From Methylococcales bacterium (GTDB lineage Bacteria > Pseudomonadota > Gammaproteobacteria > Methylococcales > Methylomonadaceae), in the NCBI GenBank assembly GCA_026399095.1, contig JAPLRP010000037.1, positions 1 through 42,192 of the forward strand: 42,192 nucleotides of DNA, written 5' to 3'. The notes beneath the pieces were generated by a model, which was given only the letters and a program-made list of their open reading frames with translations, made no database searches and was not told the origin of the DNA. A program made the translations under genes and the position numbers. Shown here piece by piece: positions 1-42,192 of the stretch (within the stretch, counting starts at the first letter, position 1; each line of letters starts with the position of its first letter).

Positions 1-102
1 ATTCCAGATAAAACGGGACGCATCAGCAAATTGAGTAAACCTATGCTCAATTTCAGGCGTGGTGTTCAATCTAAATTTGAAGGCTTTGCGTATTGTTTTC
101 AT
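1..102 (-). CDS. tnpB: TnpB-like (IS200/IS605 OrfB) protein, N-terminal fragment cut by the window edge
   Basis: Read on the minus strand from an ATG at 102, an open frame of 34 codons runs without a stop to base 1 and continues outside the window. It starts MKTIRKAFKFRL and goes on to FTQFADASRFIWN. This basic start followed by a helix ending in a RFIWN-type motif is the usual N-terminal helix-turn-helix segment of OrfB/TnpB proteins of IS200/IS605 elements, the RNA-guided nucleases ancestral to Cas12. The catalytic RuvC residues and the guide (omega) RNA would lie beyond the left edge, so activity cannot be judged. A decayed tnpA starts 40 bases away in the divergent direction, as in the IS605 arrangement. 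The family call rests on a short segment but the match is characteristic. Confidence 0.72.
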   Translation of the reverse strand, partial: MKTIRKAFKFRLNTTPEIEHRFTQFADASRFIWN

Positions 103-110
103 GCTACTAA

Positions 111-138
111 TATAGCCTATATTTTTAATAGGTCTATA
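111..138. repeat. Imperfect hairpin between tnpB and tnpA
   Basis: TATAGCCTAT (111-120) pairs with ATAGGTCTATA (128-138) with one bulged base and a loop of about 7 bases. IS200/IS605 transposases recognise subterminal imperfect hairpins, and this one sits between the divergent tnpB and tnpA remnants. It may be an element end or an internal structure that overlaps their promoters. The sequence alone does not decide between these. Confidence 0.4.
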
Positions 139-141
139 TAC

Positions 142-497
142 ATGAATAATGAGATAAGAAACGGAAAAAATGTGTTTATAATTTGCATGTACATTTGGTC
201 TTTGTCACTAAATACCGTCGTGGCGTGTTCACTAAAAGAAGTGCTTGAGTTCAATGGCGAGAATGACCCTAGGTACATTTGCTTATCACTTACCCGCCCA
301 AAATTTCTCTCTCTAAACTGGCCAACAGTTTGAAAGGTGTTAGTCGTCGAATGATAAGAAAAGAGAGCTTTCCCTGTATAACCAAGAATCTTTGGGAGGG
401 TCATTTATGGAGTCCCAGTTATTTTGCCGGTAGTTGCGGAGGTGCCACTATCGACATTATCAAACAATATATCCATCAGCAAAGAATGCGAAATTAG
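142..497 (+). pseudogene. tnpA: Decayed IS200/IS605 tnpA (Y1 HUH transposase)
   Basis: Three reading-frame pieces together make a TnpA-like protein. The first starts at ATG 142 (MNNEIRNGKN). After the loss of a base near 172-176, the second piece reads NLHVHLVFVTKYRRGVF up to about 236. An internal deletion of roughly 20 codons then joins it to LEFNGEND (241-267). A change of two bases near 268-272 disrupts the HUH (HxH) metal motif, and the third piece runs from VHLLITYPPK to the stop at 497, including SLKGVSRRM, LWSPSYFAGSCGG and IIKQYI. The nucleophilic tyrosine of Y1 transposases would be the Y of QYI. With two frameshifts and a deletion the gene cannot give a working transposase. It is divergent from the tnpB-like start at 102. 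Confidence 0.82.
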
Positions 498-549
498 AGC
501 AATCGCTTATATCCCCGACCTTAAGGAAGCGGAATTACGCTATTTCCCG

Positions 550-1290
550 TTAAACCTTAACAGCAATCAGACAGGCAAAGTTAAACCATTGAAAATAAGT
601 GCCAATACGGCCAAAGCCTGCTCTTTGTAGGAGTTCGTAATTTTCATCTAGGCGATAGGGAATCAAAACATTTTCCAGGGCCTCACGTTTACGCTGATTT
701 TCAATATCCGTATAGCGGCTTTGGGATACTTTAAATTGCAGGTAATGATCGATATATAAACGATTTAATACCGGATCATTCACCAAAATCTTTTCTGACA
801 ATAAAACGCCCCCCCCCGATTTAAGTGCCTGATAAACGGCTTTTAGCAACTGCTCTCTACCCATGGGTCTTACAAATTGCAGTGTCCAGTTAAGGATGAC
901 AATATTGCAAGCAGGTAATGGGGGAAGATCGCTTAAATCAGCGGTAATCAAAGACACTTTGCCGGTGGCTATTTGCCCGGATAGTTTGTCTCGTGCTTTA
1001 TCCAGCATTGACTCTGAGTTGTCATAGCCTATAAAGCGGGTGCTTTCAGGGCATTTCGGATGTTGGGTTAAATATTCGAGCGTCGTGCCGGTTGAGCAAC
1101 CCAAATCACAGACTATGCCACCTTGTTCAGGTAAAAAATCCATAATAAGATCGGACTGGATGCGCTGAACCTCATTATAAAATGGCACGCTTCTGGAAAC
1201 CATATTGTCAAAAACCTTGGCAACACGTTCATCAAAAGCAAAATCTTCTACCCTAGCGGTCTGTTGAAATACTCTATCTTGTTCGCTCAT
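550..1290 (-). CDS. cmoA: Carboxy-S-adenosyl-L-methionine synthase CmoA
   Basis: A 246-residue protein, close to the usual length of about 247. CmoA makes carboxy-SAM from SAM and prephenate. CmoB uses it to build the 5-oxyacetyl modification (cmo5U) at the wobble position of certain tRNAs. The N-terminus (FAFDERVAKVFDNMVSRSVPFY, in two overlapping short motifs) is typical of CmoA and distinguishes it from general methyltransferases. The SAM-binding glycine motif is VCDLGCSTGTT at residues 60-70. The usual partner cmoB is not next to it: the downstream side (toward base 1) holds IS200/IS605 remains instead. The coding strand carries a run of nine G (plus-strand C at 809-817) encoding part of the GGG in LKSGGGVLLSEK, a possible slippage site, but the frame is intact. 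Confidence 0.93.
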   Translation of the reverse strand: MSEQDRVFQQTARVEDFAFDERVAKVFDNMVSRSVPFYNEVQRIQSDLIMDFLPEQGGIVCDLGCSTGTTLEYLTQHPKCPESTRFIGYDNSESMLDKARDKLSGQIATGKVSLITADLSDLPPLPACNIVILNWTLQFVRPMGREQLLKAVYQALKSGGGVLLSEKILVNDPVLNRLYIDHYLQFKVSQSRYTDIENQRKREALENVLIPYRLDENYELLQRAGFGRIGTYFQWFNFACLIAVKV

Positions 1291-1322
1291 AGTTTATATC
1301 GTCAGGTAGTTGTCAATTTGGC

Positions 1323-1344
1323 AGGAGCGGCTAAAGCCGCTCCT
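1323..1344. repeat. Perfect 9-bp inverted repeat, REP-like, between purK and cmoA
   Basis: AGGAGCGGC (1323-1331) and GCCGCTCCT (1336-1344) form a perfect 9-bp stem with a TAAA loop, flanked by extra matching bases. No T-run follows on either strand, so it is not a classic terminator. The core resembles the REP palindromes (GGAGCGGC type) common between genes in gammaproteobacteria. Only one copy was noticed in this window. It lies between two minus-strand genes and could reduce read-through from purK into cmoA or stabilise the upstream message. Confidence 0.55.
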
Positions 1345-1358
1345 ACCTTTAATGTAAA

Positions 1359-2453
1359 TTACGAATCATCAACTTGATCAGCCAGTGTTGTCAATTGCTT
1401 AACAAGCAAGTCCAATTGTTCAGTCGTTTCTGCTCTTACCGTAGCATGAGCTACTTTGCGACCTTTGCGAGGGGCTTTATCGTAAAGATGCAAGTGCACG
1501 TTGGCTATGACTAATAGTTCTTCAGTGGCAGGCAGGCCGCCAATAAAGTTAACCATCGCAGTTTTACCAACGGCTGTTGTTGTACCCAAAGGTAAGTCCA
1601 GAATAGCGCGTAAATGATTTTCAAACTGACTGGTTTCTGCGCCTTCAATCGTCCAATGACCGGAATTATGAACACGCGGCGCAAACTCATTGGCAATGAG
1701 CTTACCATCGACTTCAAATAATTCCAGCGCCAACACACCGACATAATCCAGCGCTTCCATTAAGCATGATATATAAGCTTCGGCTTGTTGTTGCATGGGG
1801 TCTTGATTACAACTGCTTGCAACACGCAATATCCCACCACGATGTATATTTTCTGATAATGGATAAAAAACGACGGCACCAGAAACATTACGTGCCGCAA
1901 TGATGGATACTTCGCGGTTAAACGTTACAAAGGCTTCTACAACACCCGCTGCTCCAGCTAATTGCTCCCAAGCGGGTTCTAAGTCATCAACTGATTTAAG
2001 TAAGGATTGACCTTTGCCGTCATAACCCATTGTGCAGCTTTTTAAAATAGCGGGCCAGCCAATGGTGGACATGGCTTTTTCCAAACTTTCAAAACTGTCT
2101 ATAGGTGCATAAGCTGCAGTGGGTATCGAAATATCACGAAAAAAGGCTTTCTCGATTAACCGATCCTGCGCAACGGCCAACGCTTTAGGTGCCGGATGCA
2201 CTTGGGTATGTGACGCTAAAAATTCTGCGACATCAGCGGGTACGTTTTCAAATTCATAAGTTACTACGTCAGCACGTTCCGCTAGCTGAGCGAGTAAGCG
2301 CGGATCGTTATAATCGCCCTGTAAATGCTCACCCAAACTATTGGCGCAGGCATCGGCAGACGGATCAAGAAAAATAAAATCCACGCCTAACGGATAGCCT
2401 GCCAAGGCAATCATTCTGGCAAGTTGCCCTGCACCCAAGACACCGACTATCAT
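1359..2453 (-). CDS. purK: N5-carboxyaminoimidazole ribonucleotide synthase PurK
   Basis: A 364-residue ATP-grasp enzyme that makes N5-CAIR from AIR, bicarbonate and ATP in purine biosynthesis. It starts [14 protein letters not shown], the nucleotide-binding loop typical of PurK. The ATP-grasp core includes [16 protein letters not shown] and, later, the metal-binding segment [27 protein letters not shown], in which the NEFAPR and HNSGHW elements are PurK hallmarks. It overlaps the stop of purE by four bases (ATGA), so translation is probably coupled, and PurE uses its product directly. The length is normal for the family. Confidence 0.95.
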
Positions 2454-2947
2454 AAAATTTCCTCTCGCGGATCAGAATGCGCGAGTACATTTTCGGTTTG
2501 TTCATTTCTAAAGGCATTTAATGCGCTTCGATAGTGCGTGTGTTTATTACTGATTATAGCGGCCGCCAATAACGCAGCATTGATAGCGCCTGCTTTACCA
2601 ATCGCCAGCGTACCGACAGGAATTCCAGCGGGCATTTGTACGATAGACAATAAGGAATCCATGCCATTAAGCGCTTTAGATTGTACGGGCACACCTAAAA
2701 CAGGTAGCGCTGTTTTGGCGGCTGTCATACCCGGTAAATGTGCGGCACCACCTGCTCCTGCAATGATAACTTCCAGGCCTTTAGCTTCTGCTGTTTCTGC
2801 ATATTGGAAAAGTTTGTCAGGGGTTCTATGAGCCGAAACAACTTCAACTTGATGAGGTATGCCAAGCCGCTCAAGTGTTTCAGCAGCAAAGCGCATAGTT
2901 TCCCAGTCAGAGGTCGAGCCCATGATGATGCCAACCAGTGCTGTCAT
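2450..2947 (-). CDS. purE: N5-carboxyaminoimidazole ribonucleotide mutase PurE
   Basis: A 165-residue class I PurE, which moves the carboxyl group of N5-CAIR to give CAIR in purine synthesis. Clear motifs are GSTSDWETM (residues 10-18), SAHRTP with His40, and [12 protein letters not shown] with His70, which line the active site. It is the first gene of the purE-purK pair and overlaps purK by four bases. AGGAGT lies just upstream of the ATG at 2947 and should act as a good ribosome binding site. Nothing unusual was seen. Confidence 0.96.
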
Positions 2948-3250
2948 GTATTACTCCTTTAAAATGGTATGAGTACAATCTGGATGATTTAAAAGTCGCG
3001 TAGTATCGCATAAATGAAGAAATGATGTTTTCTAAGTTAAAGAAGAATTGGCGGGGTAATTGTCAAATTTTTCCTTAAATAAAAAAAGTGTTTTTAAAGA
3101 TGGCAAATAAAGCACTATTAATTACGAAAACTTCAATCTGAAGAGAACTAGAACAAGTTGTCATTAAATGATAAAGTTATTCTATTATTCAGTGAAGATT
3201 CAAGTTGAGAATGACAAGCTTTGGATCTTATAACCCTTGCGATTAAGTTT
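2948..3250. other. AT-rich divergent intergenic region
   Basis: About 300 bases separate purE (-) from the lipoprotein gene (+), so the promoters of both must lie here. The stretch is AT-rich with several A and T runs (for example near 3080-3100). I see no RNA gene, no convincing -35/-10 pair and no conserved operator that I recognise. Confidence 0.5.
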
Positions 3251-3730
3251 ATGAAAATACAAAGCCTTACAAAAAACATTTTTTTTGCTGCCATAATTAG
3301 CATGATTTTAGGGGTATTACTTACCGGTTGTTCAGACGATGAAGAAAAAAAATTGCCGGTTAAAACCAGTTTTAATCCATTTGATCACTCTCATGATGTT
3401 CCTGTGACAGATGTCCAAAAGCACAAGTTTGAGCATGACTTTGCTGAACAATGTGTGACAAGAGAGTTGAAGAATTCTGTGAATATAGAGGAAGATAAGA
3501 TTAGATTTTCTGAATCCTGTCTATGTGTAGCTAATTATATGCTTAAAGATTTAACTGATGAAGAAGCTGAAAAATTTCTTACTGAGCATGAAAATCCACG
3601 GTCATTACAAATCAAGTACAACAGCGCTGCTTATCATTGCGCTCAACAAAAACCCGTAGCTAAGGGCTTTAAAACATTTGAGGCACCTGCTGTTAAAAAG
3701 GAAGAAGGTTTTTTTAGCAAGTTTTTTTAG
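3251..3730 (+). CDS. Small cysteine-containing lipoprotein of unknown function
   Basis: Starting at ATG 3251 the protein has 159 residues. A frame open further upstream begins with TTG at 3221, but the ATG gives a better signal peptide: a basic start (MKIQSLTKN), a hydrophobic core, then the lipobox LLTGC, so the Cys should be lipidated and the protein anchored in the membrane. Serine and aspartates follow the Cys (CSDDEE). The mature part has four further cysteines in the order C, CxC, C (near EQCVTREL, SCLCVANYM and AYHCAQQ), which suggests two disulfides or a metal site. The C-terminus is basic and phenylalanine-rich (GFFSKFF). I do not recognise the family. It is convergent with the bufferin operon, and a functional link is possible but not shown. 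Confidence 0.7.
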   Translation: MKIQSLTKNIFFAAIISMILGVLLTGCSDDEEKKLPVKTSFNPFDHSHDVPVTDVQKHKFEHDFAEQCVTRELKNSVNIEEDKIRFSESCLCVANYMLKDLTDEEAEKFLTEHENPRSLQIKYNSAAYHCAQQKPVAKGFKTFEAPAVKKEEGFFSKFF

Positions 3731-3751
3731 AGGTTCAAGCTTTTTTGTAGT

Positions 3752-3788
3752 TTAGGGGGTAATGTTTTATGGCTCCACCCCCCCCTAA
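3752..3788. repeat. Inverted repeat between convergent lipoprotein and bufC genes
   Basis: TTAGGGGG (3752-3759) can pair with CCCCCTAA (3781-3788) across a loop of 21 bases. The loop is long and no T-run follows on either side. It may be a weak bidirectional terminator between the convergent genes, or chance pairing of G- and C-runs. Confidence 0.3.
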
Positions 3789-3805
3789 TGTTAGTTATCT
3801 TACTC

Positions 3806-4579
3806 TCACGCTAAATTAATAATTCTTTTATCGGCTAATTCTCTTAAAATCTTTAAGCCACCCATAATAATCACTTCAGGATCAGGGTGATTTGATTCCT
3901 GAGCTATTTGGTTTAAATATTCTTCTGTTAGCGAGTATTCTTGTTCCTGGATTATTTCCAGCAAGCGGTAGGTAATGGGGGTAATTTCAATAAAATTAAT
4001 ATCATCATCCTTATTACGGTAAACAATTAGAAATGTTGCTTGTTCAGGCGCCTCCAAAGGTAAAAAAGCAGGCGCTATTTTATGGACCGGATATTGATAA
4101 GCTAAAGGCCAAGCTAACGGAGATAGGGAAATATTTTGCTTAAGCAGATTATTACTATCAAGACCATAAGTCGTTAGGTCATCTTTGGCAATAGATAAGG
4201 CCATTTCCACCCATTCATAATGCGCCAGTTCCAGCAAAAAAGGCAAATCTTTTGAGTTATCACGTTCATTTTGCAAATAATCGAGAAATTCTTCAGGAAT
4301 CTGTGAAAAATGCGGCGTTTTACAAGGGTGTTTTGCAAAAAAATCTTGAACCAGCGCTAACCACTCAGTTTCTTTAAGTAGTGTTTTTAATACCGGAAAA
4401 TTACCCGATAAAAAGCCTTCGATATTATTAAAAAACAACGCTCTATACATTATCATCCGGTGTTCTTTAACATCGGAAGGTGGAAGATTGTTCTCCGGAT
4501 CTCTTATATAAGCCGCAAACTTATCTTGCGTGCTTTTAAAGTCAACATGCTTATTTGCTTTAAGCATATCGTTTTTCAT
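3806..4579 (-). CDS. bufC: DUF2063 (HvfC/BufC-type) partner of the MNIO enzyme
   Basis: The protein has about 257 residues if it starts at ATG 4579 (MKNDMLKANK), preceded by a weak GGAAA. In-frame ATGs at 4597 and 4570 are alternatives, and all overlap the end of bufB, which suggests coupled translation. The N-terminal part (FAAYIRDPEN, EHRMIMYRALFFNNIEGFLSG, split here only for length) is the HvfC/BufC N-terminal domain formerly called DUF2063. The rest is the less conserved second domain, ending in a segment of small helices (GGLKILRELADKRII). In characterised MNIO systems (hvfABC, bufABC) this protein binds the precursor peptide and delivers it to the DUF692 enzyme. It is the last gene of the bufA-bufB-bufC operon. 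Confidence 0.85.
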   Translation of the reverse strand: MKNDMLKANKHVDFKSTQDKFAAYIRDPENNLPPSDVKEHRMIMYRALFFNNIEGFLSGNFPVLKTLLKETEWLALVQDFFAKHPCKTPHFSQIPEEFLDYLQNERDNSKDLPFLLELAHYEWVEMALSIAKDDLTTYGLDSNNLLKQNISLSPLAWPLAYQYPVHKIAPAFLPLEAPEQATFLIVYRNKDDDINFIEITPITYRLLEIIQEQEYSLTEEYLNQIAQESNHPDPEVIIMGGLKILRELADKRIINLA

Positions 4580-5411
4580 GCTGTGTTTTCCACGCATCTT
4601 GCATCGTTTTGATGGTATTAACTTCTTTTAATAATTCACAAAGAGGGGGGAGATTAAAATCTCGTTCCAGCAAGGTAGGGAAAACGCCATAAAGCTCATA
4701 AGCTTTACCTAGCAATTTCCATACGGGATTAATAATGTCGGCGCCGTGGGTATCAATCAGAAAATCATCAGCCTCAACATAATGCCCGGCAATATGAGCA
4801 TAAGCAATTCGCTGCGCTGGTATGGCTTTTAAAAAAGCTTCAGCATCGTAACCATGATTAACGCTATTGACGTAAATATTATTAATATCAATCAATACAT
4901 CGCAGTCAGCTTCTTCTATAACGGCATTAAAGAATTCTATCTCGGCCATTTCTTGCCCCGGTGCCGCGTAATAAGAAACATTTTCGATGGCTATTTTTTG
5001 TTCCAAGATATCTTGTACGCGCTTGATACGACCGGCGACATGGGAAACCGCTTCTGGGGTAAACGGGATAGGCATTAAATCATATAAATGCCCGCCTTTA
5101 CTGCAATAGCTCAGGTGTTCACTATAAAATTTGATTTGATGTTCGGCCATAAATTGTTTGACATCATGGACAAATTTTTCATCAAGTGGATCAGTACTGC
5201 CTAAGGATAATGATAAACCATGACAAACAAAATCAAAGCGTTCTGTCATTGCACGGAATTGTTTGCCGAATTTTCCTCCGATGGTAATCCAGTTTTCGGG
5301 GGCGATTTCGTAAAATCCAACTTCTTTTGGGTGTTCTTCGACAAGCTGACTTAAAAGAGGTCGACGCAGACCTAATCCGGCGCCTTGAACGAGATGTTGA
5401 GTTGTGTCCAT
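4560..5411 (-). CDS. bufB: MNIO (DUF692) multinuclear iron oxidase, bufferin-modifying
   Basis: A 283-residue TIM-barrel protein of the MbnB/TglH/DUF692 family. These enzymes use two or three iron ions to oxidise cysteines in peptide precursors. ATG 5411 is chosen because AAAGGTG lies just upstream; the frame stays open to 5453 without a better start. Probable metal ligands are visible in order: His64 (FVCHGLS), Glu98-His99 (SEHLSY), Glu143 (IENVSYY), Asp175 with the following asparagines (DINNIYVN), His206 and His210 (AHIAGHY), Asp220 and His222 (DTHG), and Glu249 (LLERD). Together these make a complete active site. It lies between the precursor bufA and the partner bufC. In Haemophilus and Caulobacter such operons make copper-binding peptides with modified cysteines, and the same role is inferred here. 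Confidence 0.92.
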   Translation of the reverse strand: MDTTQHLVQGAGLGLRRPLLSQLVEEHPKEVGFYEIAPENWITIGGKFGKQFRAMTERFDFVCHGLSLSLGSTDPLDEKFVHDVKQFMAEHQIKFYSEHLSYCSKGGHLYDLMPIPFTPEAVSHVAGRIKRVQDILEQKIAIENVSYYAAPGQEMAEIEFFNAVIEEADCDVLIDINNIYVNSVNHGYDAEAFLKAIPAQRIAYAHIAGHYVEADDFLIDTHGADIINPVWKLLGKAYELYGVFPTLLERDFNLPPLCELLKEVNTIKTMQDAWKTQHEKRYA

Positions 5412-5442
5412 AAGAACACCTTTTATTAGTAGTCTAGAAATA

Positions 5443-5498
5443 GGAGGGCACAAGAATGCCCTCCTTTTATAAAATAGGTAACGCAGGCACTCGTGCCT
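5443..5498 (-). terminator. Two hairpins between bufA and bufB, likely attenuator
   Basis: GGAGGGCA (5443-5450) and TGCCCTCC (5457-5464) form a perfect 8-bp GC-rich stem with a 6-base loop. AGGCAC and GTGCCT (5485-5498) form a second, tighter palindrome. Both lie after the bufA stop and before bufB on the minus strand. On that strand the first stem is followed by TATTTC, a poor T-run, so partial termination or RNA processing is more likely than full stop. This would let the peptide message outnumber the enzyme messages. Confidence 0.55.
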
Positions 5499-5508
5499 AA
5501 ATCAACTA

Positions 5509-5943
5509 TTATTTAGCGGGCGTAGCCGGTTTTTGAGCGCCACAGGCACCCTCTTTACCTTTCATGGATTCGCCTTTCATCATTTCGCCACAAGCACCTT
5601 CTTTGCCTTTCATCATAGCGCCACAGGCCGCTTCCATACCGGGTTTCATTTTGCCGTCTTTCATCATATCACCACATGAGCCTTCAGTAGCTTTAGTTGA
5701 AGGTTTTGCACTGCTTGCGCATGCGCCTTCAGGTGTTTTGGCTTTAGGCATGTGCATAGAAGCACCACAAGCCATTTCTGCAGGTTTAGCAGTTGTATTG
5801 GCTTCAGCAACTTGCATATAACCGGTAGATAGTTCTGTCATACCGAAGGGGTTAACTTCTGCATTAACAGCTGTTACAGCAAATGTTGAGATTAAAGCAG
5901 CTCCCATAGCAGCCGCTAAGGGTGTTTTATTCATTTTTTTCAT
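5509..5943 (-). CDS. bufA: Bufferin-like RiPP precursor, Cys- and Met-rich, with signal peptide
   Basis: A 144-residue precursor starting at ATG 5943, with GGGAG well placed upstream. A signal peptide (MKKMNKTPLAAAMGAALIST and following residues) ends in AVNA, with cleavage likely after residue 28, so the product is exported. The mature part has six cysteines (59, 75, 90, 107, 118, 134), each in an ExxC motif: EMACG, EGACA, EGSCG, EAACG, EGACG, EGACG. Several are followed by acidic or alanine residues and MMK. The mature part has 14 methionines. EGxCG motifs are the sites where MNIO enzymes convert Cys to oxazolone/thioamide or thiooxazole groups in HvfA and bufferins. It is followed by bufB and bufC. 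A copper-binding or copper-protective role is inferred from the family. The usual fourth gene, a DoxX-like membrane protein, is absent. Confidence 0.88.
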   Translation of the reverse strand: MKKMNKTPLAAAMGAALISTFAVTAVNAEVNPFGMTELSTGYMQVAEANTTAKPAEMACGASMHMPKAKTPEGACASSAKPSTKATEGSCGDMMKDGKMKPGMEAACGAMMKGKEGACGEMMKGESMKGKEGACGAQKPATPAK

Positions 5944-5960
5944 GTTGACTCCCAAATATT

Positions 5961-5994
5961 ATTATAAATATTCGACAGATAAATCCTATCGAAT
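5961..5994 (-). promoter_or_regulatory. Candidate bufA promoter element and operator-like inverted repeat
   Basis: On the minus strand a perfect TATAAT (plus ATTATA, 5961-5966) lies upstream of bufA, next to an inverted repeat ATTCGA...TCGAAT (5970-5975 and 5989-5994) that would cover the -35 region. The TATAAT is very close to the ribosome binding site (5949-5953), which would make an extremely short leader, so the true start may lie elsewhere. The repeat is the firmer observation and could bind a metal-responsive regulator. Confidence 0.35.
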
Positions 5995-6159
5995 GGAACG
6001 TATCATACCAAAGACCAATAAATAAAGAATTAATATACTTTTATCAAAGACGGCTATCACTATTAACAAGCTAAAGGTACTGTAGCTTTACTAATAAGAC
6101 CTTCTAATATTCCATCAGTTATGCCTGGGCTTGGGCTGAGAATGCCATGTCTTTAACTT

Positions 6160-6792
6160 TTAGCTCAGTTTTTCCTTAAAATCACACAGGTCTTCAATAA
6201 TGCAAACCTGGCATTTTGGTTTTCTCGCTATACAAGTATATCTGCCATGTAAGATTAGTAAATGGTGAGCATCTTTTTTATGTTTATTAGGTACCCATTT
6301 ATATAATTTACGCTCTACTTCTAAAACATTTTTGCCAGGCGCCAATCCAGTTCGGTTGGAGACCCTGAATATATGTGTATCAACAGCAATAGTGGGGTAC
6401 CCAAAAGCCGTATTGAGAACAACACTGGCTGTTTTTCTGCCGACTCCGGGTAAAGCTTCCAGTTCGTCTCGTGTTTGTGGAACCACACTGTTATGATTGT
6501 CGATAAGTTGCTGGCAAAGCTTAATAATATTTTCACTCTTGGTATTAAATAAACCAATCGTTTTTATGTAATTTTTTAAATCATCCAAACCCAAGGCCAA
6601 AATAGTTTCCGGCGTATTGGCAATACCAAACAGCGGCAAGGTCGCTTTGTTTACCCCTTTGTCAGTGGCTTGCGCTGATAACACAACGGCAATTAGAAGC
6701 TCAAAGGGGCTAGTATAATTTAATTCTGTTACCGGTTCGGGTATTGCCACAGAGAGTCTTTCAAAAATGGCTAGGCGTTTTTTTTTATTCAT
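6160..6792 (-). CDS. nth: Endonuclease III
   Basis: A 210-residue DNA glycosylase/AP lyase that removes oxidised pyrimidines in base excision repair. The helix-hairpin-helix motif LEALPGVGRKTASVVLN contains catalytic Lys120, and IAVDTHIFR contains Asp138, at the same numbering as the E. coli enzyme. The C-terminal 4Fe-4S cluster loop has Cys187, Cys194, Cys197 and Cys203 with the standard C-x6-C-x2-C-x5-C spacing. Everything expected for activity is present. It is a single gene upstream of the bufferin operon, about 216 bases from bufA, and divergent from the V-ATPase operon. Confidence 0.97.
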   Translation of the reverse strand: MNKKKRLAIFERLSVAIPEPVTELNYTSPFELLIAVVLSAQATDKGVNKATLPLFGIANTPETILALGLDDLKNYIKTIGLFNTKSENIIKLCQQLIDNHNSVVPQTRDELEALPGVGRKTASVVLNTAFGYPTIAVDTHIFRVSNRTGLAPGKNVLEVERKLYKWVPNKHKKDAHHLLILHGRYTCIARKPKCQVCIIEDLCDFKEKLS

Positions 6793-6896
6793 GATGGCGG
6801 CATTGACAGTGATGTTTGACAGAAATTATTAAGATGCCAACGGATGCTATTGTATCCAGTTAAAGTTAAATATCAAGAAGATAAACTACGCTTAAT

Positions 6897-6925
6897 TTGA
6901 CAAAATACGTTAACCAAACTATGTT
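6897..6925 (+). promoter_or_regulatory. Likely sigma70 promoter for the V-ATPase operon
   Basis: A consensus TTGACA (6897-6902) is followed after exactly 17 bases by TATGTT (6920-6925). It lies about 150 bases upstream of the first V-ATPase gene and points the same way. The leader between it and 7076 is AT-rich and I see no strong hairpin in it. Confidence 0.65.
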
Positions 6926-7075
6926 ATTTGTACAGATTTAAAAGGATTGAATACTGGCTTAATATTAATCCATATAGTTCTTGTGGTTAAGCTGGATTAA
7001 TGCTATTTTTACATAAAAAATAGTTGATATTTAACTAGAAACTTTGTTCTTGTTATGAAAAAAGTGAGTTAAACA

Positions 7076-8443
7076 ATGAGCATTATTCAGAGCTTGATAC
7101 GTCATACACGCCTGCTGGAAATCGTTGGTGATTTAATACGCGTGAGTGCTCAAGGCGTTGCTTTGGGCGATCTTGCAATGGTTGAAAATATCGACGGCGA
7201 AAAGTCTCTGGCCAAGGTTGTTGATATTGATCGGGATATAGTTAGCCTTCAAGTGTTTGCAGGTGGCAAAGGTTTGTCCACCGATGCCAAAGTTAACTTT
7301 CTTGGGCATCCTCTTGACGTTGTTTATTCCGATAACATTCTCGGTAGAATCTTTAGGGGTTCTGGCCTGCCGATTGATGGTGGGCCGGAATTAACGACCG
7401 ACCCGCGCATTCCAGTGGGTGGCCCCACTGTTAATCCGGTTATGCGAGTGATGCCATCACGGATGATTGAAACCAAAGTTCCCATGATTGATCTATTCAA
7501 TTGTCTCGTAGAAAGCCAAAAAATCCCTATCTTTTCTGTTGCCGGTGAACCCTTTAACGAACTGTTGGCGCGTATTGGTTTTCAAGCTAATGCCGATATA
7601 GTAGTTTTTGGTGGTATGGGTTTGATTTTTGATGACTATCATTTTTTTCGCACTGCTTTTGAAGATCATGGTGTATTTCATCGTACCGTGATGTTTGTCA
7701 ATCAGGCCTCTGATCCTCTGGTTGAGCGCTTGCTGGTTGCTGATATGGCTTTGGCCGTTGCAGAAAAAATGGCGGTTGAAGGTAAAAAGCGGGTACTGGT
7801 ATTACTAACCGATATGACCGCCTACGCCGATGCCATGAAAGAGCTGGGCGTCGCCCAAGAACTCATTCCCGCCGTGCGCGGTTATATGGGTGACCTTTAC
7901 ACACAACTCGCCTCCCGCTATGAAAAAGCCTGTGATTTTAAAGGTGCAGGTTCAGTGACCATTCTCAGTGTAACGACCATGCCCGGTAATGATGTAACGC
8001 ATCCGGTACCGGATAACACGGGTTACATTACTGAGGGTCAGTTTTATTTGCATGATGGATTCATCGATCCGTTTGGCTCACTATCAAGGCTAAAACAACA
8101 TGTTGTGGGTGTGGCTACTCGTGAGGATCATGGGCAAATCATGAACACTATGATCCGTTTTTATTCAGGTGCAGTAGAAGCACAAAAAAAGCAGGCGATG
8201 GCCTTTGATCTTTCCGCGTTTGATGAAAAATTGCTTAAATTTGGTCGTTTGTTCCGGGAGCGCTTTATGGATATTCGCATTTCACTACCGGTTATTCAGG
8301 CTTTGGATCTTTGCTGGTTGACGCTGTCAGAGTGTTTCGATCCAAAAGAACTGCTGATGAAGCAAAACCTGATTGACAAATACTTCCCTAAACCTGCTCC
8401 GGATGCTGCCGAAGAACAGGAAGTTGTGGATAACGTTGCATAA
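7076..8443 (+). CDS. atpB: V-type ATPase subunit B
   Basis: A 455-residue regulatory (non-catalytic) nucleotide-binding subunit of the V1/A1 head. Its position equivalent to the P-loop reads SVAGEPFNELLARIG (from residue 154) and lacks the GKT of the catalytic subunit, as is normal for B subunits. TSVTTMPGNDVTHPVPD-type segments (here LSVTTMPGNDVTHPVPDNTG) and GYITEGQFYLH are family hallmarks. It is the first gene of a seven-gene operon, seven bases before subunit D. In Chlamydia-type operons B follows A, whereas here B leads and A is last. The product should form the A3B3 hexamer with the subunit encoded at 12640-14454. It is not an F-type beta subunit. Confidence 0.95.
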   Translation: MSIIQSLIRHTRLLEIVGDLIRVSAQGVALGDLAMVENIDGEKSLAKVVDIDRDIVSLQVFAGGKGLSTDAKVNFLGHPLDVVYSDNILGRIFRGSGLPIDGGPELTTDPRIPVGGPTVNPVMRVMPSRMIETKVPMIDLFNCLVESQKIPIFSVAGEPFNELLARIGFQANADIVVFGGMGLIFDDYHFFRTAFEDHGVFHRTVMFVNQASDPLVERLLVADMALAVAEKMAVEGKKRVLVLLTDMTAYADAMKELGVAQELIPAVRGYMGDLYTQLASRYEKACDFKGAGSVTILSVTTMPGNDVTHPVPDNTGYITEGQFYLHDGFIDPFGSLSRLKQHVVGVATREDHGQIMNTMIRFYSGAVEAQKKQAMAFDLSAFDEKLLKFGRLFRERFMDIRISLPVIQALDLCWLTLSECFDPKELLMKQNLIDKYFPKPAPDAAEEQEVVDNVA

Positions 8444-8449
8444 ACTGTC

Positions 8450-9079
8450 ATGGCCAAGCTTAAACTTAGCAAACATGCATTACACGAACAGCAAGAACAG
8501 CTAAAACTGTATCAACGACTGTTGCCTTCGCTTGACCTAAAGCGCAGACAATTGACCTTGGAAGTACAAAAAGCGAGAGAAGACTATGCAACTGCCCAAG
8601 TAGCCGTAGATGCTTTGGAAACTCAAATTGGTGAAGAGCTACCGATGCTGGCCGATGAAGAATTTCGTCTTGAGGGCTTGGTACAATTTAGAAGTTATAA
8701 AGTCAGCGAACAAAATGTAGTCGGTGTAAAACTTCCTTTTTTGGACAGTATTGACTGTGAGGTTGCCGACTACTCGCGCCTGGCTACGCCACCATGGGTT
8801 GATACTTTGGTACAACGCTTGAAAGATGCGGCAGAGCAGCGAGTGCGAGCGGAAATATCTGCGGAGCGGTTGCGTATTTTAACGGCGGCAGTGCGACGCA
8901 TTACACAACGAGTCAATCTGTTCGATAAAATTTTAATTCCTACCGCTAAAGAAAATATTCAAAAGATACGCATTTTTTTGGGAGATGCCGAACGCGCCAG
9001 CGTGATCACGTCCAAGCTTGCCAAGAAAAAACAGCAACAACAACGTGAAGCAGAGGAAGCCTCAGAGGCATCATTATGA
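8450..9079 (+). CDS. atpD: V-type ATPase subunit D (central stalk)
   Basis: A 209-residue mostly helical protein. Long coiled-coil helices at both ends (LSKHALHEQQEQLKLYQRLL at the start; RITQRVNLFDKILIPTAKEN near the end) are typical of the rotor shaft that turns inside the A3B3 ring. The VNLFDKILIPTAKENIQ stretch is the conserved D-subunit signature. The C-terminus is rich in Lys, Gln and Glu. It starts seven bases after atpB and overlaps atpI by four bases (ATGA), so translation is coupled. Confidence 0.92.
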   Translation: MAKLKLSKHALHEQQEQLKLYQRLLPSLDLKRRQLTLEVQKAREDYATAQVAVDALETQIGEELPMLADEEFRLEGLVQFRSYKVSEQNVVGVKLPFLDSIDCEVADYSRLATPPWVDTLVQRLKDAAEQRVRAEISAERLRILTAAVRRITQRVNLFDKILIPTAKENIQKIRIFLGDAERASVITSKLAKKKQQQQREAEEASEASL

Positions 9080-10860
9080 GTATCGTTATCATGCATAAGG
9101 TGACTTTTATTGGTATGACTGCCGATCAGGATCTTTTATTAACTGACCTTCAGAAAATGGGTTGTTTACAAATTATTCCACTCGTATCTGGAAGTATAGC
9201 ACTTGCCAAAACTGCATCCACCGCCGGAGCAAATGAGGCGTTAAAGTTTCTGCACACTTATCCCTGGCGAAGACGGCAGGTTTTAGATCCGGAACACTTT
9301 GATGCTATTGACGTTCAGCAACGAAGTCTGGAAGTAAGAAATAACCTGCATAATCTAAAGGATGAACGTGACTTTTTAATCAAGCGCATTCAAGACATGC
9401 GTCCTTGGGGTGATTTTGTTTTACCTTCATTGGCAGATATGGGTAACCTTCGGCTTTGGTTTTATGTGGTTCCCCATAAAATGTTGTCAAAAATTCAGAC
9501 ATTGGCTCCTGTTTGGGAAATTATAAAACAGGATAACCGCTTTTGTTATGTGGTCGTGGTCAGTAAAGACGAGGTTTCAGAAATACCGATTCCTCGCGTT
9601 CATCTGGGTTACAAATCACGTCATGAACTGGAGACGCGACTTGATGAAGTTGAGTTGGCCATTGAAGATGCCCAAGCAGAACGAGCCTATTTAACTCGCT
9701 GGCATGATTTGTTGATGTGCAATCTTAACCAGCTTGAAGATCTCGCTGTTTGTGAGAATGCGGCGGCGAAAGTTTATAGTAATGATTCAACTTTTGCCTT
9801 ACAAGGCTGGGCACCCACCGAGAGCCTGCCAATTCTTGATGATTATTCAAAGCAACAAGCGTTTTACTTTGTATCAGAAGCATCCAAACCAGAAGACAAC
9901 CCACCTACGTTAATGCGCAATATTTCTTGGTTCAGTGCCGGTGAAGATTTGGTTACCTTTTACATGACTCCGGGCTATCGAACCTGGGATCCTTCAGCAA
10001 TAGTATTTGTTTCTTTTGTAATCTTTTTTGCCATGATTCTGGCTGATGCCGGCTATGCCGGACTCATGGGACTGGCTTTACTGTTTCGATGGAAAAGAAT
10101 GGGATATTCATCCTCCGGTCGCCGCTTTCGTCCCTTGCTTTTGTCGATAGTAGGTGCGTCCCTCGTTTTTGGAACGCTAGTCGGCAGTTATTTTGGGGTA
10201 ACGCCCGCTCCTGAATCTTGGCTTGGAAAACTTCAACTGCTTAATATGGACGATACCGACCGAATGATGATGATTTCCGTGGTCATCGGTGTTTTCCATG
10301 TTGTGCTTGCCAATATCATGAATGCCTGCCGTTATGAACATTGGCAGGATCGGTTATCTTCAATCGGATGGATTGGCGTTGTCAGTGGCGGCTTTGCACT
10401 GGCGCTTGGCAATTCATTAAGCATAGCCACTTTGCAAGAACCGAGCATCGCTTTAATGGTCATCGGCGCATTTTTAATCGTGGGATTTACCACACCCGAA
10501 GCAAAGCCCCTAGCCCGTTTTCTTGGTGGCCTGGAGGGATTAACCAAGCTGTCCGGAGCCTTAGGTGATATCTTGAGTTATCTTCGTTTGTTCGCACTGG
10601 GCCTTGGCTCGGCTTCACTGGCTATTGAATTTAACAGTATGGCAACCAATGTTTATCAGGGATACCCTGGAATTGGTTTGGTTTTCGCTTTGTTAATACT
10701 GGTGCTGGGGCATGGCGTTAACTTAATTCTTGGCATCGCCAGTGGCGTCATTCATGGACTGCGTTTAAACGTAATCGAGTTTTTTAACTGGGGTCTCAAA
10801 GAAGAAGGAACCCTGTACCAACCTTTTAAACAATCGGAGGATAATTCATGGAACCGTTAA
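9076..10860 (+). CDS. atpI: V-type ATPase subunit I (a-type membrane stator)
   Basis: A 594-residue protein, at the short end for subunit I/a, as in the Chlamydia-type enzymes. The N-terminal half (about residues 1-300) is soluble with coiled-coil segments (DLQKMGCLQIIPL near the start). The C-terminal half has about seven or eight membrane helices, beginning near YMTPGYRTWDPSAIVF. The functional arginine lies in GDILSYLRLFALGLG, where it faces the ring of K subunits and forms half of the ion path. The last helices contain GHGVNLILG and a conserved HGLRLNVIEFFNWG segment. It overlaps atpK by 13 bases, and the atpK ribosome site CGGAGG lies inside its end. Confidence 0.95.
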   Translation: MSIVIMHKVTFIGMTADQDLLLTDLQKMGCLQIIPLVSGSIALAKTASTAGANEALKFLHTYPWRRRQVLDPEHFDAIDVQQRSLEVRNNLHNLKDERDFLIKRIQDMRPWGDFVLPSLADMGNLRLWFYVVPHKMLSKIQTLAPVWEIIKQDNRFCYVVVVSKDEVSEIPIPRVHLGYKSRHELETRLDEVELAIEDAQAERAYLTRWHDLLMCNLNQLEDLAVCENAAAKVYSNDSTFALQGWAPTESLPILDDYSKQQAFYFVSEASKPEDNPPTLMRNISWFSAGEDLVTFYMTPGYRTWDPSAIVFVSFVIFFAMILADAGYAGLMGLALLFRWKRMGYSSSGRRFRPLLLSIVGASLVFGTLVGSYFGVTPAPESWLGKLQLLNMDDTDRMMMISVVIGVFHVVLANIMNACRYEHWQDRLSSIGWIGVVSGGFALALGNSLSIATLQEPSIALMVIGAFLIVGFTTPEAKPLARFLGGLEGLTKLSGALGDILSYLRLFALGLGSASLAIEFNSMATNVYQGYPGIGLVFALLILVLGHGVNLILGIASGVIHGLRLNVIEFFNWGLKEEGTLYQPFKQSEDNSWNR

Positions 10861-11294
10861 TTTTGACACTGGGCTGGATAGGGCTATACGCGCCGCTGGC
10901 TCTTGGTGCGGTAGGTAGTATGATCGGGTGTGCTCGTGCCGGAAGTGCGGCATGTGGCGCTTTATTGGAAGTCGAAGGCGGCTATGGACGTTATATCGGT
11001 GTAGCCGCGATGCCGTCCTCACAGACCATTTACGGTATCGTTGTTACCATGGCCTTACGTCGTGACCTGACCATTGAAAACGCCCCCGGAATTTTTGGTT
11101 TGGGTATTCTGGTCGGACTGGCCATGTTGTATGGCGCTATCGCTCTGGGTGATGCCTGCGCATCATCAATCAACGTATCCAAAAGCAAGCTGGAAGTTTT
11201 CGGCATATCTCTGGCACCAGCCGCGCTGGTTGAAGGTTTCTCTGTCTTTGCTTTCGTCTTTGCACTCGTGCTGGCTGCAGCAATTCCAAAATAA
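10848..11294 (+). CDS. atpK: V-type ATPase subunit K (proteolipid ring)
   Basis: A 148-residue proteolipid with four membrane helices, the double-hairpin form that makes the rotor ring. Helix 4 holds the ion-binding glutamate in ALVEGFSVFAF. Helix 2 holds MPSSQTIYG, equivalent to the GTQGLYG of the sodium-binding Enterococcus hirae ring. The helix 3 segment IALGDACASSI has Leu where the E. hirae ring has a sodium-ligating Gln, so Na+ versus H+ specificity is uncertain; this alignment was made by eye. The strong site CGGAGG precedes the start. The small residues and GxG patterns in helices 1 and 3 are typical of ring packing. Confidence 0.92.
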   Translation: MEPLILTLGWIGLYAPLALGAVGSMIGCARAGSAACGALLEVEGGYGRYIGVAAMPSSQTIYGIVVTMALRRDLTIENAPGIFGLGILVGLAMLYGAIALGDACASSINVSKSKLEVFGISLAPAALVEGFSVFAFVFALVLAAAIPK

Positions 11295-11313
11295 TCCGGA
11301 CGAGACTACTCAC

Positions 11314-11979
11314 ATGACCGAACAAGCACTCAATAAAACTGATTCAGGCGTTCAGAACCTGGTTGACCGTATTCGTGACCAAGGCGTATTAGCCGCCAAC
11401 GAAAAAGCGAACAAAATTTTACGCGATGCGGAATTAAAGTCTGCAAAAATGTTGGCAGATGCCAAGCTGGAAATCGAAAAACTGCGAGAAACTGCCCGAC
11501 TTGAGATTGAAGCTAATCATGCGGCAGCTTTGGAGGCGCTCAAGCTTTCGGCACGAGATGCGATGCTGCAACTCAAGGCCAAAGTCTCTTCGGAGTTTGA
11601 AGTCTTTGTACAGCGCCTGGTAACATCAGCAACGCGCGACGAGCAATTTATTAAAGCAATCGTGTTGGTATTGGCGGGTCATGTTCAGGAAGAGCTGATT
11701 GAGGACAAGGACATCCAGATTATGCTCTCCGAGTCGATACTCACCGGCAAGCTCAGTGAGGAGTTGGGGGAACGAGCCAAGCAGACCATTCTTTCGCTAT
11801 CCAGCGAAATGTTGCGCCAAGGGGTTGAGTTAATTCCTTCCAGCGACATTCAGGGCGGCGCCAACGTGCGCCTTGTTAAAGATAAACTGGAAATTGATCT
11901 TTCAGACAAGGCAATTGCCAGCTTGCTCTATCAACGGATGATGCCCCGTTTTCAAGCAATACTTGAAGGGTATGAATAA
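11314..11979 (+). CDS. atpE: V-type ATPase subunit E (peripheral stalk)
   Basis: A 221-residue protein starting at ATG 11314 (MTEQALNKTDSG). The frame is open further upstream but that part lies inside atpK in another frame, so the ATG after atpK is the sensible start. The first 110 residues form a long charged helix (EKANKILRDAELKSAKMLAD and on) typical of the peripheral stalk. The C-terminal part is the globular head that contacts the A3B3 hexamer. It begins 19 bases after atpK and ends 5 bases before the next gene. No separate G/H partner of the stalk was found in this operon, as in Chlamydia-type operons. Confidence 0.88.
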   Translation: MTEQALNKTDSGVQNLVDRIRDQGVLAANEKANKILRDAELKSAKMLADAKLEIEKLRETARLEIEANHAAALEALKLSARDAMLQLKAKVSSEFEVFVQRLVTSATRDEQFIKAIVLVLAGHVQEELIEDKDIQIMLSESILTGKLSEELGERAKQTILSLSSEMLRQGVELIPSSDIQGGANVRLVKDKLEIDLSDKAIASLLYQRMMPRFQAILEGYE

Positions 11980-11984
11980 GTAAC

Positions 11985-12650
11985 ATGGCAGAACCCTACA
12001 TTACACTGGTCTCGAGTCTTCCCTATCTGACGTCGTTCGAACGGGCAGAACGGTCGCCTATTACACAGTTACGACTGGAGCAGCGCTTGCATAATTTGGA
12101 ACCCGGCGATGCCAAGCAACTGGCCATTGCTGAAGGACTGATCAGTTGGCGAATGTCCTTGGCAAAACCAAAAACGGACAAGGAAATGGTGCTACGCTAC
12201 CGCGCAGCGCAGCAAGAAATTAGTCAACCCGCTTTACGCGAATTTATCGAATTCAGAATCGATCAACAAACCATACTGGCGGGTTTACGACAAAGCAAAA
12301 CCGTATTTGAATCGGCATTTTTAGAACAGGCTTCCGGTGCAAGTCGTTGGGCAGCTTTTATCGCCTCTCATTGGGATATTCCAGATTTTAAACTGGCAGC
12401 CGTGTATCCCTGGATTCCCGAAGCCCGGAGCTATCTTGACAACAACGATGCGTGCGGCCTAGATAAGCTAATGATGAGCATAATCTGGCGACGACTTAGC
12501 CTGATTGCCGAAAGCAACCGGTTCGGATTCGAGGCGGTTTTTGCTTTCGTTTTTAAATGGGACATTCTTCAAGCCTGGCTGGCTCGCGATGCCGTACAAG
12601 CTAAGAGCCGATTTCAAGAATTGATTAACGAGGTAAAAAATGACCGCTGA
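11985..12650 (+). CDS. DUF2764 family protein, V-type ATPase-associated (C-like)
   Basis: A 221-residue soluble protein. It starts AEPYITLVSSLPYL, which is the typical beginning of the DUF2764 family found between subunits E and A in bacterial V-ATPase operons of Chlamydia and Bacteroidetes. The family is thought to stand in for subunit C/d, which links the rotor to the membrane ring. The role is inferred from position and family. The middle is helical with IIWRRLSLIAESNRFGFEAV, and the end has a segment FKWDILQAW shared with the family. Its last 11 bases overlap the start of subunit A, so the two are probably translated together. Confidence 0.82.
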   Translation: MAEPYITLVSSLPYLTSFERAERSPITQLRLEQRLHNLEPGDAKQLAIAEGLISWRMSLAKPKTDKEMVLRYRAAQQEISQPALREFIEFRIDQQTILAGLRQSKTVFESAFLEQASGASRWAAFIASHWDIPDFKLAAVYPWIPEARSYLDNNDACGLDKLMMSIIWRRLSLIAESNRFGFEAVFAFVFKWDILQAWLARDAVQAKSRFQELINEVKNDR

Positions 12651-14454
12651 AAAACCATTATCAAGAACCGCCAGGATAATTGGGGTCAAAGAAAGTCTGG
12701 TATTGATCGAGGTAGATGATAATACCTCGCTCATGAAAAATGAACTGGGCTTTATCTGCGTCGGTGATGAACGCCTTAAAGCAGAGGTTCTTAGAGTTCG
12801 CAGGCGAACTGCCGACATGCAGGTTTTTGAGGACACGCGCGGAGTGCGTGTTGGTGATACGGTGGAATTAACGGGAGAAATGCTGTCGGCTGATTTAGGG
12901 CCGGGGTTACTGGGACAGGTTTTCGATGGCTTGCTTAATCCGTTACATGCACTAGCCGACAAATACGGTTTTTTTCTGCCTCGAGGCGTTGCCCTAGCAC
13001 CCCTTGACCTGAACAAGAAATGGCTTTTTGAACCTGGCGTTGCCGTAGGTGCCAAGGTGTCTCCCGGTGGTGTCATCGGAACCGTTCCCGAAGGTCAATT
13101 CAAGCACAAAATCATGGTGCCATTTAATGAACCGGAACCCGTTGAGATTATCTGGATTAGGGGCGGTAATCTGGGGATTGAAGAAATCGTCGCCCGTTAT
13201 AAGACCAGCAAAGGAACTGAGCTGGAAATGACGCTCTCCCAGCGCTGGCCGGTGCGCAAACCCATGCCGGAAGCCCTGATTCGTCGCCGCTATGCAGAAC
13301 GTCTTTATCCCTCTGAACCGATTACCACGGCAACCCGCGTTATTGACACTTTTTTTCCCATTGCCCAAGGTGGTACAGGCTGTATCCCCGGGCCGTTCGG
13401 GGCTGGAAAAACCGTTTTGCAAAGCTGTATCGCTCGTTATTCGACGGTTGACATCGTGGTTATCGTTGCCTGTGGTGAACGAGCCGGCGAAGTGGTCGAA
13501 ACCCTGACCGAATATCCGGAAACGACAGACCCTCGTACCGGCGGCACCTTGATGGATAGAACCATTATTATTTGTAACACGTCATCGATGCCGGTTGCGG
13601 CACGCGAAGCCTCCATTTATACCGGCATCACGCTGGGCGAATATTTTCGGCAAATGGGTTATCACGTTCTACTTATTGCTGATTCCACCTCTCGCTGGGC
13701 ACAAGCCATGCGCGAAACCTCAGGGCGCATGGAAGAAATTCCCGGCGAAGAAGCGTTTCCGGCGTACCTTGATTCTTCAGTTAAAAATGTTTATGAACGC
13801 GCGGGGGTTCTTCGTTGCCCCGACGGGTCAACGGGCAGTTTAACCATGATAGGAACCGTCTCGCCTGCCGGTGGCAACTTTGAAGAACCGGTCACCCAAG
13901 CCACGTTGAGTACGGTGAAAACTTTTCTTGGGCTTTCATCTGACCGCGCTTACCGGCGCTTTTACCCCGCCATTGATCCACTTATTTCCTGGTCGCGCTA
14001 TCTTGATCAACTGGCGGTCTGGTTTACCGGGAATATCGACGTAAATTGGGTGCGCGATGTCAAGGCCATGCAGGATTTGCTGGTGCAAGGCGATGTTATT
14101 TATCAAATGATGCAAGTTACCGGCGAAGAAGGTATCACCGAGGAAGACTTTGTCACTTGGCAGAAATCCTTGTTGCTGGACATGGTTTATCTCCAGCAGG
14201 ATGCTTTCGATGCGATTGATGCCTGTATGTCCAGGGAGCGGCAGCTTGAAAGTTTTCATTTGCTAAAAGGCCTTATTGATACCAACTATAATTTCAAGGA
14301 TAAAGATGAAATCAGAAGCTTTTTTACTGAACTGACCAGCCATTACAAAAACTGGAATTATAGCGCTCCCGATTCGGCTGAGTTTAACCGATACCGCAAG
14401 GAAATAATGGACCTTGCATCCCAACATGGCTACATAAAGGCCCAAGAATCCTAA
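12640..14454 (+). CDS. atpA: V-type ATPase catalytic subunit A
   Basis: A 604-residue catalytic ATPase subunit. The Walker A loop is GPFGAGKT with Lys257, and the catalytic ACGERAGE segment follows. The A-specific non-homologous insert (about residues 120-200) separates it from F-type beta subunits. SRWAQAMRETSGRMEEIPGE and YERAG are further family motifs. GAGGTAAA just upstream gives a clear ribosome site inside the preceding gene, which it overlaps by 11 bases. It is the last gene of the operon. In the Chlamydia order it would precede B, so the operon here is a circular permutation. No F subunit gene was found. The 116 bases after it lead into the PPK2 gene on the same strand. Confidence 0.96.
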   Translation: MTAEKPLSRTARIIGVKESLVLIEVDDNTSLMKNELGFICVGDERLKAEVLRVRRRTADMQVFEDTRGVRVGDTVELTGEMLSADLGPGLLGQVFDGLLNPLHALADKYGFFLPRGVALAPLDLNKKWLFEPGVAVGAKVSPGGVIGTVPEGQFKHKIMVPFNEPEPVEIIWIRGGNLGIEEIVARYKTSKGTELEMTLSQRWPVRKPMPEALIRRRYAERLYPSEPITTATRVIDTFFPIAQGGTGCIPGPFGAGKTVLQSCIARYSTVDIVVIVACGERAGEVVETLTEYPETTDPRTGGTLMDRTIIICNTSSMPVAAREASIYTGITLGEYFRQMGYHVLLIADSTSRWAQAMRETSGRMEEIPGEEAFPAYLDSSVKNVYERAGVLRCPDGSTGSLTMIGTVSPAGGNFEEPVTQATLSTVKTFLGLSSDRAYRRFYPAIDPLISWSRYLDQLAVWFTGNIDVNWVRDVKAMQDLLVQGDVIYQMMQVTGEEGITEEDFVTWQKSLLLDMVYLQQDAFDAIDACMSRERQLESFHLLKGLIDTNYNFKDKDEIRSFFTELTSHYKNWNYSAPDSAEFNRYRKEIMDLASQHGYIKAQES

Positions 14455-14570
14455 AATATTTTAAAGAAATCGAAATTGATTTAATTGGAACAATAGACCC
14501 ACATTTAGTAAAAAATCCTAAATAACGGATAGCTGAACATAATCCCGGCGTTTTTTTATTGGAGTCATAA

Positions 14571-15464
14571 ATGATAAAGAAAAAATACATTGACCTTTTT
14601 CGTGTCGAGTCTGAAAACAAAGTTCATCTTAAGAATTATGACACTGGCTGGGCACAAACCGAGGAATTTAAGGATTTTGGAAAGGGAAAGTTAAAAGAAC
14701 GAGCTCAAATTGTTCTGGAACAGAATATAGCTGACTTAGCTCAGGTACAGCAACTACTTTACGCAGATGACCGTTATTCTTTGTTAATCGTTTTTCAAGC
14801 GATGGATGCAGCTGGTAAAGACGGTACTATCAAACACGTCATGTCGGGCGTCAATCCTCAGGGATGCCAAGTTTTTAGTTTTAAGAAACCTTCAATTGAA
14901 GATTTGGATCATAATTTCCTCTGGCGCTATATGAAAAGTCTGCCTGAAAGGGGCAGAATCGGTATCTTCAACCGTTCTTATTACGAAGATGTACTCGTCG
15001 TTAAGGTGCATCCCGAGCTACTTCAAAATCTGCCTGATGGAAAGAGAGGCAAAAAATTTTGGGAGAGTCGCTATGAAGACATCAACGCCTTTGAACATCA
15101 TCTGAAACGCAATGGCACTGTTATTCTAAAGTTTTTCCTGAACGTTTCCAAGAAAGAGCAAAAACAACGATTCATGGAGCGATTGGAGCACCCTGAAAAA
15201 AATTGGAAGTTTTCGTGCTCCGATCTTGCTGAGCGTGAGCATTGGGACGATTATATGAAAGTTTATGAAGACGCGATCAACGCAACCAGCACAAAATGGG
15301 CACCTTGGTATATTATTCCCGCCGATAATAAATGGATAACACGAGCCTTGGTTGCCGATATTATCACCTCAACCCTACGAAACCTCGATTTAGAATTTCC
15401 AAAGTTAAATGAAGAACAGCTAAAAATTTTAGCTGAAGCACGAAAAACACTGGAGGCTGAATAA
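14571..15464 (+). CDS. ppk2: Polyphosphate kinase 2 family protein (polyphosphate:nucleotide phosphotransferase)
   Basis: A 297-residue single-domain PPK2. Walker A is AMDAAGKDGT with Lys83, and the lid/Walker B region holds NRSYYEDVLVVKVHP (from residue 134), the pattern of the polyphosphate:AMP/ADP phosphotransferase type. These enzymes use polyphosphate to phosphorylate nucleotides (AMP or ADP depending on class), or the reverse. Which nucleotide is used cannot be told from the sequence by eye. TTGGAG sits eight bases before the ATG. It lies between the V-ATPase operon and phosphoketolase on the same strand, which suggests a shared role in energy supply from stored phosphate. The length and motifs are complete. 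Confidence 0.93.
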   Translation: MIKKKYIDLFRVESENKVHLKNYDTGWAQTEEFKDFGKGKLKERAQIVLEQNIADLAQVQQLLYADDRYSLLIVFQAMDAAGKDGTIKHVMSGVNPQGCQVFSFKKPSIEDLDHNFLWRYMKSLPERGRIGIFNRSYYEDVLVVKVHPELLQNLPDGKRGKKFWESRYEDINAFEHHLKRNGTVILKFFLNVSKKEQKQRFMERLEHPEKNWKFSCSDLAEREHWDDYMKVYEDAINATSTKWAPWYIIPADNKWITRALVADIITSTLRNLDLEFPKLNEEQLKILAEARKTLEAE

Positions 15465-15601
15465 TATCAAGTTATTTCGTAAACACTCATTAGTATTGGC
15501 TTCGATCCTAGATAAACGATGATACAAATTATGCACCAATGGCCGACTTTTCTTAATTATTACGTTTGCTTTGAACTCATCACACTCAAGAGAATTACGC
15601 T

Positions 15602-17989
15602 ATGACAATATCTAAACAATCGATAGTTTCCCAGCCACTCAATCCGGATGAGCTACGCAAGATTAATGCCTATTGGCGTGCCTGTACTTACCTGGCTGCC
15701 GGCATGATTTATCTGCGGGATAACCCCTTATTAAAAGAGCCTCTAAAGCCCGAACATATCAAGAATCGGCTGTTAGGACATTGGGGCTCAAGTCCCGGCC
15801 TCAGCTTTACCTATATTCATTTAAACCGGCTCATTAACAAGTACGGTCTTGATGCCATATTTCTGGCCGGGCCCGGCCACGGTGCGCCAGGTGTGTTGGC
15901 TCCCGTTTATCTCGAAGGCACTTACGCAGAAATTTACCCCAACAAAGGTGAAGATGAAGAGGGTCTGTTGCAATTCTTCAAGGAGTTTTCTTTTCCCGGC
16001 GGTATCGGTAGTCACTGCACACCCGAAACACCCGGCTCCATCCATGAAGGTGGCGAATTGGGCTACAGTGTTTCTCATGCTTACGGTGCGGCTTATGATA
16101 ATCCCGACTTACTGGTAGCAGTGGTGGTCGGTGATGGGGAATCTGAAACAGGACCATTGGCGACTTCCTGGCATTCCAATAAATTTCTTAATCCCGTGTG
16201 CGATGGTTCGGTATTACCGATCTTGCATCTTAACGGTTACAAAATAAACAATCCGACGCTGTTGTCACGCATTTCACACGAGGAACTGGAGCACCTGTTT
16301 CAAGGATATGGTTATACACCTTATTTTGTCGAAGGCAGCGACCCCGAAACCATGCACCAACGAATGGCGAGCGTTCTCGAAGAATGTGTTCTGGAAATTA
16401 AACGCATTCAGAAAGAAGCGCGTAGCACCGGTATCCCAACGCGCCCCCGCTGGCCGATGATTATATTACGCAGTCCAAAAGGCTGGACAGGGCCTAAAGA
16501 AGTCGATGGACACAAAGTAGAAGGTTTTTGGCGCTCACATCAGGTACCTCTTTCCGGTATGAAGGAAAATCCGGTTCACCTGAAACAACTGGAAGTTTGG
16601 CTGCGTAGTTATAAACCGGAAGAGTTATTTGATGCGACCGGCAAATTAATCCCTGAGCTTAAAGCACTGGCTCCCAAAGGCACGCGCCGCATGAGTGCCA
16701 ATCCACACGCTAACGGCGGCTTGTTACGCAAAGCTTTGCGAATGTCGGATTTTCGGGACTATGCCCTGGCACTGGATGGTCCGGGCAAAACCACTGCAGA
16801 AAACACGCCTCCGCTGGGCAAATTCCTGCGCGATATTATGAGCGCCAACATGAACAATTTCCGCGTCTTTGGCCCCGATGAAAACAGCTCCAACAAGCTG
16901 GATGCCGTTTATGAAGTCAGTAAAAAAACCTGGATGGCGGACACGCTGCCGGAAGATGCCGACGGCGGCGAACTGTCTCCGTTCGGTCGAGTGATGGAAA
17001 TACTGTCCGAACACACATTAGAAGGCTGGCTGGAAGGTTATTTATTAACCGGCCGCCACGGTTTTTTTTCTACCTACGAAGCGTTTGTGCATGTCATTGA
17101 TTCCATGTTCAACCAGCACGCCAAATGGTTGGCGATGTCCAAGGACGTGCCCTGGCGTGCAGCGGTATCATCGCTCAACCTGCTGATTACCTCAACCGTC
17201 TGGCGGCAGGATCACAACGGCTTTACTCATCAAGATCCCGGCTTTCTTGATCTGGTCGTCAACAAAAGTCCATCGGTGACGCGCATCTACCTCCCGCCAG
17301 ACGTGAACTGTCTGCTGTCCGTAGCCGACCACTGCCTTAAAAGCACCGATTACATCAACGTAATAGTTTGCGACAAGCAGAAGCATCTGCAATACCTGGA
17401 CATGGACGCTGCCATTAAACACTGCACCAAGGGCATTAGCATCTGGGAGTGGGCCAGCAACGATGACGGCTTTGAACCGGATCTGGTTATGGCCAGCGCG
17501 GGTGACATTCCCACCAAAGAAGCACTGGCAGCAACCGTATTGCTACGTGAAAACTTTCCGAACCTTAAAATTCGCTTTATCAATGTCGTGGATCTCTACA
17601 AGTTGGTACCCAGCAGCGAACATCCGCATGGTCTTTCTGATCGTGATTTTGACAGCTTGTTTACCGTGGATAAACCGGTTATTTTTAATTTTCATGGCTA
17701 CCCTTGGTTAATTCATCGACTCGCTTATCGCCGTAACAACCACAATAATATGCATGTGCGCGGCTACAAGGAAAAGGGCAGCATCAACACACCGTTGGAA
17801 TTGGCGATTCAAAACGAAACCGACCGTTTCAGTCTGGCCATCGATGCGATTGATCGTATTCCTGCCCTACGGATATCGGGGGCTCATGTTAAAGAAAAAC
17901 TGCGGGATCAACAAATCGAATGCCGTAATTACGCTTATGAACATGGCATAGACAGACCGGAAGACGACCAGTGGCAATGGCCTTACTGA
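15602..17989 (+). CDS. xfp: Phosphoketolase (xylulose-5-P/fructose-6-P)
   Basis: A 795-residue thiamine diphosphate enzyme that splits xylulose-5-phosphate (and often fructose-6-phosphate) with phosphate to acetyl phosphate and a triose or tetrose phosphate. The phosphoketolase motifs are present: [11 protein letters not shown] (from residue 59), GPGHGAP (90-96), the ThDP-magnesium motif GDGESETGP (from 177) and [21 protein letters not shown] in the middle domain and [15 protein letters not shown] are also typical. AAGAGA precedes the start. It is followed 10 bases later by glgP and further on by ackA, which uses its product. In RuMP-type methanotrophs the same Xfp-AckA pair is known to make acetate. 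No promoter stronger than a weak TTGGCT-based candidate near 15497 was seen. Confidence 0.97.
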
Positions 17990-17999
17990 GGATACCATC

Positions 18000-20543
18000 A
18001 TGGCAACCAGCGACAAGATAGTGGGTAGCACTTTAAAAGATGAGGCCCGGCCTGTCCGGGACGACATCCGTACCAGTTTAAGTCCCCCTGCCATTAAACA
18101 AGCGATTCTTGATCATTTAATCTTTAGTCTGGGCAGGTTGCCGGAAGTCGCCACTGAGCAAGTCTATTACAAAGCCTTGGCACTGACTGTGCGGGATCGG
18201 CTACAGCATTTATGGAGTCACTCACTGCAAACCTATATCGCTGATATTGGTTCTGAAAAGATAGCGTGCTATTTATCTGCCGAATTTCTTATGGGGCCTC
18301 AACTCGGCAGTAGCCTGGTTAATCTGGGTATCGAACAGGAAATTCGTGTCGCGATAGCCGAGCTTGGCAAAAGCCTTGATGATCTAATGGCCCTTGAGGA
18401 AGAACCCGGCTTGGGTAATGGGGGTCTTGGACGACTTGCCGCCTGCTATCTTGACTCGCTGGCAACCTTGGAGCGACCCGCTATTGGTTACGGCATCCGT
18501 TATGAATTTGGAATTTTCGACCAGGAAATTCATGATGGCTGGCAAGTAGAAATCACCGACAAGTGGTTGCGCAACGGTAATCCCTGGGAAATTGCTAAAC
18601 CTGATTTCGCCTATTACGTCAATCTTGGCGGCCATTCCGAGAGTTATCATGACCACCAAGGGATTCTTCGGAAGCGCTGGATACCGCACCATGTTGTTAA
18701 AGGCGTGGCTTTTGATACGCCGGTGCCGGGTTATCGCGTTAATACCTGTAATACCCTGCGTCTTTGGAGTGCCGAGGCCTGTGAGTCTTTTGACTTTAAG
18801 GCCTTTAATACCGGTGATTATTATCAGGCGGTAAGCGATAAAGTTATTTCCGAAACGCTGACTAAAGTGCTGTATCCCAATGACGAACCTGAAGCCGGAA
18901 AAAAGCTCCGCTTGGCGCAGCAATTCTTTTTCGTTTCCTGTTCCATGCAAGATATGCTGCATATACTCAAGCTTGCCGGACAACCTATCACCCACTTTTC
19001 TGACCGGTTTGCCGCCCAACTCAACGACACCCATCCTTCAATTGCCGTTGCCGAACTGATGCGGTTACTGGTGGATGAGCATCAGCTTGATTTGGACAAG
19101 GCTTGGGACATCACTCATAAAACGTTTGGCTATACTAATCACACCTTGCTACCGGAAGCCCTGGAAACCTGGACCTTACCTTTATTTAGTGAACTCCTGC
19201 CACGGCATCTGGAAATTATCTACGAAATCAATCGCCGTTTTCTTGATGAAGTTCGACGGCGCTATCCCGGCGACGATCAGCGCGTAGCCCGTTTGTCGCT
19301 GATTGATGAGGCGGGCGACAAGCGTGTGCGCATGGCACATCTTGCCTGTGTTGGCAGTCATGCCATTAACGGCGTTGCTGCGTTACATAGCGAATTGCTA
19401 AAAACCAGCGTGCTAAAAGATTTCTACGAGCTATGGCCTGAACGTTTCAGCAACAAAACCAACGGGGTAACGCCACGCCGCTTTATGGCACTGGCCAATC
19501 CAAAACTGAGTGACTTAATTACTCGCTCGATTGGCGATGGCTGGCTTACGCAGACCCATGAACTCAAGAAACTTGAAGCCTTTGCCGATGATGTAACATT
19601 TCGTCAAGAATGGCGAGCCGTCAAGCAAGCGAACAAGCAAAAACTCGCCGCCTATCTAAGTAACCAGACCGGCATCGAACTCGATCCAACCTGGTTGTTT
19701 GATATTCAGGTTAAGCGTATCCATGAATATAAGCGTCAGCATCTTAATGTGCTGCACATTATCACCTTGTACTGTCGACTTAAACGTAATCCCGCACTGC
19801 ATATTCCACCGCAGGCCTTTATATTCGGCGGCAAGGCAGCACCCGGTTATTTTATGGCCAAGCTTATTATTAAACTGATCAACACCGTCGGCGAGGTGGT
19901 CAATAATGATCCGGATGTGAATAAATACCTGCGAGTGGCTTTTGTTCCCAACTTCAATGTCCAAAACGGCCAGTTGATTTATCCGGCGGCTGATTTATCC
20001 GAGCAAATTTCCACCGCCGGCAAAGAAGCGTCAGGCACCGGTAATATGAAATTTACCCTAAACGGTGCCTTGACTATCGGCACCCTGGATGGTGCCAATG
20101 TCGAGATTCGTGAAGAAGTCGGGGCCGATAATTTCTTTCTGTTTGGGCTAACCGAAAAAGAGGTCGCTCGACTTCAACACGACAGTTATCATCCTGCGAC
20201 CACCATCGAAAAAAATCCGCACTTGTCCGAAGTCATTCATCTTATCGCTTCGGGTCATTTTTCGCATGGCGACACCGAAGTATTTCGGCCTTTGGTGGAT
20301 AATCTATGTCAGTATGACCCGTTTCTGGTGTTGGCTGATTATGCAGATTATGTGGCCTGTCAGGATCAAGTGACGACTGTTTGGAAAGATACGGAACGCT
20401 GGACACGCATGTCAATCCTGAATACCGCCAGAGCCGGAAAGTTTTCTTCTGATCGGGCCATTCGTGAATATTGCGACGAGATTTGGAATGTGCATGCCGT
20501 GCCGGTCAAGTTGCCCGTCAATGAACCGGGATTTTTGATATGA
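18000..20543 (+). CDS. glgP: Glycogen/starch phosphorylase
   Basis: An 847-residue GT35 phosphorylase that releases glucose-1-phosphate from glycogen or maltodextrin. The pyridoxal phosphate lysine is Lys684 in GTGNMKFTLNGALTIGTLDGAN. Other hallmarks are EEPGLGNGGLGRLAACYLDS near residue 134 and YEFGIFDQEIHDGWQVE. RFSNKTNGVTPRRF and VKRIHEYKRQ are also present. It starts 10 bases after xfp with GAGGAT as ribosome site and overlaps the next gene by four bases. Its place inside a phosphoketolase-acetate kinase cluster suggests that glycogen feeds this route, after conversion by phosphoglucomutase and isomerase encoded elsewhere. Confidence 0.97.
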   Translation: MATSDKIVGSTLKDEARPVRDDIRTSLSPPAIKQAILDHLIFSLGRLPEVATEQVYYKALALTVRDRLQHLWSHSLQTYIADIGSEKIACYLSAEFLMGPQLGSSLVNLGIEQEIRVAIAELGKSLDDLMALEEEPGLGNGGLGRLAACYLDSLATLERPAIGYGIRYEFGIFDQEIHDGWQVEITDKWLRNGNPWEIAKPDFAYYVNLGGHSESYHDHQGILRKRWIPHHVVKGVAFDTPVPGYRVNTCNTLRLWSAEACESFDFKAFNTGDYYQAVSDKVISETLTKVLYPNDEPEAGKKLRLAQQFFFVSCSMQDMLHILKLAGQPITHFSDRFAAQLNDTHPSIAVAELMRLLVDEHQLDLDKAWDITHKTFGYTNHTLLPEALETWTLPLFSELLPRHLEIIYEINRRFLDEVRRRYPGDDQRVARLSLIDEAGDKRVRMAHLACVGSHAINGVAALHSELLKTSVLKDFYELWPERFSNKTNGVTPRRFMALANPKLSDLITRSIGDGWLTQTHELKKLEAFADDVTFRQEWRAVKQANKQKLAAYLSNQTGIELDPTWLFDIQVKRIHEYKRQHLNVLHIITLYCRLKRNPALHIPPQAFIFGGKAAPGYFMAKLIIKLINTVGEVVNNDPDVNKYLRVAFVPNFNVQNGQLIYPAADLSEQISTAGKEASGTGNMKFTLNGALTIGTLDGANVEIREEVGADNFFLFGLTEKEVARLQHDSYHPATTIEKNPHLSEVIHLIASGHFSHGDTEVFRPLVDNLCQYDPFLVLADYADYVACQDQVTTVWKDTERWTRMSILNTARAGKFSSDRAIREYCDEIWNVHAVPVKLPVNEPGFLI

Positions 20544-21178
20544 GCCTTAAAATTTATTTGTTACGCCATGGTGAAACAGAACATAGTCAACGCGGTGCTT
20601 ATTGCGGCGCAATGGATCCGGCATTAACGCCAGAAGGACATCTGATGGCGCAAGCTTTCGCAACAGCGTATCAAGCAATACCTTGGACAGCTATTTACGT
20701 CAGCCCGATGAAAAGAACCATCGCCACGGCACAGCCTTTGTGTGATGCAGTAGGTTTGCCCATGCAGCTCAGGGACGGACTTCGTGAAATCGGTTACGGT
20801 GCGTGGGAAAACCTCGAACAAGCAGACGTTAAGCAACGCTATGAACACGATTACATCCGCTGGTTGACAGAACCTGCCTGGAATCCTCCGACCAATGGCG
20901 AAACAGCTGTTCAGGTAGCCAGTCGCGCACTCCCGATCATCACCGAAATCGAATCCGGCTACCCAAATGGCAATGTGTTGGTGGTATCGCATAAAGCCAC
21001 GATACGCATTATCCTCTGTAGCCTGATGGGGATTGATCTTGGCCGCTACCGCGATCGTATCGACGCACCGGCCGCCTCGTTAAGTATTGTCAAATTCGAT
21101 ATTCACGGGCCAATGCTGGAAATTCTGGGAGATCGCAATTATATGCCCGCTAACTTGCGCAACCGTGAGGGCACCTGA
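20540..21178 (+). CDS. Histidine phosphatase superfamily protein (phosphoglycerate mutase-like)
   Basis: A 212-residue branch 1 histidine phosphatase. The phosphohistidine motif is LLRHGETEHSQRGAYCG close to the N-terminus, and the second active-site His lies in VLVVSHKATIRIIL. The acidic DGLREIGYGAWE segment is also typical. Members of this group include cofactor-dependent phosphoglycerate mutases, GpmB-like phosphatases and sugar phosphatases, and the sequence does not tell them apart. It overlaps glgP by four bases (ATGA), so it is translationally coupled to it. A sugar-phosphate phosphatase or mutase role within the glycogen-phosphoketolase route fits the context. Confidence 0.85.
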   Translation: MSLKIYLLRHGETEHSQRGAYCGAMDPALTPEGHLMAQAFATAYQAIPWTAIYVSPMKRTIATAQPLCDAVGLPMQLRDGLREIGYGAWENLEQADVKQRYEHDYIRWLTEPAWNPPTNGETAVQVASRALPIITEIESGYPNGNVLVVSHKATIRIILCSLMGIDLGRYRDRIDAPAASLSIVKFDIHGPMLEILGDRNYMPANLRNREGT

Positions 21179-21215
21179 TGCTCGGAAAGACTAAATTTAA
21201 CGTAAATCTTGCTCC

Positions 21216-22403
21216 ATGAATAAATACCTACTGGTCATCAACGCCGGTTCATCGAGTATCAAGTTTGCTATTTACCAACAGGATGCATCATCAAAACCGT
21301 TGATTGCCAATGCGTCCGGACAAATTGACGGTATCGGCAACCAACCCGACTTCAGAATACAAAATCACTTGGGTTTTGTATTAATCAATCGAAAACTCTC
21401 TATTAACAAAGCCCACGATCACGCAAGTGCTATCAAGCTCATTCTCAACTGGCTATGGGTTTATTTAGCGGACGGAATCTTGCTAGCAGTGGGACATCGC
21501 GTTGTTCATGGTGGCCAACACTACTCGGCGCCCGTACTGATTAACGAAACCGTTCTGGCAGAACTGGAAACCCTCATCCCGCTGGCACCTCTTCATCAAC
21601 CACACAACCTCGCAACAATCCGTGCGCTGATGGACACCCTGCCCTCGTTACCTCAAGTAGCCTGCTTTGATACGGCATTTCACCGTACCCAGCCTACTGT
21701 CGTACAACGCTTTGCCCTGCCCCAACACTTTGTCGATGAAGGTATTCTGCGTTACGGATTCCATGGTTTATCCTACGAATACATAGCCTCCGTACTGCCC
21801 ACCCTTGACACCGCCCTCGCCGATGCCCGTATTATCGTCGCCCACTTGGGGAGCGGTGCCAGTCTGTGCGCACTTTACAAAGGCAACAGCGTTGCCACTA
21901 CCATGGGTTTTACTCCGCTGGATGGCTTGGTTATGGGAACTCGTTGCGGCAATATCGACCCCGGTGTATTGCTTTATCTTATGGATCACTACCACATGGA
22001 CGCCCGCGCCCTAGAGAATCTACTTTACCATCAATCCGGCTTACTGGGCGTGTCCGGCATTTCCAACGATATGCGCACCTTGCTTGCCAGCGACGACCCA
22101 CAGGCACAGGTAGCCATTGACTTGTTCGTTTATCGAACTGGTCGAGAAATAGGTTCGTTAGTCGCCGCACTGGGCGGCCTTGACGCGCTGGTATTTACCG
22201 GCGGTATTGGTGAACATTCTGCTACAATTCGAAGTAGAATCAGCCATCATGCGACGTGGCTGGGTCTTGAGCTTAACGACTCCGCCAATGAAACCGGAGC
22301 TTCGTTTATTTCAACCATAGGCTCAAAAGTATCAGCATGGATCGTAGCAACCGACGAAAACATGATGATCGCAAAACATACCCTGCAATACGTCACTTTT
22401 TGA
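21216..22403 (+). CDS. ackA: Acetate kinase
   Basis: A 395-residue member of the ASKHA fold that converts acetyl phosphate and ADP to acetate and ATP. The start VINAGSSSIKF is the first acetate kinase signature, and the second appears as GFTPLDGLVMGTRCGNIDPG. HRVVHGG, DTAFHRT and GIGEHS are also present. The length is normal. It begins 37 bases after the phosphatase gene and closes the cluster that starts with PPK2. Together with xfp it gives one ATP by substrate-level phosphorylation. No phosphotransacetylase gene lies nearby, so acetyl phosphate from Xfp is the likely substrate. Confidence 0.97.
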   Translation: MNKYLLVINAGSSSIKFAIYQQDASSKPLIANASGQIDGIGNQPDFRIQNHLGFVLINRKLSINKAHDHASAIKLILNWLWVYLADGILLAVGHRVVHGGQHYSAPVLINETVLAELETLIPLAPLHQPHNLATIRALMDTLPSLPQVACFDTAFHRTQPTVVQRFALPQHFVDEGILRYGFHGLSYEYIASVLPTLDTALADARIIVAHLGSGASLCALYKGNSVATTMGFTPLDGLVMGTRCGNIDPGVLLYLMDHYHMDARALENLLYHQSGLLGVSGISNDMRTLLASDDPQAQVAIDLFVYRTGREIGSLVAALGGLDALVFTGGIGEHSATIRSRISHHATWLGLELNDSANETGASFISTIGSKVSAWIVATDENMMIAKHTLQYVTF

Positions 22404-22494
22404 AGGTGTTAATGGAAGCGTGTTAATAAATACCACTAATTACTCTCGGATGGGCTTGGGAATAGGGCGATTTTTTTTTAAAACTACGTCCTAA

Positions 22495-23787
22495 CTAAAA
22501 CCAAGACTTATCCAAACCATGGATAATATTGCCAGCCTGTAACGTATGAGTGACTCGGCCTTTAAATATCCGCCCCCAAAACGGTGTATTAACGCCCTGA
22601 CTTTTCCAATTATCAGAATTAACTTGCCATTCTAATTCTGGATCAAAAATACACACATCTGCAGCGAAACCGACCGTTAATGCACCGCTATTAATACGAA
22701 GAACCCGGGCCGGATTACTGGTCAACGAGGCTATTCCCTGCTCTAAGGTTATGATGCGTTCAGCAACCAACTTAAGCATTAATGGCAATAGTGTTTCCAG
22801 CGATGACACGCCCGGTTCTGTTTCGGGAAATGCGCCTAACTTGGCATCTACATCATGCGGTTGATGATCAGAACAAATACTGTTAATCGTGCCGGTGGCT
22901 AAACCTTGCCTCAGATACTGTTGATCTGCTTCAGTCCGTAAAGGCGGTAATACATGATAATTGCTGTCAAATGGAATAATGTCATTTTCGGTCAAATGCA
23001 ATTGGTGAATAGCGACATCAGCACTCACATGCAAGCCGTATTTTTTCGCCTGATAAATTTTAATCACTGAACGCTTACAGCTTAATTGTCCAAAATGCAC
23101 ACGACAGCCGGTCAACTCGACTAACTCAAGACATTGAGCCAAAGCAATGGTTTCCGCAGCTTCCGGAATACTGGGCAATCCATAGCGGGTTGCAAAAGCA
23201 CCTTCATGGGCACAGCCATTATTACCCAACCAATAATCATTGGGCCGAAACATGACCAACATATCGTGGCTAGCCGCATATTCCAGTGCTCGTCTTAGTA
23301 TCAGCAGATTCCTCACCGGCTGATTGGCATTGCCAACGGCGATACAGCCGGCTTGCTTAAGCGTTAACATGGCACTTAATTCAGTCCCTTCCAGTTTCTG
23401 GGTCAGCGCGGCAATCGGGTAGATTTGCGGGTAATTGGCATTTTTCGCCAACTCTTTAATAAGCTCTGCAACGGCAGGTGTGTCGATAACCGGACTCGTA
23501 TCCGGCTGCAAACACATCGTCGTAACCCCACCATTTGCAGCCGCAGCCGTTTCACTTTTAAACGTCGCTTTGCGGCTTTGTCCAGGCTCACGCAAGCGGG
23601 TACTTAAATCTATAAAACCCGGACAGACTATTTTATGTTGCGCATCAATAATCGTATCCGGCTTAAAACCAGCAGGTTCGTTGGTTACGGAAATAATTTT
23701 ACCATCAGCGATATAAACACAACCCACGCCGTTGATGTTATTGACAGGATCAATGATGTGTCCCTGTTTAATGTGTATTTGACTCAT
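22495..23787 (-). CDS. pyrX: Non-catalytic dihydroorotase homologue PyrX (PyrC')
   Basis: A 430-residue protein with the dihydroorotase fold starting at ATG 23787, three bases after the pyrB stop, with AGGGGGG as ribosome site. The HxH metal pair expected in PGFIDLHxHLREPG is Ser-Thr-Arg here (residues 62-64). The His expected in the VHAED-type region is lost (MFRPND near 180), and so is that of the HVS region (HFGQLSC near 231). The Asp of SDHQPH (307) remains. Lacking its metals it should not have dihydroorotase activity. In Pseudomonas the equivalent inactive protein is needed to assemble aspartate carbamoyltransferase, and the same role is inferred here. A working dihydroorotase must be encoded elsewhere. 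Confidence 0.9.
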   Translation of the reverse strand: MSQIHIKQGHIIDPVNNINGVGCVYIADGKIISVTNEPAGFKPDTIIDAQHKIVCPGFIDLSTRLREPGQSRKATFKSETAAAANGGVTTMCLQPDTSPVIDTPAVAELIKELAKNANYPQIYPIAALTQKLEGTELSAMLTLKQAGCIAVGNANQPVRNLLILRRALEYAASHDMLVMFRPNDYWLGNNGCAHEGAFATRYGLPSIPEAAETIALAQCLELVELTGCRVHFGQLSCKRSVIKIYQAKKYGLHVSADVAIHQLHLTENDIIPFDSNYHVLPPLRTEADQQYLRQGLATGTINSICSDHQPHDVDAKLGAFPETEPGVSSLETLLPLMLKLVAERIITLEQGIASLTSNPARVLRINSGALTVGFAADVCIFDPELEWQVNSDNWKSQGVNTPFWGRIFKGRVTHTLQAGNIIHGLDKSWF

Positions 23788-23790
23788 CAA

Positions 23791-24750
23791 CTAACCCCCC
23801 TGTTTCTGCATTGCCATCGCCATAATAGCCATTCGGATGGCGATACCATTGCTAACCTGTTTGAGTATCACCGACTGTGGACCATCGGCGACTTTTGAAT
23901 CAATTTCAACACCACGGTTAATGGGGCCGGGATGCATAACGATAGCGTCCGGCTTGGCAATTTTTAATTTATCTTCAGTCAAGCCGAAACATTTAAAATA
24001 TTCGCTTTCACTCGGTAATAATGCCGAGGTCATTCGCTCTTTCTGTAAACGCAACATCATAATGACATCAATATCTTTGAGTCCGTCAGTCAGATTATGA
24101 AATACCTTAACACCCAAGCTTTCGACATGCGCAGGCAATAAAGTCTTGGGAGCAATCACCCTGACCTCGGCAACGCCCAAGGTATTTAAGGCCTGAATCT
24201 GTGATCTGGCCACTCTGGAATGCAATATATCGCCAATAATAGCCACCCGTAGATTTGAGAAATCCTTTTTTATCTGCCGAATGGTAAACATATCCAACAT
24301 GGCTTGAGTCGGATGCGCATGTTGTCCATCACCGGCATTAATAACACTGATATGAGGTGCCGTTTGCTGGGCGATAAAGTGAGCAGCGCCGCTAATTGAG
24401 TGACGCACTACAAACATATCAACATACATGGCTTCCAAATTGCGTATGGTATCAAGCAAGCTTTCACCTTTGGAAGTTGAAGAAGTCGAAATACTCATAC
24501 TTAAGACATCAGCAGATAAGCGGTTGGCCGCCAGTTCAAAGGTTGTTCGGGTGCGCGTACTGTTTTCAAAAAACAGATTGACAATCGTTTTTCCCCTTAA
24601 CAGGGGTACTTTTTTAATCTGATGATCGCCTATGCCAACAAAAGACTCTGCTACATCGAGAATTTCTGTCAACAAACTTTTTGGCAAACCTTCAATGCTC
24701 AAAAAGTGCTTAAGTTTGCCTTCCGAATTTAACTGGAGATTTTCACTCAT
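23791..24750 (-). CDS. pyrB: Aspartate carbamoyltransferase catalytic chain
   Basis: A 319-residue enzyme that joins carbamoyl phosphate and aspartate, the first committed step of pyrimidine synthesis. The carbamoyl phosphate motif [13 protein letters not shown] is intact, as are [12 protein letters not shown] and [12 protein letters not shown]. The N-terminus is extended relative to the E. coli enzyme, as in the Pseudomonas-type class that forms dodecamers with PyrX. It sits between pyrR and pyrX with 3-base gaps. There is no pyrI, in line with this class. Translation of the three genes is probably coupled. Confidence 0.96.
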
Positions 24751-24753
24751 CGC

Positions 24754-25260
24754 TTATGCTGCCGAGTCTAATGTTTGTAACTGAATGACTAAGGGTTCAG
24801 GACCAATTAACTTAATCCGCTGACCTGCATTCAGTGTGATAGTTGCCCCAACACAATCAGGGCACAAAGGAATTTGTCTGCCGTCACGCGCTATCAACAC
24901 CGCAAGAATGACTTGATTAGGCCGACCATAATCAAAAATCTCATTCAGGGCTGCTCGAATAGTTCTTCCAGTATAAAAAACATCATCTATCAAGATAATA
25001 TCTCGACCTTCAATTTGCGGTGGTAGCTGACTAGGCTTTACATTTGGATTAACACCTATTTGCGAAAAATCGTCCCTATAAAAAGAAATGTCCAGCAATC
25101 CCAATGGCTCATTAATGTTAAGCCGTTGATACATTTGCTCAGCAACCCATACTCCACCGGTCCGAATACCTATCATGACGGGGTTTAGTAACTGCCTTTC
25201 AATAATCGTACGTTTTAACTCGACTTCCAGTTTATTGAGTAAATCGTGTATTTCTAGCAC
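24754..25260 (-). CDS. pyrR: PyrR, uracil phosphoribosyltransferase / pyrimidine regulator
   Basis: A 168-residue type I phosphoribosyltransferase. The PRPP-binding motif is IILIDDVFYTGRTIRAAL, and GIRTGGVWVAE precedes it. In Gram-positive bacteria PyrR controls pyr genes by binding RNA. In Pseudomonas it also affects pyr expression, but its way of acting is less clear. I see no typical PyrR-binding attenuator here, since pyrR is inside an operon with only 3-base gaps to its neighbours. A salvage role (uracil plus PRPP to UMP) is possible. Confidence 0.93.
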   Translation of the reverse strand: MLEIHDLLNKLEVELKRTIIERQLLNPVMIGIRTGGVWVAEQMYQRLNINEPLGLLDISFYRDDFSQIGVNPNVKPSQLPPQIEGRDIILIDDVFYTGRTIRAALNEIFDYGRPNQVILAVLIARDGRQIPLCPDCVGATITLNAGQRIKLIGPEPLVIQLQTLDSAA

Positions 25261-25263
25261 TTA

Positions 25264-25719
25264 TTAATCCTTATTTTTATAATCATTTAACCAGGACTGC
25301 AAGATGAGTTGGGCCGCTAACTGATCCTGTACCTCCCAAAGTTTACCTGCATTGACACTCACCTCATCAAACAGCATTTGTTTGGCTTCAAATGTTGACA
25401 AGGTTTCATCCTGTTTATAAACAGGAAGCTGATAACGGCCTTCCAATTGGTTGCAGAACTTTATAATACGAGGTGTAACCGGATTATCGGAACCATCTGC
25501 CTGCCTGGAAATACCAACAACCAAACCGATTGGACGCCACTCTTGTATTAATTTACTAATTATTTGCCAATCAGGGCTTTGGTTGATAGAGCGGATGGTT
25601 TGTAATGGACTTGCTGATCCAGTAACTGTTTGACCCACAGCAACCCCTATTTTTTTATAACCGAAATCAAAACCTAGATAAGTATCGGCACTGGTTTTTG
25701 TTAATAATGGATCTTGCAT
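25264..25719 (-). CDS. ruvX: RuvX/YqgF family RNase H-fold protein
   Basis: A 151-residue member of the YqgF family, first described as a putative Holliday junction resolvase and later tied to 16S rRNA end processing. The first acidic strand is YLGFDFGYKKIGVAVGQ. The second region, PVYKQDETLSTFEA, contains the conserved Asp-Glu pair. DQLAAQLILQSWL near the end holds the last acidic residue. It sits between yqgE and pyrR, as in Pseudomonas. The gene before it, yqgE, is 64 bases upstream. Confidence 0.92.
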   Translation of the reverse strand: MQDPLLTKTSADTYLGFDFGYKKIGVAVGQTVTGSASPLQTIRSINQSPDWQIISKLIQEWRPIGLVVGISRQADGSDNPVTPRIIKFCNQLEGRYQLPVYKQDETLSTFEAKQMLFDEVSVNAGKLWEVQDQLAAQLILQSWLNDYKNKD

Positions 25720-25783
25720 GATTTATAGTATTTTTATGAAGGGCTCAACGGAAGGTAACAAAATTTTACTAAAGTCACTTTAT

Positions 25784-26347
25784 CTAACCATGACCAGCCT
25801 GAGTTGTTAATTGATTAATATCAACGCCAATTTGCTCGCCTGCCTTCTGCCACCGATTCTTAATAGGGGTATCAAACAAAACATTTTTACTATAAGGCGT
25901 GTTTAGCCAAGCATTCGCTAATATTTCCTGCTCTAATTGACCCTCACTCCAACCAGCATAACCTAAAGCCACCAGATACTGCTCAGGCCCTTTACCAGCG
26001 GCAATAGCTTCAATAACATCACGCGATGTGGTTAAGGAAACAGATTCAGAAACGTCCATAGACGTATCCCATCCACCACCAGCGGTATGGAGGACAAAGC
26101 CACGATCTTTCTGAACAGGGCCACCTGAAAAAACAGCTACTTCTGAGGCAACCGGTGAAGTGACGCGGATATCCATTTGCTTAAAAATCTCACCCAATTT
26201 CATTTCCGCCAACCTGTTTATGACAATACCCAAAGCACCAACTTCATTATGTTGACACAAATAAGTAACAGAATGAAAAAAGTTAGGGTCAGTTAAACCA
26301 GGCATGGCGATGATAAACTGATTATTAAAGTAAGTAGCTTTATTCAT
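25784..26347 (-). CDS. yqgE: YqgE/AlgH family protein
   Basis: A 187-residue protein of the UPF0301 (YqgE/AlgH) family, starting at ATG 26347 (MNKATYFNNQF). The frame stays open upstream to a TTG at 26362, which is less likely. The conserved start FIIAMPGLTDPNF, the LGIVINR segment and FSGGPVQKDRGFVLH are family hallmarks. VALGYAGWSEGQLEQEI follows near residue 140. The biochemical role is not known; AlgH was named for an effect on alginate regulation in Pseudomonas. It is usually next to ruvX, as here. Confidence 0.93.
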   Translation of the reverse strand: MNKATYFNNQFIIAMPGLTDPNFFHSVTYLCQHNEVGALGIVINRLAEMKLGEIFKQMDIRVTSPVASEVAVFSGGPVQKDRGFVLHTAGGGWDTSMDVSESVSLTTSRDVIEAIAAGKGPEQYLVALGYAGWSEGQLEQEILANAWLNTPYSKNVLFDTPIKNRWQKAGEQIGVDINQLTTQAGHG

Positions 26348-26387
26348 GAGCCTTAGTATCAAAGGTTATAGTTACTTAAGCAACTAT

Positions 26388-27266
26388 TTATCGTGTGATC
26401 AGACCTGATTCATCAGAGAACTTCCATACACGGGTAATTACTAAAACGTCGAGTTCTTTAGTTAAGTCTAGCGGCAATGGAGGAAATGGTGCACTCATAC
26501 GCACAATTTTTATAGCGGCATCGTCAAGTTCAGGATTACCTGAAGACTTATTAATACGAATGCTATATATACTGCCATCCGCTTTAATACCAACATCCAT
26601 GGTTAACGTCCCTGAAAAATTTTTCTTAGCCGCCGCTTCGGGATAATTAAGATTTCCAGTTCGCTCAACTTTACTTTCCCAATCTTTCATATATTGCGCG
26701 GCAACATATTTATGAGTACTCACCGAATCAACAAATTTTATTTTTGTTTGGTCGGCACTGGGCTGGCTTTGTCTTATTTCTGTACCTAACTGCGCCAATT
26801 GTTGCTGTAATGATTCTGCCGTTAATTGCGGTTTTTCTTCAACTTGACTGACCACCGCATCTTTGCTGGAACTTATATCGGTCTTTTTAACCCTTTGTTG
26901 AGTGATTAGCTTTTTTGCAACTTTAGGTTGGCTCTCTTCTGGAATCGTCTTTTTAATTTGCTTGGCAGGAGTACTTTCCTTACTGGCTTGCTTTTGTTGA
27001 GGCGGCTCCGGCTTTTTAGTTTCATTACCGGCGCCTAGCTGATTTTCCTGCGCTAAAAAATCTGCCTTTTCGGGCGCGTTTTTTAAAGAGGTATTCACCA
27101 GTGTAATATCTATCGATTTATTGATTTTCTCTGGCTGAACAGATGTGAAATTTACACCCAATATCAGCGCAATATGAACAACAACTGCAATAAATAATGC
27201 GGCCCACATTAAGTTATTACTATTAGGCAAAGAAGTATAAGGGGCGATCATCACCTTATTTTTCAT
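26388..27266 (-). CDS. tonB: TonB-family protein (TonB3-like)
   Basis: A 292-residue energy transducer. A single N-terminal membrane helix (LFIAVVVHIALILGV, residues about 28-42) is followed by a long Pro, Lys and Gln-rich periplasmic linker and a C-terminal TonB domain. That domain holds YPEAAAKKNFSGTLTMDVG, the SSGNPELDDAAIKIV segment and FPPLP. It starts two bases after the gshB stop. In Pseudomonas the gene at the same place is tonB3, linked to twitching motility and not to iron uptake, and no exbB-exbD genes lie nearby here either. Its exact job is not visible in the sequence. Confidence 0.9.
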   Translation of the reverse strand: MKNKVMIAPYTSLPNSNNLMWAALFIAVVVHIALILGVNFTSVQPEKINKSIDITLVNTSLKNAPEKADFLAQENQLGAGNETKKPEPPQQKQASKESTPAKQIKKTIPEESQPKVAKKLITQQRVKKTDISSSKDAVVSQVEEKPQLTAESLQQQLAQLGTEIRQSQPSADQTKIKFVDSVSTHKYVAAQYMKDWESKVERTGNLNYPEAAAKKNFSGTLTMDVGIKADGSIYSIRINKSSGNPELDDAAIKIVRMSAPFPPLPLDLTKELDVLVITRVWKFSDESGLITR

Positions 27267-27268
27267 AA

Positions 27269-28216
27269 TTACTGAATGTTTTTTTCAATATGATCCATCA
27301 ATAGACCCGCTATATTTAGCCCAAACTGCTTATCTAACTCCTGAGCGCAAGTTGGACTTGTCACATTAATTTCGGTCAACTTATCTCCAATCACATCTAT
27401 TCCAACAAATATAAGCCCTTTTTCCCGTAGCGTAGGCCCTACCTGATTGGCAATCCACCAATCTTGCTCAGTCAACTTACGCCCTTCAGCACGCCCCCCA
27501 GCAGCCAGATTACCACGTGATTCACCCTGAGAAGGAATACGTGCAAGTGCATAAGGTACCGCTTCGCCATTAATCAATAATATACGCTTATCTCCATCTC
27601 TAATCTCAGGCAAGTATTTTTGAGCCATTACATAGCGACTATTATACTGCGTCATGGTTTCCAGAATTACACTAAGATTGGGATCATCTTGACGCAAATG
27701 AAAAATTGAAGTTCCACCCATACCATCTAGCGGTTTTAAAATAATTTCTCCTTGCTCTTGCAAAAAACGCCTGATTCTTGAAGGCTCTCTGGCAACTAAC
27801 GTTTCTGCACAACATTGCGGAAACCAAGCAGTAAAAAGCTTTTCATTGGCATCTCGCAACGATTGCGGTTTATTGACCACATACACACCCATACTTTCAG
27901 CTCGTTCAAGCAAATAAGTGGCATAAATATATTCCTGATCAAAGGGCGGATCCTTACGCATAATAATGACATCCAATTGATCCAAAGGAATGTCTTGCTC
28001 AGAATTAAACTGATACCATTGATCGGCATCACGCTGAACAGTTAGGGTTCTGGTTCTGGCGAAAGCCCTGCCATTCCTTAAAAACAAATCATTAAGCTCC
28101 ATATAATGAAGCTCCCAATCCCTTGCTTGGGCCTCGAGTAACATGGAAAAACTAGTGTCTTTTTTTATATTGATGTGGTCAATGGAGTCCATGACCATAC
28201 CGAGTTTAATTGGCAT
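27269..28216 (-). CDS. gshB: Glutathione synthetase
   Basis: A 315-residue ATP-grasp enzyme that adds glycine to gamma-glutamylcysteine. ATG 28216 (MPIKLGMVMDSIDHIN) is chosen because it fits the family start and has ACGGAAC upstream; an earlier ATG at 28237 adds seven residues. The ATP-grasp core shows EIILKPLDGMGGTSIF. The metal and substrate region shows FVGIDVIGDKLTEINVTSPT, the hallmark of GshB. PRSLRDANEKL-type text appears as KPQSLRDANEKLF. It is the first gene of the gshB-tonB-yqgE-ruvX-pyrR-pyrB-pyrX operon and is divergent from rpmB. Confidence 0.96.
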   Translation of the reverse strand: MPIKLGMVMDSIDHINIKKDTSFSMLLEAQARDWELHYMELNDLFLRNGRAFARTRTLTVQRDADQWYQFNSEQDIPLDQLDVIIMRKDPPFDQEYIYATYLLERAESMGVYVVNKPQSLRDANEKLFTAWFPQCCAETLVAREPSRIRRFLQEQGEIILKPLDGMGGTSIFHLRQDDPNLSVILETMTQYNSRYVMAQKYLPEIRDGDKRILLINGEAVPYALARIPSQGESRGNLAAGGRAEGRKLTEQDWWIANQVGPTLREKGLIFVGIDVIGDKLTEINVTSPTCAQELDKQFGLNIAGLLMDHIEKNIQ

Positions 28217-28274
28217 TTTTGTTCCGTTTAATGACATAAGAAGAAGAATATTGGTCTTATTTTATAGATTGTTA

Positions 28275-28303
28275 TTTACCTTGAAAAGATTTTTTGGTAT
28301 AAA
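28275..28303 (+). promoter_or_regulatory. Candidate promoter for rpmB-rpmG
   Basis: TTTACC (28275-28280) is followed after 17 bases by TATAAA (28298-28303), about 40 bases upstream of rpmB on the plus strand. The -35 box is weak but the spacing is right. AAGAGG lies a few bases before the rpmB ATG as ribosome site. Confidence 0.45.
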
Positions 28304-28345
28304 GACGGGCTAACTTTTAAATTTAGGCACACCAAGAGGTTAATT

Positions 28346-28582
28346 ATGTCTAGAGTATGTCAAGTAACAGGCAAACAACCCGTTACAGGTAACAACGTTT
28401 CACACGCAAATAACAGAACCAAAAGACGCTTCCTTCCCAATCTGCAACATCACAGATTCTGGGTAGAAAGCGAAAATCGTTGGGTTCGTCTTAGAATTTC
28501 CACAAAAGCAATGCGTATTATTGATAAAAACGGCATAGATGCAGTTTTAGCGGATTTACGTAAAAACGGCACAAAAGTTTAA
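28346..28582 (+). CDS. rpmB: 50S ribosomal protein L28
   Basis: A 78-residue protein starting [20 protein letters not shown], the conserved L28 beginning, and containing [16 protein letters not shown] and VRLRIS. It is the normal length for L28 in gammaproteobacteria. This version keeps only Cys5 near the start, so it is the zinc-free form. It is followed 11 bases later by rpmG, the usual pair. Confidence 0.97.
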
Positions 28583-28593
28583 GGAGACAGAAA

Positions 28594-28749
28594 ATGCGCG
28601 ATAAAATTAAACTGATTTCTACCGAAGGCACTGGCCACTTTTATACCACAACAAAAAATAAACGTACAATGCCCGAAAAAATGGAGATCAAAAAATTTGA
28701 TCCTGTTGTTCGTAAACACGTTATTTATAAAGAAGCTAAAATCAAATAG
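28594..28749 (+). CDS. rpmG: 50S ribosomal protein L33
   Basis: A 51-residue protein from ATG 28594 to TAG 28749, with AAGGAGA a few bases upstream. It reads [20 protein letters not shown] and goes on to [17 protein letters not shown] and [11 protein letters not shown], which is the L33 pattern. The cysteines of the zinc-binding form are absent, as in E. coli. It is the second gene of the rpmB-rpmG pair. Confidence 0.97.
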
Positions 28750-28787
28750 TCACAAAAACTTTGAAAAACTTCTTGCAAGGTGCTCAG

Positions 28788-28818
28788 GATAACTACACAA
28801 GCTTTTGCTGTAGTTATC
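28788..28818 (+). terminator. 10-bp perfect hairpin after rpmG
   Basis: GATAACTACA (28788-28797) pairs perfectly with TGTAGTTATC (28809-28818) across an 11-base loop, about 40 bases after the rpmG stop and before the convergent MFS gene. Only a weak T-rich stretch follows, so it is a probable but not ideal terminator and might serve both strands. Confidence 0.55.
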
Positions 28819-28924
28819 TCACTTTACTAGTAAGTCGCATACCCTCATTTTTTTCAAACCCTGCTCTAAGCTTCAGATTAAGTTTGACCTAAACATAAAA
28901 CTTGTCTGCACAGCTCAATCTTCT

Positions 28925-30205
28925 TCATACCCACTGACTATCTCGGGTTTCACGCATTAAATAAACGGCAAAATAACTAATGACCGCTGCCAATGAAACA
29001 TAACCTCCAACCCAAGCCAATCCTCCCTCTGTTACTAACCTCTGCGCAATATAGGGTGCAAAAGAAGCGCCAATAATCCCCCCTAAGTTATAAGCCGTTC
29101 CAGAGCCTGTATAACGTAAATGAGGAGGAAACAACTCGGGTAACAAAGCCCCCATGGGAGCAAATGTAGCCCCCATTAAAAATAACTCCAAAGACAAAAA
29201 AGCAGTAATCAAAAGCGGTGACCCTGAATTCAGCATAGGCTCCAAGGCAAAGCCGGATAAGAATGCTCCACTACTAGCAACAAGCAAAACCGGACGACGA
29301 CCAAAACGATCACCCGCCCAAGCTGAAAGTGGCGTAGCTAAAGCCATAAAGATAATAGCCACACTTAACATTTCAAGAAAATACTGACGCGGTATATTTA
29401 AAGTATTAGTACCATAACCTAAAGAAAAAACCGTTGAAATATAAAATAACGCATAACACACAACCATTGCCAGAGCACCCAATACTAATGAGGCACTATG
29501 ATATTTGAATATTTCTTTAATCGGTAATACTACTCTTTGATGCTGTTGCAAAACTTTGGCAAATATAGGCGTTTCCAACAATGCGAGACGAACATACAAA
29601 CCAATCATAACCAAAACTGAACTGGCAAGAAAAGGAAGTCTCCACCCCCAATCCTTAAATTCTTGTTCGCTCAAATAATGAACCAGCAGAAAAAAACTAC
29701 CTGTTGCCAAAAGAAAACCGACTGGCGGCCCCAATTGTGGAAACATTCCATATAATCCACGCTTACCTATCGGGGCGTTCTCTGTTGCCAATAAAGCTGC
29801 CCCGCCCCACTCACCACCCAGTCCGATACCTTGTCCAAAACGGCACAAACACAATAAAATTGGCGCCCATACACCTATATCATTGTAGCCGGGCAAACAA
29901 CCAATTAATGTTGTAGATATTCCCATAACCATTAGTGAAGCCACCAACGTAGCTTTACGCCCGATCCGATCACCATAATGTCCAAATAGCATCGCTCCTA
30001 AGGGACGCGTTAGAAAAGCGACAGAAAATGTAAGAAAGGCACTCAACACTTGGGTTGCTTGACCAACTTCAGGGAAAAATACGGGGCCTATAACCATTGC
30101 AGCCGCCATACCATAAATATAAAAATCGTAGAACTCTATCGCTGTACCAATAAAACTAGCTAAGGCGATACGTGCAACAGAGGGAACAATGATAGTTTTG
30201 GGCAT
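28925..30205 (-). CDS. MFS transporter, metabolite:H+ symporter (MHS) type
   Basis: A 426-residue membrane protein with about 12 helices, starting at ATG 30205 (MPKTIIVPSVARIAL) with GTAGG as ribosome site; the frame stays open to 30232. The MHS start ASFIGTAIEFYDFYIYG is present. The MFS loop motif GHYGDRIGRKATL follows between helices 2 and 3, a second copy, GDRFGRRPVLL, lies in the second half, and RFGQGIGLGGEWGGAALL is in between. Relatives carry dicarboxylates, proline, betaine, shikimate and similar compounds, and the substrate cannot be inferred here. It stands alone, convergent with rpmG. Confidence 0.88.
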   Translation of the reverse strand: MPKTIIVPSVARIALASFIGTAIEFYDFYIYGMAAAMVIGPVFFPEVGQATQVLSAFLTFSVAFLTRPLGAMLFGHYGDRIGRKATLVASLMVMGISTTLIGCLPGYNDIGVWAPILLCLCRFGQGIGLGGEWGGAALLATENAPIGKRGLYGMFPQLGPPVGFLLATGSFFLLVHYLSEQEFKDWGWRLPFLASSVLVMIGLYVRLALLETPIFAKVLQQHQRVVLPIKEIFKYHSASLVLGALAMVVCYALFYISTVFSLGYGTNTLNIPRQYFLEMLSVAIIFMALATPLSAWAGDRFGRRPVLLVASSGAFLSGFALEPMLNSGSPLLITAFLSLELFLMGATFAPMGALLPELFPPHLRYTGSGTAYNLGGIIGASFAPYIAQRLVTEGGLAWVGGYVSLAAVISYFAVYLMRETRDSQWV

Positions 30206-30595
30206 TTTAAACCTACTACTTATGATTAACATTCACTTATTTAAACATATACCTTGAACAGTCACACAACTGAAAACAAAAATGGCCTTGAATTATTCAG
30301 ATAGCTTAACCCTCAATTTTTAGTTGTTATTAAACCTTAAATATCATCTTGACCAATCATCCTTAAGATTTATTGAATTGCCAAACAACAAGATGTAATG
30401 AGTAACTGGTGAGGTTATAAATAGTCATTTAAAAAGCGACTATACTTAAAATATACTAAAATTTAGTGCTTTGAAATCAACCTGTAAGCGACAGAAAAGA
30501 AGCAATGGTTACAATTTGAAAGTAGAGCTTTTGTAGATTTTAAAAAGACCAATCTAACACTAAAACCATTAATAAATATGGCCAGAAAAATGACC
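30206..30595. other. Long gene-free AT-rich intergenic region
   Basis: Nearly 400 bases without a credible protein gene separate the start of the MFS gene (-) from the hairpin terminator at 30596. It should carry the MFS promoter on the minus strand. On the plus strand two TATACT boxes lie close together near 30440-30460 (in TATACTTAAAATATACTAAAA). A transcript starting there would end at the terminator, making an RNA of roughly 150-170 bases. I see no known riboswitch or tRNA. Confidence 0.4.
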
Positions 30596-30624
30596 AAAAG
30601 AGGATTATTGATAATCCTCTTTTT
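30596..30624 (+). terminator. Strong intrinsic terminator with no upstream gene
   Basis: AAGAGGATTA (30598-30607) and TAATCCTCTT (30612-30621) form a perfect 10-bp stem with a TTGA loop, extended by A-runs and T-runs on both sides, so it can work in both directions. No gene on the plus strand precedes it, since the MFS gene points away. It lies 70 bases before the transketolase-like gene, so it may end a small RNA or act as an attenuator in that gene's leader. Confidence 0.75.
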
Positions 30625-30644
30625 CAGTTCTATTTGTTGGCATG

Positions 30645-30650
30645 TATAAT
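30645..30650 (+). promoter_or_regulatory. Candidate -10 box for the transketolase-like gene
   Basis: A perfect TATAAT lies about 40 bases before the start codon at 30692, downstream of the hairpin terminator. No good -35 box is seen at the right distance (30622-30627 reads TTTCAG), so activation by another factor is possible. Confidence 0.45.
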
Positions 30651-30691
30651 ATCAAGAGAAATAAATAATCCTTAACTACGAGATGTAAAAT

Positions 30692-32596
30692 ATGTCTAAT
30701 TTTCCGATCGATCTTGGCGCCTATCAACGCATCACTCTGGACCCAAGTATTAACACCCTTACCGCTCAACAAAAAGAAAGCCTTAAAGCTAATATTCAAC
30801 TTTGTCGGGATGCAATTGTATTTTTTACAGCTACTGGTGCTGCCAGAGGCGTCGGCGGACATACCGGCGGCCCATACGATACTGTGCCAGAAGTTATGAT
30901 TATGGATGCTTTATTTCGTGGCTCTGCTAATGGCTTTGTACCCATATTTTTTGATGAAGCCGGACACCGTGTAGCGACTCAATATCTAATGTCTACATTA
31001 AACGGTGATCTTCCCGCTGAACGCCTGATGGAGTACCGAGCTGCGCATTCTCATTTACCGGGCCATCCTGAATTGGGCTTTACACCAGGCGTAAAATTCA
31101 GCTCGGGTCGTTTAGGTCACATGTGGCCTTATGTTAATGGTGTAGCCATAGCAAACCCACGTAAGGTAGTATTTTGTTTAGGCTCTGACGGCTCACAACA
31201 AGAAGGTAACGATGCCGAAGCTGCCCGCTTGGCCGTTGCTCAAGGCCTGAATGTTAAACTGATTATCGATGACAACAATGTTACTATTGCTGGGCATCCT
31301 TCAGTTTATTTACCTGGTTGCACAACCGCTAAAACATTAGCAGGTCAAGGTGTAACCGTATTAGAAGGCGACGGCGAAGACCTTGACGATTTATATAAAC
31401 GCATTTGCTTGGCTATTAACACTGACGGCCCCGTTGCAGTAATTAACCATCGTCCAATGTGCCCAGGCATCGTTGGTTTGGAAGGCTCAACTCACGGCCA
31501 TGACGTAATATCTGTAAAAGTAGCTGTTGAATATTTAGAATCACGCGGCCAACAAGCTGCAGCTGATCATCTTAAAGAAATTAAAGCGCCCAAAAATGAT
31601 GCTGTATTCTTGGGTTCAAGCGATAAGTGGGATGCCAACCGCAACGTTTTTGGAGATGCTGCCGTTGAGATTCTTGGTCGCTTAAGCGAAGCTGAACGCT
31701 TCGAAAAAGTTCGGGTCGTTGATAGCGATCTTGAGGGTTCTTGTGGTCTGTTCAAAATTCACGCAGCTTTTCCTGAAGTATTTATCTCATCTGGTATTAT
31801 GGAACGTGGTAACTTTTCAGCAGCGGCAGGTTTTGGTATGGAAGCTGGAAAACAAGGTATTTTTGGAACCTTTAGTGCCTTCTTGGAAATGTTGCTTTCA
31901 GAGATCACAATGGCGCGTTTAAACAACTCAAACGTCCTGAGTCATTTTTCGCATTCCGGTATTGACGACATGGCTGACAATACTTGCCATTTCGGTCTAA
32001 ACAACATGTTTGCTGACAACGGCTTAAGTGACGGCTATGCAACAAACCTATACTTTCCGGCTGACCCGCTGCAAATGAAAGCCTGCTTGGAAACTATTTT
32101 CTTTAACCCGGGCTTACGTTTTGTTTTCTCAACCCGTTCTAAAGTACCAACTATTTTAAATACTGACGGCGAAGACTACTTTGGTGGTAACTATAAATTT
32201 GTATCCGGCAAAGATGAAGTTATCCGTGAAGGTACTCATGGCTATATTGTCAGCTTCGGCGAATCATTATATCGTGCACTGGACGCAGTAGAACGTCTGA
32301 AACAAGAAGGCATTGATGTCGGTTTGATTAACAAACCCACCTTAAATGTTATCGATGAAGACATGATGACCAAAATTGGTAATTCACCTATGGTTTTGGT
32401 TGTTGAGTCGTATAACAAAAAAACTGGTTTAGGAAGTCGTTTTGGTTCTTGGTTGCTGGAACGTGGCTTAACTCCAAAATACGCTCACATTGCTACTCAT
32501 AAAGAAGGTTGCGGTGGTCTGTGGGAACAATTTCCTCATCAAGGTATTGATCCAGCAGGCATCATAGCTAAAACAAAAGAACTTTTGAAAGTTTAA
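30692..32596 (+). CDS. Transketolase-family ThDP enzyme
   Basis: A 634-residue protein with both transketolase halves. The ThDP-magnesium region reads GSDGSQQEGND (164-174) followed by IIDDNN (191-196). The second half holds GIMERGNFSAAAGFG, in which Glu371 matches the catalytic Glu of the GIxEHN region. Classic transketolases read GDGxxxEG, TGSLGxG and REHNM, so GSDGSQQEG, SSGRLGHM and MERGN are divergent and mark a distinct subgroup. A sugar-phosphate two-carbon transfer is inferred; exact substrates are unknown. GAGAT precedes the start. It stands alone with its own terminator, preceded by a -10 box and a hairpin. If the host is a RuMP methanotroph, it may serve pentose phosphate rearrangement beside a standard transketolase. 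Confidence 0.85.
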   Translation: MSNFPIDLGAYQRITLDPSINTLTAQQKESLKANIQLCRDAIVFFTATGAARGVGGHTGGPYDTVPEVMIMDALFRGSANGFVPIFFDEAGHRVATQYLMSTLNGDLPAERLMEYRAAHSHLPGHPELGFTPGVKFSSGRLGHMWPYVNGVAIANPRKVVFCLGSDGSQQEGNDAEAARLAVAQGLNVKLIIDDNNVTIAGHPSVYLPGCTTAKTLAGQGVTVLEGDGEDLDDLYKRICLAINTDGPVAVINHRPMCPGIVGLEGSTHGHDVISVKVAVEYLESRGQQAAADHLKEIKAPKNDAVFLGSSDKWDANRNVFGDAAVEILGRLSEAERFEKVRVVDSDLEGSCGLFKIHAAFPEVFISSGIMERGNFSAAAGFGMEAGKQGIFGTFSAFLEMLLSEITMARLNNSNVLSHFSHSGIDDMADNTCHFGLNNMFADNGLSDGYATNLYFPADPLQMKACLETIFFNPGLRFVFSTRSKVPTILNTDGEDYFGGNYKFVSGKDEVIREGTHGYIVSFGESLYRALDAVERLKQEGIDVGLINKPTLNVIDEDMMTKIGNSPMVLVVESYNKKTGLGSRFGSWLLERGLTPKYAHIATHKEGCGGLWEQFPHQGIDPAGIIAKTKELLKV

Positions 32597-32675
32597 GTTT
32601 AGCCCAGCCCGCAAAAATAGACATTTTAATGTCTAACCCCTCTAAAATCATTTTGATAGATAAGGGGTAAAGTAT

Positions 32676-32710
32676 AAAAAGCCCTTGCCATTAAGACAAG
32701 GGCTTTTTTA
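32676..32710 (+). terminator. Intrinsic terminator after the transketolase-like gene
   Basis: AAAAAGCCCTTG (32676-32687) pairs with CAAGGGCTTTTT (32697-32708) with a 9-base loop and a T-run. It is a textbook terminator 80 bases after the stop at 32596. It also rules out an upstream start (32685) for the next gene, because that start would lie inside the stem. Confidence 0.92.
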
Positions 32711-32762
32711 TTGTCCAGAATTTTTATCCGCTTTTAAATCTGTTAATTTATTCACGTTACTT

Positions 32763-34085
32763 ATGCTAATAAAATCCAAATTTCCACTTTATATTCAAGT
32801 TGTTATCGGGGTTGCTATTGGCACAGCGCTGGGCGTGTTATTTGGTACAGAATCTTATTTTTTGGGCTTGCTAAAAAATGAAACCTTAGGGCAATTAGGC
32901 ATGTTGGTCATACGCTTATTAAAAACCCTGGCCACACCGCTAATCTTTCTGGCTATTTTAGATGCCTTAATCAGTTCCGACATCAGCTTTCGCCATGGAG
33001 GTCGACTATTAGCCATTTGTAGTGTTAATTTAATGGTAGCTATGCTGATCGGCTTAACGATTATGAACGTCTTTACACCCGGCGAGTCGTGGAGTGGCCA
33101 TATTCAGGAAATGTCAGCGCATTTGCAATCCGAAGTTGCTAAAACCCAGATTAAAACTGCACCAGAAGGTATTACGCTAAATCCATTAAAAAATGTTGCA
33201 GGTTATATTCCCGAAAACATAATAGATCCATTTGTTAAAAATAACGTAATTTCGGTAATTTTATTAGCCTTATTCATGGGCAGCGCCTTGCGTTATATCA
33301 AACAAAATCCCTTTGTTGGCGATAATACCGGAATTGATTTGTTAGTTAAATTAATCACTGCTGGTTATCAGCTTATATTGCAAATGCTGGCTTGGGTTAT
33401 CTTGGCTATTCCTGTGGCCATTACCGGTGTAGTCGCACAGGTCGTAGGCAAATCGGGTTTAAGTGTTTTTACCCTGTTAGCTGTATTCTTGATCACCTTA
33501 TTAGCGGGTTTATTAATTCATTGTTTGATCTATTATCCATTTATGGCCCGTTGGTTCGGAAAAATGCCGGTAAAACGTTATTTAGGACAGGGTATGGATG
33601 CCATTGTCATGGCATTTTCAACCAATAGCAGCTTAGCTACTGTACCGGTAACCCTAAGTTGTCTAACGGAAAAAATGGGAGTTTCAGAGCGTTCAGCACG
33701 TTTATCAGCTTTAATTGGAACTAATTTAAATAATGACGGGATTATTTTATACGAAGCCATGACCGCAATATTCCTTGCCCAAGCCATTGGTTTTAATCTC
33801 GATTTAACACAACAATTATTAATTGTTGCGGCCTCGGTTATGGTTGGAATTGGTGTTTCTGGTATCCCGGAAGCAGGTTTGATAGCGTTGCCATTGGTGT
33901 TGAGCACCATTGGCTTATCAGAACAATTGATTGTCATGATTATTCCACTTATCGCTACAGTTGACTGGATAATCGCCCGTTGCCGTTCCGTAGTCAATGT
34001 CATGAGTGACATGTTGGTAGCCATTTTATTGGATAGGCTTGAAGAAAAACCGAAAATATTACCTCATGATAATGCTGTGGTTTGA
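32763..34085 (+). CDS. Dicarboxylate/amino acid:cation symporter (DAACS family)
   Basis: A 440-residue membrane protein starting at ATG 32763 (MLIKSKFPLYIQVVIG). An earlier possible start at 32685 lies within the terminator of the previous gene and is rejected. The DAACS motifs are recognisable but altered: FSTNSSLATVPVTL for the serine-rich loop, NLNNDGIILYEA for the NMDGT motif of helix 7, and GIPEAGLIALPLVL for the second re-entrant loop. The change of NMDGT to NNDGI may alter cation or substrate choice. Typical relatives take up glutamate, aspartate or C4-dicarboxylates with Na+ or H+. It is a single gene without a strong ribosome site. Confidence 0.87.
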   Translation: MLIKSKFPLYIQVVIGVAIGTALGVLFGTESYFLGLLKNETLGQLGMLVIRLLKTLATPLIFLAILDALISSDISFRHGGRLLAICSVNLMVAMLIGLTIMNVFTPGESWSGHIQEMSAHLQSEVAKTQIKTAPEGITLNPLKNVAGYIPENIIDPFVKNNVISVILLALFMGSALRYIKQNPFVGDNTGIDLLVKLITAGYQLILQMLAWVILAIPVAITGVVAQVVGKSGLSVFTLLAVFLITLLAGLLIHCLIYYPFMARWFGKMPVKRYLGQGMDAIVMAFSTNSSLATVPVTLSCLTEKMGVSERSARLSALIGTNLNNDGIILYEAMTAIFLAQAIGFNLDLTQQLLIVAASVMVGIGVSGIPEAGLIALPLVLSTIGLSEQLIVMIIPLIATVDWIIARCRSVVNVMSDMLVAILLDRLEEKPKILPHDNAVV

Positions 34086-34192
34086 TGACGCGTCGCAAAA
34101 AGACTTGAGGTTAGGATTGTAATTCGGATTTGGATTTACCATTAAAGACAACCAATGTCTATAGTAGCTATTGGACTTCTCGCTTTTACCCG

Positions 34193-34885
34193 CTATTTTT
34201 CGGGACTCATTCTGGACTGCGAAGAGTATAAACCCACCAAACGACTGATCATAATGGCCAAATAAAGCTGACCGGTGATGGCTTCAAAAATAGAAAGTGC
34301 TCGTGCAGCTCTCGTTAGTGCAAGAATATCGCCATAACCAACCGTGGTTAGCGTTACGAAACTGTAATAATTAAAATCGACCAAATCATCAGTCACATTT
34401 TCGGTAATGTTAAAAGAACCGGGATGAAAAATTTGCAAAAAGAAATAAGCATAAGCCCATACTATTCCGAGCAAGATATAAGCACATGCAGCCGCCATGA
34501 TCAAATCTATCGTGACTTCATTTTCTTTCTGGATATGAGTCAAAATCATGGTTAACATTTGAACGAGAAAAACTGCACTCACCACTAACTTAGCTTTATC
34601 AATAATTGGAATTCGCATGCTGTAATGGAGCGCACTTAAAATAGTAATAGCTCCAACCAGTAACAAGGAAATACGCAACTGCTTAGGTTGCTCACTGATA
34701 GCATGAAGACCGGACATTAAAGCACAAGCAAAGAAAATATCTGCGCTCATATCCGCCCAAATACGCTCGCCTATCCATTCATCCAAGAGTGGCCTAAGAC
34801 CAATCAACATCAAAAGCGACCATAGAAGAAATTTGAATCGACCAATCTCACGCCCACCTATAAAAACTATTGATTTTTTACTCAT
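34193..34885 (-). CDS. Potassium channel-like membrane protein
   Basis: A 230-residue protein with about five or six hydrophobic helices and one pore loop carrying the K+ selectivity filter TTVGYGD (residues 180-186). The last helix follows at GQLYLAIMISRLVGLY. There is no cytoplasmic RCK or cyclic nucleotide domain. The architecture is that of a small ion_trans_2-type channel with additional N-terminal helices. It is convergent with the DAACS gene and upstream of uppP on the same strand. Gating cannot be inferred. Confidence 0.82.
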   Translation of the reverse strand: MSKKSIVFIGGREIGRFKFLLWSLLMLIGLRPLLDEWIGERIWADMSADIFFACALMSGLHAISEQPKQLRISLLLVGAITILSALHYSMRIPIIDKAKLVVSAVFLVQMLTMILTHIQKENEVTIDLIMAAACAYILLGIVWAYAYFFLQIFHPGSFNITENVTDDLVDFNYYSFVTLTTVGYGDILALTRAARALSIFEAITGQLYLAIMISRLVGLYSSQSRMSPEK

Positions 34886-35044
34886 GATTAAACAGGCACA
34901 AAATCACTCACATTATCAATTTGGAAACCACCATTTCTTAACATTGTCTTGTCCTGTACAAACAAATTAAAGTTGCTGAGGTTCCATAACTAACCCCTAA
35001 TGGCTAAACTATAGCTTCTTAATTAGCTTTGAATTCTGATTTAT

Positions 35045-35872
35045 TTAGTGGTTGCCCCAATCTACCCAACCCATTTGGGCGGAAACCAGCACAATGATAC
35101 CGAAAGCAATCCGATACCAGGCAAACACGGTAAAATCATGTCGGCTAATAAAACGTATCAATCCGCGTACAGCAATAAATGCACTAATAAAAGACACTGT
35201 GCCGCCAATAGCAAATAAAGCAATATCATCTAAACTGAACAAATCACGATTCTTGTAAACATCATACAAAGTTGCAGCAAACATAGTGGGGATAGCGAGG
35301 AAAAAGGAAAACTCTGTTGCAGCGCGACGGGATAACCCAAAAAACAGTCCTCCGATAATAGTTGCACCTGAACGTGAGGTACCTGGAATCATTGCTAACG
35401 CTTGCGCAAAACCGACCTTTAAGGCATCACGCCAAGTCATATCATCAATCGATTCAGCGTGAACAACATGCTGACGACGCTCCGCCCATAAGATCAAAAA
35501 ACCACCTATTATAAATGCTGATGCTACAACAAAGGGATTGAACAGATAATGTTTGATTTGTTTTAAAAACAAAAATCCCAATACAGCCGCCGGCATAAAC
35601 CCAACCATCAGGTTAACAGCCAACCGCTGAGATACTGATTCGGAAGAGATACTGGCCAATGTATGTGTCAATCGCGCTCGATATTCCCATACTACCGCCA
35701 GTATAGCGGCGAACTGGATGGCAATTTCAAACACTTTACCTTTATCGTCATTAAACCCCAGTAATTGTCCAACCAAAATCAAATGGCCCGTAGACGATAC
35801 AGGGAGAAACTCGGTCAACCCTTCAACTAAACCGAGAATTATTGCGTGTATCAACAAGGTTGGATCAGCCAT
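35045..35872 (-). CDS. uppP: Undecaprenyl-diphosphatase UppP (BacA)
   Basis: A 275-residue integral membrane phosphatase that recycles the C55 lipid carrier of cell wall synthesis. The family motifs [16 protein letters not shown] (near residue 17) and [16 protein letters not shown] (near 160) are both intact and hold the catalytic Glu and Ser/Arg residues. The length is normal. It lies between the potassium channel and rho on the same strand but with sizable gaps, so probably separate transcription. Confidence 0.96.
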
Positions 35873-35965
35873 AAATTGATTGTTTATTTGTTAAAGATTA
35901 AATGTCTCGTCACATCTATTCTTGATTGATTAGTGCAACCGTAATAACAACCTGATCGTTCAAAT

Positions 35966-37222
35966 TTAACGCTTCATTGAATCAAAAAATTCAGCATTAG
36001 TGTTAAAATCTTTAAGTTTTCCTAGCAAAAACTCTGATGCTGCAGTCTCATCCATGGGCTGAAGTATTTTGCGCAAAATCCAAGTTTTTTGCAAAGTATC
36101 CGGATCAACCAGATATTCTTCTCTACGTGTGCCAGAACGATTAATGTTAATCGCAGGATAAATTCTCTTTTCAGCAATTTTTCGATCCAGATGCAACTCC
36201 ATGTTGCCTGTGCCTTTAAACTCTTCATAGATAACCTCATCCATTCTTGAGCCGGTATCAACCAGAGCTGTAGCTATAATGGTTAAACTGCCACCTTCTT
36301 CTATATTTCTTGCCGCACCAAAAAATCGTTTTGGCTTTTCAAGTGCATTGGCGTCAACCCCCCCTGTTAGTATCTTGCCTGAAGAAGGAACAACAGTATT
36401 GTAGGCTCTGGCCAAACGTGTAATAGAGTCTAACAAAATAACTACATCGTGTTTATGCTCAACTAAGCGCCTTGCTTTTTCAATAACCATTTCAGCTACC
36501 TGTACATGTCGGGTTGCCGGCTCATCAAAAGTACTTGAGATAACCTCGCCACGAACACAGCGTTCCATCTCAGTTACTTCTTCAGGACGCTCATCGATTA
36601 ATAATACAATGAGGTAGCACTCTGGATTTTGTTCTGCAATGGCCTGAGCCAAACTTTGAAGAATCATTGTTTTACCAGCCTTAGGCGGTGAAACGATTAA
36701 GCCACGCTGACCTTTACCGATGGGGGCAATTAAGTCTATTATTCTGCCGGTTAAATCTTCACTGGTTCCATTACCTTGCTCAAGAACAAAACGTTGTTTT
36801 GCAAATAAAGGAGTCAGGTTTGAGAAGGTAATTTTATTTTTGGTATTTTCTGGTGGCTCAAAATTAATCTGATCAACTTTGAGCATTGCAAAATAGCGCT
36901 CATTGTCTTTAGGTGGTCTGATTTTTCCGGTTATGGTATCGCCTGTTTTTAAAGAAAATCTTCTGATTTGACTGGGTGATACATAAATATCATCTGGTCC
37001 GGCTAAATAAGAACAACCCGGTGTTCGTAAAAAACCAAATCCATCTTGTAAGATTTCAAGAACGCCATCACCAGAAATATCGTCACCAGCTTTTGCTTGT
37101 TTTTTTAGGATTGCAAAAATCAAATCCTGTTTTCGTGATCGGGCAACATTTTCAAGCCCAAGGGACTCGGCAATTTCAATAACTTCACTTATTTGTTTTA
37201 GTTTTAATTCGGTAAGATTCAT
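35966..37222 (-). CDS. rho: Transcription termination factor Rho
   Basis: A 418-residue hexameric RNA helicase, nearly the same length as in E. coli. The N-terminal helical domain ([20 protein letters not shown]) is followed by the RNA-binding cold-shock-like domain with [16 protein letters not shown]. The Walker A loop is SPPKAGKT, and the Q-loop and R-loop segments are normal ([20 protein letters not shown]). It is downstream of trxA on the same strand, the conserved gammaproteobacterial order. The 191-base gap before it should contain the rho leader, where a small leader peptide or autoregulation is known in E. coli; no leader gene is evident here. Confidence 0.97.
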
Positions 37223-37413
37223 AAAAAAGGCAACTCGAAGAAATGTCGCTAGGACTTAAAGCCATAACAACTGGGGTAGGATTTATATTCAGGGGTTTAA
37301 TAATCGAACGATGTGATTGGGCGCGTATGATTAACGCTACTTGGCAGTATAGCTGAACTATTCAGACCCGTCCATCTTTTGTGACAGATCTGAATAAACT
37401 CGATGGGCATTTT

Positions 37414-37740
37414 TTAAATATTGCTATCAATAAACTTGGCAAGTTCTGATTTTGTTAATGCACCTACTTTAGTGGCTTCAACTTCTCCGCCCTTAAATAG
37501 CATGAGTGTTGGGATTCCACGTACGCCATAAAATTGTGGTGTCTGAGGATTTTCATCTATATTAATTTTAACTATAGTCAATTTGCCCGCATATTCTTCG
37601 GCAATAGCATCCAAAACAGGTGCAATCATTTTGCAAGGTCCGCACCACTCAGCCCAATAATCAACCAGTACAGGACCATTTGCTTTAATTACCGTTTCAT
37701 TAAACTCACTATCACTTACATGAAGGACTGAATCGCTCAC
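37414..37740 (-). CDS. trxA: Thioredoxin, GTG start
   Basis: A 108-residue thioredoxin with the redox centre WCGPCK (Cys33 and Cys36). The start is GTG at 37740, giving (V/M)SDSVLHVSD: it matches the family start, and GGAGA lies seven bases upstream. An ATG further upstream at 37797 would add 19 residues ([19 protein letters not shown]) that do not resemble any thioredoxin and overlap the ribosome site, so it is rejected. It precedes rho and is divergent from rhlB, as in E. coli. Confidence 0.95.
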
Positions 37741-37839
37741 ACTATATCTCCAAACATTAAAAACTAAAACTATAGGAGGGATAGCGCTTCTAGTCAACCA
37801 ATTTCAATCAAATCCATTTTTGCGTTATGCTATACAACT

Positions 37840-39198
37840 ATGAATACATCCCATTTAACAAAAACTCGCTTTAGCAACCTTGAATTGTCTGACTGTATTT
37901 TGCACAGTTTAAACGATGCCGGTTTCACCCAATGCACACCCATTCAAGATAGAGCATTGCCCTTATTATTAAGAAACAAAGATATCGCAGGACAGGCACA
38001 AACAGGTACGGGTAAAACAGCCACCTTTTTGTTGGCAACTTTTCAACACTTAATCAACAATGGATTTGATAAGGATATTGAAGATACAAGCTTAAAATGT
38101 GAAATAGCAGAGCAAGACAAAAAACCATTTGTCGTTGCTCTTCCTAAATCTGCTACAAAAACGTACCCCATAAAAAATCCCAGAGCCATTATTCTTGCAC
38201 CAACGCGTGAACTAGCTATTCAAATTCATAAAGATGCGCTCCTGCTAGGTAAACATCTTCAACTAAAATTTGCGTTAATATACGGCGGCACTGACTATCA
38301 AAAACAGTTGGATACTATAAAATCCAATGTTGATATTATCATAGGCACGCCCGGCCGTATTATTGACTTTTACCGACAAAATGCGTTTACACTTGATAAT
38401 GTACAAGTTACGGTAATGGATGAAGCTGACCGCATGTTTGACTTGGGCTTTATAAAAGACATCCGCTATTTACTCAGACGCATGCCAATCCCTGAGCAAC
38501 GCTTAAATATGCTGTTTTCAGCGACTTTATCCTATAAGGTAACTGAACTGGCTTATGAACATATGAACAACCCTGTATTGATTCATATCGAAACCGAGGA
38601 AGTCACATCTAAAGCCATACAGCAAACTGCTTATTGTCCAGCTAACGAGCAAAAACTACCTTTATTAATCGGTTTATTAAATCACTATCAACCACAACGC
38701 AGCATTATCTTTGTCAATACAAAACGCTGTGCTGAACAACTGGATGATACGCTAAACGCAAATGGCTATAAAACAGCGGCTCTAAGTGGTGATGTACCCC
38801 AAGAAAAACGTCAGCAACTATTAAGTGATTTTCAACAAAACAAAATAACCTTGTTGATAGCTACTGACGTTGCGGCAAGAGGCCTTCACATTGCAGATGT
38901 ATCTCATGTTATAAATTATGATTTACCCCAAGATGCAGAAGATTATGTCCATAGAATCGGTAGAACCGCGCGTTTCGGTGCCAGTGGCGAAGCTATCAGT
39001 TTTATTTGTGAGCATTATGCTTATTCAATGCCAGATATTGAAGATTATATTGGTCAAAAAATCCCTGTTAATGTGATCACAACTAATCTTTTAGCTGATA
39101 TTATCAGGCCTGAAAAAAGACTACTAAAACCTAAAGCCGAGTATCAAGGTAAGCGTCCTAACCAAGACAAAAACCATAAACCTACAAACCGATCATAA
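37840..39198 (+). CDS. rhlB: DEAD-box RNA helicase RhlB
   Basis: A 452-residue DEAD-box helicase. Motifs in order: Q motif near residue 33 (CTPIQ), AQTGTGKT (53-60), PTRELA (121-126), GTPGRI (169-174), DEAD (194-197), SAT, and in the second half ARGLHI and HRIGRTAR. Between GKT and PTRELA there are about 60 residues, longer than in E. coli RhlB by roughly 25, caused by a polar insert around residues 78-110. RhlB in other gammaproteobacteria works in RNA decay with RNase E. The position opposite trxA-rho supports the name. Its last 17 bases overlap the convergent yrfG end. Confidence 0.92.
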   Translation: MNTSHLTKTRFSNLELSDCILHSLNDAGFTQCTPIQDRALPLLLRNKDIAGQAQTGTGKTATFLLATFQHLINNGFDKDIEDTSLKCEIAEQDKKPFVVALPKSATKTYPIKNPRAIILAPTRELAIQIHKDALLLGKHLQLKFALIYGGTDYQKQLDTIKSNVDIIIGTPGRIIDFYRQNAFTLDNVQVTVMDEADRMFDLGFIKDIRYLLRRMPIPEQRLNMLFSATLSYKVTELAYEHMNNPVLIHIETEEVTSKAIQQTAYCPANEQKLPLLIGLLNHYQPQRSIIFVNTKRCAEQLDDTLNANGYKTAALSGDVPQEKRQQLLSDFQQNKITLLIATDVAARGLHIADVSHVINYDLPQDAEDYVHRIGRTARFGASGEAISFICEHYAYSMPDIEDYIGQKIPVNVITTNLLADIIRPEKRLLKPKAEYQGKRPNQDKNHKPTNRS

Positions 39199-39841
39199 GT
39201 TCTCTAAAATCTTCAATCGCTGAATAGTCAATGACAGTTTTTTTAGGCTGACTGCTATCGGGCTTACTCACAGAAATTAAGTGTGCTATACCAAACAACT
39301 TGGCAGCATTCAATACTGAAAAACTATCGTCAATCAATAAAGTGGTTTTTTTATTAAAGGGATATGACTGCTCCAAAAGCTGCCAAAAACGGCTATCTTC
39401 TTTAGGAAACCCTAAATCATGAGAGCTTATAATTGTATTGAAAAATGGTTGTAAACAGGTTGTTTCCATCTTTAAATCCAAACTGTCACGATGTGCATTA
39501 GTTACTAACATAACCTTTTGCGAGGACTGCTGTAACTTTTCCAAAAACTCGATGACGTGCGGTAAAACAGCAATCAAGCCAGAAATTTCACTTTTTAAAC
39601 CAGCAATATCCAACGCTAAAGCATCGCTCCAATAATCAAGACAATACCACTCCAGCGTACCTTCCATACTTTTAAATTGTGGCTCTAATTGTTGTTTTGC
39701 CAGGTTTATGCTTATGTTATTAAGCTGTGCAAATTTTAACGGCACAAACTCTTTCCAAAAGTGATTATCAAAATTCAAATCAAGTAAGGTTCCATCCATA
39801 TCGAGTAAAACAGTATCAATTTTTTTCCAATCAATCATCAT
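39182..39841 (-). CDS. yrfG: HAD-family hydrolase, GMP/IMP nucleotidase YrfG-like
   Basis: A 219-residue HAD phosphatase. Motif I is LLDMDGTLLDL, with the two catalytic aspartates; motif II is VMLVTNAHRDSL; motif III/IV is FPKEDSRFW and LLIDDSFSVLNAA. The DMDGTLLDLxFDxxFW start is typical of YrfG, which in E. coli removes phosphate from GMP and IMP. A neighbour of nudE in many gammaproteobacteria, it is here divergent from nudE by 41 bases. Its 3' end overlaps rhlB by 17 bases in a tail-to-tail arrangement. Confidence 0.88.
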   Translation of the reverse strand: MMIDWKKIDTVLLDMDGTLLDLNFDNHFWKEFVPLKFAQLNNISINLAKQQLEPQFKSMEGTLEWYCLDYWSDALALDIAGLKSEISGLIAVLPHVIEFLEKLQQSSQKVMLVTNAHRDSLDLKMETTCLQPFFNTIISSHDLGFPKEDSRFWQLLEQSYPFNKKTTLLIDDSFSVLNAAKLFGIAHLISVSKPDSSQPKKTVIDYSAIEDFRELMIGL

Positions 39842-39882
39842 AGTGCGTTATATTTGTCTAAAATAACTCATAAAATAGCACA

Positions 39883-40431
39883 ATGCCTGACAAACCGATC
39901 ATTCTTAACAAAACTACGGTAGCAAAAAGTCGTTTATTCCGTATCGAATCACTGGATATACAATTCAGCAACGGTGAACTCCGTAATTATGAGCGGTTAG
40001 CTCGTGGTAACCCCGGCGGTGCCGTTCTAATAGTACCCATGCTTGATAATGAAACAGTATTGTTAATAAGAGAATATTCAGCAGGTGTTCACCGTTATGA
40101 GGTAGGCTTACCTAAAGGTAAAACAGATGTAAATGAATCCTTTTTAGAGGCTGCCGATAGAGAACTTAAAGAGGAAGTCGGATTTGGTGCAAGACAACTT
40201 CATCATTTAAGTTCTTTCTCATTGGCTCCCTCTTATCTGGAACACACAACAGAAATAGTAATAGCGCGAGATTTATATCCAGAAAAACTAATGGGCGACG
40301 AACCGGAAGAATTAGAAGTAATCCCATGGCAACTTAGCAATATTAACAATTTAATTGCCAGTGGCAAATGTACAGAAGCTCGCTCTATCGCAGCTCTTTT
40401 TATGACTATTGAATACTTTAAAAATTTATGA
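39883..40431 (+). CDS. nudE: ADP compounds hydrolase NudE
   Basis: A 182-residue Nudix hydrolase. The Nudix box is [20 protein letters not shown] followed by LKEEVGF, with the catalytic REL(K)EEVG element. The start [22 protein letters not shown] resembles the NudE family, which cleaves ADP-ribose, NADH, Ap3A and similar compounds. It overlaps the next gene, pgi, by four bases (ATGA), so the two are translationally coupled. It is divergent from yrfG. Confidence 0.92.
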
Positions 40432-41958
40432 CCAAACTTGAACTATGGCAGCGTTATCAGGAATGGCTTTATTACAATAGAGACTTAGATTTCTATCTGG
40501 ATATAAGTCGCATTCGTTTTGATGAACATTTACTGACAACGCTTAAGCCGAAGTTTACAAAAGCATTTAATGACATGAGTGCGCTGGAACAAGGAGCAAT
40601 TGCCAATCCAGATGAAAATAGAATGGTGGGGCATTATTGGTTACGTAACCCTGATTTAGCTCCAGCCAAGCTTAAAGATGAAATCATTAATAACCTCGAA
40701 CAAATAGAAGCATTTGTAAAAAAAATACATGCGGGCACCATTCATCCACCACAAGCTCCAAAATTTACACATATTTTGTCAATCGGTATTGGAGGGTCAG
40801 CATTGGGCCCTGAGTTTGTAGACGAAGCATTAACTTCGCCTTGCCCTCCACTGACTATTAATTTCATCGACAATACTGATCCTGCAGGTATTGATCTAAT
40901 ATTGAACCGCCTGCAGAGCAAACTCAATACTACCCTTGTTATTGTTACCAGTAAATCAGGGGGCACACCTGAAACACGTAATGGAATGCTAGAAGTCAAA
41001 CATGCCTTCGAGCAGCAGGGCTTAAATTTCTCCGAACATGCCGTAGCTATCACTATGCTGGGTAGTAAAATGGACGAACTAGAACGTGTTGAGGGCTGGC
41101 TGGCTGAATTCCCCATGTTTGACTGGGTGGGTGGTCGAACATCTGAAATGTCATCAGTTGGCTTATTGTCAGCTTTATTAGTGGGAATTAATGTTCGTGA
41201 ATTATTAGCGGGTGCCAGAGAAATGGATATTGCTACGCGGATTCCGGAAATTAAACAAAATCCGGCGGCTTTATTAGCTCTTTCTTGGTACTGTGCAGGG
41301 AATGGTAAAGGTGAAAAAGATATGGTTATTTTGCCTTACAAAGACAGTTTGCATTTATTTTCTCGTTACTTACAACAATTGGTTATGGAGTCTCTAGGTA
41401 AAGAAAAAGATCTTGATGGTAACCTTTGTGCAGCAATTACGTGATGGAGTTGCAAATTTCTTTGCGATATTTATTGAAGTGCTTGAAGACAGAAACGGTC
41501 CATCTATCAATGTAGAACCTGAAGTAACATCAGGTGATTTTCTTTCTGGATTTTTGCAGGGTACTCGGCAAGCTCTTTATGACAATAATCGAGATTCTAT
41601 TACGATAACAATTCCACAAGTAAACTCAAAAACAATTGGAAGTCTTATTGCATTATTCGAGCGTGCAGTTGGTTTCTATGCCTCATTAATAAACGTAAAT
41701 GCCTATAATCAACCTGGCGTTGAAGCCGGGAAAAAAGCAGCAGAAGCATTATTGGACTTACAAAGAAAAATATTGTCTATTTTGAGAAATACTAATCTGC
41801 CCATCAATTTATCTGAACTTACTGAAAAATTAGAGACTACTGATCAAATTGAACATGTGTATAAGATAGTCAGGCATCTTGCCGCCAATAACCGAGGCGT
41901 TTATTTACAGGGCAACTTGGGCAACCCGGCAGAACTCAACATCGCTTATCGCCATTAA
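40428..41958 (+). pseudogene. pgi: Glucose-6-phosphate isomerase, broken by an internal deletion and frameshift
   Basis: The first part (40428 to about 41423) is a normal start of the isomerase, with [28 protein letters not shown] and [17 protein letters not shown]. After [10 protein letters not shown] the frame shifts and stops at TGA 41442-41444. The next frame continues from 41425 as [13 protein letters not shown] to the normal C-terminus at 41958, including [12 protein letters not shown] and [13 protein letters not shown], which carries the catalytic Lys. In relatives the two are joined by about 19 residues that include the GNKGSTDQHA segment with an active-site His. So roughly 56 bases are missing (estimate from the family pattern). 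As read, no active enzyme can be made. All else is intact, so the loss is recent or a sequence error. Confidence 0.88.
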
Positions 41959-42054
41959 TCATAATCAATGGCAGAATCAACTATAGTAGCGACTTGCGCG
42001 GCTAAAGCTGATTCTTACCTCCACAAAGGCTGGCACGCTCGTTTTATTTAAGGC

Positions 42055-42087
42055 AAAAAAAAACCCAAGCATTGAGCTTGGGTTTTT
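42055..42087 (-). terminator. rRNA operon terminator
   Basis: AAAAACCCAAGC (42059-42070) pairs with GCTTGGGTTTTT (42076-42087) with a 5-base loop. Read on the minus strand the stem is followed by a T-run (plus-strand A-run 42055-42063). It lies just after the 3' end of the 5S rRNA gene, so it should end the rRNA operon. The T-rich side on the plus strand could also end pgi transcription. Confidence 0.93.
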
Positions 42088-42093
42088 AAATAA

Positions 42094-42192
42094 GAGCTTG
42101 GCAATTCCCTACTTTCGCATGGCAAACTGCCACACTATCATCGGCGCTAAGCGGTTTCACTTCCGAGTTCGGGATGGGATCGGGTGGTTCAC
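42094..42192 (-). rRNA. rrf: 5S ribosomal RNA, partial (3' part)
   Basis: On the minus strand the sequence contains GATCCCATCCCGAACTCGG, AGTGAAACCGCTTAGCGCCG and GATGATAGTGTGG and ends GGGAATTGCCAAGCTC, the conserved pattern of the 3' four fifths of gammaproteobacterial 5S rRNA. The 5' end and the rest of the rRNA operon lie beyond the right edge. The 3' end is placed at 42094 by comparison with the E. coli end; a few bases either way are possible. Confidence 0.96.

Follow-up and report, generated by a model that had tools for sequence, protein, structure and literature searches.

An HvfABC-like operon with lysine-free cysteine sites in a Methylococcales bacterium

Introduction

A three-gene operon in a Methylococcales genome raises the question of what is made from a putatively exported peptide whose six cysteines lie in captophorin-like motifs, but lack the lysine that precedes the cysteine in EGKCG, the motif of the known members of that group. 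Methylobacter-type methanotrophs are important as filters for the methane of lakes and wetlands, and, to our knowledge, how methanotrophs without methanobactin handle copper for their main enzyme is poorly known. Such an operon offers a natural test of the role of the lysine beside the cysteine in captophorin chemistry, as well as of the participation of methionine in captophorin metal binding.

According to the available part of PMC13097082, all characterised pairs of an MNIO and a DUF2063 protein in the captophorin group are said to make 5-thiooxazoles, in which a cysteine has lost four hydrogens, and the products of such pairs generally bind copper. About 4,000 main-cluster MNIOs are described as lacking a named precursor family next to them (PMC12452194, available part), and Microbulbifer precursors with five to eight EGKCG cysteines have been reported (PMC12538549, available part). 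Lysine-free or methionine-paired captophorins of methanotrophs did not appear in the titles and abstract openings that we searched (mostly open-access papers, supplements excluded), nor was the motif EGACG found in the 12 papers that one of these searches listed, whereas Data set S2 of PMC13097082 may contain such sequences. As far as title listings and the available part of PMC3621798 extend, the literature on copper in methanotrophs holds nothing on an operon of this kind.

Operon layout and family assignment

The window, that is, the whole 42,192-nt stretch of DNA that was analysed, corresponds to contig 37 in a genome of 2.77 Mb (98% complete, 94 contigs). Reading of its open reading frames reveals three genes on the minus strand, in the order precursor, MNIO (DUF692) enzyme and DUF2063-RRE partner: an hvfA-like gene for a 144-aa peptide (5943..5509), the gene of a 283-aa enzyme (5411..4560) and that of a 257-aa partner (4579..3806), which overlaps the end of the MNIO gene. 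The MNIO is complete, with its start at the ATG at 5411 and not at the TTG at 5453 given in the list of open reading frames, which sits within a strong hairpin in the 97-nt gap between the precursor and enzyme genes. The next gene downstream (3221-3730) is convergent and is not DoxX, and PF07681, the one DoxX-like family searched, had no match in the 98%-complete genome. The preliminary description took the missing DoxX as distinctive; this view does not hold, for the fon operon likewise comprises three genes only, DoxX being absent (PMC13097082, available part). Inspection of the neighbourhood by eye revealed neither a sigma factor nor an NrsF-type gene, and beside the operon neither transporter, TonB-dependent receptor nor copper gene (for the last, five window proteins were also run through NCBIfam and Pfam), while a check for plasmid carriage returned no match.

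The MNIO (PF05114) scores 439.4 bits against the NCBIfam HvfB equivalog NF003818 (cut-off 360, E 4.6e-132), but 266.8 bits against BufB NF050167, below the cut-off of 310, and the partner (PF09836 and PF22106) scores 308.5 bits against HvfC NF050145 (cut-off 142, E 3.6e-92). The nearest solved chains are 3bww for the MNIO (E 3.4e-73) and 3dee for the partner (E 1.7e-9), both of which are members of such MNIO and DUF2063 gene clusters (PMC13097082, available part). Because HvfB and HvfC are matched above cut-off and BufB below it, the operon is to be assigned, on these family scores, to the HvfABC (oxazolin/fontiphorin, or captophorin) type, the EGKCG group, and not to the Buf1/Buf2 bufferins, even though no site in the window reads EGKCG.

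The enzyme motifs agree with this placement. The window MNIO carries the GLGLRR (R16/R17) and ERDF (D251/F252) motifs of the Lys-Cys group, and these residues are the counterparts of R15/R16 and D249/F250 of FonB. Its catalytic Asp is followed by Phe, where enzymes of the Cys-Lys group, Buf2 included, have Asp (PMC13097082, available part). In the relatives, wherever the script caught the motifs, the first is GLGLRR or GIGLRR and the second ERDF (ERDL in two loci); it missed the first in three loci and the second in one cut locus.

The operon resembles the EGKCG-type captophorins, namely HvfABC/oxazolin of Haemophilus influenzae, fontiphorin FonABC, gonophorin and bulbicupramide, in its A-B-C gene order, the HvfB and HvfC families of its enzymes with their RR and DF residues, a Sec-like signal, repeated ExxCG sites and an NPF..GY leader, which class-wide precursors also show. 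It differs from them in having Ala or Ser for Lys at all six sites, one EGxCA site, CGxMM spacers and the hairpin between the A and B genes. With the bufferins Buf1 (DUF2282) and Buf2 it shares a probably Sec-exported MNIO/DUF2063 product with probable thiooxazoles and a probable link to copper. However, bufferin membership was rejected on the BufB score and on the lack of a match to DUF2282 (PF10048) in both the precursor and the host genome, so that the preliminary description of a bufferin-type RiPP operon stands as regards an RiPP operon with an MNIO and a DUF2063 partner, while its attribution to the bufferins does not. Methanobactin (MbnABC), known from methanotrophs, likewise depends on an MNIO that turns cysteine into copper-binding heterocycles, yet it has MbnC in place of a DUF2063 partner and lacks the large precursor with a Sec-like signal seen here; the best MbnB score of the window MNIO (TIGR04159) is 50.9 bits against a cut-off of 325, and membership was rejected. 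A defence role was also discarded, as the MNIO gave just a weak AbiEii match (E 0.0015). The host genome has one MNIO match, the one beside this precursor, and, there being no second, no MbnB was found.

The precursor and its relatives

The N-terminal part of the precursor reads MKKMNKTPLAAAMGAALISTFAVTAVNA / EVNPFGM..., with codons 1-28 (5943..5860) forming a Sec-type signal that, judged by eye from an AxA motif, would be cut after residue 28. The signal is followed by EVNPFGMTELSTGYMQVAEA, and a conserved NPFGMTELSTGYMQVAEA segment lies between signal and core. The six core sites are EMACG, EGACA, EGSCG, EAACG, EGACG and EGACG; the second has Ala instead of Gly after its Cys, and position 3, directly before the Cys, holds five Ala, one Ser and no Lys. 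The sequence bears out the 116 residues after the cut, six ExxC cysteines, 14 Met and three CG-x-MMK blocks of the preliminary description, as well as the complete MNIO and its DUF2063 partner behind the precursor, and it favours the idea of an exported Cys-rich precursor that is a probable copper ligand. No NCBIfam or Pfam model matches the precursor above its cut-off, and its AlphaFold model is disordered (mean pLDDT 46), giving no site geometry. As in HvfABC operons, a precursor that appears to be exported (signal by eye), with repeated ExxC[G/A] sites, stands directly upstream of the MNIO.

A precursor match was found in 49 of 61 genomes (the host and 60 relatives), with four of the 12 genomes without a match belonging to the genus and eight to the order. 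Within the genus, 31 of 35 genomes have it, the host included, one of the 31 being represented by a 21-residue piece at a contig edge. An absence of bufA-bufB-bufC co-occurrence in related genomes, which would have told against the preliminary description, is not what they show: A, B and C follow each other on one strand in 73 of the 79 named loci with a precursor relative. The exceptions are L091, L105, L134 and L146, which have no B within the examined locus DNA, L154, a cut locus without C, and L161, without A at the E limit. The record titles of 75 of the 79 loci name Methylococcales, Methylococcaceae or member genera, and those of L151, L152, L153 and L160 name just a proteobacterium or gammaproteobacterium; the genera in these titles, which we take to be Methylococcales, are Methylobacter, Methylovulum, Methyloglobulus, Methylomonas, Methylomagnum and Crenothrix. 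Together with the single PmoA/AmoA-family gene of the host genome (432 bits), these titles agree with the methanotroph-like host supposed earlier. DUF326 (Csp-type) had no match in that genome.

In 30 same-genus precursors (L001-L030, with the window's own included and L030 cut), all 180 cysteines after the NPF leader have E or D at -3 and G or A at +1, and the conservation of these sites, combined with the HvfB and HvfC matches, argues that the operon is not a chance arrangement. In an alignment of 20 precursors, for which we picked 19 of the 79 named loci to stand with the window, all six cysteines are kept where aligned, and residue conservation after the leader is 0.97 for Gly, 0.96 for Met, 0.93 for Glu, 0.92 for Lys, 0.76 for Ala and 0.50 for Ser. 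The value for Met compares with 0.81 for the remaining residues, Cys left aside (permutation p 0.011, for these 20 author-chosen precursors of 80).

Distribution of the lysine-free sites

Judged from the sequences compared, the Lys-free captophorin sites E-x-[A/S]-C-[G/A] in place of EGKCG are peculiar to the clade of the window operon. Outside this clade, the relatives of the order mostly have Lys at position 3, and EGKCG occurs there, again behind the same NPF...GY leader. Among 30 HvfB loci sampled across the class, 24 had a captophorin-like precursor, the window's own included, and six did not (two cut, four with other open reading frames); besides the window's own, none of the 23 precursors has mostly Ala, Ser or Gly at position 3, 20 have mostly Lys, and in the remaining ones Gln, Arg or Asn prevails.

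A tree of 100 MNIOs, from which identical MNIOs, repeated loci, unreadable precursors and precursors with fewer than two countable sites were excluded, places all 58 precursors with small residues at position 3 in one branch of 61 rows (SH-aLRT 100), and none of the 39 rows outside it has such a precursor; the tree was made by a quick method and 47 of its 97 inner branches are open. The remaining three rows of the 61-row branch carry Lys at half or more of their counted sites. The sites were read by a script pattern, which gave no precursor for 16 of the 79 named loci. At least four changes of the position-3 label are needed on the tree, and sister rows carry mixed sites, as exemplified by L031 with DGKCG, AGKCG and EGACG. 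Four MNIO columns changed with the clade (T43, M55, T73 and F161), for which we found no reason linking them to position 3.

Methionine register after the cysteine

In the 58 small-residue precursors, Met stands at +3 after the Cys in 44% and at +4 in 66% of cases, with 13% expected after shuffling, as opposed to 4% and 14% in class-wide Lys-type precursors (n=23; 6% and 5% expected). The 18 Lys-type precursors of the order, among which L148 and L149 come from inside the 61-row branch, have Met at +3 in 24% and at +4 in 15% (5% expected), and this +3 excess suggests that the Met habit is shared, more weakly, across the order, with the caveat that the Met statistics, those on conservation included, ignore kinship. 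The preliminary description held the Met-rich repeats to be distinctive, but six of the 23 class-wide precursors contain at least 10% Met after the leader, up to 17.5%. High Met content alone is hence not peculiar; on the sequences compared, it is the fixed CGxMM register that is the trait of the clade. This trait, the change from Lys to Ala or Ser, the intercistronic hairpin and the upstream dyad go beyond the preliminary description.

Predicted product and role

FonBC processes EAACGEGACG, i.e., Ala for Lys at position 3, whereas Pro variants and Arg at position 1 are left unprocessed; among single variants of position 5, Ala alone is processed beside Gly, and one fully different motif with Tyr at this position was modified once (PMC13097082). 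In the available part of that paper, the tests as described do not name Ser at position 3 or Met at position 2. The six sites of the window fit these substrate tests, and, given the tolerance of FonBC for Lys-to-Ala, formation of 5-thiooxazoles in the window peptide is likely. Since Lys at this position is a feature of a sub-group and FonBC does not need it, its absence marks a variant of the captophorin type. The available part of PMC13419390 further reports that the full-length peptide is a much better substrate of HvfBC than the signal-less one and that the 5-thiooxazoles of its product bind copper.

We consider it probable that the product of this HvfABC-type captophorin variant is a periplasmic Cu(I) ligand, most plausibly a copper buffer or reservoir. 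The partner protein would hold the precursor by its signal/leader end, and the MNIO, using an iron centre and O2, would oxidise each ExxC cysteine (minus 4 H) to a 5-thiooxazole, at up to six cysteines. After Sec export and cleavage, the modified peptide would be disordered and would bind Cu(I) at several sites in the periplasm, where Met pairs at +3/+4 would probably add thioether ligands beside the thiooxazoles. In the methanotroph clade, Lys before most or all cysteines has given way to Ala or Ser, and the peptide may serve as a copper buffer or reservoir where the main enzyme needs much copper. A more specific version, in which composite sites of thiooxazole and Met at +3/+4 hold copper loosely, as a reservoir that loads the methane monooxygenase in Methylobacter-type bacteria, is speculative and, as a whole, doubtful.

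An alternative explanation, to which we give somewhat less than an even chance, is that the peptide is a shield against metal stress, made at high copper, soft metals or oxidative stress to trap the excess, so that the methane-monooxygenase context would be incidental. Such a role has been proposed for known bufferins and captophorins, and the family is widespread, with the HvfB model matching at E<=0.001 in 75 of 114 genomes of the class, the host included, 35 of them above cut-off. The lack of a sigma factor or NrsF-type neighbour (by eye), and of a second exact copy of the upstream elements in the genome, speaks weakly against it.

Returning to the modified Cu(I) ligand, one may also ask whether Lys-free sites are poor substrates, so that part of the cysteines would be modified and the rest, as plain thiols together with Met, would make the peptide mainly metallothionein-like. 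Lys prevails in 20 of the 23 class-wide precursors, the Ala variant was assayed with a different enzyme, as a short peptide of two repeats (PMC13097082, available part), and two precursor-like genes have no MNIO in the locus DNA examined (L033, the second such gene of genome G036, within 4 kb downstream, and L146 within about 1 kb). Nevertheless, the processing of the Ala variant by FonBC, the acidic residue at -3 and Gly or Ala at +1 throughout the genus, and the MNIO and partner that adjoin the precursor at 73 of the 79 named loci make this improbable. A copper uptake factor, with the peptide or its pieces leaving the cell and returning copper like methanobactin, is the least probable reading: methanotrophs need copper, MNIO chemistry is shared with methanobactin and no MbnB was found in this genome, which has no other MNIO, but the precursor is large with a Sec-like signal, the MNIO reaches 51 of the 325 bits required of MbnB, no transporter or TonB-dependent receptor adjoins the operon (by eye), and captophorins are proposed to sequester copper (PMC13097082, available part).

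Intercistronic hairpin and upstream elements

The hairpin GGAGGGCATTCTTGTGCCCTCC (5443..5464, minus strand) comprises eight pairs. In 28 same-genus sequences (L001-L030 minus L025, with a short contig end, and L030, at a contig end), 99.1% of its cells are paired, compared to 39-55% in slid controls, and 19 cells changed on both sides; none of 500 shuffles was as high in percentage paired or in covariation score, while the count of pair types is non-supporting (459 of 500 as high). The folding energy of window positions 5409-5511 is -34 kcal/mol (z -4.7). Stems that exceed the length expected by chance (shuffling p<=0.05) are found in 45 of 57 small-residue loci versus 3 of 41 others, scored on 98 of the 100 tree rows, where 25 of the 41 others have a gap of less than 40 nt and count as unscored, and where the hairpin that forms the longest stem varies among loci. 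As an intrinsic terminator the hairpin was rejected, being absent from a consensus terminator scan, which makes RNA stabilisation or processing more likely than termination. It probably sets the ratio of precursor to enzyme, keeping the former above the latter.

Upstream of the precursor gene, in the 5′ leader, lies the dyad ATTCGATAGGATTTATCTGTCGAAT (5970..5994, minus strand), an operator or a weak hairpin. In all 31 sequences (L001-L031), 93.1% of its cells are paired versus 16-47% when slid; two of five shuffle measures are within chance (pairs changed on both sides, 97 of 500; pair types, 100 of 500), and the dyad of L025 is broken. Its z of -0.8 as an RNA hairpin leaves a DNA operator an equally likely reading. 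No known RNA family was matched at gathering score in 3600-6300.

Further upstream stands a near-invariant promoter-like element, GGTCTTTGGTATGATA (6001..6016, minus strand), which contains TATGAT, a -10-like hexamer by eye. The dyad pattern has one match in the whole genome, its own, and GGTCTTTGGTATGATA has its sole exact copy here, so that no link of the operon to a copper regulon emerges. A regulon sharing GGTCTTTGGTATGATA was rejected, because places with <=3 mismatches (22+23) are near the background of the reversed control (17+21). One place with a single mismatch shares a contig with the PmoA/AmoA-family gene, lies about 0.7 kb beyond it and, judging from its position, is probably inside pmoB.

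Relatives of the precursor and further MNIO genes

Among the loci carrying relatives of the window's precursor, eight (L111 from Methylovulum miyakonense HT12, L094, L103, L107, L122, L126, L141 and L145) encode longer precursors with 12-13 cysteines, in which an extra block holds cysteines that break the ExxC rule (QCGE..., KGCGEGMQGC); the window's precursor, in contrast, has no such block. The spacing of the operon also varies, the precursor match lying ~600-700 nt from the MNIO gene, rather than ~100, in L151, L152, L154, L156, L157, L158 and L160 (some of these records are titled Methylomonas), and ~1.7 kb from it in L155.

In loci from the order's other families (L037, L043, L046, L047, L038, L040 and L042), the pattern upstream of the precursor differs, consisting of TGTAAG or AACTTT/GACTTTT followed by GTCTA, which by eye resembles an ECF sigma promoter.

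A second MNIO gene is present in a same-genus genome (G013:C5:29720-31651), with a DoxX-family gene ~1 kb downstream, and the two perhaps represent a separate bufferin-type cluster. A same-family genome carries a second precursor-like gene of the EGKCG type (L033, G036:C104), within 4 kb downstream of which no MNIO gene was found.

Other genes of the window

Near the captophorin operon lie a V/A-type ATPase-like operon (7076-14454, named by eye) and a convergent plus-strand lipoprotein-like gene (3221-3730) with an LTGC lipobox and several cysteines, whose match to TrbK was weak and under the cut-off. A glucose-6-phosphate-isomerase-like frame, likewise named by eye, is apparently split (40428-41444, continuing in another frame at 41413-41958), seemingly through a frameshift or an assembly error.
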